A DNA stretch of 64,000 nt. Source: Halosegnis marinus. Lineage in GTDB: Archaea > Halobacteriota > Halobacteria > Halobacteriales > Haloarculaceae. This document shows, piece after piece, positions 1-64,000 of the stretch; position 1 is the stretch's first letter; every line of letters starts with the position of its first letter. The stretch covers positions 1 to 64,000 of the forward strand of contig NZ_CP119802.1 of the NCBI RefSeq assembly GCF_029338355.1. Reading direction: 5' to 3'. Below the pieces are notes generated by a model. The model had not been told where the DNA came from. It saw nothing but the letters and a program-made list of their open reading frames with translations, and made no database searches. The position numbers were made by a program, and so were the translations under genes.

Positions 1-1
1 C

Positions 2-232
2 GCCCAGCCCATCACGCTGCGGCTCCACCAGCTGAACCTCCTGCCGGGCATCGGGAAGAAGCTGCGCAACGACATCCTCGACGAGCGCAAGCGGAAGCCG
101 TTCGAGTCGTTCGAGGAGCTGACGGAGCGCGTCTCCGGCCTCCACAAGCCGCGGGAGGTCCTCGCCGAACGCATCGCCGAGGAACTCCGCGAGGACGACC
201 TGAAGTACCGCATCTTCGTCCGGGGCGAGTAG
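2..232 (+). CDS. DUF655 family protein, C-terminal part
   Basis: This is the last 76 codons of a gene entering from the left edge. It reads in frame to a TAG at 230-232. The visible part has a helix-hairpin-helix-like stretch (LLPGIGKKLRNDIL) followed by a charged helical tail. That pattern, and the position immediately before rsmA, match the archaeal DUF655 family, which commonly sits between RNA polymerase subunit F and rsmA. Members are predicted nucleic-acid-binding proteins of unknown role. The N-terminus lies outside the window, so length and start cannot be judged. Confidence 0.78.
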   Translation, partial: AQPITLRLHQLNLLPGIGKKLRNDILDERKRKPFESFEELTERVSGLHKPREVLAERIAEELREDDLKYRIFVRGE

Positions 233-281
233 CCGTCCCGGGTCGTGAAGGCTTTTCATCGGGCGTGCCGAACGGCGGGTA

Positions 282-1114
282 GTGACTGCCTCGCGCGACC
301 CCGACGCGCTCATCCGCCGCGCCAAGCGGGGGGACCCCGACTTCGACCAGCACTTCCTCGTGGACGACCGGGTGCTCGACCGTATCCCGTCGTACCTCCC
401 CGAGGACGCCGACCGCGGCCACTTGCTGGAGATCGGCGGCGGCACCGGGGCGCTGACCGACCGCCTGCTCGCCGCCGGCGACGAGGTGACCGTCGTGGAG
501 CGCGACCCCGAACTGGCCGCCTTCCTCCGCGAGGAGTTCGCCGCCGAGGTCGATGCCGGCCGGCTCACGGTCGTCGAGGGCGACGCGCTCGACGTGGACC
601 TGCCCGACTTTACCGCCTGCGTCTCGAACCTCCCGTACGGCGTCTCCTCGGAGATAGCGTTCCGCCTGCTCCCCGAGAAGCGCCCGCTCGTGTTGATGTT
701 TCAAAGGAGTTCGCCGACCGGATGGCCGCCGACCCCGGCACCGACGAGTACGGCCGCCTCTCCGTCACGGCGGGCCACTACGCCGCGGTCGAGGTCGTCG
801 AGGACGTGCCGGCCGCGGCGTTCGACCCGCGGCCCCGCGTCGAGAGCGCCGTCGTCCGGTGTACGCCGCGGGACCCCGACTACACCGTGCCGGACGAGGC
901 GTTCTTCCTCGACTTCGTGACGGCGTGTTTCACCCAGCGGCGCAAGACGATGCGTAACGCCGTCCGCAACACGGCCCACATCTCGGGGCTGGGCGACCCG
1001 GACGCCGTGGTCGATGCCGCGGACGAGGACCTCATGTCGAAGCGCGCGGGCACCGTCACGCCGGCCGAGTTCGCCGAACTCGCCGCGCTGGCGTGGGAGG
1101 TGGGCGAGCCGTGA
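282..1114 (+). CDS. rsmA: 16S rRNA dimethyladenosine transferase RsmA/KsgA (frameshifted)
   Basis: SAM-dependent enzyme that dimethylates two adjacent adenosines near the 3' end of 16S rRNA during small-subunit maturation. The N-terminal part shows the Rossmann motif LEIGGGTGALT and the catalytic NLPY motif (SNLPYGVSSEIAF). The second part has the family's C-terminal helices. The start is GTG at 282. The frame breaks at about 702-706: the text reads CAAAGG where the family has QKE (CAAAAGG), so one A is missing. Restoring it gives 277 residues, normal for archaeal RsmA. A real knockout is unlikely, so I read this as a sequence error. The stop overlaps the next gene's GTG. Confidence 0.9.
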
Positions 1115-2322
1115 CGCTCGCACAGATCGGCGTCCGCGGCCTGCTCGACAGTCCTGGCGAGCAGTTCGCCGCCTCCGCGGTCGTCGTGGTGGCCTTCCTC
1201 GCCGCCGCGGGTATCGTGTACGCCTGCGGCGGCCTCCTGAAGGGTCGCCTCTCCGACGAGGCGGCCGAGGCCGTCCAGTCGGCGGTCGGGATGGCGCTCG
1301 GCATCGCCGCCGGCGCGGTTCTCGTCGACATCTGGAACCAGTGGGGACCCGTCGCGACGGCGTGGGGCGAGGTCCGACCCGGGCCAACGACCGGGGTGCG
1401 CGCGCTCATCGCGCTGCTGGCGCTCGGGGTGACCTACACCGTCACGCGCATCACGAAGCGGTTCGTCCGCGTCGGCGAGCGTCGGGACGCCATCTCGACC
1501 CACCAGCGCGAGATACTCCACCACGTCGTCCAGATAGCCCTGTTCGTGCCCGCGATACTGTTCACGTTCCTGCTGTTCGACGCAGGCGTCGGGAACGTGC
1601 TGCTGTCGGCCAGCGTCCTCGGTGTCGTGCTCGGTCTCGCGGCGCGCCAAACCCTCGGCGCCGTCCTCGCCGGCTTCGTCCTCCTCTTCTCCCGGCCGTT
1701 CAAGCTCGGCGACTGGGTCGAGATCGGCGACCACGAGGGCATCATCACGGACGTCTCCATCGTGAACACGGAGATACGGACGTTCGACGACGAGGTGGTG
1801 ATGATACCGAACGACGAGATAACCAGCAGGGCGGTGCTCAATCGGTCGAAGAACGATCGCCTGCGCGTCACGGTCGACGTGGGCGTCGATTACGACACCG
1901 ACGTGGCCCGGGCGATGGAGACGGCCGCCGACGCGATGGGGGGGCTCGACGACCTGAAGGAGTCGCCCGCGCCGGACGTGGTCGTCGAGTCGTTCGGCGA
2001 CAGCGCCGTCGTGCTCACGCTCCGCTTCTACATCGACAACCCCACCATACAGCGGAAGTGGGCGGCCCAGAACGCCGTCATGGAGTCCGTGAAGACGGCC
2101 TTCGAGCGCGAGGGCATCGCCATCCCGTTCCCGCAGCGCGTCCTCTCCGGGCGCGAGCAGGACGGCGGACTCCGCGTCGCTGACGAGCGAGCGGTCGCGG
2201 CTGACGGGAACGAACCGAACGGCGAGGAGCGGTCGGACGGGGAGCCCGAGGCGGCCGTCGAACCCGCGACCGACGGCGGCGACACCGGGAGCGGGGACGA
2301 CGACGGGGGCGCCGATGGGTAG
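1111..2322 (+). CDS. Small-conductance mechanosensitive channel (MscS family)
   Basis: Membrane channel that opens under tension and releases osmolytes on hypo-osmotic shock. About 403 residues. It has hydrophobic segments near residues 15-40, 55-75, 92-110 and 130-155. The pore-lining Gly/Ala-rich helix ends in the family signature RPFKLGDWVEIGDHEG, followed by the beta domain with VMIPNDEI. The last roughly 60 residues are very acidic and probably disordered. I chose GTG at 1111 because it overlaps the rsmA stop (GTGA), the usual coupling here; an upstream start at 1093 would add six residues. The last bases overlap the following methyltransferase start. Confidence 0.88.
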   Translation: MTLAQIGVRGLLDSPGEQFAASAVVVVAFLAAAGIVYACGGLLKGRLSDEAAEAVQSAVGMALGIAAGAVLVDIWNQWGPVATAWGEVRPGPTTGVRALIALLALGVTYTVTRITKRFVRVGERRDAISTHQREILHHVVQIALFVPAILFTFLLFDAGVGNVLLSASVLGVVLGLAARQTLGAVLAGFVLLFSRPFKLGDWVEIGDHEGIITDVSIVNTEIRTFDDEVVMIPNDEITSRAVLNRSKNDRLRVTVDVGVDYDTDVARAMETAADAMGGLDDLKESPAPDVVVESFGDSAVVLTLRFYIDNPTIQRKWAAQNAVMESVKTAFEREGIAIPFPQRVLSGREQDGGLRVADERAVAADGNEPNGEERSDGEPEAAVEPATDGGDTGSGDDDGGADG

Positions 2323-2920
2323 CGACGACCTCGCCGCCCGCCGGGGGATGGAGACGGAGGTGTACGGGGCCGCCGAGGACTCGAAACTCCTCGCCGACAC
2401 GGCCGTCGAGCGCGTCAAGCGCGACGAGCGCGTTCTGGAGGTCGGCACGGGCTCCGGCTACGTCGCCGCCCGCGTCGCGACCGAGACGGGCGCGGCCGTG
2501 ACCGCGAGCGACGTGAACCCCCACGCCTGCCGGCGGGCCCGCGAGAACGCCCGCGAGGAGGGAGCCGACCTCCCCGTCGTCCGGGCGGACCTCGTCGCCC
2601 CCTTCCGGGCGGGCGCGTTCGACCGCGTGCTGTTCAATCCCCCGTACCTGCCGCGCGACGAGGCCGCAGAGCGCGACGACTGGATGGAGCGCGCGCTCAC
2701 GGGCGGGGAAACCGGCCGCGAGGTCATCGAGGCGTTCCTCGACGGCGTGGCCCGGGTGCTCGCGCCCGACGGGAGCGTCCTGCTCCTGGTCTCGACGCTC
2801 ACGGACATCGGGGCCGTCGCGTCGTACGCCGACGCGCGTGGTCTCGCCGCCGAGACGGCGGCGGAGGAGTCGTTCCCGTTCGAGCGGCTCGCGGTGCTTG
2901 AGATTACCACCAAGCATTAG
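2315..2920 (+). CDS. HemK2/Mtq2-type protein-glutamine methyltransferase
   Basis: Class I SAM-dependent methyltransferase of 201 residues. It has motif I (LEVGTGSGYVAA), an acidic ribose-binding position (ASDVNPHA) and the substrate-glutamine motif NPPY at about residue 108. It is short, without the extra N-terminal domain of bacterial PrmC, as in archaeal/eukaryotic Mtq2, which methylates the GGQ glutamine of release factor aRF1. It overlaps the MscS stop by 8 bases. The order DUF655-rsmA-(MscS)-HemK2 is a translation-linked archaeal cluster. The exact substrate is inferred from family. Confidence 0.85.
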   Translation: MGSDDLAARRGMETEVYGAAEDSKLLADTAVERVKRDERVLEVGTGSGYVAARVATETGAAVTASDVNPHACRRARENAREEGADLPVVRADLVAPFRAGAFDRVLFNPPYLPRDEAAERDDWMERALTGGETGREVIEAFLDGVARVLAPDGSVLLLVSTLTDIGAVASYADARGLAAETAAEESFPFERLAVLEITTKH

Positions 2921-2930
2921 ATTGCTTCGG

Positions 2931-2938
2931 AAATATTA
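2931..2938 (+). promoter_or_regulatory. TATA box of the methionine synthase operon
   Basis: AAATATTA stands out in a GC-rich background. Its centre is about 27 bases before position 2962. That places transcription start within a few bases of the ATG at 2966 and argues against the in-frame upstream ATG at 2948. Confidence 0.6.
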
Positions 2939-2965
2939 AGCGACGGCATGACGAACGGGGGAGTA

Positions 2966-3953
2966 ATGACGGAGCTAGTCGCGACGACACCGGGGCTGTA
3001 CCCCCTTCCCGACGACGCGAAGGTCGAGCTATCGGACCTGAAGGGCCACCAGAAGTCCGACCTCGTCTCGGGCGACGAGACGGGCGAACTCGCCGACGCG
3101 TACGACCGCGTCCGTGCCGAGCTCGTGGAGACGCAGGTCGAGGCGGGACTCGACCTGATAACCGAGGGACAGGGCCGCTGGGACGACATGCTCGCGCACC
3201 CGCTCGCCGTCCACGAGGGCGTGGAGACGCGCGGCATCGTCCGCTACTACGACAACAACAACTTCTACCGCGAGCCGGTCGTCACCGAGGACCTGACGCC
3301 GAGCGGCGACGTCGCCGCGGAGCTTGCGGCCGCGAGCGAACTCACCGACTCGCTGCAGGCCGTTCTCCCCGGCCCGTACACCCTCGCGGACCTCGCCACG
3401 GACGAGCACTACGGCGACGACCTGCTGGAGGCGGTCGGCGAGTTCCTCGCCGGCGAGGTCGCCGAGCCCCGACCACGAGACGCTGTTCCTGCTCGAACCC
3501 TCGCTGGTCGAGAACGCACCGGACGACGGCACGGACGAGCGCGCGAGCGAGGCCCTCGACGCGGTGGCCGCGGCGACCGACGCTGAGGTCGTCGTCCATC
3601 CGTTCTACGGCGCGCTGGAGGAGAAGACCTACGCGCACCTGATGGACGCCGACGTGGACGCTATCGGCTTCGACCTCGTGAGCGACCACGAGCAGAACGT
3701 CTACAACGTCCAGGAGTACGGCACGAAGGGGTCGGTGGCGCTCGGCGTCGTCGACGGGCAGAACACGCTCGTCGAGGAGCCGGCGACCGTCCGCGAGCGG
3801 TTCGACTGGTTCACGGAGCAGGTGCCCGCCCAGTCGTTCGAGCGGGCCTACCTCACCTCGAACACGGAGCTGTTCTACCTGCCCGTCAACAAGGCGGAGG
3901 CGAAGGCCGAGACGCTCGCGACCGCCGCCGACCTCGAGGAGGTGGAAGCATGA
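2966..3953 (+). CDS. MetE-like protein, first of a split methionine synthase pair (frameshifted)
   Basis: Homologue of cobalamin-independent methionine synthase, about 329 residues after repair. It has barrel motifs such as LITEGQGRWDDML, LPGPYTLADL and AIGFDLV. It lacks the zinc-binding His-x-Cys and distal Cys seen in the next gene, so it is probably not catalytic by itself. Its stop overlaps the next ATG (ATGA, 3950-3953), implying co-translation and perhaps a complex. The frame changes near 3467 (GAGCCCCGAC), best explained by loss of a CG/GC pair: GCC GAG CGC CCC GAC would continue into HETLFLLEPS. The TATA box at 2931 supports this start. Confidence 0.82.
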
Positions 3954-5021
3954 GCGACAACCGCGAGCAGTTCCGGCCCGCGGACCACCCGACCGACAGC
4001 TTCCTGCTGACGACCGTCGTCGGCTCGTACCCCAAGCCGAAGTGGCTCAACCGCGCCGAGGACGTCCACGAGGGCGACGAGTACGACTTCCCGGCGGAAC
4101 ACCTCCACGAGGCGCACGACGACGCGTGTCGCGTCATCACGAACGAACACGAGCGCGCGGGGCTGGACGCCGTCGTGGACGGCGAGATGCGCCGCAACGA
4201 GATGGTGGAGTTCTTCGCCCACCGAATCGACGGCTACGAGTTCAACGGCCCCGTGAAGGTGTGGGGCCACAACTACTTCGACAAGCCCTCGGTCACGGAG
4301 GAAGTCGCCTACGACGAGCCGTGGCTCGTCGACGAGTTCGAGTTCACGACCGGCGTCGCCGACCGCTCGGTGAAGGTGCCCATCACGGGGCCGTACACGC
4401 TGGCGAACTGGTCGTTCAACGAGGCGTACGACGACGAGGAGGAGCTCGCGTACGACCTCGCGGACCTCGTGAACGAGGAGGTCGAGAAGCTCGTCGAGGC
4501 CGGTGCGCGCTACATCCAGATCGACGAGCCGGCGCTCGCCACGACGCCGGACGACCACGCCATCGTCGGCGAGTGTCTCGAACACATCGTCGCCGGCATC
4601 CCCGACGACGTGCGTATCGGCCTCCACGTCTGCTACGGCGACTACTCGCGCGTCTACCCGGAGATAAACGAGTTCCCCATCGACGAGTTCGACGTGGAAC
4701 TGTGTAACGGCGACTACGAGCAGATCGAGGTGTTCGCCGACGGCGACTTCGAGCCGGACCTCGCGCTCGGCGTGACGGACGCCCACGTCGCGGAGGTCGA
4801 GTCCGTCGAGGAGATCAAGGAGAACATCCGGAAGGGGTTCGAGGTCGTCCCGCCGGAGCGGCTCACCGTCAGCCCCGACTGCGGGCTGAAGCTCCTCCCG
4901 GGAGGTCGCCTACGGGAAGATGGAGAACATGGTACAGGCGGCCCGTGAAGTCGAGGCCGAACTCGACGCGGGCGAGATAGAGGTCGGTTACGCGGGCGCA
5001 GGCGCGCCCGCCGACGACTGA
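3950..5021 (+). CDS. metE: Methionine synthase, cobalamin-independent type (catalytic, frameshifted)
   Basis: Transfers a methyl group to homocysteine to give methionine. About 357 residues after repair, corresponding to the C-terminal catalytic half of bacterial MetE. Zinc ligands are visible as the His and Cys in GLHVCYGDY (about residue 225) and the Cys in SPDCGLKLLP (about residue 308). The substrate-site motif QIDEPAL is present. Archaeal stand-alone MetE proteins often use a methyl-corrinoid protein rather than methyl-tetrahydropteroyl-triglutamate; the donor here is unknown. The frame breaks at about 4898 (CTCCCGGGAG), consistent with loss of CG from CTCCCGCGGGAG. The repaired end, REVAYGKMENMVQAAREVE, is typical. 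TGA at 5019-5021. Confidence 0.87.
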
Positions 5022-5022
5022 C

Positions 5023-5292
5023 TTACTCCGGTTCGTCCTCCTCGGGCGGTTCCTCGCCACGCCGCTCCGCGAGCAGACCGACGACGCCGGCCAGCGCCAG
5101 CACCGCGCCCTCCGCGCGCACGGCGTTGACGTACCATTCGGACGGTTCCAGTTCCTCGGCGTTCTCGTAGCCGACGAGGACCAGCCGCTCCGCGAGACGG
5201 ATGACGCGCCGCGGGACGGCGACCGCTACGGCTCCGTACACGACTGCGAGTGCGCTCGTGAACACGCGGTACGCTACGCGGCCGCGGGCCAA
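5023..5292 (-). CDS. Small membrane protein, unknown
   Basis: 89 residues if started at TTG (5292); a GTG at 5265 is an alternative. There is one clear hydrophobic helix at about residues 12-30 and another at about 62-78, with an acidic, proline-rich tail. No family recognised. It converges on metE with one base between the stop codons. Confidence 0.5.
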   Translation of the reverse strand: MARGRVAYRVFTSALAVVYGAVAVAVPRRVIRLAERLVLVGYENAEELEPSEWYVNAVRAEGAVLALAGVVGLLAERRGEEPPEEDEPE

Positions 5293-5308
5293 AAGAGCGG
5301 GGGCGCGG

Positions 5309-5488
5309 TCAGACGACGCTCCAGACCATCACCGCGAGGAACAGCGCGGTCGCGACGACGAGACTCGCGTTCGAGAGCGTCGTCTCCGTGCCGGTGCGGT
5401 CGGTCGTGCCGAAGAACACGTACGCGGTCCCGGCCACCGCGAGTCCGAGCATCGCCACGCTATACACGATATCGAGTGCTCCAGCCAT
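5309..5488 (-). CDS. Small two-helix membrane protein, unknown
   Basis: About 59 residues beginning MAGALDIVYSV. It has two transmembrane helices (residues 5-25 and 40-58) separated by a short Thr-rich loop. An upstream ATG at 5527 would add a basic, less hydrophobic extension, so I prefer 5488. It lies in tandem with the preceding small membrane gene. Function not recognised. Confidence 0.5.
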   Translation of the reverse strand: MAGALDIVYSVAMLGLAVAGTAYVFFGTTDRTGTETTLSNASLVVATALFLAVMVWSVV

Positions 5489-5559
5489 ACCCGATGCTCT
5501 CCGTGCGACTACTAAACAGTACCCCACAAGTCAAGTCGGTCGGTAGGTAACACCGGGTA

Positions 5560-5961
5560 ATGCGAATCGAACTCCGGGTGTGCCAGCACTGTTACGACGG
5601 CGAGCACGGCAATCCGCAGAAGACCGAGATAACGAAGGACATGGTTCGGTGTGCGAAGCAGGTCCGCGAGTACAAGGACCTCATCGGCCTCGAATCGCTG
5701 TACATCGACATGGTCGAGGAGGGCGACCCCGGCGGCGCGGAAGCGCTGCCGGCCATCGTCGCGCGCATCGAGAACGACCAGGTCGCGCTCACGGACACCC
5801 AGCTCGTCATGGAGGACGACAACGGGAACATGCTCGTGTACCCGGAGCCGCGCGACATCCTCGAGGTGCTGACGCGCAACATCGACCAGATACAACAGCA
5901 GACCCGACAGGACGTGACGGTCGAACTCTCCACCGAGGGCGCGGAGCTGCTGTCGGCCTAG
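5560..5961 (+). CDS. Conserved hypothetical protein
   Basis: 133 residues, soluble and acidic. The N-terminus has RVCQHCYDGEHGN, a CxxC pair that could bind metal or form a disulfide but is not followed by a second pair. The rest is mixed alpha/beta with a Gln-rich helix near residue 110 (NIDQIQQQTRQD). I do not recognise a family. The ATG at 5560 is the only good start. It converges on the formate dehydrogenase operon. Confidence 0.6.
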   Translation: MRIELRVCQHCYDGEHGNPQKTEITKDMVRCAKQVREYKDLIGLESLYIDMVEEGDPGGAEALPAIVARIENDQVALTDTQLVMEDDNGNMLVYPEPRDILEVLTRNIDQIQQQTRQDVTVELSTEGAELLSA

Positions 5962-5995
5962 AGGCGAGGAAAACCGAAGGAGGAAGAACCGGAAG

Positions 5996-7000
5996 TCAGT
6001 CGTCGCTCGGCTCGCCGCCGTCCGCGGCGACGGTTTCGCCCTCCTCCTGGCGCTGTGCGAGCTCCTTCTCCCAGCGGACGCGGAGCACGTTCCCGTACAT
6101 CGACAGCACGATGCCGACGAACAGCACGAAGACGCCGATGTTGATGCCGATGGTCATCAGCAGCGAGGTCGGTCCCCCGCCGATGACGAGTTCGCGCGGC
6201 ACCGGATACCCCTCGTCGAAGATACTCCCGACGAGGAACGACACGATGCCGATGACGGTCAACACCCCCATCACGGTCGTGACCCAGTGCCACGACGGCG
6301 ACAGTTCGAGCTTCTCGATGCCCCACTCGCCGTTGCCGGAGTGGTCCTCCGGAATCATGCTCCGGGGGATGAACGCCTTCGGCTCCAGCGGGTAGAACGC
6401 GGGGTGGAAGCCGTGCTCGAAGATGTGGAACATTATCCCCATCACCATGATGACGCCGAGCAGGCCGTGGAAGACGACGAACGCCATCGCGGCCGTCCGG
6501 GTGGCGTACACCTCCATCACGCCGGTCTTCGACCAGATGAGCAGCCCCGAGATGGACAGGAGCGTCAGCTCGACGCTGAAGATGTAGACGACGCCCTTCC
6601 CGATGTAGGTGAGCAGCGGGACCTCGTCGGCCTTCCCGCCCGCGAACTGCAGGGCGTTCGGGTGGCGCTCGTCGGCGCGCCCCAGCATGAACTTCACGTC
6701 CTGTATCATCGCCTCGATGTCCTCCCGGGTGAGGAGTATCTCCCGGAAGTTCGAGCGGCCGGTCGGGGTGATGACCATGAGCACGATCCAGAAGACGATG
6801 AGCGCGATGAGGCCCGCGCCGGCCACGCGGTGGACGGCGGCGACGCCCGCGGTGCCGCCCATCAGCTCGGCGAGCCACCACAGCTCGTCGTTGAACATGA
6901 TGCCGTAGCCGGTGAAGAAGAGGATGAACACGTCCAGCCCCAGCAGGGCGTGGAACGTCGTCGTCATCCGGGTGAACTTCCCGTGGTCGAGGCTCGTCAT
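5996..7000 (-). CDS. Formate dehydrogenase cytochrome b (gamma) subunit
   Basis: Membrane anchor and haem b subunit passing electrons from the iron-sulfur subunit to the quinone pool. 334 residues with about six hydrophobic helices (roughly 13-35, 58-80, 143-165, 177-205, 238-262, 283-310). Candidate haem ligands are the histidines in TFHALLGLD, AAVHRVAG, VVFHGLLG and FHIFEHGFHP. The last also resembles a quinone-site region. It is the last gene of a four-gene minus-strand operon and overlaps the preceding gene by 4 bases. The C-terminus is a charged cytoplasmic tail. Confidence 0.82.
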   Translation of the reverse strand: MTSLDHGKFTRMTTTFHALLGLDVFILFFTGYGIMFNDELWWLAELMGGTAGVAAVHRVAGAGLIALIVFWIVLMVITPTGRSNFREILLTREDIEAMIQDVKFMLGRADERHPNALQFAGGKADEVPLLTYIGKGVVYIFSVELTLLSISGLLIWSKTGVMEVYATRTAAMAFVVFHGLLGVIMVMGIMFHIFEHGFHPAFYPLEPKAFIPRSMIPEDHSGNGEWGIEKLELSPSWHWVTTVMGVLTVIGIVSFLVGSIFDEGYPVPRELVIGGGPTSLLMTIGINIGVFVLFVGIVLSMYGNVLRVRWEKELAQRQEEGETVAADGGEPSDD

Positions 7001-7386
7001 CGGTCCTCACCTCCCTCGACCTCGCCGCCGTCGGCGACCACGTCGCCGGCGTCGGCCTGCTCGCCGGGCTGGCGCATCCGCGCCGCGATGCGGCGGAACG
7101 CCGACCAGTGGAGGAACACCATGAACAGGATGAACACGCCCATCAGGACGTCGGCCGCGTGAATGAGCGCGATGAGGAAGTCCAGTTCGGCGATGGTGTT
7201 GCCCTCGACCCAGTCCGTGCCGACGCCGCCGCCCGCGACGGTCGGGCCGACCCGGAACAGCGTCTCGTAGAACGGCCCGAAGCCGCTCGCCCACCAGATG
7301 CTCCCCAGCGCCGCGGCGACGCCGACGACGGCGGAGACGAGGATGGACAGGCCGCCGTAGCTACGGGTCTCGGGGAGTTCGCTCAC
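6997..7386 (-). CDS. Small membrane subunit of the formate dehydrogenase operon
   Basis: 129 residues with two predicted membrane helices (about 12-32 and 70-93). The second begins LIHAADVLMGVFILF and contains a His that could ligate haem. It has a polar acidic tail. The gene overlaps both neighbours by 4 bases (7383-7386 and 6997-7000), so it is tightly coupled to the iron-sulfur and cytochrome subunits. I infer that it completes the membrane arm. It is not a standard FdnI-type subunit and I cannot assign a named family. Confidence 0.62.
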   Translation of the reverse strand: MSELPETRSYGGLSILVSAVVGVAAALGSIWWASGFGPFYETLFRVGPTVAGGGVGTDWVEGNTIAELDFLIALIHAADVLMGVFILFMVFLHWSAFRRIAARMRQPGEQADAGDVVADGGEVEGGEDR

Positions 7387-8054
7387 GAGAACTCACCGGC
7401 CTCCTCGCCGAAGATTATCTCCATCGCCTGGTCGTTGAAGAACGGCGCGGAGCCGCGCTTCTCCATCTCGTCGGCGATCTCGGCCGCGTCGCCGACGAGG
7501 ATAGCGTCGGTCGCGCACTCCTCGGCGCAGGCCGGCCCCTTGCCGACGTGCTGGCGCTCCTCGCACATCGTACACTTGTCCATCGTGCCGCCGGTGCCGA
7601 ACACCTGTGCCGAGCCGTCGTTCGAGTCGGGGAACTGCGGCGCCCCGAACGGACACGCGGAGAGGCAGTACTGACAGCCGATACAGAGGTCGTCGCGGAC
7701 CTCGACGAAGCCGTTCTCCTTCTTGATCAGCGAGTCCACCGGACACACCGAGACGCACGGCGCGTTCTCGCAGTGGTAACACTGCATCGGAATGGACGTC
7801 TCGCCCGGGCTCGCACCCTCCGCGAGCGCCTGTGAGCTCCGGTGGTTGAACCCCTCGTCCGCCTCCTGTCCCTCCAGCATCGTCGAGATGCTGATGCGCT
7901 GTTCCTGCGGGCCGACGTCCCACGTCCGCTTGCACGCCACGACACAGCCGCCGCAGTCGATGCACGCTTCCACGTCGGGGAAGATACGCGCTCCCTCCCC
8001 GACGTTCATGACGCCCTGGCCCAGGACCTCTCTGTTTTGTTCGTTTGTAGACAT
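7383..8054 (-). CDS. fdhB: Formate dehydrogenase iron-sulfur (beta) subunit
   Basis: Electron-transfer subunit with four [4Fe-4S] sites, 223 residues. The cysteine groups are C31/34/37/41 (CIDCGGCVVAC), C92/95/100/104, C124/127/130/134 (CIGCQYCLSAC) and C161/164/176/180. This is the arrangement of the FdnH/HybA/DmsB family. There is no signal peptide, so it is probably carried across the membrane with the Tat-exported catalytic subunit. It has no C-terminal anchor helix, and membrane attachment would come from the next two genes. Its ATG shares one base with the fdhA stop. Confidence 0.87.
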   Translation of the reverse strand: MSTNEQNREVLGQGVMNVGEGARIFPDVEACIDCGGCVVACKRTWDVGPQEQRISISTMLEGQEADEGFNHRSSQALAEGASPGETSIPMQCYHCENAPCVSVCPVDSLIKKENGFVEVRDDLCIGCQYCLSACPFGAPQFPDSNDGSAQVFGTGGTMDKCTMCEERQHVGKGPACAEECATDAILVGDAAEIADEMEKRGSAPFFNDQAMEIIFGEEAGEFS

Positions 8055-11000
8055 TATTGCACCGTCTCGGAGTCACGGACATCGAAGTCCTTCTGGAGAC
8101 CGATGCCGTCCCGGTCCTGCGGGAAGTCGATGACCTCCATGTTCAGTTCCTCCATGCGCTGTTCCGTGGCCGGCTCCAGCCGGACCATCGATACCTTCGT
8201 CTCCTGCATCTGCGTCTCCACGTCGTAGCCGCGCGACGTGATGGCGTTCACGGAGTCGCCGATGGCGTACGGGACCGTCCCCTCGGGGTAGCGGTCCTCC
8301 AGGCTCTGTCCCTTGAAGACGCCGCCCCAGTGGAAGGGGAGGAACGTCTCGCTGTCGTTCGGGCGGTCCGTCACCCGCGCCTTCACGAGGATGGACCCGC
8401 GGTCCGTCGACGACACGATGAGCATGTCGCCGCCGTCCACGTCGAGGTCCTCGGCCGTCGCCGGCGTTATCTCCGCGTACATGTGCGGCTGGAGGTCGGC
8501 GGTCATCTCGTTCGACCGCGTCTCCGAGCCGCCGCCCTGGTGTTCCACCTGCCGGCCGGTGGTCATGATGGTGTTGAGCCCCTGGTCGGCCACCTTCTGC
8601 ATCGCGTCCTCCTGGGTGACCGAGTTGTTCTGGTCGAACCGGTAGAAGTTCTTCTGCTGGCCGTTCGCGGGCCACTGCTCCACCAGGTCCGGCCGCGGGC
8701 TCTCGATGGGTTCGCGGTGGACGGGGACGGTGTCGATGAAGTTCCACACCGTCGCCCGCGCCCGGCCGCGCCCCGTCGGCGCGTCGGGCTGTTTGTAGTC
8801 GTACTGTTCCCACCACTCCAGCGACTCCTCGACGTTCATGCCGGGCTGGACCACGTGCTCCTCCATCCCCCGGCTGACGAGTTCCTGCGCCAGCGTGTAC
8901 ACGGACTCGTTCGGGTCGAGCGCGTACTGGTAGGGGAGCGAGAGCGCGTCCGGGTTGGTGAGGTCCTCGGGGAGGACCGTCTTCCAGCCGGGGTACTCCG
9001 GGACGCCGTTGATGACGCCCTGGTAGTCGCTCTCCCAGTTCTCCGGGACGAGTTCGTCGCGCAGGAGGTTCGTCCCCTCCTCGACGCCCTTCGCGTCGAC
9101 GGTGTCCTGCATCGGGTACGGCTTGTCCGTGTTCATGCCGTCCCAGTCGTCCGGGGTCGGGGCCTGCGTGCCCCAGCGTGCGCGGAAGTCCTGCCCGCCG
9201 TTGCGCGGGTCCATGTCGTCGTTCCAGATGATGGGCGTGCCGGGATGGCCCTCGCCCCAGCAGGGCCACGGCAGCCCCCAGAACTCGTCGGACACCGGCA
9301 AGCCCTGTTCCTCGGCCTTCAGCGTCTCCGTCGAGAACGCGTAGTCGTAGTCGAGGTGCTGTTGGAGCCGTTCGGGGCTCTGGATGTAGCCGATGGTCCG
9401 CAGGCCGATGTTTATCTCGCGGATGACCTCCTCGTAGGTGGACTTCCCGTTGTGGATGTTCGGGCCGGAGCCCCAGTCGAAGTGGGCGCCGAGGCCGTCC
9501 CAGTAGTCATACTCGCCGAGTTTCGCGGCGAGTTCCTGGATGATCCGCAGGTCGGGCCGGGAGTTGTGCGACGGCGGCCGCACCGGCTCCGACCACTGGA
9601 TGGAGCGGTGCGAGTTCGTCAGCGAGCGGTAGTGCTCGTACTGGCTCGACGCCGGCAGGATGATGACGCCGTCGTCGCGGTCCGGCAGCACGGACGCGAC
9701 GGACGGGAACACGTCCACGACGACCAGCAGGTCGAGGTTCTGCATCGCCTGCTGCATCTTCCCCATCTCGGAGATGGAGTTCGCGGAGTGGCCCCAGAAG
9801 AACGCCGCACGGAGGTCGTTCTCCTGGTACAGCGGCGTCTCGTTGAGCCGCTCGGACTGCGGGAGCGCTCCTCGAACCAGCGGGCGACCGTGAGCCCGTT
9901 CTGGAACATGAGCGAGCGGTCCATCGCGCTCGCGTCGGCGGCCCCGCCCTGTTCCGTCCAGACGTCCTGGGGCATCGTCGAGAAGCGGTCGTACAGCGTG
10001 TCGAAGTCCGTCGACCCGCTCGTGAACGGGCTCTGGTTCCACACGTCGGCCCAGTACTCCCACGAGCCGCGCGAGCCGACGCCGTAGTAGCCGGGCAGGA
10101 TGTGGCTCGCGACCGCGAGGTCGGTCGCCCCCTGGACGTTGGCGTGGCCGCGCATGACCTGCAGGCCGCCGCCCGAGCGCGCCGCGGAGCCGCTACCGAG
10201 CGACAGCGCCGCGTACGAGCGGATGTTCTGCGTCCCGTTGTTGTGCTGGGTGCCGCCCATCGCCCACTCGATCTGGACGCTGGGCTTGGCCTCGATTATC
10301 ATGTCCCCGAGCTGCTGGATCTCCTCGACGCTCATCCAGGTGATGTCGGCGACGGTATCGAGGTCGTAGCGGTCCAGCTCGGAGGCGAGGTCCTCCCACG
10401 CGAAGACGCGCTCGTCGAGCATCTCGCGGTCGAGCTCGTCCTGCTCGCGCAGGTAGCGGATGAGCCCCATCATGAGGGCCACGTCCGTCCCCGGGCGCAT
10501 GCGGAAGAACTCGTCCGCGTGGGCCGCGGTCTTGGTGAACCGCGGGTCCACGCAGGCGATCTTCCCGCCGCGCTTCTGGCCCTCCAGGATGTGCTGCATC
10601 GCGATGGGGTGGGCTTCGGCCGGGTTCTGCCCGATGATGACGTTGAGGTCGAAGTTCCGGTAGTCGTTGATGGTGTTCGTCATCGCGCCGTAACCCCACG
10701 TGTTGGCGAGGCCGGCGACCGTCGTGGAGTGGCAGATACGCGCCTGGTGGTCCACGTTGTTGGTGCCGAACATCGAGGCGAACTTCCGGAACGCGTACGC
10801 CTCCTCGTTGGAGTGGTGGGCGCTGCCGAGCCACATCGTCGCGTCGGGGCCGTCCTCCTCGACGATGGTGTTCAGCTCCGAGGCGATGTGGTCGTACGCC
10901 TCGTTCCACGAGATCTTCCGCCACTCCCCGTCCACCTTCTGGAGCGGGTGCTTCAGCCGGCGTTCGGAGTGTTCGGACGAGAAGATGCCCGCCCCCTTCG

Positions 11001-11277
11001 AGCAGAGCGAGCCGTTGTTTATCGGGTTCTCGTGCCACGGCTCCTGGCCGACGAACGCGTTGCCCTCGCGTTCGCCGCGGAAGCCGCAGCCGACCGCACA
11101 GTAGTTACAGACTGTCTTCGTCAGTTCCCCTTCGTCGTCGGTGCCGTCGGTCTCGCCGTCGCTCTGGGCCAGCGCGTGGCCTGCCGTCCCCCCGCCGAGG
11201 GCCAGCCCGCCCGCCAGTGCGCTCGCCTTCATGAACGAACGTCGGTCGAGATCGAGTGAGACCGGTTCCGCGCTCAT
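8054..11277 (-). CDS. fdhA: Formate dehydrogenase catalytic subunit, Tat-exported (frameshifted)
   Basis: Molybdopterin (Mo or W) oxidoreductase of about 1074 residues after repair, the length of FdnG-type enzymes. The N-terminal Tat signal is DRRSFMK (residues 11-17) plus a hydrophobic Ala/Gly stretch. The [4Fe-4S] ligands are C57/C60/C64/C92 with the conserved Lys in CSKG. The active site is ARICHSTTVAGL, with Cys182-His183 where bacterial enzymes often use selenocysteine. The C-terminal molydopterin-dinucleotide domain is present. Start chosen at 11277, just before the Tat motif. The frame breaks near 9866-9870: plus-strand GGGAGCGCTCC, one base short; WFEE should run into ALPQSERLNETPLYQ. 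Export plus a cytochrome b subunit indicates a periplasm-facing respiratory enzyme. Substrate is inferred from family. Confidence 0.87.
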
Positions 11278-11298
11278 TGTGTTTCCATGGTTTCCCTG

Positions 11299-11339
11299 AC
11301 CGTTCTTCGTAGACGGTTCTAGTTGGTGTGATACCAACT
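11299..11339 (-). promoter_or_regulatory. Two inverted repeats in the fdhA upstream leader
   Basis: AGTTGGT (11321-11327) and ACCAACT (11333-11339) form a perfect 7-bp inverted repeat with a 5-base centre. ACCGT (11299-11303) and ACGGT (11313-11317) form a second 5-bp repeat. Both lie 22-62 bases before the fdhA ATG. They could be operator half-sites or, if transcription starts in the AT-rich block beyond, hairpins in the mRNA leader. Confidence 0.45.
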
Positions 11340-11360
11340 CACAAAAAGTTGTACCCCATC

Positions 11361-11390
11361 TTAAAGAATAATTACATAAATACATTTAAC
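11361..11390. promoter_or_regulatory. AT-rich divergent promoter region of the formate dehydrogenase operon
   Basis: A 30-base block that is almost entirely A/T (it includes TTAAAGAATA and ACATAAATACATTTAA) sits in the 186-base space between fdhA and the divergent Hdr-like gene. It is the most AT-rich stretch in the window. On the minus strand it offers several TATA-like matches about 85-110 bases before the fdhA start. The plus-strand gene has its own weaker box, AACCGATAT (11431-11439), about 27 bases before its ATG. Confidence 0.5.
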
Positions 11391-11463
11391 CAGACCTGTT
11401 CGGGAGGACGCGATGGGCCGGTGGCCCCGAAACCGATATGGGGGGCCCGCCGATTCGACGGGT

Positions 11464-13576
11464 ATGAACATCGGCGCGTTTGCGTGCTCCTGTGGCGGGT
11501 CGTGCGACATCGACCTCGAACGGGCGCGGGACGGGGTGCGCGACGTGGACGTCGTCGCCAGTTCGAGCCTCCTGTGTCAGGACGGCCTCGACGCGATGGA
11601 ACACGTCATCGACCAGTACGACCTCGACCAGGTGGTCGCGACCGCCACGGACGACGGCTGTAAGAGCCGTATCCGCGAGCGGGCGACCGAGGCGGGGCTC
11701 CACCCGGACGCCACCGCGTTCGTCGACCACCGGGAGGGGAGCGCGTGGGTCCACGACCGCGACGAGGCGACGGACAAGACGGCCCGTGTCATCAACGCGA
11801 CGGCCGCGGGCGTCCGTGAGGCGAGCGGGGAGCGGCGCGTCTCCGGGAGGCCGGCGACCGCGTCGCCGTCGTCGGCGACCCCGAGACGGCCGCCGCGCTC
11901 GCGGACACCGCCGACGTGACGCTCGTCGCGAACGGCCGGGAGTTCGCCGGCGCGGACCTCGACCTCGACGACGTGACGCTCCGCCGGGGCGGCGTCGCCT
12001 CCGTCGAGGGCGAGTACGGCGAGTTCACGCTCTCGCTCCGGTCGCGCGTCACCGCCGACTGCATCTCGTGTATGGAGTGCGTCGAGCGCGGCCCCGACGA
12101 CATGGTCACCGCCCGCCCGGTGGACATCCACCCCGAGGCCCCGCGCGGCGAATGGACCGACTGCTGTCCCACCGACGCCATCGACATGGACGGCGAGACG
12201 ACGACGCTCGACGCCGACCAGGTCGTGTGGCCCGGCGCGGACCGTCGCGAACGCGGCGGCCGGATTGGCTTCTACACCACCTCGGACGCCGGAACCGTCG
12301 CGGCCGTCGAGTCGCTGCTCGGCGGCGTCGAGAAGCCGCGGTTCATCGACCTGGAGATGGACGTGTGCGCGTCGGGCGCGTCGAGCCAGCAGGGGTGTAC
12401 GGAGTGTTCGGACGCGTGCCCGCACGGCGCGGTCGCGCGGCCGGCCGTGGACGAGGTGGAGATAGACCCCGTGGCGTGTCAGAACTGCGGCGCGTGTACG
12501 AGCGCCTGCCCGACCGGCGCGGTGTCGCTCCGCGAGCCCTCGAACCGACGGCTCGCCCGCGAGGTCGAGGCGCTCGTGGACGAGGACACCGACGACGGCG
12601 GTTCGTGGTTCGGCCGCGGCGACGACGGCATCGAGACCCCCGTGGTCGCCTTCACCTGCTCCGAGCGGGCGCGCGACCGCCTCCGCGAGTACGGCCGCGC
12701 CGCGGCCGCGGGTGCCGAGGGCGGCTACCCGCCGATACTCCCGGTGTCGGTCAACTGCACGGACACGGTCGGCTCCGCGCACGTCCTCCACGCGCTCGCG
12801 GCGGGCGCGGAGGGGTCGCCATCGTCGGCTGCGGCGAGTCGTGTCTCCACTCCGGGCCGGACCCGAAGGCCGCGCTCGTCGAGCGGCTGAACCGCGCGAC
12901 CCGCGACCTCGGCCTCGGCGACCGGACGACGTTCCTCGCGCCCGGTCCCGACCCCGCGCGCTTCCGCGAGGAGCTGGAGACGTTCGTCGGCGGCCTCGAC
13001 CCCTCGCCGGTGCCGCGCGGCGAGCACGAGGCCACGGGCCGTATCGAGGCCGAGCGGCCGAACCCCGACTTCGACACCCACGGTTGGGCGCTCGAGTCGG
13101 TGCGGGCCATCGTCCAACACGCCGAGCCCGAGCGCGACGTGATACGCGGGCTGACGGCGTTCGGCCGGATGGAGGTGAGCGAGGCCTGTAACCTCACGCC
13201 GACCTGTTCGAACCTCTGTCCGACCGACGCCATCCGCCGGACGACGGACGCGGACCTGGAGTTCAACCACGAGCAGTGCGTCAACTGCGGCCTCTGCGAG
13301 CAGGGGTGTCCCGAAACGGCCATCACGATGAAGGACGGCCTCGACCTCTCGCTGCTGCCCGAGCGCAACGACGGCGAGGCGTGGCACACGGTCCACGACG
13401 GCGAGATGCAGGAGTGCGTCCGCTGCGGCAAGGCGTTCGCCTCGGCGGGCACCATCGAGAAGGTGCGCGGCGAGGTGGGCGACCGCGTGACCGGCATCGC
13501 GCCCGAGGCCGACCACGACATCTTCGAGTACTGCGGCGACTGTCGCACTACCCTGCTGTTCGGGGGTGGGAACTGA
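11464..13576 (+). CDS. HdrA/MvhD-like multi-cluster iron-sulfur protein (two frameshifts)
   Basis: About 704 residues after repair. The first ~120 residues match the N-terminal domain of heterodisulfide reductase HdrA (GAFACSCGGSCD, then a Cys-containing turn and SAWVHDRDEATDKT). The flavin-binding Rossmann domain expected next is reduced to a short VAVVGDPETAAALA segment without GxGxxG. Then come a CISCMEC group, a two-cluster ferredoxin region (CTECSDACPHG and CQNCGACTSACPTG), an MvhD-like hydrogenase iron-sulfur domain (VAFTCSERARD, SVNCTDTVGS, VGCGESCLHSGPDP), another ferredoxin region (CSNLCPTD, CVNCGLCEQGCPE) and a final CxxC/CxxC pair. One-base losses at about 11845 (TCTCCGGGAGG) and 12815 (GGAGGGGTCG) break the frame. 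Probably a cytoplasmic electron carrier for the adjacent formate dehydrogenase; its partner is not known. Confidence 0.78.
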
Positions 13577-14292
13577 TGGACGAACTCGCCGTGTACGACG
13601 CCCGACTCACGCTCGTGGACTTCCCCATCGAGGCGTTCCAGGACGTGCCCGACGAGGCGTTCGTCGAGCGCCTGCTCGGCGGGGAACTCGCCTTCCCCGA
13701 CGACCCCGTGAACGACCGGCTCGACACCGGCTTCGAGTACCTCCGGGAGTTCGTCGCGGAGAACGAGGGGCGCGACCCCGCGACGGTGGCAGAGGAACTC
13801 GCCACCGAGTACAGCCGGCTGTTCACCGCGCCGCGGCCGCCCGTCCTCCCGCACGAGACCCACTACCGCGAGGACACGGAGTTCATCGGGCAGGGGCTGG
13901 CGGACGTGGAGGCCTCGTACTCGGCCGCGGGCTGGAAGCCCTCCGAGGAGTTCCCCGAGGAGAACGACTTCGTCGCCGTCGAACTCGCGTTCATCCGCCA
14001 ACTCATCGACCGGCAGCGCGCCGGCCAGGAGGAGACGTTCGGCTTCGAGCGCGTCTTCCTCGACGAGCACCTGCTCGTCTGGTACGAGGACCTGCTGGAG
14101 GCGCTCGTCGCGGAGACGGACGACCCCTTCTACCTCGCCGCGGCCCACGTCTTCGCGGGGTTCGTGGAGTTCGAGGACGAACTGGTCGCACAGATGGTCG
14201 CGGACCGCCAGCGGCCCGGGCGACGACGAGGAAGGCCGCGGCGACCCCGACACCCGCCAGCGCGAGGACGATATCGACGCTCCGGCGGGTGA
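13576..14292 (+). CDS. TorD/DmsD-family chaperone for molybdoenzyme maturation (C-terminus unresolved)
   Basis: All-helical, acidic protein. Its pattern (YSRLFTAPRPPVLPHETHY, a long helical middle, VFLDEHLLVWYEDLLEAL and AAHVFAGFVEFE) fits the TorD family. These chaperones bind Tat signal peptides and hold molybdoenzymes for cofactor insertion. Here the obvious client is the formate dehydrogenase. The ATG overlaps the preceding stop (TGATG), so the two are coupled. Convincing homology ends about residue 214 (ADRQRPG, near 14217). Beyond it the frame reads arginine-rich non-native sequence to a stop at 14292. Bases seem to be missing around CGGCCCGGGCGA, and the true stop is probably close to there. 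Confidence 0.72.
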   Translation: MDELAVYDARLTLVDFPIEAFQDVPDEAFVERLLGGELAFPDDPVNDRLDTGFEYLREFVAENEGRDPATVAEELATEYSRLFTAPRPPVLPHETHYREDTEFIGQGLADVEASYSAAGWKPSEEFPEENDFVAVELAFIRQLIDRQRAGQEETFGFERVFLDEHLLVWYEDLLEALVAETDDPFYLAAAHVFAGFVEFEDELVAQMVADRQRPGRRRGRPRRPRHPPARGRYRRSGG

Positions 14293-14422
14293 ATCGCTCG
14301 AAGGCCAGCAGGCTCTCCCACGAGCCGTTCAGTTCGGCGGCGACGCCCGCGGCGCCCACCGCGCCGACGGCGACGACGAGCAGCACGAAGACCGCCAGCG
14401 CGACGGTCTCGAACCTACCCAC
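14215..14422 (-). CDS. Small two-helix membrane protein (third of a set; stop not resolved)
   Basis: GTG at 14422. Two hydrophobic helices (about residues 5-28 and 48-68) flank a short loop containing WESLLAFERFTRRSVD. It overlaps the preceding small gene by 8 bases. No stop appears where the hydrophobic sequence ends (VVARAAGG, near 14215). The frame then runs through the antisense of the chaperone gene with unnatural Arg/Pro-rich sequence. The end given is where plausible protein stops. Function unknown; perhaps membrane components linked to the respiratory locus. Confidence 0.5.
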
Positions 14423-14687
14423 GGACCCACCACCGGCCGACGACCGAGACGGCGAACAGCGGCACCAGCGCCGCGAGCAGGTACGAGACGAAGACGGCCA
14501 TGTAGCTCACGGTCGACTGGAGGTGTATCTGCCAGTGCCACGTCCCCTTCAGCGCCGCGATGACCGCCACGGTCCCGACGACGAGCAGCGAGAGGACGAC
14601 GAGCGCGGTCAACACGTAGACGGCGGTGTGGACGCGGGAGAGCACCGACTCGCCGTCCACGCGCGCGGCGACGTCGGCGACGCTCAC
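14415..14687 (-). CDS. Small membrane protein, unknown (second of a set)
   Basis: 90 residues from GTG at 14687, whose first bases overlap the preceding stop. One helix spans about residues 20-43. A second hydrophobic region (55-82) is preceded by WHWQIHLQSTVSYMA, with two histidines and two tryptophans near the membrane boundary that could bind a haem or quinone. No named family recognised. It lies between two other tiny membrane genes, all overlapping, so the three are probably one transcript. Confidence 0.6.
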   Translation of the reverse strand: MSVADVAARVDGESVLSRVHTAVYVLTALVVLSLLVVGTVAVIAALKGTWHWQIHLQSTVSYMAVFVSYLLAALVPLFAVSVVGRWWVRG

Positions 14688-14815
14688 CCGAACACCTCCC
14701 GGCGGTACACGTCGTAACAGACCGCGAGCACCGCGAGGGTCGCCAGCCCCAGTACGAGCCACGACTCCCCCAGCGGCAGGGGGAGGTTCGGCCCGGCGTG
14801 CAGCGCGAGAGTCAC
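14684..14815 (-). CDS. 43-residue single-helix membrane protein (first of a set)
   Basis: GTG at 14815, TGA at 14684-14686, reading VTLALHAGPNLPLP, then one transmembrane helix (about residues 18-34), then YDVYRREVFG. Its stop overlaps the GTG of the next gene (GTGA), which is the main reason to believe it. The size and topology recall accessory subunits of membrane oxidoreductases. Function not recognised. Confidence 0.55.
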   Translation of the reverse strand: MTLALHAGPNLPLPLGESWLVLGLATLAVLAVCYDVYRREVFG

Positions 14816-14908
14816 ACCTTGGTACTAGTGAACGTTCCGCTAAACAGTTACCCTTCCTGTCAGCGTCCGTTGAAGAACGCTTTTCGCCGGTGCTTCCCAT
14901 GTGCCGGT

Positions 14909-16111
14909 ATGGCAAGCCGGAGACGGCTCCTCTCGCGCGTCGCGGCGGCCGTCGGCATCTCCAGTCTCGCGGGCTGTACGGGCTCCGAGCCCTCGCTCGA
15001 CCTGCCGCCGAACCCGCGGGCCGACTCGCTTCCGGCGCTCCAACACGACTGGGTCGGGGGCATGCGCACCGACGAACACGGCAACCCCCTGTTACCCCGC
15101 TTTCACCGCGTCCTCATGCTGGACGCGACGGCCCCGATAGACGACGCGCTCCGCGAGCGCGTCGAGCGCGCCTGCCGCGCGCTGGAGGCGGCCTACGACT
15201 GGTCGAGCGCGGACCTCCTGCACACGTGGGCGTGGGGGACGGGCTACTTCGAGAAGCAGGGGTCGCTCGGGCGCGCGCCGATCCGTCGGCCGCGCGTGCT
15301 GTCGCGGACGGACGACCCCGACCTCCGGTCGTTCGACGCGGCGCTCGTCCTCGCCAGCGACACCGAGTCGCACCTGACGGCGACGGAGGCCGCGCTGTTC
15401 GGCGACCGCGACACGCTCGGTGGCGCCCCCGTCGAGGCGCCGCTGGGCGACCTGTTCGACCGGCGGCGACGGGTCACCGGCTTCATGGGCGAGGGACTGC
15501 CCGCCGCCCACGCGGACGCGGAGGGCATCCCCGAGGGCGCCCCGCTCGACGGCGCGCCGGGGTTCATGGGCTTCCGCTCCGGGCGGGTCCGCACCCAGGC
15601 GAGTCTCGACCGCGTGACGAAGTCCGGCGGCCGGTGGGACGGCGGCACGACCATGCACCTCTCGCACCTCACGTTCTCGCTCGACGGCTGGTACGCGATG
15701 GACATGCCCGACCGGGTCGCGCGGATGTTCTCGCCGGACGTGACGCCCGAGGAGGCGGAGACCTACGACACGGACGTGCCGTTCGCGGACGCCGTACGCG
15801 AACACGCCCGGGACTACGGCGTCGTCGGCCACACGGAGAAGATGGCGCGTGCCCGCGAGAACGGCGAGCCGATCCTGTTGCGCCGCGACTTCAACACCGT
15901 CGACGGCGGCCGTGCCGGCCTCCACTTCCTCTCGTACCAGCGGTCGCTCGCGGACTTCGAGACGGCGCGCGACGCGATGAACGGCTGGTGGCTGCGCGAC
16001 GACCACCCGTCGATAACGGACCGGCAGAACAACGGGCTGTTGAACTTCGTCACCGTTCGGTCGCGCGCGAACTTCTACGTGCCGCCGCGCGCCCGGCGGG
16101 CGACGCCCTGA
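14909..16111 (+). CDS. Tat-exported lipoprotein resembling DyP-type peroxidases
   Basis: 400 residues. The N-terminus has a twin-arginine signal (ASRRRLLSR) and a lipobox (LAGC, Cys22), so it is probably lipid-anchored outside the cell. The C-terminal half follows the dye-decolourising peroxidase pattern: GHTEKMARARENGEPILLRR (a candidate proximal haem His in GHTEK), then DGGRAGLHFLSYQRSLADFE. The distal motif GFxDG appears as GFMGFRSG, so the usual catalytic Asp is not where expected. Export by Tat is consistent with a cofactor-loaded protein. It could be a haem-binding or redox protein rather than a true peroxidase. The neighbouring locus is respiratory. Confidence 0.62.
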   Translation: MASRRRLLSRVAAAVGISSLAGCTGSEPSLDLPPNPRADSLPALQHDWVGGMRTDEHGNPLLPRFHRVLMLDATAPIDDALRERVERACRALEAAYDWSSADLLHTWAWGTGYFEKQGSLGRAPIRRPRVLSRTDDPDLRSFDAALVLASDTESHLTATEAALFGDRDTLGGAPVEAPLGDLFDRRRRVTGFMGEGLPAAHADAEGIPEGAPLDGAPGFMGFRSGRVRTQASLDRVTKSGGRWDGGTTMHLSHLTFSLDGWYAMDMPDRVARMFSPDVTPEEAETYDTDVPFADAVREHARDYGVVGHTEKMARARENGEPILLRRDFNTVDGGRAGLHFLSYQRSLADFETARDAMNGWWLRDDHPSITDRQNNGLLNFVTVRSRANFYVPPRARRATP

Positions 16112-16306
16112 CTACTCCTCGGCGAGCGGCTCGGACTCCTCGCCCGTCTTGCCGTCGGCACGCTCCTCGGCGGTGAGGATGGACACCTCGCCGTCAACCT
16201 CGCCCGGGTTCAGTTCGTGGGGACCGTGCTCGAAGTCCCACACCTCGTGGCCGTTGTAGGAGTCCGTCGCGCCCGTGGGCCGCCACCCGCTGTCATCGTT
16301 CGACAT
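16112..16306 (-). CDS. Small acidic hypothetical protein
   Basis: 64 residues starting MSNDDSGWRPTG, with WDFEHGPHELNPGEVDGE in the middle and a Glu-rich tail. No transmembrane segment and no cysteines. The stop lies immediately after the convergent lipoprotein's TGA. Unknown function. Confidence 0.55.
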   Translation of the reverse strand: MSNDDSGWRPTGATDSYNGHEVWDFEHGPHELNPGEVDGEVSILTAEERADGKTGEESEPLAEE

Positions 16307-16339
16307 GCTCACACGTCCCGGGTGTGAGGACATAAAACT

Positions 16340-16687
16340 TCACCCGAGGTCGAGGTCGGTCGGCGGCGCGTTGGCCGGCCGCTCGTCGTCGTCGCTCACG
16401 AAGACGCGGGCACACAGGTCCACGTACATCACGAGCACCTCGTCGGGGCCGATTCCGGCCTCGTCGGCCTGTTCGGAGAGGAGCCGCGACAGCTCCCGCG
16501 ACGGCTCGAAGCGTATCTCGTCGCCGTCGAGTTCGAACTCGACGTCCGTGGCGCCGCTCGCGAGGTGTTCGACCTCCAGCAGCGCCTGTTCTACCTTCGT
16601 TTCGAGCGCCTCGTCGGCGCTCTGGAGTCGCTGTTCGCCCCAGTCGGACGCGGCCTCGCGGAGGCGGTCGGAGACGGGGACGCGCAC
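16340..16687 (-). CDS. Conserved hypothetical protein
   Basis: 115 residues from GTG at 16687. It is predicted helical then mixed, acidic, with the segment VEFELDGDEIRFEPSRELSR and a C-terminal Pro/Asp-rich tail. No metal motif. The start directly abuts the stop of the preceding zinc-ribbon gene, so the two are probably translated together. I do not recognise a family. Confidence 0.6.
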   Translation of the reverse strand: MRVPVSDRLREAASDWGEQRLQSADEALETKVEQALLEVEHLASGATDVEFELDGDEIRFEPSRELSRLLSEQADEAGIGPDEVLVMYVDLCARVFVSDDDERPANAPPTDLDLG

Positions 16688-16831
16688 TCAGTAGCTCACC
16701 CCGTCGCCCGCGAACGCCAGCTCCCAGCGCGTCTGCTGCTCGCAGACCGGGCACGGCTCCATCCGGTCGTTGCCGGTCGTGTCGAGCAGGTCCATGGTCG
16801 TGCCGCAGTCGCTACACGCGTAGCGGGTCAT
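16688..16831 (-). CDS. 47-residue zinc-ribbon protein
   Basis: Tiny protein with two CxxC knuckles: YACSDCGTTM at the N-terminus and PCPVCEQQTRWELAF. This is a minimal rubredoxin/zinc-ribbon fold of the kind common among haloarchaeal microproteins. Target unknown. It overlaps the upstream membrane protein gene by 4 bases and abuts the downstream gene, so the three form a small operon. Confidence 0.68.
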   Translation of the reverse strand: MTRYACSDCGTTMDLLDTTGNDRMEPCPVCEQQTRWELAFAGDGVSY

Positions 16832-17082
16832 TCCTCCGGGGGGAACGTCTCCGGCGCCGGCGTGTTCGACTCCAGTTCGCCGTAGAGGACGAGCATGAGC
16901 GCGAACAGCCCGCCGATGACGAGCAGGCCGACGATGCCGCTCGTCGCGGTCTGACCCACGTAGCCGGCGGACCAGTCGATGCCGTTCCAGACGCGCAGCG
17001 CGGTGAGCACCGTCCACACGCCCGCGAGCGCGACGGCGAAGGTGACGAGCTTGTTCTGTGATAGCGCGTTTCGCATGGCCAT
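16828..17082 (-). CDS. Small two-helix membrane protein
   Basis: 84 residues, MAMRNALSQNKLV, with hydrophobic helices at about 12-30 and 47-67 and an acidic tail. A second in-frame ATG two codons in (17076) is equally possible. The stop overlaps the zinc-ribbon start (16828-16831). Unknown function. Confidence 0.58.
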   Translation of the reverse strand: MAMRNALSQNKLVTFAVALAGVWTVLTALRVWNGIDWSAGYVGQTATSGIVGLLVIGGLFALMLVLYGELESNTPAPETFPPEE

Positions 17083-17123
17083 ACTCGGGCTTCCGGCCCC
17101 CGGACCAAAAAGCTACGCTCGCC

Positions 17124-17837
17124 TCACGCCAGCGCCCAGCCGGCCTTCTCCGCGGCCTCCTCAAGCGGCCGGAACTCCCACCCCTCGGGCTCCATCCCCG
17201 CCTCGTCTGCGAGTCCCACGAGCACCATCCGCTCGGCGTAGAACATCGAGGAGGGGCCGATCTCCGCCAGCCGCTCCGTCGGCCGGGTGCCCGACCCGTT
17301 GAAGAAGTCGAGGTCGATGACGTGCTCGCGCTGGAACTTGTTGAGGACGTGCGTCGGGACGTCCCCGACGATGCCCACCCAGTCGGACCACCGCGCGGCG
17401 TCCGTCGTCGCGGCCGCGGGGTCGGCGAGCGCCTTCGCCGCCCGGTAGGTGAACGCGAGCGTCATCTCGTCGGCGTCGCCGCCGTGCGGCCCGCTCGTGG
17501 CGTCGGCGCCCGCGCCGACCGGGCCCGAGACGGTTCCCTCGTCGCCGCCCTCCGGCACGCCCGGCGTCGCGTCGCCGGCACCGCCGGCGGCGGACGACTC
17601 CGCCCCCGCGCCCGCGCCGCCCCCCTCCTTCGGGATGCCGACCGGCTTCCCGTCCGTGTCGCGGGGCACCCGCGGCGTCGCGTCGCCGATGTCCGCGCCC
17701 GTGAGGCCCGCCTCGCCGTCCTCGGGTTCCTCGTCCGGGTCGCCGTCCCCCTTCCAGAGCCAGTCGCCGGGGTTGGCCTCCGGCTCCTCGTCGTCGTCCT
17801 GTACGTCGATGTCGTCGAGGTCGATGCTGTCGGTCAT
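17124..17837 (-). CDS. Two-part hypothetical protein coupled to the AOR homologue
   Basis: 237 residues. The first ~130 are acidic, Gly/Pro/Ala-rich and probably disordered, with repeated DATPxVP-like phrases. Residues from about 140 form a compact domain (MTLAFTYRAAKALADP, TARWSDWVGIVGDVPTHVLNKFQREH, MVLVGLADEAG). The ATG at 17837 overlaps the stop of the AOR-like gene (ATGA), so the two are translationally coupled and their products may interact. I do not recognise the domain. Confidence 0.65.
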   Translation of the reverse strand: MTDSIDLDDIDVQDDDEEPEANPGDWLWKGDGDPDEEPEDGEAGLTGADIGDATPRVPRDTDGKPVGIPKEGGGAGAGAESSAAGGAGDATPGVPEGGDEGTVSGPVGAGADATSGPHGGDADEMTLAFTYRAAKALADPAAATTDAARWSDWVGIVGDVPTHVLNKFQREHVIDLDFFNGSGTRPTERLAEIGPSSMFYAERMVLVGLADEAGMEPEGWEFRPLEEAAEKAGWALA

Positions 17838-19530
17838 GGTCGCAGGTGGTCGAGGTCCAGCCGTTCGAGCGTCGCGGCCGTCGGGACGCCCTCGTCGTCC
17901 CAGCCGCGCGCGTCGTAGTACGCGTCGAGCAGCGCCTCGAAGTCCGTGTCGAGGCTGTCGGGGTCGATCGGCGCGGGCAGGGTGTCGTCGGCCCGTGTGA
18001 ACCCCTCGCGGACGTTGAACAGCCGCACGAGGTTCCAGACGCGCTCGCCGGCCTCGGCCAGCCCCTCGTGGGGCGCGCCGACGGCGTCGAGCCACTCCGC
18101 GCCGTCGTCCGCCAGCGTCTCGCCCGTGAAGTCGTCGGCGACGAGGCTCCACCGCACCGCGCGGGTGTCCTGTGCGTCGATGACGGCGCTCGCCGCCTCC
18201 GCGGGGGTGAAGGGCCCCTCGAAGGGCTCGCGCTCGACGGGCCGCGCGCGCCGGTGACAGCCGCCCCGGTCGGAGGTGGCGTACGCGAGCGCCATCGAGG
18301 CCGCGCCGCGGGGGTCGTAGGCCGGCAGTTCCATCCCCTTCACGGTCGGGACGAGCCCCTCGCCCCCGAGCCGTTCCGCGGCGTCGGCCACCCCGTCGGC
18401 GAGCGCGTCGCCCAGGTCGCCGACGCGGGCCGCGATGTCCGCGAGCAGCGCGCGCGCGCCGTCCGGGTCGCCGAAGGCGTACCCGTCCTCGATGACGCCC
18501 TCCTCGCTCGCGCGGGCGGCCCACGCCACGGCGTTGCCCGCGGAGATGAGGTCGATGCCGAGGCGGTTGCACACCTCGCCGAGTTCCGCGACCGCGTCGA
18601 AGTCGTCGATGGCGAGGCCCGCGCCGAGCGTCATCGCCGTCGCGCCGCGCGGGACGGTGTCGCCCGCGTCGGTCCGCACGCGGAAGCCGCCCGCGACGGC
18701 GTCGTCCGCTCGCTCGCGGCCGTGCGAGGCGGCGCGCGCGGCCTCGATACCCACGTCGTCGGCGCCGGCGAAGCCCCGCTCCGTCCAGCCGCGCGAGGCG
18801 AGCACGCCCGCCTCGTCGGCGAAGTCCACGGTTTCGAGCGTCTCGCTCGTCGCGAGCCACCGGCCCGTCGCGTCCTCGGCGTAGCGCTCCGCGTAGGACT
18901 CGCGCAGGTCGGCGAACCCCTCAGGCGGGTCGCCGCGCGCGACGACCGCCTTCAGCCGCTTGGCGCCCATCACGGTGCCCGCGCCGCCCCGACCCGCGTG
19001 GTGGTCGGCGTTCGGCCCGGAGGCGATGGTAGCGTACGCGACCCCGGCCTCGCCGGCGGGGCCGATACACGCGACTGCCCCCTCGTGGGCCGTGCAGGTC
19101 TCGGCGGCGTCCGCGCCCCACGTCGTCGCCGGCTCGATGCGCGCGTCGCCGTCCGCGACCACGAGGCGGACGGGTTCGTCCGCCACCCCGGTCACGACGA
19201 GCAGGAGGTGGTCGTCGAGCGCGCCCGCGAGCGCCCCGGGGAAGTCGCCGCCCGCGTACGAGTCGAGGAACGCGCCCGTCAGGGGCGACTTCGTCACCGC
19301 GGCGTAGCGCGACTCCCCCGGGAGGAGTCGGAGAGCGGCCCGAGCGCGAAGCACAGCACGTTCTCCGGGCCGAGCGGGTCCGCCCCTGCGGGCAGTTCCT
19401 CGTGGAGGTAGCGCGCGCCGAGGCCCTTCCCGCCGATGTAGCGCCGGCGCCACCGCTCGGGGACCCGCTCGCTCGTCACCGACCCCTCGGAGAGGTCCAC
19501 CCGCAACACGCGGTCCGGCGGCGTCGTCAT
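17834..19530 (-). CDS. Aldehyde:ferredoxin oxidoreductase homologue lacking the iron-sulfur ligands (frameshifted)
   Basis: About 565 residues after repair. It has AOR-family landmarks: VLRVDLSEGSV and YIGGKGLGARYL in the N-terminal pterin domain, then YAAVTKSPLTGAFLDSY, HHAGRGGAGTVMGAKRLKAVV, LGAGLAIDDFDAVAELGEVCNRLGIDLISAGNAVAWA and a SDRGGCHRRARP C-terminal segment. Where tungsten AORs have a CxxCxxxC group before this helical domain, the text reads ERADDAVAGGFRVRTDAG, without cysteine. The later fourth Cys is also not evident (RWSLVADDFTGE). A [4Fe-4S] centre therefore seems impossible. The frame breaks at about 19315 (CGCGACTCCCCCGGG), one base short. Start ATG 19530. Substrate unknown. 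Confidence 0.8.
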
Positions 19531-19618
19531 TCGTCGGGTCAACGGCGAAGCCGGCTAAAGCGTTTCCGCCGCGGAACCCCTCGCGGCACCCTTTGCCCGC
19601 GACCGTCGTCGCGGGAAC

Positions 19619-20431
19619 ATGGTCCGAGCCCCGAGCACGAACCTCCGACGCGGCACGGCCGCGGACCACCCCTACGTCGGCTACGGCGACGGTCCGCCCC
19701 TGCTCGTGCTCCCGGGCGTGAACGACCCCCTGCTCCGGGCCGGCGAGCGGGCGTGGTTCGACCTCGTGCTGGCCGCGTACTGTCGCCGCCAGGCCCGAGC
19801 CTGTGCCGCGGCCGGCGCGCCCCGGACGGTGTACTACCTCTCGCGGCCGCCCGGGGTGCCCGACACGGTCGCGGGAATGGGCGACCGCTACCGCGCCGCG
19901 CTGGACGCGTTCGGGCCGTGTGACCTCGTCGGCGTCTCGATGGGCGGCTTCCTCGCGCTCGACCTCGCGCGCCGCGACGACCGCGTCCGCTCCGTGACGC
20001 TCGCGCTCTCGGCCGCGCGGCTCTCCCGCCACGGCCGCGAGTCGCTCCGGGCGTGGACCCGCTGGGCCGACGCCGGCGAGTGGCTCCGGGTGTATCGCGC
20101 CGGCGTCCGCGCGGTCGTCACCGGGGCGCGCCGCCGACTCGGCGCGCTCGCGGTCCGGGGCTTCGACGCCGTGCGGTCGCCGCCCGCCGACGACATCCGG
20201 CGGACGTTCCGCGCGGCGCTCGCCTTCGACGCACGGCCGTGGCTCGGGGAGGTGGGCGTTCCCGCGCTCGTCGTCGGGGGAACCGCCGACCCCTTCTTCA
20301 CCGACGCGGCGTTCGCGGGCACGGCCGACGGTCTCGGCGCGCGACACGAGCGGCTGGACGGGTGGGGCCACGACGCGATGATAGAGGGCGGTCGGCTGGT
20401 GGACGGGGCGGTCGCGGGCTTTCTCAGGTAG
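19619..20431 (+). CDS. Alpha/beta hydrolase
   Basis: 270 residues. It has the nucleophile elbow GVSMGG (Ser at about residue 105), the acid in GGTADPFF (about 223) and the catalytic His in GWGHDAM near the end. The cap region (residues 125-180) is Arg-rich. No signal peptide. Substrate cannot be predicted. The last bases overlap the end of the convergent sensor kinase gene by 8 bases. Confidence 0.8.
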   Translation: MVRAPSTNLRRGTAADHPYVGYGDGPPLLVLPGVNDPLLRAGERAWFDLVLAAYCRRQARACAAAGAPRTVYYLSRPPGVPDTVAGMGDRYRAALDAFGPCDLVGVSMGGFLALDLARRDDRVRSVTLALSAARLSRHGRESLRAWTRWADAGEWLRVYRAGVRAVVTGARRRLGALAVRGFDAVRSPPADDIRRTFRAALAFDARPWLGEVGVPALVVGGTADPFFTDAAFAGTADGLGARHERLDGWGHDAMIEGGRLVDGAVAGFLR

Positions 20432-23386
20432 CGCGGGCGACGGTCAACACGACCGTGGACCCGTCGTCCTCGAAGGCGATGGTCCCGCCGAGCGTCGTAC
20501 AGACGTGGCGGACGAGCCACAGGCCGAGCCCGCGGCTGTGGTCGAGCTGGGTGATGTCCACCTCGCCCGTGACCACGGCGCGCTCGCGCTCGGGGACGCC
20601 CGGCCCGTCGTCGCTCACGCGGAGGGTCACCTCGTCGTCGGTCGCCGTCGCCGTGACGCGCACCGCGGGGGTCTCGCCGACGTGGATGACGGCGTTCTCG
20701 AGCACCTCGCGGACGGCGGTGGCGAACAGGTCGCGGTCCCGGACGGCGACGGAGGGAACCTCGACGTCGAAGGCGGCGTCGGGGTGGCTCTCGCGGACCT
20801 CGGCGACGGCGTCGGCGACCACGCCCCCGAGGTCGCCGGACGACCCCTCGCCGCCGCCGAGCGCGTGCTCGATGTCCCGGAGCTTGCCGGCTATCTCCGT
20901 GATGCGGTCGGCGGCGTCGAGCGCGTTGCGCGCGTACGCCGCGTCGTCGCCGTCCAGCCGCTCGGCGAGTATCTCCAGATACCCCTGCACGACGCCGTTC
21001 GTGTTGGCGATGTTGTGGCGGAAGACGCGGTTGAGCATCTCGATGAGCCGCTGGTCCTCCTTCCGGTCGGTGATGTCGGTGTAGATGCCGAAGACGAGCG
21101 GGCCGTCGTCGGTGACGCCGTACCGCACCGCGCGGAACAGGAACGTGCGGCGCCCGTTGGCCGTCTCGCGCTCCACCTCGACGGGGCCGACGAGGTGGTC
21201 CTCCGCGTCGGCGAGGTCCACGGTGTCCTCGTCGTTTGGGACGACCATGTCGTCGAGCGCGGTACCCGAGGCGGTGTCGCGGTCGATACCGAACGTCTCC
21301 GCGAAGGTGCCGTTCACGCGGCGGATGACCGGGCCGTCGTCCGTGACCACGGCGTCGACGACGGCGTCCGGCAGCCGGTCGAACAGCCCGGCGAAACGGC
21401 TCCGCTCGGCCTCCAGCTGCGAGCGGTCGCGGACGATGCCGACGCTCCCCTCGATGCCGGCGCTCTCGGGGAACCGTGACAGCTCTATCTCGACCGGAAC
21501 CTCGTCGCCGTCGGCGGTCGTGAGCGTGGTCTCGTAGCTCCGGCTCTCCGTCGGCGGCTCGTCGTCGAGTTCGGCCAACAGCGCCGCGCCCCGGCGCGTG
21601 GCCCCCTCGCCGAGGAACGTCGAGACGTGCCGGCCGATGACGTCGGACTCGTCGTAGCCGAGTTCCGACAGGAGGCGGTCAGTGGTGAGGACGATGCGGC
21701 CCTCCTCGTCGAGGACGTACACGCGCTGTTCGACCGCCTCGTGGACGGCGCGGTACCGCTCCAGGCGCGTCTCGCGGGCCGCGCGGTCCATCGCGGCCGT
21801 CGCGTTCGCCGCGAGGACCGAGGCGAGCGCCCGCTCCCCCTCGTCGAGCCCCTCGGGGTCGTAGCTGCCGATGGAGAGGACGCCGTGCTCGCCCAGCGGC
21901 ACCGCGTACGCCGACTCGATGGCGCCGTAGGCGTCGGGTATCTCGCCGTCCAACTCCTCGAAGGCGACCGGCTCGCCGCGCACGAACGCCGTCCCGGACA
22001 GGCCCTCCCCCGGCGGGTGGAGCGGCACGTCCCCCACCTCGCGGCGGGCCGACTCGCTGAACGTCGCCGGGACGAGGAGGTCGCGCTCCTCGTCGTACAG
22101 CCGGACGGTGTTGAAGCCGAGGTCCAGCACCTCCGCCGCGGCGTGCGCGACCACCTCGGCGATGCGCTCGCGGTCGCCCGCCGCCATCAGCTCCTCGGTG
22201 GTCGAGAGGAGGCCGTCGAGCGCCCGCTCGCGTGCCTTACGCTCCGTCGCGTCCGCGAGGAACACGGACAGCCCCTCCTCGGCGGGGTACGCCCGGACCT
22301 CGAACCACGCGTCCAGCGGCTCGAACCGATGCTCGAAGGTCACCGCCTCCCCGGTGTCGAGCGCCTCGCGGAGCCGTCCCTCGAAGCCCGTGTCCGCGAG
22401 CGCGGGGCGACGTCCCAGAGCCGCCGCCCCTCGAACCGCCCGTCGTCGCACCCGGCCGCGGCGACGACCTCGCGCCCGCCGTCGTTGAGGTACGTCAGCT
22501 CCCAGTCGGCGTCGAGGCCGACGAAGCCGTCGCCGATGCGGTCGAGCGTCCGCCGGACCTCGTTGCGGGCCGCCCGGACCTCCCGCTCGGCCGCCGCGCG
22601 GTCGAGTTCGTACCCCGTCCAGCTGACGAGCAGCTCGACGAACTCCCGTTCGGCCTCCGTGTAGCCGCCGGGGCGCGGCTCGGCGCTCGCGAAACAGAGC
22701 AGGCCGAACGGCTCGCCCTCCACCCGCACCGTCGCGCCGATGGACGAACACAGCCCCGCCGCATCGGGAGGGGCGTCGCCCGACACGACGACGCCGTCGC
22801 CGTCGAGCGCCGCCGCGAACCGCGAGTCGGGGTCGAGCGACTGCCCGACCAGCGGCGCGGCCTCCCCGACGGCGGCGTTGACACGGAGATCATCGCCGTC
22901 GTCCGCGAACTCCGCCGAGACGCCCACGTCGAGGCCGAGGTAGGTACACCCCACCCGCAACAGTTCGTCCAGTTTCGAGGCGAGGTCCGTGTCGAGCGTC
23001 GCTATCTCGTGGAGGTCGCGCAGCGCGCCCCGGTCGCGACCGTCGGAGACGGCCGACGGGGCGTCGAGCGCCGCCGCGACGCGTTCGGCGAGGGTCTCGC
23101 CCGTCGCGGCCAACGCGTCCTCGGCCGCGTACTCGACCCCGAGCCGCGAGGCCCGCGCCGCGTCGGCCGGGCCGGCCTCGCCGACGAGCAGCACGGGTAC
23201 CGCCGGGACGCGCTCGCGCAGCGTCGCGACGGCCTCCGGCCACCCGTCCCGGGCCGGGAGGAGGACGCACTCGACGGCGGCGTCCACGTCGGCCGGGTCC
23301 CGCACGTGTGTCGCGTCGAGTCCACCGAGGTCGTACCCGTCCGCGGCGTCCGAGGACGGGTGTACGACTACGACGGGAGCGGTCAT
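20424..23386 (-). CDS. Large cytoplasmic PAS/GAF sensor histidine kinase (frameshifted)
   Basis: About 987 residues after repair, with no membrane helices. Apparent order: a degenerate receiver-like N-terminal domain (1-110), GAF (about 120-270), PAS (about 285-400), GAF (about 415-560), two PAS domains (about 575-800), the H-box MLNRVFRHNIANTNG, and the ATPase with VLENAVIHVG, DDGPGVP and SRGLGLWLV. It autophosphorylates in response to ligands of the GAF/PAS domains, which are unknown. No response regulator is adjacent. The frame breaks at about 22407 (plus GCGCGGGGCGACG), one base missing from a C run: LWDVAP should continue ALADTGFEG. Ends convergently with the hydrolase. Confidence 0.82.
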
Positions 23387-23501
23387 CGAACGGAGTTATG
23401 CCTGCCCGAACATAAGCGGACTGTCGTCCGTCGGTCTCGCCGGAAAGCCCCCCGCCCCGCGGGACCGCGACCCTTTAGCCGCGCCCGCGACACGACGGGG
23501 T

Positions 23502-24343
23502 ATGAGCGACGCGTGGTTCGCCGGACTCGACCCCGACGACACGGAGAGCGCGGCCGCGCGGGTCCGCGAGGGACGCGCCGACGCGCCCGACGACTGGCCC
23601 GGGCGGGCCGTCGATGCGGGCTTCGCCGGCGACACGGACGACTACTACGACCGGCTGAAGGCGGCGACGACGGCCGCCGCCGAGGCCGCCGTGCGCGAGG
23701 CCGAGCGGGCGGGCGACCGACAGCTGATACACGCGGTCCGCGCGATGGACGACTGCGACCGCACCGCGAACGAACTCGCCGAGCGCGTCGGCGAGTGGGC
23801 CGGGAGCCTCTTCGAGGGGCCGGGACCGGCGTCGAGGGCGCGCGCGCCGTCGCGGAGCGGGACCCGGACGAGCCCACGGAGCGGCGGGTCGTCTCGCTGG
23901 CCGAGCGCGTCGTCGACCTCGACGACGAGGCCGCGGACCTGCGGGCGTACATCGAACGGACCGCCCCGGAGGTGGCCCCGAACCTCTCGGCGCTGGCCGG
24001 CCCCGTCCTCGCGGCGCGGCTCGTCGCGCTGGCGGGCGGGCTGGAGTCGCTGGCGAAGAAGCCGTCGGGGACGATACAGGTCCTCGGGGCCGAGGACGCG
24101 CTGTTCGCCCACCTCCGTGGCCGAGCGCCCTCGCCGAAGCACGGCGTCATCTTCACCCACGAGTACGTCCGCGGCACCCGGCCCGACGACCGCGGGAGCG
24201 CGGCCCGCGCGCTCGCCGGGAAGCTCGCCATCGCGGCCCGGGGCGACCACTACACGGGCGAGTACAACCCCGAGATAGAGCGCCAACTGGACGAGCGCAT
24301 GGCGACCATCCGCGCCCGCGCCGAGGGTGAGGACGATGAGTGA
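23502..24343 (+). CDS. nop5: Nop5/Nop56-58 core protein of box C/D RNPs (frameshifted)
   Basis: Scaffold of archaeal C/D small ribonucleoproteins that guide 2'-O-methylation; it binds fibrillarin and the L7Ae-K-turn RNA. About 280 residues after repair. The Nop domain is clear: APNLSALAGPVLAARLVALAGGLESLAKKPSGTIQVLGAEDALFAHL, then SPKHGVIFTHEYV. The frame breaks at about 23820 (GAGGGGCCGGG), one G short of GAGGGGGCC. The TATA-like CCCTTTAG at 23471-23478 lies about 27 bases before the ATG. The gene overlaps fibrillarin by 8 bases, the standard archaeal arrangement. Confidence 0.9.
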
Positions 24344-24965
24344 GCTCCCCGCGGGCGTCGAGCGCCGGCGGTTCGACGGCGAGGAGCGGCTGGCGACCGA
24401 GGGCGAACCGGTGTACGGCGAGCCCACGGCGGACGGCTGGCGCGCGTGGGACGCCCGCCGGTCGAAGCTCGGCGCGATGCTGGAAACGGGGATGGACACC
24501 GGGCTCGCGGGCGGCGAGACGGTGTTGTATCTCGGCGCGGCGGCGGGCACCACCGTCTCGCACGTCGCGGACTTCGCCGGGGCGACGTACGCCGTCGAGT
24601 TCGCGGCCCGGCCGACGCGCGACCTGCTCGACGCCGCCGAGTCGCGCCCCCGGCTGTTCCCCCTGTTAAAGGACGCGCGCAAGCCCGAGACGTACGCGCA
24701 CGTGGTCGAGCCGGCGGACGTGGTCGTCCAGGACGTGGCGACGCGCGGGCAGGCCCGCGTGGCGAACGCGAACGCCCGCTTCCTCGACACGGGCGGCCTC
24801 CTGCTCGCGGCCATCAAGGCCCGCTCGGAGGACGTCGTCGCGGACCCGAGCGAGGTGTTCGAGCGCGAGCTCGACACGCTCTCGGAGTCCTACGAGCTGG
24901 TCGAGACGGCGCGACTGGAGCCGTTCCACGAGGACCACCTCGGCGTCGTCGCCCGGAAGCGGTAA
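24336..24965 (+). CDS. flpA: Fibrillarin-like rRNA/tRNA 2'-O-methyltransferase
   Basis: Catalytic methyltransferase of box C/D RNPs, 209 residues. It begins [15 protein letters not shown] and then shows the SAM motif [28 protein letters not shown], the [10 protein letters not shown] segment, DVVVQDVA and the C-terminal [14 protein letters not shown]. All are hallmark fibrillarin blocks. The ATG (24336) sits inside the end of nop5, overlapping 8 bases, so expression is coupled. Confidence 0.93.
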
Positions 24966-24970
24966 CGCCG

Positions 24971-24991
24971 CGAACGGAACCGCTTTACCGG
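24971..24991 (+). promoter_or_regulatory. Core promoter of the glutamate-cysteine ligase gene
   Basis: The element begins CGAACGGAACC and ends GCTTTACCGG. The TATA-like CTTTAC is centred about 27 bases before the ATG at 25013, implying a leaderless transcript. A copy differing at one base precedes coaD (26607-26627). Confidence 0.6.
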
Positions 24992-25012
24992 CGGCGGGCG
25001 GACGGCGTGACG

Positions 25013-26089
25013 ATGGAACTCGGGTCGGCCGACGCCTTCGACACGTCCGGAACGCTCGGCATCGAGGAGGAGTTCTTCGTCGTCGACGAGCGCGGCCGCC
25101 CGACCGCCGGCACCGACGAACTCGTCTATGACTCCGAGCCCCCCGAACTCCTGGAGGGTCGGCTCGACCACGAGCTGTTCAAGTGCGTCGTGGAGACGCA
25201 GACGCCGACCTGTGAGTCGCTCGCCGAGGCGGGCGAACAGCTCTCGGCGGTCCGCGAGGCGCTCGCCGACCACGCCGCCGCACAGGGGTTCGAGATAGCC
25301 GCCGCGGGGCTGCATCCGCTGGCGACGTGGCGCGAACTCGACCACGCGGAGAAGCCGCGCTACCGCGCGCAGTTGGAGCGCATCCAGTACCCCCAACACC
25401 GGAACACGACGGCCGGCCTCCACGTCCACGTCGGCGTGGACGACGCGGACAAGGCGACGTGGATCGCGAACGAACTCCGGTGGCACCTCCCCGTGATGCT
25501 CGCGCTGTCGGCGAACTCCCCGTTCTGGAACGGCTACGACACCGGGCTGGCCTCCGCGCGGGCGACGGTGTTCGAGAACCTCCCGAACACCGGGATGCCG
25601 ACGGCGTTCGACTCCTTCGAGGAGTACGCGGCCTTCGAGCGGACGATGGTGGAGACGGACGGCATCAACGACCGCGGGGAACTGTGGTACGACGTGCGGC
25701 CGCACTCCGGCCACGGCACCGTCGAGGTGCGCACGCCGGACGGGCAGTCGGACCCGGAGCGCGTGCTGGCGTTCGTCGAGTACACCGAGGCGCTGGTCGC
25801 GGACCTCGCCGCGCGCTACGAGGACGGCGAGTCGGGGAGCGACCACCGCCGGGAACTGCTCGACGAGAACAAGTGGCGCGCGATACGCCACGGCCACGAC
25901 GCGGCGCTGCTGGACCGCGAGTTCGCGGAGAGCGTCCCGCTGGGCGAACTGGTCGAGCGGGAGGCCGACCGACTCGGCGTCTCCGGCATCGTGGACCTCT
26001 ACGACGCAGAGTCGGGGGCGGAGCGCCAGCGCCGACTCCGGGCCGACGAGGGCGTCGACGCGCTCTGTGAGTCGCTGAAAATCCGGTAG
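25013..26089 (+). CDS. gshA: Glutamate-cysteine ligase (GCS2 family)
   Basis: ATP-dependent ligase producing gamma-glutamylcysteine, the main low-molecular-weight thiol of haloarchaea. 358 residues. Family motifs: [11 protein letters not shown] near the N-terminus, [59 protein letters not shown] and [17 protein letters not shown]. The C-terminus has [16 protein letters not shown], also typical. The start is ATG at 25013, with a promoter element 27 bases upstream. A GTG two codons earlier is less favoured. No second-step glutathione synthetase is nearby, as expected. Confidence 0.9.
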
Positions 26090-26109
26090 TCCCGCCCGGT
26101 TGCGACGAG

Positions 26110-26115
26110 TTTTTT
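26110..26115 (+). terminator. Poly-T terminator after gshA
   Basis: A run of six T in the 40-base gap between the gshA stop and the next ATG. Archaeal terminators are typically such T-runs. It could also contribute to the next gene's promoter, being 15-20 bases before its ATG, though that is closer than expected for a TATA box. Confidence 0.4.
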
Positions 26116-26129
26116 CTGACGCCGGCATT

Positions 26130-26605
26130 ATGTCTACGCAGAGGCAACACATGTCTTCCGACGACTCCCCGTCCGGCGACGACGTCCGAGAACGGATAGA
26201 GCAGGAGGCGGAGGAACTCGACCAGCGGCTGGTGGACCTGCTGCGTGGGTGCTCGACACGGAGACGCGGGCGCGCATCTACATCGAACTCCGCCAGCACC
26301 CCGGCCGGACGAGCGAGGAGATAGCCGAGGGGACGGGGCTGTATCCGAGCACCGTCCGCGAGGCGCTCGCCGCGCTCCACGACGACGGGACGGTGACGCG
26401 CGAGAAGCGCAAGGCCGCGGGCGCGGGCAACAACCCCTACGAGTACGAGGCCATCGCGCCCGCCGACCTCGTGGGCGAGGTGGTCGAGGAGGTCCAGGAG
26501 GAACTGAACACCGTGTTCAACCTCGACGCGGTGCTCGGCGACGACGAGGACGACACCGATACCGGCCCCGTGACGGTCTCCGTCACGGAGGAGGACGACG
26601 CGTAG
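26130..26605 (+). CDS. Winged-helix transcriptional regulator (frameshifted)
   Basis: About 158 residues after repair. An acidic N-terminal helix (EQEAEELDQRLVDLL) leads into a helix-turn-helix domain: DTETRARIYIELRQHPGRTSEEIAEGTGLYPSTVREALAALHDDGTVTREK, an ArsR/MarR-like winged helix. An acidic tail follows. The frame breaks at about 26243 (CTGCGTGGGTGC), one base short, so DLL should continue -WVLDTETR. A second start at 26151 is possible. Its target is unknown; neighbours gshA and coaD have their own promoters. Confidence 0.78.
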
Positions 26606-26606
26606 G

Positions 26607-26627
26607 CGAACGGAACCACTTTACCGG
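26607..26627 (+). promoter_or_regulatory. Core promoter of coaD
   Basis: Near copy of the gshA promoter element (20 of 21 bases): CGAACGGAACC followed by ACTTTACCGG. The TATA-like ACTTTAC is about 26 bases before the coaD ATG. Confidence 0.6.
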
Positions 26628-26647
26628 GCGCCGACCACGCGCAGGGT

Positions 26648-27151
26648 ATGCAGGTCGTGCTCGGCGGCACCTTCGACCCGGTCCACGACGGCCACCGGGC
26701 GCTGTTCTCTCGCGCCTTCGAACTGGGCGACCTCACCGTCGGCCTGACCAGCGACGACCTCGCCCCCGAGACGAGAAACGAGGAGCGCTACGTCCGCCCG
26801 TTCGACGAGCGCAAGCGCGACCTCGAAGCCGTCCTCGCCGACCTCGCCGACGAGTACGACCGGGCGTTCGAGGTACGCGAACTGACGGAGCCGACGGGCA
26901 TCGCGGACGAACCGGGCTTCGACGTGCTCGTCGTCTCCCCCGAGACGAAGGACGGCGGCGAGGTCGTCAACGAGGTCCGCGCCGAGCGGGGGCTCGACCC
27001 GCTCGACGTGGAGGTCGTCGACCACGTCCGCGCGGAGGACGGCGGCATCATCTCCTCGACGCGCGTCGTCAACGGCGAGATAGACGTCCACGGGAACGTG
27101 ACGCCCGAGCGGGAGGGCCGCGAGGGCGAGCGAAGCGAGCCCTCGAACTGA
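26648..27151 (+). CDS. coaD: Archaeal phosphopantetheine adenylyltransferase
   Basis: Adenylates 4'-phosphopantetheine to dephospho-CoA in coenzyme A synthesis. 167 residues. It has the nucleotidyltransferase motifs GGTFDPVHDGHRAL (HxGH) near the N-terminus and GGIISSTRVVNGEID at about residue 133. SPETKDGGEVVNEVRAERGL is characteristic of the archaeal branch. The last residues (EREGREGERSEPSN) come from a palindromic repeat at 27121-27145 and are probably not part of the fold. Confidence 0.9.
   Translation: MQVVLGGTFDPVHDGHRALFSRAFELGDLTVGLTSDDLAPETRNEERYVRPFDERKRDLEAVLADLADEYDRAFEVRELTEPTGIADEPGFDVLVVSPETKDGGEVVNEVRAERGLDPLDVEVVDHVRAEDGGIISSTRVVNGEIDVHGNVTPEREGREGERSEPSN
27121..27145. repeat. 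Palindromic GAGCGAAGCGAGC-type repeat at the coaD 3' end
   Basis: CGAGGGC and GCCCTCG arms (7 bp) flank GAGCGAAGCGA. This 25-base hairpin-forming unit overlaps the final coaD codons. A related GAGCGAACGACGCGAGCGAGC sequence follows the tRNA at about 28920-28940. Such short repeats are common between haloarchaeal genes and may aid termination or mRNA stability. Confidence 0.55.
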
Positions 27152-27161
27152 GCGAACCGCG

Positions 27162-27470
27162 TCACCACGACGGGGGTTCGAGCCCCGCCTCCTCCATCAG
27201 CCCCTTCCAGCGCTGTTGGACGGAGAGCCGCGACACGCCGACGGCGTCGGCCACCTCGCCCTGTGACCGGCCCTCGCCGGTGGCGAGCGTGGCGACGTAG
27301 ACGGCGGCGGCGAGCGCCGGGCGCTTCGAGCGCTCGCCCTCCGGCACTGTCGAGAGGAACAGGTCGGCGGCCCGCGAGCGCGTCCCGCTGGGGAGGTCGA
27401 GCCGCTCGGCGGCGCTGTCGAGCGCGGCCAGCCACTCCTCGTTCGCCACCTCGTCGGACGCGCGGTACAC
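27162..27470 (-). CDS. TFB-like protein with a single cyclin repeat
   Basis: 102 residues. ERSKRPALAAAVYVATLATGEGRSQGEVADAVGVSRLSVQQRWKGL matches the second cyclin-like repeat of archaeal transcription factor B, including its helix-turn-helix. There is no zinc ribbon, B-reader or first repeat, so it cannot substitute for a full TFB. It may act as a small DNA-binding modulator. It is convergent with coaD, with only 10 bases between the stop codons. Confidence 0.7.
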   Translation of the reverse strand: MYRASDEVANEEWLAALDSAAERLDLPSGTRSRAADLFLSTVPEGERSKRPALAAAVYVATLATGEGRSQGEVADAVGVSRLSVQQRWKGLMEEAGLEPPSW

Positions 27471-27494
27471 GGTCGGCGTTGTGCCCGGCGCGGC

Positions 27495-27896
27495 TTAACC
27501 GTTGCACCCCTCGAAGCCGAGGTCGACGGAGGTGACGCAGCCGACCTCGTAGGGACCGAACTCGAACGTGTACGTCCCCTCGCCGTCGAGTTCCCGGCGG
27601 ACCTCCTCGGGCCCGTCACAGCCGACGATGCGACCGACCAGTGCGGGAGGGTCCGCAGCCTCGGACTCGACCACGGCGACGACGTACTCCTCGTCGGGTC
27701 CGTCGTCGGTCCCCGGCGTGGCCGCCCGGAAGTCGAGTTCGCTCACCGTCACCTCGTCGCAGACGGGCGGCTCCGTCGGCGTCGGCTCCTCGGTCGCGGT
27801 CGGGGACGGCGTCGGGGTGGGTGTCGGCATCTCGTAGGCACAGCCGGCGGCGAGGCTCGCCCCGGCCGCGGCGAGCAGGGCGCGTCGTGAGGGCAT
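27495..27896 (-). CDS. Small secreted lipoprotein, unknown
   Basis: 133 residues. The N-terminus is MPSRRALLAAAGASLAAGC, a twin-arginine signal with lipobox AAGC (Cys19). A Thr/Pro-rich linker (PTPTPTPSPT) follows, then a globular domain of about 85 residues with four cysteines (PPVCDEV, IVGCDG, VGCVTS, FEGC) that may form disulfides outside the cell. No domain family recognised. Confidence 0.7.
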   Translation of the reverse strand: MPSRRALLAAAGASLAAGCAYEMPTPTPTPSPTATEEPTPTEPPVCDEVTVSELDFRAATPGTDDGPDEEYVVAVVESEAADPPALVGRIVGCDGPEEVRRELDGEGTYTFEFGPYEVGCVTSVDLGFEGCNG

Positions 27897-27970
27897 CGCC
27901 CGGGTGTGGGCGGCCGGCCCGTAAGTGTCTTCAGGAACACGGTTATGCCGGCCGTCCGCGTTCGCTCCCC

Positions 27971-28498
27971 ATGGACGGCCGCGTGGAGGCGATATGGACG
28001 ACTCCGGAGGAGAGCGCGCCGATGGAACCGGCCGAGAAGGTGCGCGCGCTCCCCGGCGGCCTCGACGGCGACCGCTACCGCCGCGGCACGGGCTACTACT
28101 CCCCGTTCGACGTGTGCGAGGTCACCTTCGTCGCGGCGGAGGCGCTCGATGCCATCGCGTCCGAGGCCGGCATCGACCTCTCGGGCGGCGAACACCGCCG
28201 GAACGTCGTCACGCGCGGCGTCGACCTCTCCGCGCTGTTGGAGACGCGCTTCTCCGTCGGAGGGGCCGTGTTCGAGGGCACCCGGCCGCGCCCGCCGTGC
28301 CGCCACGTCGAGCAGGTCGCCGGCCTCGACGGGCTGATGGACGCGCTCCGCGACCGCGGCGGCATCTGTGCGGACGTGGTCGAACCCGGCGAGTTCGCCG
28401 TCGGGGACGCCGTCGAGGTCGGGGAGGACCTGTCCTTCGACGGCGAGGGGCTGGCCGCGGCCATCGCGGAGCGGGCCGAGGGGCCACAAGACCCGTAA
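27971..28498 (+). CDS. MOSC domain protein
   Basis: 175 residues. It matches the molybdenum cofactor sulfurase C-terminal (MOSC) domain: GGLDGDRYRRGTG, VTFVAAEALDAI, HRRNVVTRGVDLSALL, a conserved Cys in PPCRHVEQVAG, then GICADVVEPGEFAVGDAVEV. MOSC proteins handle sulfur or bind molybdenum cofactor. A link to the window's molybdopterin enzymes is possible but they are not adjacent. The following small membrane gene is 22 bases downstream. Confidence 0.83.
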   Translation: MDGRVEAIWTTPEESAPMEPAEKVRALPGGLDGDRYRRGTGYYSPFDVCEVTFVAAEALDAIASEAGIDLSGGEHRRNVVTRGVDLSALLETRFSVGGAVFEGTRPRPPCRHVEQVAGLDGLMDALRDRGGICADVVEPGEFAVGDAVEVGEDLSFDGEGLAAAIAERAEGPQDP

Positions 28499-28520
28499 CC
28501 GAACCCCCGGAACGCCGGGT

Positions 28521-28787
28521 ATGCACGGTCCCTCCGCGCGCGACGCGCTCGACTTCGCGGCCGACGACGGGAGCTACCCCCTCTACGGCGTCGTGCTGGT
28601 CGGCTGGCTGTTCGGCTTCACCGGCGTCCCGGACGGCGTCCTCTACTCGCTCGCGAACCTGCTCCCCGGCTACGGCTTCCGCGCGCTCGCGGACCTGTTC
28701 GCGCTCCTGTTCGAGGTGGCCGGCGTCGCCCTGCTGGTCGCGGGCGCGACGGCGCTCGTCTACCGGGCGTCCGCGGCCGCTCCGTGA
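28521..28787 (+). CDS. Small membrane protein, unknown
   Basis: 88 residues with hydrophobic segments at about 22-42 and 60-80 joined by a Gly/Pro loop (GVPDGVLYSLANLLPGYG). It probably sits in an operon with the MOSC gene. No family recognised. Confidence 0.55.
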   Translation: MHGPSARDALDFAADDGSYPLYGVVLVGWLFGFTGVPDGVLYSLANLLPGYGFRALADLFALLFEVAGVALLVAGATALVYRASAAAP

Positions 28788-28833
28788 CCGAGAGCGATAG
28801 ACTCTTTCCGGGGAGCGCGGTACCACAGGGCGC

Positions 28834-28918
28834 GCGCGGGTAGCCAAGCCAGGCCAACGGCGCAGCGCTTAGGACGCTGTCGTGTAGACGTCCGCCGGTT
28901 CGAATCCGGTCCCGCGCA
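28834..28918 (+). tRNA. tRNA-Leu (anticodon UAG)
   Basis: 85 nt, no intron. The acceptor stem GCGCGGG (28834-28840) pairs with CCCGCGC (28911-28917), with A as discriminator. The anticodon arm is CAGCG-CTTAGGA-CGCTG, giving anticodon TAG (decodes CUA). A long type II variable arm (around CGTGTAGACGT) and the T arm CCGG-TTCGAAT-CCGG identify a leucine tRNA. CCA is not encoded. Confidence 0.95.
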
Positions 28919-28950
28919 TGAGCGAACGACGCGAGCGAGCACGCCTCGCT

Positions 28951-28970
28951 CCGGGTCGAATCCGGTTTCG
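28951..28970 (+). repeat. Partial copy of the tRNA-Leu T arm
   Basis: CCGGGTCGAATCCGGTTTCG resembles the tRNA's own 3' segment at 28895-28914 (CCGGTTCGAATCCGGTCCCG), 56 bases upstream, and keeps a foldable 4-bp stem. No other tRNA parts surround it. It may be a degenerate attachment-site or recombination scar. Confidence 0.45.
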
Positions 28971-28989
28971 GGAATCCGTGTAAAAGCGA

Positions 28990-29439
28990 CTACGCCGCCC
29001 GCAGTTCTTCGAGCGTCTCGCGGACGTTCTCCACGGCGCTCTCCTTCTTCGCGGGGTAGGCTTCCACCTTCGCGCGAAGGGTGATGCCGTCGCCCCGTTT
29101 CACCTCGCCGCGGAACGCCGCCTGCTTGTCGAGCGTCAGGAAGAAGGTGCAGTCCTCGTCGACGCGCTGGTCGAGTTCCTCGATGACCGTCTCGATGTCG
29201 TCGAGGTCGGTCAGTTTCGAGAGGACGTGGCGCATCTCGTCGGCGCGTTCGAGCCGCGCCGAGAGGACGAGGATGCGGTCGCCGTGAAAGCCCTCCGTCT
29301 CGTCGCGGGCGAGCGGCGGCTCCTCCTCGTCCGTGTCGGGCAGGAACGTCGAGAGCGCGTCCGCGACGCGCTTCTCGTCCTCGGTGGCGTAGCAGAAGGC
29401 CCGCAGGTCGACGTAGTGGAACGGGACCCCGCTCGCCAT
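28990..29439 (-). CDS. RNA-binding protein of the COG1325 (exosome-associated) family
   Basis: 149 residues. It begins GVPFHYVDLRAFCYATEDEKRVADAL and continues DETEGFHGDRILVLSARLERADEMRHVL, then RVDEDCTFFLTLDKQAAFRGEVKRGDGITLRAKVEAYP. This pattern belongs to a small archaeal RNA-binding family often described as a predicted exosome subunit. A direct exosome role is inference. The following 68-residue gene ends 4 bases upstream of its start. Confidence 0.75.
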   Translation of the reverse strand: MASGVPFHYVDLRAFCYATEDEKRVADALSTFLPDTDEEEPPLARDETEGFHGDRILVLSARLERADEMRHVLSKLTDLDDIETVIEELDQRVDEDCTFFLTLDKQAAFRGEVKRGDGITLRAKVEAYPAKKESAVENVRETLEELRAA

Positions 29440-29443
29440 CGGC

Positions 29444-29650
29444 TTACTCCTCGTCGTCCTCGGCGTCGGCCTCGTCGGCCTCGGTGAGCGCGTCCTCGGA
29501 GATGCCGGCCTCCTGACCGCCCTCGAAGGAGATGACGTACTGCTCGTCGCCGAACATCGTCTCCGAGACGGTCTCGACGGTGCCGACCTCGCCGTCGAAG
29601 TCGCTGTGCTCGTCGTGCAGGACGACCTTGTCGCCTTCCTCGAAGCTCAT
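29444..29650 (-). CDS. Small acidic KOW/SH3-like protein
   Basis: 68 residues from ATG 29650. GDKVVLHDEHSDFDGEVGTVETVSETMFGDEQYVISFEGGQ has the alternating pattern of a small beta-barrel. The tail is almost all Asp/Glu/Ala. It resembles DUF1918/KOW-like microproteins. It is probably in one operon with the downstream RNA-binding protein gene. Confidence 0.62.
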   Translation of the reverse strand: MSFEEGDKVVLHDEHSDFDGEVGTVETVSETMFGDEQYVISFEGGQEAGISEDALTEADEADAEDDEE

Positions 29651-29702
29651 GCCAGCCCGTTCCCGTGAGCGAGCCAAAAGGTCGTCGTTTCCGGGCGCCC
29701 GC

Positions 29703-30569
29703 CTACCACTCGACGCCGTCGCGCGCCTCGGCGTCCATCCGGCGGAGCGCGGCGGTGGCGTTCGCGGAGTCGTAGCCGAACAGGACGCTCTCGCCGTACT
29801 CGGCGGCCACCTCCGTCGCGTGGACGAGCGCGTCCACGTCCACGTCGACGGCGTACAGTTCGACGGACAGGGGCGTCGAGAGCCGGTCGGCGAACCCCGA
29901 CGCGATGGTTTCGAGCCAGTAGGTCGTCCCGTAGTGGGTGTCGTACAGCGGGACGACGAACTCGTCCACGAGCGGTTCGAGCGCGTCGAGGTCGAGCCCC
30001 GCCCGCTCGTAGAGGTGGTCGCCGTAGGGGTCCGGATAGAGGGTGAAGTACACCGTTCCCGGGATGCGTTCGACGGCCGCCTCGACGAACTCGGTGATGA
30101 CGGACGCGCGCCACGCGTAGCGGTCCTCGACGCCCGTCTCCGCGGGCGGCGGTCCCTCGCCGCGCTCGTGGCGCGCCTCCACCCACGCCTCGAACCGCTC
30201 GTTACAGCGGTCGCAGTAGCAGTACTCGGCGCGGGGAAAACCCACGTCGTCGAGGCGCACGTCGCCGTTCACCGCGGCGCAGTCCTCGATGATCTCGAGG
30301 AGGCCGCGCTTGTACTCCTCGTGGGTCGGGCAGACGTACGCCCAGTCGAAGTAGGTGCGGTCGCGCGTCGCCTCCTGTCCCTCGGGGTTGACGGGAACGA
30401 GGTCGGCGTTCTCCGACGCGGCGGCGTTGTCGCCGAAACAGGAGACCATGCTCACCGCGTGTTCGAGCGGTTCGTTCGACCGCCCGGACACGTCCTTCAC
30501 CTCGTAGAACGCGCGGTCGAACGCCGGCGACTCCGTGTCCTCGGCGTTGCGCGTGACGACCCCGTACAT
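29703..30569 (-). CDS. Hypothetical TIM-barrel (glycosidase-like) protein
   Basis: 288 residues. EYKRGLLEIIEDCAAVNGDVRLDDVGFPRAEYCYCDRCNERFEAWVEA resembles the region of glycoside-hydrolase-like barrels where a CxCxxC group follows a catalytic-face strand. Later motifs (VEAAVERIPGTVYFTLYPDPYGDHLY, LVDEFVVPLYDTHYGTTYW) also look like barrel strands. No signal peptide. The substrate is unknown, and it may not be a hydrolase. Confidence 0.6.
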   Translation of the reverse strand: MYGVVTRNAEDTESPAFDRAFYEVKDVSGRSNEPLEHAVSMVSCFGDNAAASENADLVPVNPEGQEATRDRTYFDWAYVCPTHEEYKRGLLEIIEDCAAVNGDVRLDDVGFPRAEYCYCDRCNERFEAWVEARHERGEGPPPAETGVEDRYAWRASVITEFVEAAVERIPGTVYFTLYPDPYGDHLYERAGLDLDALEPLVDEFVVPLYDTHYGTTYWLETIASGFADRLSTPLSVELYAVDVDVDALVHATEVAAEYGESVLFGYDSANATAALRRMDAEARDGVEW

Positions 30570-30627
30570 GTCGCCGGATAGCCGACGCTCGTGGGTAAGT
30601 CGTTCGGAAAAAGCGGGGGAGGGCTGT

Positions 30628-30696
30628 TTACCGACGCGCGAGGAACGCGGCGACGGCGACCAGTGCGACGACTGCGACGAGTGCTTTCTTCGACAT
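30628..30696 (-). CDS. Possible 22-residue membrane microprotein
   Basis: ATG at 30696 reads MSKKALVAVVALVAVAAFLARR and stops at 30628. It has two lysines, a perfect hydrophobic helix and two arginines, the layout of a single-pass microprotein. It fills an otherwise empty 165-base gap between two minus-strand genes. Coding status is uncertain. Confidence 0.35.
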   Translation of the reverse strand: MSKKALVAVVALVAVAAFLARR

Positions 30697-30734
30697 CGTA
30701 TGACACGACGACGCGCGGGATGAAAGCTCTTGTC

Positions 30735-32105
<1,371 letters not shown>

Positions 32106-32149
32106 CTACCTGACCGGCGTCGCGTCGCGCCTTCAATCCCCCGAAGCGT

Positions 32150-33196
32150 TCAGGCGTCCGCCCGCTCCAGCCGGAGGACGACGCTGTTGGCGCGGCCGTC
32201 GCCGTCGCGCTCCGCGAACCCGAGGTCGCCGCCCACCGACTCCGTCAGCCACTTCGAGAGCCAGAGGCCGAGCCCCTGCGAGTGCGACAGCTGCGTCACG
32301 GGCTCCTCGCGGCCGACGACCGCCTGCTCCATCTCCGGGACGCCCGGCCCGTCGTCGCCGACGGCCAGCGCGACCCGGCCCCCCTCGACGGTCGCGGAGA
32401 CGGTGACGGTCGGCGCGTCGCCCGCGTGGACGGCGGCGTTCTCGACCAGTTCGCGGACGACCCGCTCCAGCCGCTCGTCGCCCGCGACCGACACGCCGTC
32501 GGGGACGGCCGTCTCGAACGTCGCGTCGGGGTGGCGCTCGCGCACCGTCGAGACGACGCCCGCGACGAGCGCGGAGAGGTCGCGCGCCTCGCCGTCGGAC
32601 GGCTCGTCGAGCAGGCGCTGGAGCTCCCGCGCCTTGTCGTTGAGGTCGCCCAGCCGGTCGCCGACGGCCTCGATGCGCTCGCGCGTCTCGGCGTCCTCGA
32701 CGGCGCCGGCGAGGCCGAGCAGGAGCTGTGCCTCGTTACGGAGGTTGTGGCGCAACAGGGTGTTGACCACGGAGAGCCGCTCGCGCTCGCGGGCGAGTTC
32801 GCCCGCGCGGATACGCAACACGTCGTGGACCCCGATGACGAGGTGGGCGAAGGAACTGACGGCGAGGACGCTCGCGACGAGGAACAGCGGGACGGCGGCG
32901 TCGATGGTGCTGCGCGACAGCAGGAGCACCGCGCCGAGCACGACCAGCCCGAGGAGGTTCCACGCCGCGACGCGGGCGACGTTGCGCGTCGAGATGTCGG
33001 CGCGGTACAGCACCGCGCTCGCGGCGACGACGACCAGCCCGAGGGCGGTGCCCAGGGAGGCCACCGCCGTCCCCGCGAGGGGCTGCCCCGCGGCGAGCGC
33101 GAGCGCGTTCGGAACGACGACGAGCAGACCGGTTGCCGCGAGGCTGCCGGCGGCGAGGAGCCGTCCGACCCCGGTCGAAACGCGGCGGAGATTCAC
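32150..33196 (-). CDS. Membrane sensor histidine kinase
   Basis: 348 residues. Four hydrophobic helices (about 10-32, 43-63, 76-93, 100-122) lead to the H-box SVVNTLLRHNLRNEAQ, then the ATPase with ELVENAAVHAG, DDGPGVPEMEQ and SQGLGLWLSKWL. There is no extracytoplasmic loop of note, so it may sense a membrane state or small molecule. No response regulator nearby. It shares architecture with the kinase at 34.9-36.0 kb. Confidence 0.82.
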   Translation of the reverse strand: MNLRRVSTGVGRLLAAGSLAATGLLVVVPNALALAAGQPLAGTAVASLGTALGLVVVAASAVLYRADISTRNVARVAAWNLLGLVVLGAVLLLSRSTIDAAVPLFLVASVLAVSSFAHLVIGVHDVLRIRAGELARERERLSVVNTLLRHNLRNEAQLLLGLAGAVEDAETRERIEAVGDRLGDLNDKARELQRLLDEPSDGEARDLSALVAGVVSTVRERHPDATFETAVPDGVSVAGDERLERVVRELVENAAVHAGDAPTVTVSATVEGGRVALAVGDDGPGVPEMEQAVVGREEPVTQLSHSQGLGLWLSKWLTESVGGDLGFAERDGDGRANSVVLRLERADA

Positions 33197-33290
33197 AGGG
33201 GGACGACGACGGCCCGGGAAATAAACGGATACGGAGACGTGTCAACGCCCGCCACCCCGGGCTTAGGTACGAGGGCGCGCCACCCGACCC

Positions 33291-33902
33291 GTGTTGGCCA
33301 TCACGGGCGGCAAGGGCGGCGTCGGGAAGACCACCACCGCACTCGGGCTCGCGGCCGCGGCGGCGCGGGCCGGCGACCGTCCGGTCGTCGTCGACGCGGA
33401 CCGGGACTGTCCGAACCTCGCCGTCGCGGCCGGAACCGACGGAAAGGGGCTGGGACGGCTCGCCGCGGGCGACCCGCTCCGCGTCGCCGGGACGCGCGTC
33501 GCCGGTGTCACCGTCCTCGGCGCCCGTCCGGGCGAAGACGCCTTCCCCGAGGCCGCCGACCGCCTCGCCGCAGCCGACCGTCCCGTGGTGCTCGACTGTC
33601 CGGCCGGGGCGGGCGAGCCGACGGCGGCCCCGCTCGCCGCTGCCGACCGCTCGGTCGTCGTCGCGCGGCGGACCCGGCGCGCGCTCGCAGACGGCCGGAA
33701 GGCCGCGGCGATGGCCCGACGGCTCGGGGCTACCCCCGCGGGCGTCGTGCTGTCGCGCGCCGAGCGCGTCGGCCGCGCCGAGCGCGTGTTCGAGACCACG
33801 GTACTCGAGCGGGTGCCGCGGACGGACGGCCCCGCGCCCTGGCGCCGCCACCGACCGGTGTACGACCGGCTCTACCGGTCGTTACGCCGACAGAATCCTT
33901 AA
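33291..33902 (+). CDS. MinD/ParA-like P-loop ATPase
   Basis: 203 residues from GTG 33291. It has the deviant Walker A motif GGKGGVGKTTTAL at residues 5-17, VVVDADRDCPNLAVAAG as the switch region, and VVLDCPAG as Walker B. It is shorter than MinD proper and lacks an obvious C-terminal amphipathic membrane helix. Such orphan ATPases may position or regulate a partner. The next gene, 26 bases downstream on the same strand, encodes a RecA-like protein without a P-loop. Confidence 0.8.
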   Translation: MLAITGGKGGVGKTTTALGLAAAAARAGDRPVVVDADRDCPNLAVAAGTDGKGLGRLAAGDPLRVAGTRVAGVTVLGARPGEDAFPEAADRLAAADRPVVLDCPAGAGEPTAAPLAAADRSVVVARRTRRALADGRKAAAMARRLGATPAGVVLSRAERVGRAERVFETTVLERVPRTDGPAPWRRHRPVYDRLYRSLRRQNP

Positions 33903-33928
33903 CATCGGGTAGCGACATAGTGAACGCA

Positions 33929-34555
33929 ATGGCGGAACGGCTCCGGACGGGGATAGACGTCCTCGACCGCAAACTCGACGGGGGGATTCCGGCGGGGAGC
34001 ATCGTCTCCCTGCAGGCGGCCCCCGCGAGCCAGGCGGAGCTGTTCCTCTACGAACTCACGGCGACGCGTGGCACGCTGTACCTGAGCCTCGACCGCTCGG
34101 AGGACGCGGTGGCGGCGAGCGTCCGCGGCTCCACCACCCGGACCGGCGAGCCCACGGTGCGCCACGTCAACGGCGACGCCCCGCTTGACAACGCCACGAA
34201 GCTCGTCTCCGCGCTCCCCGACGCCTCGAACCTCATCATCGACCCCGTGGACGTGCTGGAACAACAGGAGGCGCCGCGCTACCGGAACTTCCTCAACGAG
34301 CTCCAGAACCACATCTACAACACGGGGTCGCTCGCCGTCCTCCACGGCCTGAACGGCCGCGAGGTCGCGCCGCTGCGCGACACGACGCTCCACATGTCCG
34401 ACGTGGTCTTCGACCTCGAAACCGAGGTGAACGGCGACCGCATCGAGAACCGCCTCACCGTGCCGAAGTTCCGCGGCGGCGTCGCCGTCCCCGAGGTCAT
34501 CAAGCTCGAACTGGGCGAGGGCGTCGCCATCGACACCTCCCGCGACATCGCCTAA
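33929..34555 (+). CDS. RecA/KaiC-like protein with a degenerate P-loop
   Basis: 208 residues. It starts as KaiC/RAD55 proteins do (TGIDVLDRKLDGGIPAGSIVSL), but the Walker A position reads QAAPASQAEL, with no GK[ST]. The remaining fold is visible: GTLYLSLDRSEDAVAASV, NLIIDPVDVLE (Walker B region), SLAVLHGL and VVFDLETEVNGDRIENRLTVPKFRGG. It probably no longer hydrolyses ATP and may serve as a regulatory or structural partner. Its stop shares bases with the convergent HNH gene. Confidence 0.75.
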   Translation: MAERLRTGIDVLDRKLDGGIPAGSIVSLQAAPASQAELFLYELTATRGTLYLSLDRSEDAVAASVRGSTTRTGEPTVRHVNGDAPLDNATKLVSALPDASNLIIDPVDVLEQQEAPRYRNFLNELQNHIYNTGSLAVLHGLNGREVAPLRDTTLHMSDVVFDLETEVNGDRIENRLTVPKFRGGVAVPEVIKLELGEGVAIDTSRDIA

Positions 34556-34845
34556 CGCTCCCGGCGGACCCGGTCGCTCGTCCGGACCTCGATGCTCGTT
34601 TTATCGGTGCCGCGTATCCAGTCGAGGTAGTCCGCCATCCGGTCGGCCGCGCGCAGCCGCTCCGCGGTGTGGTACTCCTCGATGAGCTCCTCGTTCGTGA
34701 ACAGCGCGTGGAGCTGGTCGTGACACGGCGAGCACACCGTGACGACCGGCGACTCCTTTCGGTGTTCGGGGACGAGGTGGTGGCGCTCCATGGGGAGCGC
34801 GTCCCCGTAGCGACCACACAGCGCGCACGGGTCGGGGTCGGCCAC
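34552..34845 (-). CDS. Small HNH-type zinc-binding protein
   Basis: About 97 residues from GTG 34845. CALCGRYGDALPMERHHLVPEHRKES followed by VTVCSPCHDQLHALF gives the Cys-pair-framed HNH layout (HH ... CxxCH ... H). A charged helical tail ends EVRTSDRVRRER. It could be a nuclease or only an HNH-fold DNA-binding protein. The central Asn is not evident. Not linked to any recognisable restriction or homing system here. Confidence 0.65.
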   Translation of the reverse strand: MADPDPCALCGRYGDALPMERHHLVPEHRKESPVVTVCSPCHDQLHALFTNEELIEEYHTAERLRAADRMADYLDWIRGTDKTSIEVRTSDRVRRER

Positions 34846-34868
34846 GACGGTGCTCGGGCCGCGACGGA

Positions 34869-36010
34869 CTAAAGCTCGGCTCCGTCGCCGTCCGCGACCG
34901 GAACGGTGAACCGGAGCGTCGTCCCGCCGTCGGTGCTCACGAGCGAGAGGTCGCCCCCGGCCAGCTCCGCGCTCCACCGCGCCAGCCACAGCCCGAGCCC
35001 GCAGCTGTGGAGCAGTTGCGTCTCCTCCGTCGCGTCGAGCACCGCGGCTTCCCGGGCGGGATTCCCGGCCCGTCGTCCGCGACGGTCACCGTCACGGAGC
35101 CGTCCGCGACGGCGACGGTCACCGTCACGGTCGCCTCGCCGGGGTGGTGGACGACCGCGTTCTCGACCACCTGTTCCAGCCCGAGTTCGAGGACGCGCGG
35201 GACCGGCGCGGAGCCCTCGATATCGACCCGGATGTCGGCCCCGGGCGCGAGCCCCTCCCGGCGTGCGGCCACCTCCCGGGCGAGTGCCGCGGCGTCCCGC
35301 GGCGGCAGGGCGTCCGCCGTCCCGAGGAGCCGCTCGAACGAGCGCGCCGTGTCACAGACGGCGACGAGGTCCGCGGTCGCCCGCTCGACGGCCCGCGCCG
35401 AGTCCGCGCGGTCGCCGTCCGCCTCCTCGACGAGCCGCTGGGTGTGCCCCTCGATGACGTTCACGTGGTTGCGCACGTCGTGGCGCAACACCCTGTTGAG
35501 GACGCTCAGCCGCTGTCGGGCACGCTCCGCGTCGCGTCGGGCGTCCGTGGTCGCGGCCGTCGCCCGGTTCCGCCGCACGTCGTAGACGCTCACGAGCAGG
35601 CCGATGACGGCGCCGCCCATCGTCCACACGGCGAGCAGATAGACGGGGTGGGCGAGCGGCGTCCCGTTGAACGCCGCGTGGAGGACGGTCAGGGCACCGG
35701 CCGCACCGACGGAAACCCCGCCGAGGAGCGCCCAGCCGAACTGGCGGCGGGTCTCCCCGACCGTCCACCGCTCGTGACGCCACAGCCACGCGGTCCCGAC
35801 GACGCCGACCGACAGGCTGGCCGCGGGGACCAGCCCCGCGACCCGGTCGAAGGACGTCAACGAGAGCGTGACGAGGAGCCATCCCTCGGCGGCGACGAGG
35901 CCGACGCCGAGCGCGGCCGTCGCGCAGCCCCAGGGAACCCACCCGCGGCGCCGCTCGCTGTCGGACGCCTCGGCCCGCGCCGCGGCGACGCCTGCGGGAG
36001 GAGTGGTCAC
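34869..36010 (-). CDS. Membrane sensor histidine kinase (frameshifted)
   Basis: About 380 residues after repair. Four hydrophobic helices occupy about residues 28-140. Then comes a coiled segment, the H-box SVLNRVLRHDVRNHVN and the ATPase VVENAVVHHPG, DDGPGIPP. The frame breaks at about 35050 (plus TTCCCGGGCGGG): one C is missing, after which the sequence continues REAAVLDATEETQLLHSCGLGLWLAR. The stop (TAG) is then at 34869. Orphan kinase, related in layout to the one at 32.2-33.2 kb. Confidence 0.8.
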
Positions 36011-36056
36011 TGGCCGTTGGTGGCGGGGCGCGTCGCAAAAACGTGGCGGCGGCGTG

Positions 36057-37040
36057 TTACTCCTCGATCTCGTCGACGATCTCGTCCGCGTCGATGTCCG
36101 CGTCCTCCAGCGCCTCCTCGATGTCCGCGCCGCCGGCGCCGCCGGCGCCGCCGGCGCCGCCCATGCCCATGCCGCCGCCCATCATGCCGGGCATGCCCAT
36201 GCCGCCCGAGCCGTCGATGACCTCCTGGATGACGATGCGGTCGATGCCCGTGAGGTCCATGACCTGCTGGCCCATCTGCTGCTTCTGGAACATCCACTGC
36301 TGGTTCATCGAGAGCTGCGGGGTCGCCTCGATGTAGAGGGAGGTCTTCTCGACCGTCTCGGTGACGGTCTCGGGCTCGCCGCCCTCCTCGTCCGGCTCCT
36401 CGACGCTCGTCTCCTCGACCTCGTCCTCCTGGATGTACATCTCCAGGTCGAGGTCGAGGAACATGTCGAACAGCCCCTGTGCGCGTTCGAGCTGGTCGGT
36501 GACCTCCTCGAGTATCTCGTAGTCGTACTCGATGTCCTCGCCGGCCAGCGGGTGGTTGAAGTCGACGCGGGCGCGGCCGCCGACGATGGTCTCCAGGTAG
36601 CCCTGCTCGCCGTCGATCTGGACCTGCGCGCCGGGGCGCATCGAGTCGTCGGGGATCTTGTTCGCCGAGACGGTGCGGACCTCGCTCTCGTCGTACTCGC
36701 CGAACGCCTCGGCGGCCTCGATGACGACGGAGCCGGAGTCGCCGACCTCGCCGCCGATGATGGCCTCCTCGACGGCCTCGAACAGGTGGCCCTCGCCGAG
36801 CACGATGGTGCGCGGCTCGAAGGTGCCCTGGTCGGCGACGCCCTCCTCCTCCGCGACCTCCTCGTCCGTCGTGTCGACCAGCTGGTCGGTCTCGACGGTG
36901 CGGGCGGTGTAGGCGATGCGGATGAAGTCGCCGGCCTGCAGGCCGGTCGCCTCCTCCGTCTCCTCGACCTCGTCGGTCGCCTCGGTCTCCTGTTCTGCCG
37001 TCTCCTCGGCCTCCGCGGCCTCCTCGGCTTCGTCACTCAT
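36057..37040 (-). CDS. Long FKBP-type peptidyl-prolyl isomerase
   Basis: 327 residues. A Glu-rich N-terminal leader (about 45 residues) precedes the FKBP domain (GDFIRIAYTARTVETDQLVDTT, RTIVLGEGHLFEAVEEAIIGGEVGDS). The insert-in-flap region follows (AFGEYDESEVRTVSANKIPDD, RVDFNHPLAGEDIEYDYEI), then a C-terminal domain ending in a Met/Gly stretch (GGMGMPGMMGGGMGMGG), three GGA repeats and an acidic tail. This is a cytoplasmic folding factor of the archaeal long type. A TATA-like TTGTTAA (minus strand, 37066-37072) lies about 27 bases before the ATG, suggesting a leaderless mRNA. Confidence 0.87.
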   Translation of the reverse strand: MSDEAEEAAEAEETAEQETEATDEVEETEEATGLQAGDFIRIAYTARTVETDQLVDTTDEEVAEEEGVADQGTFEPRTIVLGEGHLFEAVEEAIIGGEVGDSGSVVIEAAEAFGEYDESEVRTVSANKIPDDSMRPGAQVQIDGEQGYLETIVGGRARVDFNHPLAGEDIEYDYEILEEVTDQLERAQGLFDMFLDLDLEMYIQEDEVEETSVEEPDEEGGEPETVTETVEKTSLYIEATPQLSMNQQWMFQKQQMGQQVMDLTGIDRIVIQEVIDGSGGMGMPGMMGGGMGMGGAGGAGGAGGADIEEALEDADIDADEIVDEIEE

Positions 37041-37131
37041 ACCGTTACGGACTGCCGTCCTACCCTTAACAATCACGTTTCGTCGGCCGTCGGACGCGGC
37101 CTTTTTGCCCGGCGCACGCCGAGGCTCGCGG

Positions 37132-37707
37132 GTGTACGAGGTCGAACTCAAGCTGCCGGCGGACCACGACGCCGTGCGCGAGCGGCTGGCCGCGCTCGGC
37201 GCCCGGGAGGTCCGGACGGCGACGCAGCGCGACACCTACTACGACGCCCCCCACCGCGACTTCGCGGCGACGGACGAGGCGTTCCGGCTCCGCGAGGAGA
37301 CCGACGACGGCGGCACCGTCTCGAAGCTGACCTACAAGGGGCCGCTCGTGGACGCGGAGTCGAAGACCCGCGAGGAACACGAGACGGCGGTCGCGGACGG
37401 TGACGCGGCCCGCGCCATCGCCGAGGGACTGGGCTTCGAGCCCGCCGCCGTCGTCGAGAAGGAGCGCGTCTTCTACGAGACGGACGGGTTCGTCGTCACG
37501 CTCGACACCGTCACGGGGCTCGGAACGTTCGTGGAGGCGGAGACGGAGGTCGGAACCGAGGCCGAGGTGCCCGCGGCCCGCGACCGCGCCCGCGAACTGC
37601 TCGCCGACCTCGGCCTCGACCCCGAGGAGAACGTCCGCACGTCGTATCTCGGCCTGCTGTTCGAGGCCGGCGCCGCGACCGCCGCCGAGACGGATGCTTC
37701 GGAGTAA
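37132..37707 (+). CDS. CYTH domain protein (class IV adenylate cyclase/thiamine-triphosphatase-like)
   Basis: 191 residues from GTG 37132. It shows the CYTH signature VYEVELKLP (ExExK) at the start, then RDTYYDAPHRDFAATDEAFRLREE, KLTYKGPLVDAESKTREEHE and FVEAETEVG. These acidic and basic residues line a triphosphate tunnel. Many archaeal members probably hydrolyse inorganic or nucleoside triphosphates rather than make cAMP. It diverges from the FKBP gene. Confidence 0.83.
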   Translation: MYEVELKLPADHDAVRERLAALGAREVRTATQRDTYYDAPHRDFAATDEAFRLREETDDGGTVSKLTYKGPLVDAESKTREEHETAVADGDAARAIAEGLGFEPAAVVEKERVFYETDGFVVTLDTVTGLGTFVEAETEVGTEAEVPAARDRARELLADLGLDPEENVRTSYLGLLFEAGAATAAETDASE

Positions 37708-37732
37708 TCTTTTCGTGCCGAGGTGTTTCCGT

Positions 37733-37740
37733 AAGTTATA
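37733..37740 (+). promoter_or_regulatory. TATA box of the SAM synthetase gene
   Basis: AAGTTATA is centred about 30 bases before the ATG at 37767, placing the transcription start a few bases upstream of it. It stands out against the GC-rich surroundings. Confidence 0.6.
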
Positions 37741-37766
37741 GAACCGCCGCTTCGGTACGTCGTGCA

Positions 37767-38981
37767 ATGACTGAGCGCAATATTCGCGTCGAGCCCGCCG
37801 TCGGGCGTGCGGTGGAGGAGGAGGAGGTCGAGATCGTCGAGCGCAAGGGTATCGGTCACCCCGACTCCATCTGCGACGGCGTCGCGGAGCACGTCTCGCG
37901 GGCGCTCGCCCGGGCGTACCTCGACCGCGTCGGCCGCGTCCTCCACTTCAACACGGACGAGACACAGCTGGTCGCCGGCACGGCCGCCCCCGCCTTCGGC
38001 GGCGGCGAGGTCGTCGACCCCATCTACCTGCTCGTGGTCGGCCGCGCGACGAAGGAGTTCGTGACCGAGGAGGGCGACGTGGTTCGCATCCCCACCGAGT
38101 CCATCGCGCTGGAGGCCGCCCGCGACTACCTCCGCGAGCACTTCCCCGAACTCGACCTCGAAACCGACGTCGTCGTGGACGTGAAGCTCGGCGAGGGCTC
38201 CGGCGACCTCCAGACGGTGTTCGGCGAGGAGGGCGCGGAGGTGCCGATGGCGAACGACACCTCTTTCGGCGTCGGCCACGCGCCGCTCACGGAGACGGAA
38301 CGCATCGTCCGCGAGGTGGAGCGACGGCTGGTCGAGTCGTACCCCGAGCCCCACCTCGGACAGGACGTGAAGGTGATGGGGAAGCGCGAGGGCGACGAGA
38401 TAGACGTGACCGTCGCGGCCGCGATGGTGGACGCCCACCTCGACGACATCGACGCGTACGCGGCCGCCGTCGAGTCCGTCCGCGAGTACGTCGCCGGGGT
38501 CGCGGCCGAGTACACCGACCGCGACGTGAGCGTGCAGGTGAACACGGCCGACGACATCGAGCACGGCTCCGTCTACCTCACCACGACGGGCACCTCCGCC
38601 GAGCAGGGGGACGACGGCTCCGTGGGCCGCGGCAACCGCGCCAACGGCCTCATCACCCCGAACCGCTCCATGTCGATGGAGGCCACGTCGGGGAAGAACC
38701 CCGTCAACCACATCGGGAAGATATACAACCTCCTCTCGACCGAGATAGCCGAGGCGGTCGTCGCCGAGGTCGAGGGCATCGAGGAGATACGCGTCCGCCT
38801 GCTGTCGCAGATCGGCCAGCCCATCGACGCCCCGCACGTCGCGGACGCCGCGCTCGTCACCGAAGAGGGCGTCGCCGTCGGCGATATCGAGGCGGAGGTC
38901 GCGGCCGTCATCGACCGCGAACTGGCGGACGTGACGGCCATCACCCAGCGCGTCATCGACGGCGAGCTCTCGACGTTTTAG
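37767..38981 (+). CDS. mat: Archaeal S-adenosylmethionine synthetase
   Basis: Makes S-adenosylmethionine from methionine and ATP. 404 residues of the archaeal-type family, which is distinct from bacterial MetK. Motifs: VERKGIGHPDSICDGVAEHVSRAL, FNTDETQLVAG, MANDTSFGVGHAPLTETER, GDEIDVTVAAAMVDAH, GRGNRANGLITPNRSMSMEATSGKNPVNHIGKIYN and LLSQIGQPIDAP. It has its own promoter. It functionally follows the methionine synthase pair at 3-5 kb but is not linked to it. Confidence 0.95.
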   Translation: MTERNIRVEPAVGRAVEEEEVEIVERKGIGHPDSICDGVAEHVSRALARAYLDRVGRVLHFNTDETQLVAGTAAPAFGGGEVVDPIYLLVVGRATKEFVTEEGDVVRIPTESIALEAARDYLREHFPELDLETDVVVDVKLGEGSGDLQTVFGEEGAEVPMANDTSFGVGHAPLTETERIVREVERRLVESYPEPHLGQDVKVMGKREGDEIDVTVAAAMVDAHLDDIDAYAAAVESVREYVAGVAAEYTDRDVSVQVNTADDIEHGSVYLTTTGTSAEQGDDGSVGRGNRANGLITPNRSMSMEATSGKNPVNHIGKIYNLLSTEIAEAVVAEVEGIEEIRVRLLSQIGQPIDAPHVADAALVTEEGVAVGDIEAEVAAVIDRELADVTAITQRVIDGELSTF

Positions 38982-39017
38982 CGAAACGGATTTTTCCCCT
39001 CCCCACTCGGTCGGCGC

Positions 39018-39471
39018 ATGACGCGGGTCTGTCTCGTCGGGAGCGACGACGTGAACCTCCGGTACGAGCTCGTCTCCCGGGAGACGGCCCGCGACGCGCT
39101 CGCCACCTACGACCTCGCGGAGCCGTACGCGAACACGGTCGCGCTCGAAACCATCAGCCTCGGCTCCGCGGTCTCGCTGTTGAACGACCTGAACTGGTAC
39201 CTCGTCCGCTTCGCCGACGCCGCGCTCGTCCTCGAACCCTCCGTCAGCGACGAGGAGTGGCTCGCGGGAACTCGCCGCCGCGGTCCGCGACGACGAGGTG
39301 TCGGCCGAGGCGTCCGCGCGCTACCTGAAGGTGTACGGCGTGACGGCCGAGAACGAACTGGTCGAGCCGATGTTCGTGACCCGGACCGGCCACGAGCTCC
39401 CCGACTACGACCTCCGCGAGGTCGAGGACACCCTCCGCGTGCGCGTCACGGAGTCGGAGTTCGGGGCGTGA
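39018..39471 (+). CDS. DUF5804-like haloarchaeal protein (frameshifted)
   Basis: About 151 residues after repair. MTRVCLVGSDDVNLRYELVSRETARDALATYDL and SLGSAVSLLNDLNWYLVRFAD are recognisable as a haloarchaea-specific conserved family (probably DUF5804). Function unknown. The frame breaks at about 39265 (CTCGCGGGAACTC), consistent with loss of CG from CTCGCGCGGGAA. After repair it runs ELAAAVRDDEVSAEASARYLKVYGV to TGA at 39469-39471. Confidence 0.68.
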
Positions 39472-39514
39472 TCGGACACAAGGGCTTAGACGGGGACGGC
39501 CGACGCCTCCGAGC

Positions 39515-40324
39515 GTGCCCTCCCTCACGAACCTGCTCTCGGACGCCGCCGACCGCCTCGACGGGGTCTGGTGGCTCGCCGCGGTTCCCGCCCTGCTCGC
39601 GTTCACGAACGTCGGCGCCTTCGCGCGGACCGGCCGCGTCGACACCCACGTCGGCGTCTCGTTCCCCCCGCCGCTCCCCGTGACCGACGCGTGGAGCTTT
39701 CTCAGCCTCCCGACCGACGGGGTCCGACTGGGCGTCGCGGGCGCGCCGGCCACGGCGGCCGCCTTCACCCTCGGCGGCGCGCTGCTCTCCGGGGTTCTCA
39801 GTGCCGGGTATCTCGGGACCGTCGACCGCCGCTGGGACCGCCGAACCGGCGAGTTCCTCGCCGACGTGCGCGCCCACGCCGTGCCGCTGGCCGGCTTCCA
39901 CCTGCTCGTCGCCGTCGGCGCGTTCGCGGCGTTCGCGCTCGTGGAGGCAGTGCCGGCCCTGCTCCTGTTCGTCGTCCCCCTCCTCCTGCTCGGCGCGTAC
40001 CTGCTGTACCCCGCGCCGTACCTCGTCGTGACCGGGGACCGGGGACTCGTTCCCGCGCTCCGGCGCGCGTACGCGCTGACCGTGCCGGGCGGCGCGCCGC
40101 TGTCGTACTTCGCCCGGTACGTCCTCGCGGGGGCGGTCGTCTCCGTGCCCGCGACGCTGGTGTTCGTCAACCTCGGCGCGCTGGGGGCGACGCTCGGCGT
40201 CGTCGCGCTCGCGCCGGTCGCGCTGCTGTTCGACGCGGCCACGATGGGCTTCCTGAAGGAGGAGGCGGAGCCGGACGGCGGGGCGCCAACGACGTACGAA
40301 CCCGCGATACGCCCGGTCGACTAG
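39515..40324 (+). CDS. Multi-pass membrane protein, unknown
   Basis: 269 residues from GTG 39515. There are about five hydrophobic segments (roughly 18-35, 70-100, 130-150, 152-175, 205-250). The pattern (membrane helices, YLVVTGDRGLVPALRRAYALT as a conserved cytoplasmic loop) resembles a haloarchaeal glycerophosphoryl-diester-phosphodiesterase-membrane-domain-like family, but I cannot assign it firmly. Its stop overlaps that of the convergent cysteine synthase. Confidence 0.62.
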   Translation: MPSLTNLLSDAADRLDGVWWLAAVPALLAFTNVGAFARTGRVDTHVGVSFPPPLPVTDAWSFLSLPTDGVRLGVAGAPATAAAFTLGGALLSGVLSAGYLGTVDRRWDRRTGEFLADVRAHAVPLAGFHLLVAVGAFAAFALVEAVPALLLFVVPLLLLGAYLLYPAPYLVVTGDRGLVPALRRAYALTVPGGAPLSYFARYVLAGAVVSVPATLVFVNLGALGATLGVVALAPVALLFDAATMGFLKEEAEPDGGAPTTYEPAIRPVD

Positions 40325-41298
40325 TCGAACATCCCGGTCGACATGTAGCGCTCGCCCGAGTCCCAGAACACCGTGACGACGAGCGGACAGTCCTCGGGGA
40401 GGTCCGTCTCGGGCGCGGTCGGCTCGCCGTGCAGGAGGTCCGTCGTCGCGTCCGGGCCGGGGCAGTCGGCCTCGTCCGCGAGCCGCTCGGCCACGCGCTT
40501 CGCCGCGAGGTTCGACGCGCCCGACGACTGGCCCACCAGAATCCCCTCCTCGCGGGCGAGGCGGCGACACTCGGCCTCCGCCGCCTCGATGCCGACCGTC
40601 TCCACCGAGTCGACGAGGTCGATGTCGAGGTTCGGGGAGACGAAACCCGGCCCCATCCCCTGAAAGGAGTCGTTCTCCGGCTCCTTCCCGGAGAGGACGG
40701 CGCTGTCCTCGGGCTCGACGGCGACGATTTCCACCTCGGGGAACGCCTCCCGCAGGCGGCGACCGATGCCTGAGAGCGTTCCCCCGGTTCCGACCCCGGC
40801 GACGAGCGCGTCCACCTCGCGGTCGCCCACCTGGTGGAGAATCTCCCTCCCGGTCGTCTCGTAGTGGGCGCGGGGGTTCGCCTCGTTCTCGAACTGCCGC
40901 AGTTGGACGGCGCCCGCCTCTTGCTCTATCTCGTCGGCGCGGTCCTTCGCGTCGGAGATGTCCCCCTCCACGAGTTCGAGGGTCGCACCGTACGCGCGCA
41001 TCACGCGCTGGCGCTCGGGGGACTTCGAGGCCGGCATCACGATGGTGGCGTCGTACCCCTTCGCGGCGGCGACCATCGCGATGCCGATGCCGGTGTTGCC
41101 CGAGGTGGGTTCCACGATGGTGTCGCCCGGGTCGAGCGCGCCGTCGCGCTCCGCGGCCTCGACCATCGCGAGGGCGGGCCGGTCCTTCGCGCTCCCGCCG
41201 GGGTTCTTCGACTCCAATTTCGCGGCGACGACGCTGCCGGGCGGCGAGGCCACCTGCACGAGCGGCGAGCCGACGGTCCCCAGCACGCTTCGGTCCAT
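40321..41298 (-). CDS. cysK: Cysteine synthase family PLP enzyme
   Basis: 325 residues. PLP Lys in KNPGGSAKDRPAL (about residue 39), phosphate/substrate loop EPTSGNTGIG, PASKSPERQRVMRAYGA, the phosphate-binding GVGTGGTLSGIGR and SSGASNLAA near the end. This places it in the O-acetylserine (or O-phosphoserine) sulfhydrylase family; the exact acceptor cannot be read from sequence. Start chosen at the MDRSVLGTVGSPL methionine, which aligns with the family. An extra 16 N-terminal residues would start at 41346. Confidence 0.88.
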   Translation of the reverse strand: MDRSVLGTVGSPLVQVASPPGSVVAAKLESKNPGGSAKDRPALAMVEAAERDGALDPGDTIVEPTSGNTGIGIAMVAAAKGYDATIVMPASKSPERQRVMRAYGATLELVEGDISDAKDRADEIEQEAGAVQLRQFENEANPRAHYETTGREILHQVGDREVDALVAGVGTGGTLSGIGRRLREAFPEVEIVAVEPEDSAVLSGKEPENDSFQGMGPGFVSPNLDIDLVDSVETVGIEAAEAECRRLAREEGILVGQSSGASNLAAKRVAERLADEADCPGPDATTDLLHGEPTAPETDLPEDCPLVVTVFWDSGERYMSTGMFD

Positions 41299-41416
41299 TA
41301 CCCGACCGTTGCCGCCGACGGGTAAGGGGTCTGCGGACACCGGCATGGTCTGCCGTCCGCTTTCGGTCGCCTGCCGCGGGCGCGGACGTTAAGCGACCGC
41401 GGGAGATAGAGAGGCC

Positions 41417-41785
41417 ATGCAACTGGAGACGATGCGGCCGAACCCAGCGTGGGACGAGGCCTCCTACGAGGACGCCGTCGCGGCGTTCGCCGCGGTCGCC
41501 GACGAGATAACGGTGCGCGTGTGGGGCGGGGACTGGTGTAAGGACTGCCGGGCGCAACTGCCCGACTTCGGCGCGGCACTCGACGCCGCGGGCGTCCCCG
41601 AGGACCGCGTCCACCACTACCCGGTGGAGAAGAACGACGACGGCTCGAAGTCGGGCGAACTCGTCGACGAGTACGGCGTCGAACTGATTCCGACGGTCGT
41701 CGTGGAGCGCGACGGCGAGGAAGTGGCGCGGTTCGTCGAGGACGAACCCGTCCCCATCGTCGTCTACCTCGCCGACCGGCTCTGA
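41417..41785 (+). CDS. Thioredoxin-fold protein
   Basis: 122 residues. It has the redox motif GDWCKDCRAQLPDF (WCxxC type with KD in the middle) and a cis-proline segment VELIPTVVVERDGEEVARF. This is a cytoplasmic thioredoxin-like disulfide reductase. Its neighbour, the divergent cysteine synthase, suggests a thiol-metabolism context. Confidence 0.83.
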   Translation: MQLETMRPNPAWDEASYEDAVAAFAAVADEITVRVWGGDWCKDCRAQLPDFGAALDAAGVPEDRVHHYPVEKNDDGSKSGELVDEYGVELIPTVVVERDGEEVARFVEDEPVPIVVYLADRL

Positions 41786-41792
41786 CGCCGCG

Positions 41793-42008
41793 CTACTTGT
41801 ACCAGCAGTCTGCCCCGACCACGTCCCCTTCGACCCGCCCCGCGAACAGGTCGTAGAGCGCGCCGTCGAGCGTGACCTCCACCTCGCCGTCGGCGTCCGC
41901 GACCGTCACGACGGTCGTTCCCGCCCGCTCCGTCACGTTCCGGACGGTCGCCGCCGTCCACACCTCGGCGTCCGTGGCCGGGGGCTTCGCGCGGAGGCGG
42001 TCGTGCAT
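41793..42008 (-). CDS. Small beta-rich hypothetical protein
   Basis: 71 residues, VWTAATVRNVTERAGTTVVTVADADGEVEVTLDGALYDLF, a likely small beta-barrel, with a single C-terminal Cys (GADCWYK). It is the last gene of a minus-strand group after the DUF35 protein (8-base gap). It could be an accessory OB-like protein. Not recognised. Confidence 0.58.
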   Translation of the reverse strand: MHDRLRAKPPATDAEVWTAATVRNVTERAGTTVVTVADADGEVEVTLDGALYDLFAGRVEGDVVGADCWYK

Positions 42009-42016
42009 TCGGACCC

Positions 42017-42376
42017 TCAGACCCGCTCGAACAGCGGGCCGGGGTGGCCGTCGTCGCCCTCGACGACGCCGGCGAGCGCCACCTCGTCGCCGATGGCGGC
42101 GTGTTCGTCGCCGAACCGACCCATCACCCTCGCGTCGCCGAGTTCGACGACGCCGACCTGGTAGCCGCGCTCCGCGACGCCGGCGGGCGGCACCTGTATC
42201 GTCGTCTCCGTGTGGACGACGCCCGTCATCGGGAGTTCGACCCGTTCGAGGTCGCGGTTCCCGCAGTGCGGGCACGCGCCCGTCGGGGTGCCGTTCGTGT
42301 GGCCGCAGGAGCACGCGAGGCCGAGCAGGCGGTCCTCGCGCAGGGCCTCGGTCCACTCCGCGTACGTCAGGGTCAC
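42017..42376 (-). CDS. DUF35 OB-fold protein with zinc ribbon
   Basis: 119 residues. The zinc ribbon LACSCGHTNGTPTGACPHCGNRDLERVEL is followed by an OB-fold (TGVVHTETTIQVPP, YQVGVVELGDARVMGRF, GDEVALAGVVE). DUF35 proteins partner thiolases; in archaeal mevalonate synthesis a DUF35 subunit helps channel acetoacetyl-CoA. Its start overlaps the thiolase stop by 4 bases, as expected of a complex. Confidence 0.87.
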   Translation of the reverse strand: MTLTYAEWTEALREDRLLGLACSCGHTNGTPTGACPHCGNRDLERVELPMTGVVHTETTIQVPPAGVAERGYQVGVVELGDARVMGRFGDEHAAIGDEVALAGVVEGDDGHPGPLFERV

Positions 42377-43539
42377 GCGCGACCCTCCAGCACGCTGACG
42401 ACGGTCGTAGCGGAGTCCCCGCCGAGGTTGTGTGCGACGCCGGTGTCGGCGCCGGCGACCTGCCGCTCGCCGACCGTGCCGCGTATCTGTTCCGTGAGTT
42501 CGACGATCTGGGCCGTGCCCGTCGCGCCGATGGGGTGGCCCTTCGCCTTCAGGCCGCCCGAGGGGTTGATGGGCCGGTCGCCGTCCAACGAGGTCCGACC
42601 CTCGGCCGCGTACGCGCCGCCCTCGCCGTCGGGGGCGAAGCCGATGGCCTCGCTCGCCAGCACCTCCGCGCCCGTGAAGCAGTCGTGGACCTCCGCGAAG
42701 TCCGCGTCGTCGGCCGTGATGCCGGCCTGTTCGTAGGCGCTCTCCGCGGCGTCGCGCGCGGCTTGCGTCGCGGTCAGGTTGGCTTTATCGCCGATGGGGA
42801 CCACGTCCGTCGCGTGACCGACGCCGGTCACGTCGACCGGCGCGTCGTACGAGTCCGCGAGGTCGTCGCTCACGACGACCACGGCGCTTGCCCCGTCGGA
42901 GAACGGACAGCAGTCCATCAGCCGGAAGGGGTCGGCGACGACCGGTCCCTCCAGTACCTCCTCGACGGTCGTCTCCTTCCCGAAGTGGGCGCGGGGGTTC
43001 AGCCTGCCGTGCGCGTGGTTCTTCACCGCGACGGCGGCGAGCTGTTCCTCCGTCGTCCCGTACTCGTGCATGTGCCGCTTCGTGAGCAGGGCGAAGACGC
43101 CGGGGAAGGTGAGCCCCGTCGGCTGTTCGTACTGCCGGTGGGAGGCGGAGGCGAAGATGCGCGTCATCTCGGGGGTGTCCTTCCCGGTCTCGGGGGTACA
43201 CCGCTCGACGCCGCCGACGAGGACGGCGTCGTGGACGCCGGCGTCGACGGCCTGCACGGCGTTCTTGAACGCGTTCGCCGAGGTGGCGCAGGCGTCCTCG
43301 AACCGCTGGACCTCCATGCCCGCTGCGCCGATGTGGCTCGCCATCCGCGGGCCGAGGTGCGTCTCGTTCTCCGCCTGGCCGCTCATCGCGTTGCCGAAGT
43401 AGAGCGCGTCGAGGTCGCGCGCCGCGACCCCGGCGTCGTCGAGCGCCGCGAACGCGGCCTCGCCGAACAGCTCCTGTAGGGGTGTGTCGTGGACGCCGAA
43501 CTTCGTCATGCCGGCGCCGACGACGGCTGCACGTGCCAT
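42373..43539 (-). CDS. Archaeal thiolase (acetyl-CoA C-acetyltransferase family)
   Basis: 388 residues. The active-site Cys is in RFEDACATSANAFKNA (about residue 86). The catalytic histidines are in GLKAKGHPIGATG and VAHNLGGDS, replacing the bacterial CxG motif as in SCP2-type archaeal thiolases. Coupled to DUF35, it may make acetoacetyl-CoA for isoprenoid lipids or take part in acyl-CoA breakdown. Start chosen at MARAAVVGAGMTKFG. An 11-residue extension upstream is not conserved-looking. Confidence 0.88.
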   Translation of the reverse strand: MARAAVVGAGMTKFGVHDTPLQELFGEAAFAALDDAGVAARDLDALYFGNAMSGQAENETHLGPRMASHIGAAGMEVQRFEDACATSANAFKNAVQAVDAGVHDAVLVGGVERCTPETGKDTPEMTRIFASASHRQYEQPTGLTFPGVFALLTKRHMHEYGTTEEQLAAVAVKNHAHGRLNPRAHFGKETTVEEVLEGPVVADPFRLMDCCPFSDGASAVVVVSDDLADSYDAPVDVTGVGHATDVVPIGDKANLTATQAARDAAESAYEQAGITADDADFAEVHDCFTGAEVLASEAIGFAPDGEGGAYAAEGRTSLDGDRPINPSGGLKAKGHPIGATGTAQIVELTEQIRGTVGERQVAGADTGVAHNLGGDSATTVVSVLEGRA

Positions 43540-43596
43540 GCCACTACTCGTGTATCGGCGTTTATCAAGCAACCGCTTGCGACCGTCGGGCGCGTC

Positions 43597-43842
43597 CTAC
43601 CGCCCGAACCGGCCCTCGCGCTTCGCGGACTCCCGGGACGTGCCGCCGTCGCCGGGGAACACGAACCAGACGAGCGCCGCGCCGACGACGGCCCCGCCGG
43701 CGAGCGCTCCCGCGAGGACGGGGAGCGTCGCCCCGGCCTGCACGGCGATGAGGCCCGCCGACACCGCGACCAGCGCCGTCGCGGCGAGCTTCACCTTCAG
43801 CGCGAACGACGCGCGCTCCTCGTTCGAGACGGGGTCCACCAT
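43597..43842 (-). CDS. Small two-helix membrane protein
   Basis: 81 residues. A charged N-terminus (VSNEERASFALKVK) is followed by two adjacent hydrophobic helices (about 16-37 and 40-63) and a basic tail. The ATG overlaps the stop of the SnoaL-like gene (one-base overlap at 43842). Unknown function. Confidence 0.58.
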   Translation of the reverse strand: MVDPVSNEERASFALKVKLAATALVAVSAGLIAVQAGATLPVLAGALAGGAVVGAALVWFVFPGDGGTSRESAKREGRFGR

Positions 43843-44216
43843 CAGCGGTTCACCTCGGTCGACACGTGCATTCCCGTGAACAGCCACTCGTCGTCCTCGC
43901 GCAGCAGCGACCCGGACCACCGCGTGTCGAACTCGTAGCGGATGCCCGCCTCGGTGTCGTTCCACCCCATGTACACGTCGTCGGCGAACCACGCCGCCGG
44001 CCCTTCGCTCCCGACGCGGAGGTCCCGGGACTCCACTTCCCACCCGGTCGTGGTCGCCGTCTGGTCGCGCAGGCCCGCCGCGACGGCCTCGTACCCCGAC
44101 AGCTCCTCGCCGACGCCGAACTTCACCGTCGTCTCGTCCTCGCGGAAGAACGGGTGAAGGGGGTCGCCGGCGCGCAACGCGTCGTAGTAGTCGCGTATCC
44201 TCGCGGCCGCGTTCAT
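43842..44216 (-). CDS. SnoaL/NTF2-like protein
   Basis: 124 residues. RIRDYYDALRAGDPLHPFFREDETTVKFGVGEELSGYEAVAAGL, then VYMGWNDTEAGIRYEFDTRWSGSLLREDDEWLFTGMHVS fits the cone-shaped NTF2-like fold (SnoaL_3 type). It could be a small-molecule-binding protein or enzyme; no ligand can be inferred. Adjacent to and probably co-transcribed with the small membrane gene. Confidence 0.75.
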   Translation of the reverse strand: MNAAARIRDYYDALRAGDPLHPFFREDETTVKFGVGEELSGYEAVAAGLRDQTATTTGWEVESRDLRVGSEGPAAWFADDVYMGWNDTEAGIRYEFDTRWSGSLLREDDEWLFTGMHVSTEVNR

Positions 44217-44317
44217 GCTCGTCGTGTGGGGAGCCGGCGACTTACCCCCACCGATGCGTCGGGCCGTCGGCGAGGCGAGAACGTACGTTTCATTAGCGCG
44301 TCCCCGGAACGTCGCGT

Positions 44318-45355
44318 ATGAACGCCGCCGAGCGGGCCGCGTTGGTGACGCGGTACACCGAGGAGGCCGTGACGGAGGAGGAGATAGCGGACATCCTCGC
44401 GGAGCGCGACGACCCGCACGCCTACATCGGCTACGCCCCGACCGGCGAGATGCACATCGGCCACTTCACGACGATGCGGAAGCTGGCCGACTTCCTCGCC
44501 GCCGACGTGGAGGTGACGGTGCTGGTCGCGGACCTCCACGCCCACCTCGACGACGAGAAGTCGCCGTTCGAACTGCTCGACGCCCGCTCCGACTACTACG
44601 AGGCGGCCATCCGCGGGATGATCGAGGCCGCGGGCGCCGACCCGTCCGACGTGAACTTCGTCCGCGGGACGGAGTACCAGCTCGAGGAGCCGTACACGCT
44701 CGACCTCTACCGGCTCATCGCGGACACGACCATCTCGCGCGCCCAGCGGGCCGGCTCCGAGGTCGTCCGGCAGTCGGACAACCCCAAGCTCGGCGGGCTC
44801 GTCTACACCCTGATGCAGAGCCTCGACGTGGCGGCGCTCGACGCCGACATCGCCTACGGCGGCATCGACCAGCGCGGCATCTACATGCTCGCCCGCGAGG
44901 CGCTCCCCGGACAGGGGTACGACAAACCGGCCTGTGTGTTCGCGCCGCTGCTGTCGGGGCTGACCGGCGGGAAGATGTCGGCCTCGGACGCCGGCTCGAA
45001 GGTGAACCTCACCGACTCGCCCGAGGCGGTCGAGGAGAAGATACAGGGCGCCTACTGCCCGCAGGGCGAGGTCGAGGACAACGGCGTCCTCGGGTACCTG
45101 AAGTACCTCGTCTTCCCCGTGTTCGACGAGCGCGGCGAGGAGCTCGTCGTCGAGCGGCCCGACGAGTACGGCGGCGACCTCGTCTACGGCGACTACGACG
45201 CGCTCGAAGCCGACTACGTCTCCGGGGAGCTCCACCCGGCGGACCTCAAGCCCGGCGCGGCCGCGGCCATCTCCGACGTCATCGACCCGGTTCGCGAGCG
45301 GCTGAACGCCGAGCCGGAACTGCTCGCCGCGGCCTACCCCGAGAAGTACGACTAG
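44318..45355 (+). CDS. tyrS: Tyrosyl-tRNA synthetase
   Basis: 345 residues, class I archaeal type. It has GEMHIGHFTTM (HIGH) at about residues 46-52, the tyrosine pocket IGYAPTG, QSLDVAALDADIAYGGIDQRGIYML and LTGGKMSASDAGSKVNL (KMSKS-type). There is no extra C-terminal RNA-binding domain, as usual in archaea. Its stop overlaps the stop region of the convergent kinase gene. Confidence 0.94.
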   Translation: MNAAERAALVTRYTEEAVTEEEIADILAERDDPHAYIGYAPTGEMHIGHFTTMRKLADFLAADVEVTVLVADLHAHLDDEKSPFELLDARSDYYEAAIRGMIEAAGADPSDVNFVRGTEYQLEEPYTLDLYRLIADTTISRAQRAGSEVVRQSDNPKLGGLVYTLMQSLDVAALDADIAYGGIDQRGIYMLAREALPGQGYDKPACVFAPLLSGLTGGKMSASDAGSKVNLTDSPEAVEEKIQGAYCPQGEVEDNGVLGYLKYLVFPVFDERGEELVVERPDEYGGDLVYGDYDALEADYVSGELHPADLKPGAAAAISDVIDPVRERLNAEPELLAAAYPEKYD

Positions 45356-47236
45356 TCCTCCTGTCGCGGCAGGCGCACGGTGAACGCGGCGCCGCCCATC
45401 CCGCTCTCGCCGATGTCGAGCGACCCGCCGTAGCTGTCGACGATCTCCCGACACAGGTAGAGCCCCAGCCCCGTCCCGTCGCTCGCCTCGCCCTGCTCGC
45501 CCTTCTCCAGCACGCGCGAGCGCATCCCCTCGGGGATGCCGGGACCGTTGTCGGCGACGACGACCTCGACCGCGTCCGGGCCGGGCTCCGCCGAGACGCG
45601 CACGACCGGCTCGGCCGCGTCGTTGTGGGTGACGGCGTTCGTCAGGAGGTTGTGGAACAGCTCCGAGACGAGGTCGTCGGCGAGCACCTTCACGGGCGGG
45701 AAGACGCCGCCCTCCACCTCGAACGTCGCCCCGGGGTGGCCGTCCCGTGCCGACTCGATGGCCGCCGTGAGCGCGTCGTCGAGCGCCACCGGTTCGAGTT
45801 CGTGCTCGCCCCCCTCGAGGACCGTCTTCATGAACGACCGCATCGTGTTGATGAGCTCCGTCATCGAGTCCACGCGGTCGATGACGGTATCGACCCGCTC
45901 CAGCACCGCCTCGTCGTCCGTCTCGGATTCGAGCAGCTGGCCCTGCATCCGGACGACGTTCATCCCGTTGAGCAGGTCGTGGCGGAGCACGCGGTTGAGG
46001 AACTCCATCTGCTCGCGCTCGTGGCGGATGGTCTCCTCGCGGTCGAGCCGCCGCAGCGTCTCGCGGAGGTGGGTGGCGAGCAGTTCGACCGCGTCCGTCC
46101 GGCTCTCGTCGAGCGCGCCCGGGCGCGCGCCGAGCTGGAGCACGCCGCGGCCGCCGACCGGCACCGTCACGACCGGGCCGGCGTCGGTGTCGGTGACCAT
46201 CGCGCCCCCGTCGGTCTCCACGAGCGGCCGGGACTCGCCGCCGGCCTCGTCCGCCGCCGCCGCGTCGAGCGGCCCGTCCGCGTTCCGGGTGCGTACGGTC
46301 TCCCCGTCCACGGACAGACACGCCCGGTCGTAGGGGACGACCCGCTCGGCCGCGCTCATCGTGAGGTCGTAGGCCGCGTCGGCGTCGGGCGCGTTCGCCA
46401 TCTCCGAGGCGACCGTGTGGAGGTGTTCGATGCGGCTACGCGCGACCCGCTCGCGGGCGAGTTCCTTCTGTTCGGTCACGTCCGTGAGGACGAGGAACAG
46501 CTCCGCGGCGTCCCCGTCGGCCTCGTAGGGGACGATCTGCGCGATGAACTCCCGACGCTCGCCGCGGTCGTCGAGTTCGACCTCGACCTCGAAGGGGTCG
46601 CCGTCGGCGACCGCCCGGACGAACGCCGCACGGGAGTCGGTGTCGGCGGCGTCGATGACCCGCGAGAGCACGGCGGGCGCGCGGTCGAAGTTGGCGTCGA
46701 ACGCGGCGTTGGTGGCGAGCGTCTCGACGCCGTCGGAGGCGAGCCGGAGCGTCGCCACGTCGTCGTCGGTGTTGTCGAACAGCGCGCTCGTGCGAGCCCG
46801 GGCGTGTTCGGTCTCGCGGCGCTGGCGGCGCCGGCGCACGTCGTAGAAGCCGACGGCGACGGCGACGAGACCGCCGATGAGTACCGCGTCCATGGCGATG
46901 ACGAGCGGCTTCAGGTCGCCCTGGACGAACCCCTGGATGCCGATGACCCACGCGAAGACGACGCCGAAGCCGAGCGAGACGGCGTAGGTCCACTTCGTCA
47001 CGGCGAGGGCGTCGCGGGCGGGCCACGGGCGGGTCGCGAGCCACACGCCCGTCACGACGAGCACCAGCGCGAGGCCGAGCGGAACGGCGTTCTCGACGGT
47101 CGTCGAGAGCAGCGACTTGTGCGGGGGACGGCCACGTCCTGCCACATGTCGAACAGGGGGACGAGAAGGAGGAGGGCCCCGAGCAGGAGACGGCCCCGCC
47201 CGCGACGGCACGTCGCCCCCGTTCCGAGAGAGTCAT
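45352..47236 (-). CDS. Membrane PAS/GAF sensor histidine kinase (two frameshifts)
   Basis: About 628 residues after repair. Helices in the first ~130 residues: the first repaired stretch LLLGALLLLVPLF, then VPLGLALVLVVTGVWLA, VVFAWVIGIQG and AVLIGGLVAVAVG. A PAS domain follows (about 150-270), a GAF-like domain (about 280-420), the H-box FLNRVLRHDLLNGMN and the ATPase LFHNLLTNAVTHND, DNGPGIP, GTGLGLYLCREI. ATG 47236 (MTLSERGRR) fits only if one G is restored at about 47188 (GGGCGGGGCCG, minus strand) and one C at about 47134 (GTCCCCCGCAC, minus strand). No adjacent response regulator. Confidence 0.8.
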
Positions 47237-47435
47237 GTCCGGCGTACTCCCGAACCGCGGAAAAAAGGGGAGGGGGCCCGAAACCCTGAACGCCCGTTCG
47301 TGAGACGAAGCGGCACGATTACGTCGGTGTCACCCGGTGACGGCGGAGTCCGCGAACGGCTATAAGGAAGCCTCGTGTACGGAGTGTCGTGATGCAATCG
47401 ACTTACCGAAGCGAAGCGAGTTGCCAGGTGATAGC

Positions 47436-47876
47436 ATGATTCCGCTCCAGACCGACGTGTTCGCGGCGACCGGCGCGGCGGAGATATTCCTCCTCGCGCG
47501 TATCGTGTTCGGCGTGACGCTGGCGTTCATGGGACTGAACCACTTCCTGAACCTCGAGGAGATGACCGGCTACGCCCAGTTCAAGGGCCTCCCCGCGCCG
47601 GGCTTCAGCGTCGTCGCCTCCGGCGCGACGCTCGTTCTCGGCGGCCTCGGCCTCGTCGTCGGGGCCTTCCCCGTCCTCGCCGCGGGCGCGCTGGCGACGT
47701 TCCTGCTCGTCTCGGCCGTCACGATGCACGACTTCTGGTCGATAGACGACCCGGAGGAGAAGCAGAACGAGATGATCTCGTTCCAGAAGAACGTGTACGG
47801 CGCGGGCGCGGCGCTCGCCTTCCTCGTCGTCGGCGGCGTCGAGTGGACGTACGCGGTCGGCATCGGCCTGTTCTGA
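47436..47876 (+). CDS. DoxX family membrane protein
   Basis: 146 residues with four hydrophobic helices (about 15-38, 55-80, 82-102, 122-142). The DoxX pattern is LARIVFGVTLAFMGLNHFLNLEEMTGYAQFKGLPAPGF, followed by GGLGLVVGAFP. Related proteins are subunits of quinone or thiosulfate oxidoreductases, or have undefined membrane roles. The ATG at 47436 is preceded by AGGTGAT, a plausible ribosome binding site. An upstream in-frame ATG at 47337 adds a polar, unlikely leader. Confidence 0.8.
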   Translation: MIPLQTDVFAATGAAEIFLLARIVFGVTLAFMGLNHFLNLEEMTGYAQFKGLPAPGFSVVASGATLVLGGLGLVVGAFPVLAAGALATFLLVSAVTMHDFWSIDDPEEKQNEMISFQKNVYGAGAALAFLVVGGVEWTYAVGIGLF

Positions 47877-47938
47877 ACGGTTGAAGTAGCCCCCCTTCCT
47901 CCCTCCCGTATGCACCGCCGCACCGCGGAGGGGGTCGT

Positions 47939-48514
47939 GTGGAGATAGACGCGCGCGAGAAGCCGTCGCTGTACCGCCTGCTGGCCGGCGCGGTCGTGCC
48001 CCGACCCATCGGCTGGATATCGACGCGCGGCCCCGAGCGCGACAACCTCGCGCCGTACTCGTTTTTCAACGTGGCGACGCCGTCGCCGCCGACGCTCGCG
48101 TTCTCCGCGGGGGACACCCGCGACGGGCTGAAGGACACCGCGCGCAACGCCGTCGAGTCGGGCGCGTTCGCCCACAACGTCGTCACCGCGGACCTCGCCG
48201 AGGCGATGAACGCCACCGCGACCGGCGACGAGGTGGACGAGTTCGAGCGCGCCGGCCTCGCGAAGGCCGAGTGCGAGACGGTGGACGCGCCGTACGTCGC
48301 CGACGCGAAGGTCGTCTTCGAGTGCGAGACGGTCGAGACAGTGGATTTCGGCGTCTCGACGCTCGTTCTCGGGCGCGTACGGTACGTCCACATCGACGAC
48401 GCGGTAACCACGGACGGGAAGCTCGACACGACGAAACTCGACGTCGTCGGGCGGATGACCGGGTCGGAGTACACCCGGACGCGCGACCGCTTCGCGATGG
48501 AGCGTCCGGAGTAA
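47939..48514 (+). CDS. Flavin reductase-like (FMN-binding) protein
   Basis: 191 residues from GTG 47939. LYRLLAGAVVPRPIGWISTRGPERDNLAPYSFFNVATPSPPTLAFSAG is the FMN-binding split-barrel signature. AHNVVTADLAEAMNATAT and DVVGRMTGSEYTRTRDRF are also typical of this flavin-reductase group. It probably reduces or oxidises a small substrate using bound FMN. The N-terminus is abrupt, and a start a few codons upstream in another frame would need an indel. Confidence 0.83.
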   Translation: MEIDAREKPSLYRLLAGAVVPRPIGWISTRGPERDNLAPYSFFNVATPSPPTLAFSAGDTRDGLKDTARNAVESGAFAHNVVTADLAEAMNATATGDEVDEFERAGLAKAECETVDAPYVADAKVVFECETVETVDFGVSTLVLGRVRYVHIDDAVTTDGKLDTTKLDVVGRMTGSEYTRTRDRFAMERPE

Positions 48515-48588
48515 AAAGCGGCGAGTTAGCACGTAACACGCACGTATCCGTCCGATACACCCAAGAGCCGACTCCGCCAAGCGCGCGT

Positions 48589-48807
48589 ATGAGCCACGTC
48601 TGTCCGGAGTGCAACCGAACGTTCGGAACCGAACTCGCGCTGGCGCTCCACCGCGACACGTGCGGCCGCGACGAGATGCAGTGTACGGAGTGCGGCGCGC
48701 GGTTCGCGGAGGCGCGGGCGACGCGCGACGGCTGGCACTACGAGTGTCCGACGGAGGGGTGTGACGGCGCGGGCGTCGGCGAACAGCTGTACGCGCTCAA
48801 TCGGTAG
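48589..48807 (+). CDS. Small double zinc-finger protein
   Basis: 72 residues. The first half is C2H2-like (CPECNRTFGTELALALHRDTC). The second is a Cys-rich ribbon (MQCTECGARFAEARATRDGWHYECPTEGCDGAG). This is probably a nucleic-acid- or protein-binding microprotein, a class abundant in haloarchaea. It overlaps the end of the convergent SRPBCC gene by 11 bases. Confidence 0.75.
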   Translation: MSHVCPECNRTFGTELALALHRDTCGRDEMQCTECGARFAEARATRDGWHYECPTEGCDGAGVGEQLYALNR

Positions 48808-49201
48808 CCTCGGCCAGTTCGCGGAGGCGCCGGAGGCCGCGCTCGCAGACGGGCGCGTACGCGGCCCCGGGCAGCGGTATCTCGATGACCGCCGTACAGC
48901 CGCCGGCGCGCGCCTCGACGCGGTGGCCAGTCGCGGGGAGCTTCGCGACGTTCCACGTCCAGCGGTAGTCCGCGCAGGTGCGCACGGCGAAGGGGAGCCA
49001 CAGCCCCGCGACGGTGCGCACGCGACCCTCCGTCCCGGCGGCGACGTAGCGGTCGGGGGACTCCACCTCGCGCACGGACGGGCCCCACTCGGCCCACGTC
49101 TCCGTGTCGCGGAACAGCTCCCACACGCGGTCGCGGGGGGCGGCGACCGGCTCGTGGACCTCGACGCGGCGGCCGTCCGGGGTACTCGCGAGGCGGGGCA
49201 T
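48797..49201 (-). CDS. SRPBCC (START-like) family protein
   Basis: 134 residues. VEVHEPVAAPRDRVWELFRDTETWAEWGPSVREVESPDRYVAAGTEGRVRTVAGLWLPFAV matches the polyketide-cyclase/START-like hydrophobic-pocket fold. It binds a lipid or other hydrophobic ligand, identity unknown. Confidence 0.8.
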   Translation of the reverse strand: MPRLASTPDGRRVEVHEPVAAPRDRVWELFRDTETWAEWGPSVREVESPDRYVAAGTEGRVRTVAGLWLPFAVRTCADYRWTWNVAKLPATGHRVEARAGGCTAVIEIPLPGAAYAPVCERGLRRLRELAEATD

Positions 49202-49287
49202 TCGACCGTCGTTCGGCGGGCACCGGCATAAGTCCCCGAGGCCGGGGGGCGGCGTAGCTTTTTGTCCCGACGCGGCGACGCCGCGGT

Positions 49288-50265
49288 ATGGAGTACACCA
49301 CGCTCGGGAACACGGGCATCGAGGTGTCGCGCATCTGTCTGGGCTGTATGAGCTTCGGCGACCCGGACTGGCGCGCGTGGGTGAAGGGCGAGGAGTTCGG
49401 CACCGAACTCGTCGAGCGCGCCATCGACCTCGGTATCAACTTCTTCGACACGGCGAACATGTACTCGCGCGGCGAGAGCGAGCGCGTGCTCGGAAAGGCG
49501 CTGGAGGGGTACGACCGCGACGCGCAGGTCGTCGCGACGAAGGTGTTCTTCCAGATGCGCGACGACGACCCGAACTCCGGGGGGCTGTCGCGCAAGACCA
49601 TCGAGCAGGAACTCGACGCCTCGCTCGACCGCCTCGGGACCGACACCATCGACCTCTACCAGACCCACCGCTGGGACTACGACACGCCCGTCGAGACGAC
49701 GATGAGCGCGCTCACCGACGCCGTGCGCCGCGGCAAGGTGCGCCACCTCGGCGCGTCCTCGATGTGGGCCTACCAGCTCGCGACGGCCCAGCACACGGCC
49801 GACCGACAGGGGTTGGAGCGGTTCGCGACGATGCAGAACCACTACAACCTCGCCTACCGCGAGGAGGAGCGCGAGACGCTCCCCTTCTGCGAGCAGGAGG
49901 GGATGGGGGTCATTCCGTGGTCGCCGCTCGCGCGCGGCTACCTCACCCGCCCCCACGAGGAGTACATGTCCACGAAGCGCGCCGAGACGGACGACTACGC
50001 GCAGGAGCACCCCTACGCGGACCGCGGCGGCAGGGAGATAAACGCCCGCGTCGAGGAACTCGCGGCCGAGTACGACGCCGAGATGGCCCAGATAGCACTC
50101 GCGTGGGTGCTCGCGAAGGACGTCGTCACCGCGCCCATCGTCGGGGCCTCCTCGATAGAACACCTCGAATCGGCGGTCGAGGCGCTGGAGATCGACCTCT
50201 CGGACTCCGACGTCGCGTACCTGGAGGAACCGTACGAGGCGGTCGGGGTCTCCGGACACGCCTGA
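49288..50265 (+). CDS. Aldo/keto reductase
   Basis: 325 residues. It begins MEYTTLGNTGIEVSRICLGCMSFG. The catalytic tetrad is visible: Asp in NFFDTANMYSRGESE (with Tyr), Lys in VVATKVFF, and His in YQTHRWDYDTP. C-terminal NADPH-site motifs are WSPLARGYLTRP and PIVGASSIEHLESA. It reduces or oxidises carbonyl/alcohol groups with NADP(H); substrate unknown. Confidence 0.92.
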   Translation: MEYTTLGNTGIEVSRICLGCMSFGDPDWRAWVKGEEFGTELVERAIDLGINFFDTANMYSRGESERVLGKALEGYDRDAQVVATKVFFQMRDDDPNSGGLSRKTIEQELDASLDRLGTDTIDLYQTHRWDYDTPVETTMSALTDAVRRGKVRHLGASSMWAYQLATAQHTADRQGLERFATMQNHYNLAYREEERETLPFCEQEGMGVIPWSPLARGYLTRPHEEYMSTKRAETDDYAQEHPYADRGGREINARVEELAAEYDAEMAQIALAWVLAKDVVTAPIVGASSIEHLESAVEALEIDLSDSDVAYLEEPYEAVGVSGHA

Positions 50266-50310
50266 GGGCGTGCGGAACGCTTAGGTGTCGGTCCGCCGAC
50301 GGGCTACGCG

Positions 50311-50733
50311 ATGACCGAGCGCGAGGTCGAGTTCGACCCGATACTGGACGACGGCGTCGTCGAGACGGTGAGGGGCGCCGCCGACGGCCCCCTGTTCGCG
50401 CTCGTCGAGTTCACCCCCACGGAGTTCCGCATCGCCTACGTCTCCTCCGCCACCCGCGCGCTGTACGGCGTCGAGGGGGACGACGACGAGGCGATGTACG
50501 ACTACTTCGCCACCGTCCACGAGTACGTCAACCTCGACCTCGCGGAGATCGACCTGTTCACGGAGAGCCTCTTCCCGATGGCCGACGACGTGCGCTACAT
50601 CACTACGGCGCTCGACATGGGAAAGATGGTCCGCGTCTACCTCACCGACGACCGCGGGGTGTTCGTCGCGATGCCGAGCGACGCGCCCGTCGAGTCCGTC
50701 GTGACCGCGCTGCGCGACGCGACCGAAGCGTAG
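50311..50733 (+). CDS. Conserved haloarchaeal hypothetical protein
   Basis: 140 residues. DGPLFALVEFTPTEFRIAYVSSATRALYG, then HEYVNLDLAEIDLFTESLFPMADDVRYITTALDMGKMVRVYL. The mixed alpha/beta, acidic composition suggests a compact cytoplasmic sensor-like fold. I recognise it only as a haloarchaeal conserved family. A TATA-like GCTTAG lies about 30 bases before the ATG. Confidence 0.65.
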   Translation: MTEREVEFDPILDDGVVETVRGAADGPLFALVEFTPTEFRIAYVSSATRALYGVEGDDDEAMYDYFATVHEYVNLDLAEIDLFTESLFPMADDVRYITTALDMGKMVRVYLTDDRGVFVAMPSDAPVESVVTALRDATEA

Positions 50734-50738
50734 CCGAG

Positions 50739-51626
50739 TTATCGTCGCCGGGTCCGCGCGACGGCGACCCCCACGACCGCGAGCGGCACGCCGAACGCGA
50801 GCAGGTACGGGAGCGCGTACGCGACGGTGACGCCGAGCGTCTTCACGGCCGTCACGACGCCGTCTATCGAGGCGGCGAACGCCTGCCCGAGGCCGGTGTC
50901 GGCGTAGCCGGGCTCGGGCGTCGGCGTCGGCTCATCGGGCCGCTCCTCGCCGAGGGCGACCGTGAGGGTGGAGTAGGCGACCCGGTTCTCCAGCGAGCGC
51001 TGTCGGGCCGTCAACCGCTCCATCTCCGTCTGGACCTCGCTCAGTTCCTCGGAGACGCGCAGGACGGTGTCGGTGTCGTTGGCGTCCTCGTAGAGGTCGC
51101 GCAGGCGGTCGCGCTCGGCGCGGAGCGTTTCGAGGCGCGCCTCGATATCGACCAACCGGTCGGTCACGTCGGTCGTGTCCGAGGTGGCCTCGCGCACCTC
51201 GCCGTAGGTCTGAAGCGCGTCGAACGTCGCCCCGAACGACTCGGCGGGGACCCGTATCGTGACGGAGCCGGTCGTCCACGTCGTGTTCCCCGCGCCGTTG
51301 ACCGAGCGGGTGGAGGCCGCGACGTAGCCCCCGCGGTCCCGGGCGAGTTCGGTCACGCGGGCGCTGGCGTTCGCGTACGAGTCCACGGTCAGCGAGACGG
51401 TGCCGGTGCGTATCACCGCGCGGTCGGCGCGCGCGGCGTCGCCGGCCGTCGACTCGGTGTCGGCGGCGGCGGTGGCCGTCCCGGCCGGCGCGTCGGCCGC
51501 CTCGGCGCCGCCGTCGCCGCCGGACTGTGCGAACGAGCCGTCGTCGTTCGGGCCGGACGACCCGCCGGAACAGCCGGCGAGCGCGAGCAGGAGGACGAGC
51601 GCGAGGACCGCGGCGGTTCGGCGCAT
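50739..51626 (-). CDS. DUF4349 lipoprotein
   Basis: 295 residues. Lipoprotein signal ALVLLLALAGCSGG (Cys in LAGC), a Gly/Ala/Asp-rich linker, then RTGTVSLTVDSYANASARVTELARDRGGYVAASTRS, a coiled coil (DIEARLETLRAERDRLRDL ... EVQTEMERLTARQRSLENRV), and a C-terminal transmembrane helix followed by RTRRR. This matches DUF4349 proteins, which are surface-exposed and of unknown function. Start at 51626 because the signal begins there. Confidence 0.83.
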   Translation of the reverse strand: MRRTAAVLALVLLLALAGCSGGSSGPNDDGSFAQSGGDGGAEAADAPAGTATAAADTESTAGDAARADRAVIRTGTVSLTVDSYANASARVTELARDRGGYVAASTRSVNGAGNTTWTTGSVTIRVPAESFGATFDALQTYGEVREATSDTTDVTDRLVDIEARLETLRAERDRLRDLYEDANDTDTVLRVSEELSEVQTEMERLTARQRSLENRVAYSTLTVALGEERPDEPTPTPEPGYADTGLGQAFAASIDGVVTAVKTLGVTVAYALPYLLAFGVPLAVVGVAVARTRRR

Positions 51627-51731
51627 AGCGGGGGGTCGGCCCGCCCCGATAAACGGGTGTGGTACTCTCAAACACGCGTTTGACCCACCGCGAGCGTCAG
51701 GCCCAAACCGCCCGCGGCCCTATGTTCGGTC

Positions 51732-52439
51732 ATGACCGACACCGCCCGGACGATGGCCGAACCGGCGGTCCTGTCGATGGTGTGGCGCGACGCGCTGTTC
51801 GCCCACTGGCCCGTCGAGCCGTCGCTCGTGGCCGAGCGCCTCCCCGACCGGCTCTCCGTGGACACCCACGACGGCGAGGCGTACCTGGGGGTCGTCCCGT
51901 TCGTGATGGAGGACATCAGCCCGCGGGGCGTCCCGTTCGGGCTCTCGTTCGGGGAGATAAACCTCCGGACCTACGTCCGCGGCCCGGACGGCACGCCGGG
52001 CATCTACTTCTTCAACCTCGACGCGGACGACCGACTGGGGGTGTTCGTCGCCTGGTCGCTGTTCGAACTCCCCTACTACCGCGCCGAGATAACGGTGGAG
52101 CGGGGCGACCGCGAGGTGCGGTTCCGGTCGCGCCGCGTCGGGGACGCGGAGCCGGCGGCGTTCGACGCCACCTACAGCCCCGTCGGCGAGCGGTTCGAGG
52201 CCGAGCCGGGGTCGCTCCCGCACTTCCTCACGGAGCGGTACCGCTTCTACACGGAGGGGCGCGACCGGCTCTACTACGGCGACATCGACCACGAGCCGTG
52301 GGCGCTCTCCGAGGCGCGCGCCGAGATACGCGAGAACGACCTGTTCCGGGTGAACGGCTTCGCGGAGCCGGACGGCGACCCCCTGCTCCACTACGCGCCG
52401 CGGCTGGACGTGACCGCCGGCCGCGTCCACCGGGTGTGA
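51732..52439 (+). CDS. DUF2071 (YqjF-like) protein
   Basis: 235 residues. VWRDALFAHWPVEPSLVAERLPDRLSVDTHDGEAYLGVVPFVMEDISPRGVPF and EINLRTYVRGPDGTPGIYFFNLDADD are clear DUF2071 features (acetoacetate-decarboxylase-like fold). No catalytic assignment is established. Likely cytoplasmic. Confidence 0.85.
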   Translation: MTDTARTMAEPAVLSMVWRDALFAHWPVEPSLVAERLPDRLSVDTHDGEAYLGVVPFVMEDISPRGVPFGLSFGEINLRTYVRGPDGTPGIYFFNLDADDRLGVFVAWSLFELPYYRAEITVERGDREVRFRSRRVGDAEPAAFDATYSPVGERFEAEPGSLPHFLTERYRFYTEGRDRLYYGDIDHEPWALSEARAEIRENDLFRVNGFAEPDGDPLLHYAPRLDVTAGRVHRV

Positions 52440-52467
52440 TTTGTACCTCCGGCGAGTGGGGCCGCCA

Positions 52468-53025
52468 ATGAGCGACGACGCGGTCGAACCCGCGATACGG
52501 CGGGTCGGAGCGGACGACGGCGCGGGCGACGACACGCCGCCCGTCGCCGACCTGACCGGACCGGAGCGGAAACTGCATCCCGACGTGCGGTACGTGTGGG
52601 CGCTCGGCGCGCTCGTCTCGGCGCTCGTGGTCGGCGTAGTCGCGGCCGTCGCGGGCTTCCTCCTGCTCGACAACCCCGTCGTCCCGGGTGTCGGCGTGTT
52701 CGCCCTGTTCCTCGTCGTCGGGCTCGTCCTCGTCGTGTTCCGCTACCGGGTGTGGCGCTACGAGGTGCGCGAGGACTCGCTGTTCCTCGAACGCGGCGTG
52801 TTCACCCGCGTCCGGACCGTGGTTCCGTACGTCCGCATCCAGCACGTCGACGTGTCGCGCGGCCCGCTGGAACGCGGCCTCGGGCTCGCGTCGGTCGTCG
52901 TTTACACCGCCGGGTCGCGCGGCGCCGACGTGACGATACCGGGAGTGGCGCTCGACCGCGCCGACGACCTGCAGGCCCGGCTGAAGCAGCTCGCCATCGT
53001 CGCGGAGGGCGAGGACGCGGTATGA
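52468..53025 (+). CDS. Bacterial-PH-domain membrane protein (YdbS-like)
   Basis: 185 residues. An acidic leader precedes two membrane helices (about 43-65 and 68-88). A bPH domain follows: RYEVREDSLFLERGVFTRVRTVVPYVRIQHVDVSRGPLERGLGLASVVVYTAG. Start at 52468 (MSDDAVEP) rather than 52441. The stop overlaps the next gene's ATG (ATGA). With the next gene it mirrors the bacterial ydbS-ydbT pair. Confidence 0.85.
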   Translation: MSDDAVEPAIRRVGADDGAGDDTPPVADLTGPERKLHPDVRYVWALGALVSALVVGVVAAVAGFLLLDNPVVPGVGVFALFLVVGLVLVVFRYRVWRYEVREDSLFLERGVFTRVRTVVPYVRIQHVDVSRGPLERGLGLASVVVYTAGSRGADVTIPGVALDRADDLQARLKQLAIVAEGEDAV

Positions 53026-54524
53026 AGCTCCACCCGCTGTCGGTGCCGTACCGGACCGGCTCGGCGGTGGCCCGCTTCGCGTGGGTGCTCGTCATCGGGA
53101 CCGTCTCCACCTCCCAGCTGGACGGGTTCGGAGCGCTCGCGGCCGGCGCGCTCGTCGTCGCCCTGCTCGGCGTGCTCGCCTATCAGGTGGCCTACGTCCG
53201 GCGGTTCGACTACGAGCTCACCGACGACACCTTCGACCTCGCCTCGGGGGTCGTCTCCCGGCGCACCCGCGAGATACCGTACCGGCGCGTCCAGAACGTG
53301 GACGTGTCGCGCAACGTCGTCCAGCGCGCCCTCGGCCTCGCGGAGGTGCGCATCGAGACGGCCGGGGGCGGCGAGACGGAGGCGCAGCTCCGCTACGTGA
53401 GCCACGACGAGGCCGAACGCCTCCAGCGCGAGATCGGGCGACGAAAGCGCGGCGACGGCGAGACGGCGACGGACCCCGACGGGACGGCCCCGCCCGTCGA
53501 GGACGCGGGCGAGCGGCTCTTCGCCGTCACGAACCGCGAACTGCTCCTGCTGGGCGTCGTCCAGGTGGACCTCCGGCTGCTCTCGTTCGTGACGGTGCTG
53601 CTCCCGGTCGTGCTCCCCTCGGTGTCGCAGTCGTTCCCGCTGCTCGACCTGTTGCGCGCCGCGCCGTTCGTCCTCGCGGGGCTCGTCGCCGTCGCCGTCG
53701 TCGTCTCCTCGGTCGCGGCCGTGACCGCCTACTACGGCTTCGAACTCCGGCGCGCCGAGGGGGAACTCCGCTACCGGCGCGGCCTGCTCCAGGAGTACAG
53801 CGGCACCATCCCGCTCGACAAGGTGCAGTCCGTCTCGCTGACGGAGAACGTCATCGCCCGGCGGCTGGGCTACGCCGCCGTCGAGGTGGAGACGGCCGGC
53901 TACGCGCCCGGGGCGGGCGACGGCTCCGGCTCGCAGTCGGCCGTCCCGCTCGCGGACCGCGAGCGCGCCCTCTCGCTCGCGCGCGAGGTGGAGCCGTTCG
54001 GCGAGGTCGAGTTCGAGCGGCCGCCGAAGCGCGCGCGGACCCGCTACGTCGTCCGGTACGCCCTCGTCGTCGCGTTCCTGACCGCCGTCTCCCTCGCCGT
54101 CGTCCGCTTCACCGGCGTCACGCCGCCGGTCCCCCCGTACTCGCCGCTCGCGCTGCTCGTCGTCGTGCCGGTCGCGGCCCACCTCAAGTGGGCGAACCTC
54201 GGCTACGCGCTCGGCGAGGACCACTTCGTCGCCCGCGAGGGGTTCTGGACCCGGCGCACCCGCGTCGTCCCGTACTACCGCGTCCAGACGCTCGTCGGGA
54301 GCGCGACCGTGTTCCAGCGCCGCCGGCACCTCGCCACGCTCGTCGTCGATACCGCCGGCTCGCAGGGGTTCGGCGCGACCGACGCCCGCGCGCTCGACAT
54401 CGACGCCGACCGCGCCGACCGGCTCCGCGAGGAGGTGGAGGCGCGGTTCCGCACCTCGCTCGCGGAGACGCGGACGGCGCGCCGGAACCGGCGTTCGGGG
54501 CGGGACGCGGCGGCCGCGGACTGA
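53022..54524 (+). CDS. Multi-bPH-domain membrane protein (YdbT-like)
   Basis: 500 residues with three bPH units, each preceded by membrane helices: VVSRRTREIPYRRVQNVDVSRNVVQRALGL (about 80-110), LLQEYSGTIPLDKVQSVSLTENVIARRLGY (about 255-285), FWTRRTRVVPYYRVQTLVGSATVFQRRR (about 408-435). Helix pairs lie near residues 18-55, 180-240 and 345-385. Role unknown in archaea. Bacterial homologues are linked to envelope stress and antibiotic export. Overlaps the preceding bPH gene. Confidence 0.85.
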   Translation: MKLHPLSVPYRTGSAVARFAWVLVIGTVSTSQLDGFGALAAGALVVALLGVLAYQVAYVRRFDYELTDDTFDLASGVVSRRTREIPYRRVQNVDVSRNVVQRALGLAEVRIETAGGGETEAQLRYVSHDEAERLQREIGRRKRGDGETATDPDGTAPPVEDAGERLFAVTNRELLLLGVVQVDLRLLSFVTVLLPVVLPSVSQSFPLLDLLRAAPFVLAGLVAVAVVVSSVAAVTAYYGFELRRAEGELRYRRGLLQEYSGTIPLDKVQSVSLTENVIARRLGYAAVEVETAGYAPGAGDGSGSQSAVPLADRERALSLAREVEPFGEVEFERPPKRARTRYVVRYALVVAFLTAVSLAVVRFTGVTPPVPPYSPLALLVVVPVAAHLKWANLGYALGEDHFVAREGFWTRRTRVVPYYRVQTLVGSATVFQRRRHLATLVVDTAGSQGFGATDARALDIDADRADRLREEVEARFRTSLAETRTARRNRRSGRDAAAAD

Positions 54525-54557
54525 ACGCTTATGTCGGGCGGCTCACACTCCAGCCCT

Positions 54558-55136
54558 GTGAACACGACACAGCGCTCCGTCGCCGTCGGGGCCGCCGGTA
54601 TCGCGGTCTCGTTCGTCGCCATCCTCGCCGCCACCGCGACGGCCCCGTGGTTCTCGTGGGCCGACAACGCCCTCTCGGACCTCGGCGTCAGCGACGCCCC
54701 GGAGGTGTGGCTGTTCAACCTCGGGCTCATCGCCGCCGGCCTGCTCGGGCTGGGCTTCCTCCCCGCGCTACGGGACCTCGCGGCGAACCGCGTCCAGCTG
54801 GCCGCACTCGTCCCGTTCGGCGTCGCCATGGTCGGGGTCGCGGGCGTCGGCGTCTTCCCCTCGGGACAGCCCACCCCGCACGCCGCCTCGGCGATAACCG
54901 CGTACCTCGGCTTCATGCTCGCGCCGGTGCTGTGGGGCGTCGGCGACGCGCTCCGCGGGGCGACGCGGAACGGCCTCCTCTCGGTCGCGGACGGCGTCCT
55001 CCACCTCGGCTTCTGGCTCCTGTGGGCCTTCGCGCTCACGGACGCGATTCCCGGCCTCGCGGTGCCGGAGTTCGTCGGCTCCACGCTGTTCAACGCCTGG
55101 GCGCTGTGGGTCGGCTACCGCGCGTGGACCGCTTGA
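54558..55136 (+). CDS. DUF998 membrane protein
   Basis: 192 residues from GTG 54558. There are six hydrophobic segments with the DUF998 hallmarks WFSWADNALSDLGVSDAPEVWLFNLGLIAAGLLGL and VGVFPSGQPTPHAASAITAYLGF. I prefer GTG 54558 because a TATA-like ACGCTTA (54524-54530) lies about 28-30 bases upstream. ATG 54531 would fall inside that box. Function unknown; the family is widespread in haloarchaea. Confidence 0.8.
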   Translation: MNTTQRSVAVGAAGIAVSFVAILAATATAPWFSWADNALSDLGVSDAPEVWLFNLGLIAAGLLGLGFLPALRDLAANRVQLAALVPFGVAMVGVAGVGVFPSGQPTPHAASAITAYLGFMLAPVLWGVGDALRGATRNGLLSVADGVLHLGFWLLWAFALTDAIPGLAVPEFVGSTLFNAWALWVGYRAWTA

Positions 55137-55140
55137 GGGG

Positions 55141-55485
55141 TTACTCGAAACACTGCACCTCGACGGTGCGGCCCTCCGGGTCCTCGGCGAAGAACTGGTA
55201 GATGTCGTACGTCCCGTTGAGCCGCGGCTCGCCGTCGGCCACGTCCGCGAGCCGTTCGTGGTCGGCGTCCACGCCCGCGCGGTCGTCGTGGAGGAAGGTG
55301 AGACACCCCTCCGTCTCCGGCGGGTCGCGGGCGCAGAACCCCAGCGCGTAGCCGCCGCGTCGGAGGATGGTGCAGTCCGGCTGTTCGCGCCACACCTCGC
55401 AGCCGAGCCGGTCCCGGTAGAAGGCGACCACGTCGTCGCGCGCGCCGGTGCGGAAGAACGTGATACCGTCGAACGGTTCGTCCAT
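55141..55485 (-). CDS. VOC (glyoxalase-like) family protein
   Basis: 114 residues. GITFFRTGARDDVVAFYRDRLGCEVWREQPDCTILRRGGYALGF and YQFFAEDPEGRTVEVQCFE give the beta-alpha-beta-beta-beta VOC module. One metal-ligand Glu (VEVQ) is present. It may bind or modify a small molecule; no substrate can be named. Convergent with the DUF998 gene. Confidence 0.82.
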   Translation of the reverse strand: MDEPFDGITFFRTGARDDVVAFYRDRLGCEVWREQPDCTILRRGGYALGFCARDPPETEGCLTFLHDDRAGVDADHERLADVADGEPRLNGTYDIYQFFAEDPEGRTVEVQCFE

Positions 55486-55562
55486 ACGCGGCGGACGGGC
55501 CCGGGAGCCAAAACACCACGGCGGCGCGGAACCGTTTTGCCGCGGACGCCCGCACGGCCGGT

Positions 55563-57194
55563 ATGAACACGTGGCTCCGGCGGACCGCGCTCTACTCCGT
55601 CGGTCTCGTCGGCGTCATGGTCGCCTACGCGCTCGCCTACGACTACGGGATGACCGCGTTCGAGACGGAGCCGGTGACGCGGCTCCACTCGCTGCAGGTC
55701 GTCGTCGAGACGTTCACGACCACGGGGTACGGCTCCGACTCGCCGTGGCTCTCGCCGGAGATGAACGTCCTCGTCATCCTGATGGACCTCACGGGGGTGG
55801 TGCTCATCTTCCTCGCGCTCCCGGTCTTCGTCTTCCCGCTCCTGCAGGACGCGCTCTCGACGACGGTGCCGACGAGCGTCGAGGAGCTCTCCGACCACGT
55901 CGTCATCTGCGGCTACAACGCGCGGACGGACACGCTCATCGACGAGATGAGTTCGTGGGACGTGGAGTACGTCGTCGTGGAGCCGAACCGGGCGCGCGCG
56001 ACCGACCTCTACGAGGACGGCTACTCCGTCATCCTCGCGGACCCCGACTCCATCGAGGGGCTGGAGGCGGCGCGGGTCGCGGACGCGCGGGCCGTCGTCG
56101 CGGACCTCTCCGACGAGGTGGACACCAGCATCGTCCTCACGGCCAAGGAGATAGCCGAGGACGTCCGCGTCGTCAGCGTCGTGGAGGAACCCGACCGCGC
56201 GACGTACCACGAACTCGCGGGAGCCGACGAGGTGCTCTCGCCCCGCTCCCTGCTCGGGGAGAGCCTCGCGCGGAAGGTGACGACGGCCGTCTCGACGGAG
56301 CTCGGCGACGCCATCGAACTCGGGGAGGACTTCGACGTGGTGGAGCTCCCCGTGCGTCGGGGGAGCGACCTCGTCGGGACGACGCTCGCCGAGAGCGGCC
56401 TGCGCGAGCGGGCCGGGGTCAACGTCATCGGCGCGTGGTTCGAGGGGGAGTTCGAGAGCCCCCCGGACCCGAACGCCGTCCTCGACGGCGGCACCGTCCT
56501 GCTCGTCACGGGCCGCGAGAGCCAGCTCGAACGGCTCAAGGAGCTGACGCTCGGGGACGTGCGGACGTTCGGCACCGGGAAGACGGTCGTCGTCGGCTAC
56601 GGCGAGGTCGGCCGCCGGGTGACGGACGCGCTCGACAGCGACGGCCTGCCGAACACGGTCGTTGACCGCCGGGACGCGGAGGGGGTGGACGTGGTCGGCG
56701 ACGCGACTGACCCGGGGACGCTCGAACGCGCCGACCTCTCGGACGCGAACTCCGTCGTGCTCGCGCTGCCCGACGACACGACGGCGGAGTTCGCCACGCT
56801 CGTCGTCCGCGACCTCGCGCCGACCGTCGAGGTCATCGCCCGCGCCGAGGAGACGGAGGCGGTGAAGAAGATGTACCGGGCCGGCGCGGACTACGTCCTC
56901 TCGCTCGCGGCCATCACCGGCCGGATGGCCGCCTCGGCCGTGCTGGAGGACGAGGACGTGCTCTCGCTCGACAGCCAGGTGGACGTGGTCCGGACCCGGG
57001 CCCCGAAGCTCGCGGGCAAGACCCTCGCGGAGGCCGACGTGCGCGCCCGAACCGGCTGTACCGTCGTCGCCGTCGAGCGGGACGGCGAGGTGGTCACCGA
57101 CCTCGGGCCGGAGTTCCGCATCCGGCGCGGCGACGGCGTCATCGTCGCCGGCACGGACGAGGGCGTCAACCGCTTCACGGAACTGCTCGGCTGA
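55563..57194 (+). CDS. K+ channel with tandem RCK (TrkA) domains
   Basis: 543 residues. The first helix is at about 8-26. The pore loop contains the selectivity filter TTTGYGSD (residues 52-59), and a second helix covers about 68-95. Two RCK units then follow in tandem: HVVICGYNARTDTL (dinucleotide-binding) with a TrkA-C region around FDVVELPVRRGSDLVG, and TVVVGYGEVGRRVTDAL with a second TrkA-C ending VTDLGPEFRIRRGDGVIVAG. A ligand- or ion-gated potassium channel, consistent with high cytoplasmic KCl. A TATA-like GGAACCGTTTTGCC lies about 28 bases before the ATG. Confidence 0.9.
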   Translation: MNTWLRRTALYSVGLVGVMVAYALAYDYGMTAFETEPVTRLHSLQVVVETFTTTGYGSDSPWLSPEMNVLVILMDLTGVVLIFLALPVFVFPLLQDALSTTVPTSVEELSDHVVICGYNARTDTLIDEMSSWDVEYVVVEPNRARATDLYEDGYSVILADPDSIEGLEAARVADARAVVADLSDEVDTSIVLTAKEIAEDVRVVSVVEEPDRATYHELAGADEVLSPRSLLGESLARKVTTAVSTELGDAIELGEDFDVVELPVRRGSDLVGTTLAESGLRERAGVNVIGAWFEGEFESPPDPNAVLDGGTVLLVTGRESQLERLKELTLGDVRTFGTGKTVVVGYGEVGRRVTDALDSDGLPNTVVDRRDAEGVDVVGDATDPGTLERADLSDANSVVLALPDDTTAEFATLVVRDLAPTVEVIARAEETEAVKKMYRAGADYVLSLAAITGRMAASAVLEDEDVLSLDSQVDVVRTRAPKLAGKTLAEADVRARTGCTVVAVERDGEVVTDLGPEFRIRRGDGVIVAGTDEGVNRFTELLG

Positions 57195-57231
57195 GAGATA
57201 CGTTTTTGTCGCCCCGGCCGCCCGGTGGGGT

Positions 57232-59661
57232 ATGGATTCCCTCCGAGGCGCGGCGGTTTCCGTCGTCGCGCTCGCGATACTCGTCTCCGCGGCCGTCGGG
57301 GGCGGCGGCTACCTCTCGCTGGCCGCGCCCGCCAGCGGCGACGCGTGGGCCCCCGCCTACGGCGCGAACGACGGGAGCGTGGGCGAACAGGCGACCCGCG
57401 CCGTCGCCGGGGCACGGACCGTCGAGTCCCCCTACGGCCCGGCGACCGTCCGCATCGACGACGACGGCGTACCCCACATCGAGGCCGAGAGCGAGGGCGC
57501 GCTCTACTACGCCGTCGGCTACGTCCAGGCGCGCGACAGGCTGTTCCAGATGGACATCCAGCGCCGGCTGATGCGCGGGCAGACGGCCGAGATAGCCGGC
57601 GAGGCGGCCGTCGAGTCCGACCGCTTCTACCGGCAGATGGGCTTCGCCGACGCCGCCGAGGCGTCGTGGGACGAGGTCGAGGGGACGGCCGCTGGCGACG
57701 CCGTCGAGGCGTACACCGCGGGCGTGAACACCTACATCGACACGGGCGAGCTCCCGACGGAGTTCCGGCTCAACGACTACGAGCCCGACGAGTGGACCCC
57801 GACCGACTCGCTGCTGGTGGGCAAACTCATCGCGTGGCAGCTGACGGGTGACTTCCGGGACGCCGAGACGGCGACGATCCGCGACACCTTCGGGAACGCT
57901 TCGGACCTCTACCCCGAGCGGTTGGACCACGACGCGACCATAATGGATCGCTCGCAGGGCGGCGAGGTCACGCCCGACGGGGCGCGGGCCGCCGTCTCGG
58001 GCCGTGCGGGGGACTTCTCGGAGCTGTACGAGTCGCTGTCCGGCTTCGAGCGGGACCTCGGCATCGGCTCGAACTCGTGGGTCGTCTCGGGCGAGCACAC
58101 CGCGGACGGCGCGCCCATCGTGGCGAACGACCCGCACCTCTCGCTGCAGGCCCCGCCCGTCTGGTACGAGATGCACCTCGAAACCGGCGATATGAACACC
58201 CGCGGCGTCGCGTTCCCCGGCCTCCCCTTCACCGTCATCGGGCGGACGGAGAACGTCTCGTGGGGCTTCACCAACGTCGGGGCCGACCAGACGGACCTCT
58301 ACACGTTCGCCCGGCCGAGCGAGGACACCTACGTGTACGGGAACGAGACGCGGGAGATACAGCGCGAGGTCGAGACCATCGAGGTGGCCGGCGCCGAGGA
58401 CGTGGAGGTGACGATAGAGCGCACCGTGAAGGGGCCGTTACTGGAGCGCGAGGGGCAGGAGGTGGCCGTCTCGTGGCTCGGCCTCACCGGGACGCGCGAG
58501 GCGATGGCCGTCTACGACCTGAACCGCGCCGAGGACCTCGACGACGTGCGCGAGGCGCTCCGGCGGTTCGACACCCCGACCCAGAACATCGTCGCGGCCG
58601 ACCGGAACGGCGGGACGCTGTTCCGCATCACCGGCAAGTACCCGTACCGCTACACCGACGGCGAGCGCGTGGCGGGGAACCTCCCGTTCAACGCCACCGA
58701 GGGCGAGGGCGAGTGGCGCGGCTGGGTCCCCTACGGCGAGACGGACTGGAACGCGACGGGCGCCTTCGTCCCGTACAACGAGGTGCCCCACGTCGACGAC
58801 CCGGACGTGCTCGCCACGGCGAACCAGCGCACGACGGACGCGCCGGGCTTCTACCTCGCGTACAGCGAGCGGTACGCCGACCCCTACCGGGGCGAGCGCA
58901 TCTACCAGCGGCTCGAGGCCCGCGTCGATTCCGGCGAGCCGGTGACCGCGGCGTTCATGCAGGAGCTCCAGCGCGACACCCGCTCGCTCGCGGCGGACGG
59001 CTACGTGCCGGAGATACTCGACGCGCGCTCGGAGATGTCCGCCGAGGTGCGCGCCGAGGCCGACACGCTGGAGGGGTGGGACAGCCGCCTCTCGCGCGAC
59101 TCGCGGGCGGCCCTGCTGTACGCGCTGTTCCGCGAGGAGGTGCGCAACGCCACGCTGTACGACGAGTTCCACCTGGAGGGGCTCGACTCGGGCTACTACC
59201 CGCACCACTACGCGCTCCAGCAGCTGCCCGACGACAGCCGGTGGTTCGACGATACGCGTACCCCGGAGACCGAAACGCGCGCCGACGTGTACGCCGAGGC
59301 GTTCGCCCGCGCCGTCGAGCGCGCAGAGCGCGAGGGGTGGGAGACGTACGGCGACTACAACGTCGTCGCGCTCGACCACCCGTTCCCGGTCGGCTTCCTC
59401 GACTACCCCGAACTGGCGACCGACGGCGGGCCGTTCACCGTCTCGAACTTCCGGGTGACCTCCGACGCCGGCTCCTCGTGGCGGATGGTCGTCGCGGGCG
59501 ACGAGTCGTACGGGGTCATCCCGGGCGGGCAGTCGGGCAATCCCTACTCCCCGCACTACGACGACCAGCTCGACGACTGGGCGAACGGCCGCTATCACGC
59601 CATCCCGACGGAGGCGTCCGGTCCCGTGGTCATCCGGTTCGTCGGGGGTGAGGACGAATGA
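57232..59661 (+). CDS. Penicillin acylase family amidohydrolase
   Basis: 809 residues, an N-terminal-nucleophile hydrolase made as a self-cleaving precursor. An N-terminal hydrophobic signal or anchor (residues 8-30) implies export. DDDGVPHIEAESEGALYYAVGYVQARDRLFQMD is the alpha-chain start. The processing site and nucleophile Ser280 are in GSNSWVVSG, followed by NDPHLSLQAP. Asn in PTQNIVAADRNG is also typical. It may cleave N-acyl amino acids or acyl-homoserine lactones; the natural substrate is unknown. The stop overlaps the next small membrane gene. Confidence 0.9.
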   Translation: MDSLRGAAVSVVALAILVSAAVGGGGYLSLAAPASGDAWAPAYGANDGSVGEQATRAVAGARTVESPYGPATVRIDDDGVPHIEAESEGALYYAVGYVQARDRLFQMDIQRRLMRGQTAEIAGEAAVESDRFYRQMGFADAAEASWDEVEGTAAGDAVEAYTAGVNTYIDTGELPTEFRLNDYEPDEWTPTDSLLVGKLIAWQLTGDFRDAETATIRDTFGNASDLYPERLDHDATIMDRSQGGEVTPDGARAAVSGRAGDFSELYESLSGFERDLGIGSNSWVVSGEHTADGAPIVANDPHLSLQAPPVWYEMHLETGDMNTRGVAFPGLPFTVIGRTENVSWGFTNVGADQTDLYTFARPSEDTYVYGNETREIQREVETIEVAGAEDVEVTIERTVKGPLLEREGQEVAVSWLGLTGTREAMAVYDLNRAEDLDDVREALRRFDTPTQNIVAADRNGGTLFRITGKYPYRYTDGERVAGNLPFNATEGEGEWRGWVPYGETDWNATGAFVPYNEVPHVDDPDVLATANQRTTDAPGFYLAYSERYADPYRGERIYQRLEARVDSGEPVTAAFMQELQRDTRSLAADGYVPEILDARSEMSAEVRAEADTLEGWDSRLSRDSRAALLYALFREEVRNATLYDEFHLEGLDSGYYPHHYALQQLPDDSRWFDDTRTPETETRADVYAEAFARAVERAEREGWETYGDYNVVALDHPFPVGFLDYPELATDGGPFTVSNFRVTSDAGSSWRMVVAGDESYGVIPGGQSGNPYSPHYDDQLDDWANGRYHAIPTEASGPVVIRFVGGEDE

Positions 59662-60002
59662 GCGTCCTGACGCCCGACGCGCTCGCGGAGTTCCGCGAGA
59701 CCGGGCGGGCGGACCTCGCGCTCACGGCCGCGCTCGTCGTCGGCCTCGCGGCGACGGCCGTCCACCCCGCCGGACTCGCGGTCGGGGGCGCGCTCGCCGG
59801 CCTCCTCGCGCCGACGCTCCGGCGCGCGCTCGTGCTCGGGGTCGGCTTCGGCCTCGCCGTCCTCGTCGCGTGGGCGCTCGTCCTGCTGTGGTACGGCACC
59901 CTGCTCGCCGTCGCGACGGCGTTCCCGCTCGTCTACATCGCGGTCGGTTCGGGGCTCCTCGTGCCGCCGCTCGCGGCCGTCGCGGTCCGCGGCCTCGTCT
60001 GA
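59658..60002 (+). CDS. Small membrane protein coupled to the acylase
   Basis: 114 residues with hydrophobic segments at about 20-45, 53-82 and 84-110. The ATG overlaps the acylase stop (ATGA), so the two are translated together. No family recognised. Confidence 0.65.
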   Translation: MSVLTPDALAEFRETGRADLALTAALVVGLAATAVHPAGLAVGGALAGLLAPTLRRALVLGVGFGLAVLVAWALVLLWYGTLLAVATAFPLVYIAVGSGLLVPPLAAVAVRGLV

Positions 60003-60044
60003 CGGGACCCGCGGCGTTTTTCCCGCCCGGTTCGTAGCGGCCGC

Positions 60045-60827
60045 ATGGACTACGAGGGGGTCGTCGTCGACCTCGACGGCACCGTCTACCGCGGCGAGCG
60101 CGTGCTCGACGGCGCGGCGGGGGCCATCGAGCGGTTCCGGGCGATGGGACTCGGCGTGCTGTTCGTGACGAACAACCCGACGCGCTCGCCCGCGGGCTAC
60201 GTGGAACGGCTCGCGGGGCTGGGCATCGAGGCCGACGCGTCGGCGGTGCTCTCCGCCGGGGCGGTCACGGCCGAACACCTCGCCGACCGCCACGCCGGCG
60301 ACGAGGTGTTTCTGATCGGTTCCGACGGTCTCCGGGGGATGGTGACCGACGCGGGCGTCGCACTCACCGACGAGCCGGACGCCGCCGACGTGCTCGTCAC
60401 CTCCCACACCTACGACTTCGACTACCGCGACCTCACCGAGGGGATGTGGGCGCTCGACGGCGCGGACGCCTTCTACGGGACGGACCCGGACCTGACCTAC
60501 CCGGACGGCGACGGCAGGGAGTACCCCGGGAGCGGGGCCATCACGCGGGCCGTGGCCGGCGTCGCGGAGCGCGAACCCGACCGCGTGCTCGGCAAGCCGT
60601 CGTCGGTGATGGTGAACCTCGTGACCGAGCGGCTGGGCTGTCCCCCCCAACGGTGTCTCGTGGTGGGCGACGGCCTCGACACCGACATCGCGATGGGTGA
60701 GCGCGCGGGGATGACGACGGTCCTGGTCCGGACGGGCAGACACGACGACGGGGACGCCGCGCGCGCCGACGTGACGCCCGACCACGTCGTCGGGTCGCTG
60801 GGCGACGTGCCGGACCTCTTGGCGTAG
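60045..60827 (+). CDS. HAD-IIA family phosphatase (NagD/PGP-like)
   Basis: 260 residues. HAD motif I VVDLDGTVYRG, motif II LFVTNNPTRSP, motif III KPSSVM, motif IV VVGDGLDTDIAMGERAGMTTVLV, with a C2 cap between II and III. Such enzymes hydrolyse sugar or nucleotide monophosphates or phosphoglycolate. With RuBisCO 300 bases downstream, phosphoglycolate is worth considering but not shown. Confidence 0.9.
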   Translation: MDYEGVVVDLDGTVYRGERVLDGAAGAIERFRAMGLGVLFVTNNPTRSPAGYVERLAGLGIEADASAVLSAGAVTAEHLADRHAGDEVFLIGSDGLRGMVTDAGVALTDEPDAADVLVTSHTYDFDYRDLTEGMWALDGADAFYGTDPDLTYPDGDGREYPGSGAITRAVAGVAEREPDRVLGKPSSVMVNLVTERLGCPPQRCLVVGDGLDTDIAMGERAGMTTVLVRTGRHDDGDAARADVTPDHVVGSLGDVPDLLA

Positions 60828-60888
60828 CGGCCATATGTGTGTTACTGTCTGACAAAGACTTATGCCGGGGCGTGTGCGACGGATGCAC

Positions 60889-61050
60889 ATGGAGTTCACC
60901 GACGACCCCTACGAGTACGGCGACGCGACCACCGACGGCGGGCTGGGCGGCGACGACACGCCCGAAGGCTGTGAGAACGGCGGCGACGCCGTCATCGTCG
61001 ACGGGACGGCCGTGAGCTACCGGAGCTACAAGGGTCGGGACGGCGGCTGA
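60889..61050 (+). CDS. Small acidic hypothetical protein
   Basis: 53 residues, MEFTDDPYEYGDATTDGGLGG ... VIVDGTAVSYRSYKGRDGG. Acidic, Gly-rich, one Cys. A TATA-like AAGACTTA (60855-60862) about 30 bases upstream supports this start over 60862 and suggests it is expressed. Unknown function. Confidence 0.5.
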   Translation: MEFTDDPYEYGDATTDGGLGGDDTPEGCENGGDAVIVDGTAVSYRSYKGRDGG

Positions 61051-61126
61051 GCGGGGGACCGACGGCGACTGACCGGGCCGGGACCACCCGAACTTCCTTA
61101 CCCCCCGACGGCGAACGTCCGCCGTT

Positions 61127-62374
61127 ATGGGAATCCAGTACGACGACTTCCTCGACACCGCGTACAGCCCCGCGGCCGACGACCTCCGGTGTACGTTCCG
61201 TATCGTGCCGGCGTCGGACATGTCGATGGAGGCCGCCGCCGCCCGGGTCGCCAGCGAGTCCTCCAACGGGACGTGGGCCGCGCTCGACGTGGAGACGGAC
61301 GTGTCGCGGCTCTCCGCGGTCGCCTACGCGCTGCGCGACGACGGCACCGTGAAGGTCGCCTACCCGGCTGACCTGTTCGAGGACGGCAACCTCGCGCAGG
61401 TGCTGTCGTGTATCGCCGGCAACATCATGGGGATGAAGGCGGTCGAGTCCATCCGGCTGGAGGACTGCGAGTGGCCCGCCGCGCTGGCCGAGGACTTCCC
61501 CGGCCCGCGCTACGGGAGCGCGGTCAAGCACCGCCTGCTCGACGCCGGCGACCGCCCGGCGCTCGCCACCGTCCCGAAGCCGAAGGTCGGCCTCCCCCCG
61601 GAGGCGCACGCGCAGGTCGGCTACGACGCGTGGATGGGCGGCGTGGACCTGCTGAAGGACGACGAGAACCTCACGGACCAGTCGTTCAACCCCTTCGAGG
61701 AGCGCGTGACGCGGTCGTTCGACCGCGCCGACGAGGCCGAGTCCGAGACGGGCGACCGGAAGGACTACCTCGTGAACATCACCGCCGAGACGGACGAGAT
61801 GGTCCGGCGCGCCGAGTTCGTCGCCGACCACGGCGGCCGCTTCGTCATGGTGGACATCGTCACCGCCGGCTGGTCCGCGCTCCAGACGGTCCGGGAGCGC
61901 ACCGACGACCTCGACCTCGCCATCCACGCCCACCGGGCGATGCACGCCGCGTTCGACCGCCTCCCTCACCACGGCGTCTCGATGCGCTGTCTCGCCCAGT
62001 TCGCGCGCCTCGCCGGCGTGGACCACCTCCACACCGGGACGGCCGGCTTCGGGAAACTGGCGAACGAGGACACCGTCGGCATCAACGCGTGGCTCCGTTC
62101 GGACCTCCACGGCCTCGCCGACGTGCTGCCCGTCGCCTCCGGCGGCCTCCACCCCGGCATCGTGGACAGCGTGCTGGACGAGACGGGCGGCGACGTGATG
62201 ATACAGGCCGGCGGCGGCATCCACGGCCACCCGGACGGGACCCGCGCCGGCGCGGAGGCGTTCCGCGCGGCCGCCGAGGCGTGGGTCGAGGGCGAGTCGC
62301 CCGACGAGCGCGCCGAGGAGGTCCCGGCGCTCCGCGTCGCGCTCGACAAGTGGGGAACCGAAACCCCGCGATAG
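61127..62374 (+). CDS. rbcL: Form III ribulose-bisphosphate carboxylase
   Basis: 415 residues, archaeal type. Active-site elements are complete: ESSNGTWAALDVETD (Thr-Trp), GNIMGMKA (Asn), VPKPKVGL (Lys at about 151), the carbamylated Lys177 in GGVDLLKDDEN, HAHRAMHAAFDR, GVDHLHTGTAGFGKL, ASGGLHPG and QAGGGIHGHPDG. In archaea it converts ribulose-1,5-bisphosphate from AMP/nucleoside breakdown to 3-phosphoglycerate. AMP phosphorylase and ribose-1,5-bisphosphate isomerase are not in this window, and phosphoribulokinase is absent. Confidence 0.93.
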   Translation: MGIQYDDFLDTAYSPAADDLRCTFRIVPASDMSMEAAAARVASESSNGTWAALDVETDVSRLSAVAYALRDDGTVKVAYPADLFEDGNLAQVLSCIAGNIMGMKAVESIRLEDCEWPAALAEDFPGPRYGSAVKHRLLDAGDRPALATVPKPKVGLPPEAHAQVGYDAWMGGVDLLKDDENLTDQSFNPFEERVTRSFDRADEAESETGDRKDYLVNITAETDEMVRRAEFVADHGGRFVMVDIVTAGWSALQTVRERTDDLDLAIHAHRAMHAAFDRLPHHGVSMRCLAQFARLAGVDHLHTGTAGFGKLANEDTVGINAWLRSDLHGLADVLPVASGGLHPGIVDSVLDETGGDVMIQAGGGIHGHPDGTRAGAEAFRAAAEAWVEGESPDERAEEVPALRVALDKWGTETPR

Positions 62375-62381
62375 ACCGGAC

Positions 62382-64000
62382 TCAGTCGTCGGCGGGCGCG
62401 GCCGCGCCGTCGAGGACGCCCGGGTCCACGCTCGCGTACCGGGCCAGCGCGTCGAAGTGCTCGTCGCCGAACCGCCCGCCCGACGCGATGCCGCGCGTCC
62501 CGTCCGCGCGCAGGTGCTCGTCGACGAACAGTTCCGCGACGAGCGCCTTCCGCGCGTCGCCGTTTCCGAGTTCCGTGTCGGCCTCGCTCACGAGCAGGGC
62601 GGCCGCGACCACGTCGTAGATGAGGTCGGCCAGTTCCTTCGCGTGGTACTGCGCGTAGTCGGCGTCCTCGGTCGCGAGCGTCCCGAGCGCCGTCTGCAGG
62701 TCGCGGAACGACCCCCGTACCTCGTCGGCGAGCGCGGCGAGCGCGTCGTGTTCGACGGCGAGCAGGTCCTCGACGAACGGGAACAGCGCCTCGTGGGCGG
62801 CCTCGCGGTTCAACACGCGCAACACGTCGAGCGAGATGACGTTCGACGCGCCCTCCCAGATGGGGAGCACCTGCGTGTCGCGCAGCAGGCGCGGCGTCGT
62901 CGCGTCGCGCACGTAGCCGTTGCCGCCGAGCACCTCCATGCAGTAGGAGGCGACCGAGACCGAGTCGCGGGCCGTCCGGTACTTGGCGACGGGGACGAGC
63001 AGGCGGAACAGCTTGAACGCGTCCGAGTCGGGCCCGGCGTCCCCGCGTTTCCATTCGTCGTACTGTCGCGCGGCCTCGAAGGAGAACGCCGCCGCGGCCT
63101 CGTACTCGACCGTGAGTTCCGCGAGGTCGCGGCGCATCAGCGCGTGCTCGTCCAGTCGCTTGCCGAACGCCTCGCGGTCGGCCGCGCGGACCTTCGCCTC
63201 CAGCAGGGCGCGGCCCATCACGCCGAGCGCGCCGGTCGCGTTCGTCAGCCGCTCGTAGTTCATCATCTCCGCCATGAGCTTGAACCCGGCCCCCTCCTCG
63301 CCGACGAGGTAGCCGGTCGCGCCGCGGTACTCGATCTCGCCCGTCGGCACGGAGAGCGTCCCGAGTTTGTCCTTCAGCCGCCGGAACAGCGCGTCGTTGC
63401 GCTCGCCGTCGACCTCGCGCGGGACGAGGAACAGCGACAGCCCGGCCGTGCCCTCCGGCGCGTCGGGCGTGCGCGCGAGCACGAGCGCCCCCTGCGCGTC
63501 GATGTTCGAGCAGAACCACTTCTCGCCGTGGAGCGCGTAGGTGCCGTCCTCCCGCGGCTCCGCCCGGACCTCGTTGGTCCCCACGTCGGAGCCGCCCTGC
63601 TTCTCGGTGAGGAACATCGCGCCCTCGATGTGGTCGTCGTAGTCGGCGCTCGTCAGCCGGCGGAAGTACTCGCCCAGCACGGGGTCGTCCGTCTCGTCAG
63701 CCGCTTCGAGCGCGACGGCCGCGCCCGTCGTCATCGACGCGGGGCAGGTGAACCCCACGTCCGCATAGGAGAGCAGCGCCTGCATGAACAGCGTGTGCGT
63801 GAAGCCGGCGCGCTCCTCGCGGCCCGGCGGGGCGTGGAAGGCGTCGTGAGTCAGCCGGAACTCGTCGTAGGCGACGCGCTCGTTCTCGAACTGGTCGGGG
63901 TGGTACTCCACCTCGTTTACGACCTCGCCGTCGGCGTCGTAGGTGTGGAGTTCGGGCGGGTGGCGGTCGATACGGTCCGAGCGGTCGGCGAACCCGTGCC
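62382..64000 (-). CDS. Acyl-CoA dehydrogenase (AidB-like), 5' end outside the window
   Basis: At least 539 residues, continuing past the right edge: the frame is open through HGFADRSDRIDRHPPELHTYDADGE upstream of any internal start. FAD and substrate motifs are AMFLTEKQGGSDVGTNE, YALHGEKWFCSNIDA, MAEMMNYERL, YCMEVLGGNGYVRD and LPIWEGASNVISLDVLR. This long architecture with an adaptive-response-protein-like N-terminus and extra C-terminal helices resembles AidB. It probably oxidises acyl-CoA or another substrate with FAD. Convergent with RuBisCO, 7 bases between the stops. Confidence 0.9.
   Translation of the reverse strand, partial: HGFADRSDRIDRHPPELHTYDADGEVVNEVEYHPDQFENERVAYDEFRLTHDAFHAPPGREERAGFTHTLFMQALLSYADVGFTCPASMTTGAAVALEAADETDDPVLGEYFRRLTSADYDDHIEGAMFLTEKQGGSDVGTNEVRAEPREDGTYALHGEKWFCSNIDAQGALVLARTPDAPEGTAGLSLFLVPREVDGERNDALFRRLKDKLGTLSVPTGEIEYRGATGYLVGEEGAGFKLMAEMMNYERLTNATGALGVMGRALLEAKVRAADREAFGKRLDEHALMRRDLAELTVEYEAAAAFSFEAARQYDEWKRGDAGPDSDAFKLFRLLVPVAKYRTARDSVSVASYCMEVLGGNGYVRDATTPRLLRDTQVLPIWEGASNVISLDVLRVLNREAAHEALFPFVEDLLAVEHDALAALADEVRGSFRDLQTALGTLATEDADYAQYHAKELADLIYDVVAAALLVSEADTELGNGDARKALVAELFVDEHLRADGTRGIASGGRFGDEHFDALARYASVDPGVLDGAAAPADD

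Follow-up and report, generated by a model that had tools for sequence, protein, structure and literature searches.

The stretch of Halosegnis marinus DNA analysed here (the window) covers the initial 64 kb of contig C1, and it carries on its minus strand a gene of the aldehyde ferredoxin oxidoreductase (AOR) family whose product is free of iron-sulfur cluster ligands. The gene occupies 17834..19530, from a start ATG at 19530-19528 to a stop codon at 17836-17834, and these limits were already correct in a preliminary description of the locus. Its product matches Pfam PF02730 and PF01314 (AFOR_N and AFOR_C) above cut-off, and AFOR domains were all that the Pfam scan returned.

A one-base frameshift near 19329 interrupts the reading frame in the raw window. 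The opening 54,270 bases turn up a second time at the far end of the contig, the two copies being 99.83% identical (2 mismatches and 90 gap positions), as expected for the untrimmed overlap of an unclosed circular contig that contains long-read indels. The frameshift is an assembly error, since the far-end copy carries the C that is missing at 19329..19329. That copy also has one G fewer at 18310, such that the two copies of the gene have their breaks at different places, and combined they yield an open frame of 565 codons. Many other frameshifts in window 1-54270 are likely to be sequencing errors; with some 90 indel differences between the copies, any finding of a broken gene in this region needs to be read against the second copy.

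The stop codon of the AOR-family gene overlaps, by ATGA, a DUF7124 protein gene (17124..17837, minus strand; PF23439) that is a conserved downstream neighbor. Haloarchaea have a near-universal DUF7124 copy, and a divergent second copy is the one attached to the cluster-free AOR gene. About 6.5 kb beyond the AOR-family gene lies a formate dehydrogenase cluster, all on the minus strand. The alpha subunit (FdhA; 8054..11340, 5' limit approximate) has the Cys-His active-site pair and matches PF01568, PF00384 and TIGR01591, in each case partially because indels in the window disrupt its frame; in the far-end copy the frame is open for about 1095 amino acids. The iron-sulfur beta subunit (7383..8054) has NF038355 (FDH3_beta) as its best NCBIfam match, below cut-off, and a cytochrome b561-type membrane subunit (5996..7000; PF01292) completes the cluster. 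Nearby, on the plus strand, is a TorD/NarJ-type molybdoenzyme chaperone (13510..14292, 5' limit approximate; PF02613 and NF003442), and a DUF7405 protein is encoded at 14798-16111, between the formate dehydrogenase cluster and the AOR-family gene. Adjoining YqeC and MobA-like genes are found at G000:C1:2582798-2584097, which on the circular contig is approximately 9 kb ahead of the first window base. Although YqeC carries an annotation as a selenium-cofactor protein, most genomes with the YqeC/MobA-like pair are without selD.

Cluster ligands and active-site residues

An iron-sulfur cluster is present in 99% of AOR/WOR family sequences (PMC10413684), and Class I, the simplest class of the family, is defined by one cluster (PMC13328260). 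When the window protein is aligned to the AOR of Pyrococcus furiosus (Pf), the four ligands Cys288, Cys291, Cys295 and Cys494 are replaced by Asp, Val, Phe and Asp, with DDAVAGGF (18683..18706, minus strand; coordinates computed from the frame) at the place of the CxxCxxxC motif (Pf C288-C295). The preliminary description had claimed that this motif and the fourth cysteine were missing and that five isolated cysteines were all the protein contained; both claims are borne out, and the alignment with AORs that it called for places none of the cysteines as a cluster ligand. Neither CxxCxxxC nor an equivalent of Cys494 is found in any member of the protein's clade (described below) that covers these positions, and the [4Fe-4S] ligands that mark Class I WorL are thus absent from both. 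A sequence error hiding the cysteines, which would have undercut the claim, is excluded because 19329 is the sole window error in the gene and lies far from the ligand positions, and all orthologues agree in lacking the motif. A substitute metal site at the place of the old cluster was also considered and rejected: the Cys288 and Cys291 positions are variable, and there is therefore no conserved four-ligand set. Two cysteines, equivalent to Pf C337 and C447 (C321 and C425 of A1), are conserved in the clade; cluster-bearing AORs have both as well, but do not use them as ligands. The same genome encodes a normal cluster-bearing AOR paralogue, with CHSCPVAC.

The changes extend into the active site. 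In published accounts of residue roles, the catalytic second shell of AOR is formed by Thr243, Glu313, Tyr427 and His448, residues 93 and 183 hold the Mg with their main chain, and the pterins are contacted by the equivalents of Arg76, Gly95, Arg182, Asp343, Asp489 and Cys494 (PMC10413684; transferred here to Pf numbering). In the window protein PRGA (18641..18652, minus strand) replaces PEYE of Pf 310-313, converting Glu311 to Arg, Tyr312 to Gly and catalytic Glu313 to Ala, and WSLVAD (18134..18151, minus strand) replaces the second pterin motif, DxxGLC of Pf 489-494, converting pterin-binding Asp489 to Trp and the fourth cluster cysteine, Cys494, to Asp. Clade-wide, Glu313 is Ala, Gly or Ser, Tyr312 and Asp489 are likewise lost in every member, Arg182 is changed to His, and the new residues R311, W489 and D494 are common to all. 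Like P. furiosus AOR and the Class I WORs, the clade keeps Arg76, Gly95 and Asp343 of the pterin contacts and Thr243, His448 and Tyr427 (Phe in a few members) of the second shell, leaving the latter quartet incomplete throughout. About half of the published pterin, Mg and second-shell residues are retained, and judged by these residues AOR-type catalysis is therefore not expected, while binding of a cofactor is possible; the loss of Asp489 and Arg182 could also mean that pterin is not bound. There is good support for the conclusion that both the cluster and AOR-type catalysis have been lost.

The fold, on the other hand, is predicted to be intact. AlphaFold2 modeling of an 86%-identical orthologue from 84 sequences reached a pLDDT of 96.5 (a model from 15 sequences was poor, at pLDDT 70), and Foldseek matched the predicted structure to formaldehyde ferredoxin oxidoreductase (1b25) with a TM of 0.93 and to P. 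furiosus AOR (1aor) with a TM of 0.91; AORs are also the best solved relatives of the window protein. By homology the protein thus belongs to the AOR/WOR superfamily, but it is not classed as an AOR enzyme, because the cluster ligands and the second-shell quartet were both tested for and neither set is present.

DMSO reductases that have no cluster pass electrons directly from the metal, and a W/Mo oxidoreductase that delivers electrons to some other acceptor in the same manner would be compatible with the AOR fold and with the part of the pterin pocket that is kept. The concurrent loss of Glu313, Tyr312 and Asp489 in every member argues against such an enzyme, as does the want of any identified dedicated acceptor gene beside the AOR-family gene, and we consider it very unlikely. 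Of the two outcomes foreseen in the preliminary description, a different electron acceptor is for the same reason (loss of the catalytic Glu, Tyr312 and the pterin-binding Asp) weakened, and non-redox chemistry fits better.

A single clade under purifying selection

More than 40 intact haloarchaeal orthologues, 48-86% identical and spread across many haloarchaeal families, were gathered from searches of relatives and of named genomes. They form one clade, set apart with an SH-aLRT support of 100 in a 68-sequence tree, such that a clade sharing the loss, which the preliminary description had proposed to look for, does exist and has a single origin. Since all members share the losses and the new residues while the relatives surrounding the clade keep the cluster, the loss of the ligands is a conserved change on one lineage and not decay. 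Site conservation, counted over 63 sequences among which a few genomes appear twice, showed 21 clade-conserved sites that are rare in cluster-bearing AORs, and 57 sites conserved in both groups. Pairwise dN/dS of the gene against two same-genus orthologues is about 0.17, indicative of purifying selection. A decaying pseudogene or a sequencing artefact would account for the frameshift in the raw window, but that break is a contig-end error, and widespread intact orthologues carry identical replacements under purifying selection; with the second copy these rule out decay, and the probability of either explanation is negligible.

The sister group of the clade comprises sequences from Halorubrum halodurans (L081), Haloferax marinum (L082) and a member of the Bipolaricaulota (L092). 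These nearest relatives share with the clade a Tyr at 93 and His-His at 182-183, and their Asp489 is already Phe or Tyr; unlike the clade, they keep all four cysteines, Glu311 and Glu313. This combination suggests stepwise change, in which pocket residues were altered earlier and the cluster and Glu313 were lost later. The record name of L092 (GSL) suggests the Great Salt Lake, and gene transfer between salt-dwelling groups is therefore possible. Departures from the usual AOR active site are known also in the BamB and YdhV branches, where a Cys coordinates the metal; the usual second-shell residues are missing from BamB (PMC12096430). BamB and YdhV are nevertheless cluster-bearing redox proteins, whereas the clade has no cluster ligand at all.

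Linkage to formate dehydrogenase and cofactor genes

The clade further differs from P. furiosus AOR and the Class I WORs in the company its genes keep. Within about 8 kb of 46 clade loci, counted by specific queries and Pfam, YqeC occurs at 22, DUF7124 at 21, MobA at 17, an FdhA of the 1100-aa type at 14 and one of the 711-aa type at 12; none of these is found at the same distance from 20 loci of cluster-bearing AOR paralogues in the related genomes. MobA, YqeC or FdhA lies near 38 of the 46 clade loci compared to 0/20 paralogue loci (Fisher p 8e-11, a value that is optimistic because the loci are related). The neighboring FdhA proteins were recognized by TIGR01591, with the 711-aa type above and the 1100-aa type below cut-off, together with the Cys-His active-site pair, and the 711-aa type also by its solved relatives. 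These surroundings point away from aldehyde metabolism.

Presence and absence across genomes follow a similar pattern. The clade protein is present in 19 of 39 related genomes, where it is accompanied by YqeC in all 19 (6/20 of the others) and by a MobA-like protein in 18 (7/20 of the others). The two linked formate dehydrogenase types, as delimited by subtype cut-offs set after the data were seen, are present in 17/19 clade genomes (the exceptions are G016 and G024) and in 0/20 others. MoaC is nearly universal, and basic pterin synthesis is therefore not the distinguishing factor. In the genus to which the window belongs, the gene, a formate dehydrogenase and the MobA-like gene go together: three genomes have them all and three lack them all. 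Mapped on an RNA-polymerase tree, the gene shows a patchy distribution with 10 changes, and independent pairs point in the same direction, with no counter-example for YqeC or formate dehydrogenase and very few for MobA; only five such pairs fall on branches with good support, which is not enough to reach p<0.05. A general link to selenium through YqeC was rejected, as selD scored above cut-off in 4/39 genomes and MobA-linked YqeC occurs without it.

Co-occurrence with particular formate dehydrogenase types, and a position next to FdhA in several genomes, might also be explained by a subunit or regulator, i.e., a pseudo-enzyme that handles no cofactor and whose binding to FdhA or the membrane complex is structural. 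We regard this as unlikely, in that many genomes have the gene beside MobA or YqeC instead of FdhA, and a purely structural protein would have no need of the conserved pocket of T243, Y427, H448 and D343. Another alternative is a non-redox enzyme whose cleft still holds a metal-pterin or other ligand and that catalyses, say, a hydration or lyase step linked to formate metabolism. Conservation of His448, Tyr427 and Thr243, and the new conserved Arg, Trp and Asp at former cofactor and cluster positions, are in keeping with such an enzyme, yet its neighbors, cofactor genes and formate dehydrogenase, point to no substrate, and we judge it a still less probable explanation. The preliminary description had not noticed the association with formate dehydrogenase, MobA and YqeC, which speaks for cofactor handling rather more than for non-redox catalysis on an aldehyde.

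A possible role in cofactor handling

FdhD, a sulfurtransferase, is the usual maturation factor of formate dehydrogenase. It was found in none of the 39 relatives and in none of 194 genomes sampled from across the haloarchaeal class, by a search that was positive in eight control genomes, three of them archaeal. Its absence from halobacteria, and the matter of what replaces it, have been posed as an open question in a review (PMC10609526). The clade protein resembles FdhD in a possible role only, the hand-over of cofactor to formate dehydrogenase; it is unrelated to FdhD in sequence and fold, and the Pfam scan found no FdhD-NarQ domain (PF02634) in the window protein. FdhD typically has a sulfur-transfer cysteine loop, whereas the 21 clade-specific conserved sites include no cysteine to suggest sulfur transfer, although the conserved cysteine loop is missing in some known FdhDs too (PMC10609526). 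Six genomes have FdhA-like alpha subunits with neither the clade protein nor FdhD, and the clade protein is therefore not a requirement of every such subunit.

The reading we favor, with a probability of roughly 45%, is that the clade protein is a non-redox protein that handles pterin cofactor in the maturation of formate dehydrogenase. The W/Mo pterin cofactor, or one pterin half, would be bound in the old active-site cleft, and the protein would retain, shield or pass on the cofactor while bis-MGD is being assembled for formate dehydrogenases, with MobA and YqeC as putative partners. Cofactor binding, the partner proteins and the direction of transfer are inferred from the residues and gene associations described above. 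The protein might also take over some of the work of the absent FdhD. In its fullest form, in which an AOR-family enzyme has been turned into a cluster-free pterin-cofactor chaperone that does the job of FdhD together with MobA and YqeC, the proposal is doubtful. To our knowledge, no protein of the AOR fold serves in cofactor delivery without being a catalyst, and a search of papers available without subscription found none on a cluster-free AOR clade or on a haloarchaeal AOR near formate dehydrogenase.

A whole conserved clade that has neither the cluster nor the catalytic Glu means that the AOR fold has been put to another use. The clade is a concrete candidate for a part in the insertion and sulfuration of the formate dehydrogenase cofactor in haloarchaea, the question raised in PMC10609526.
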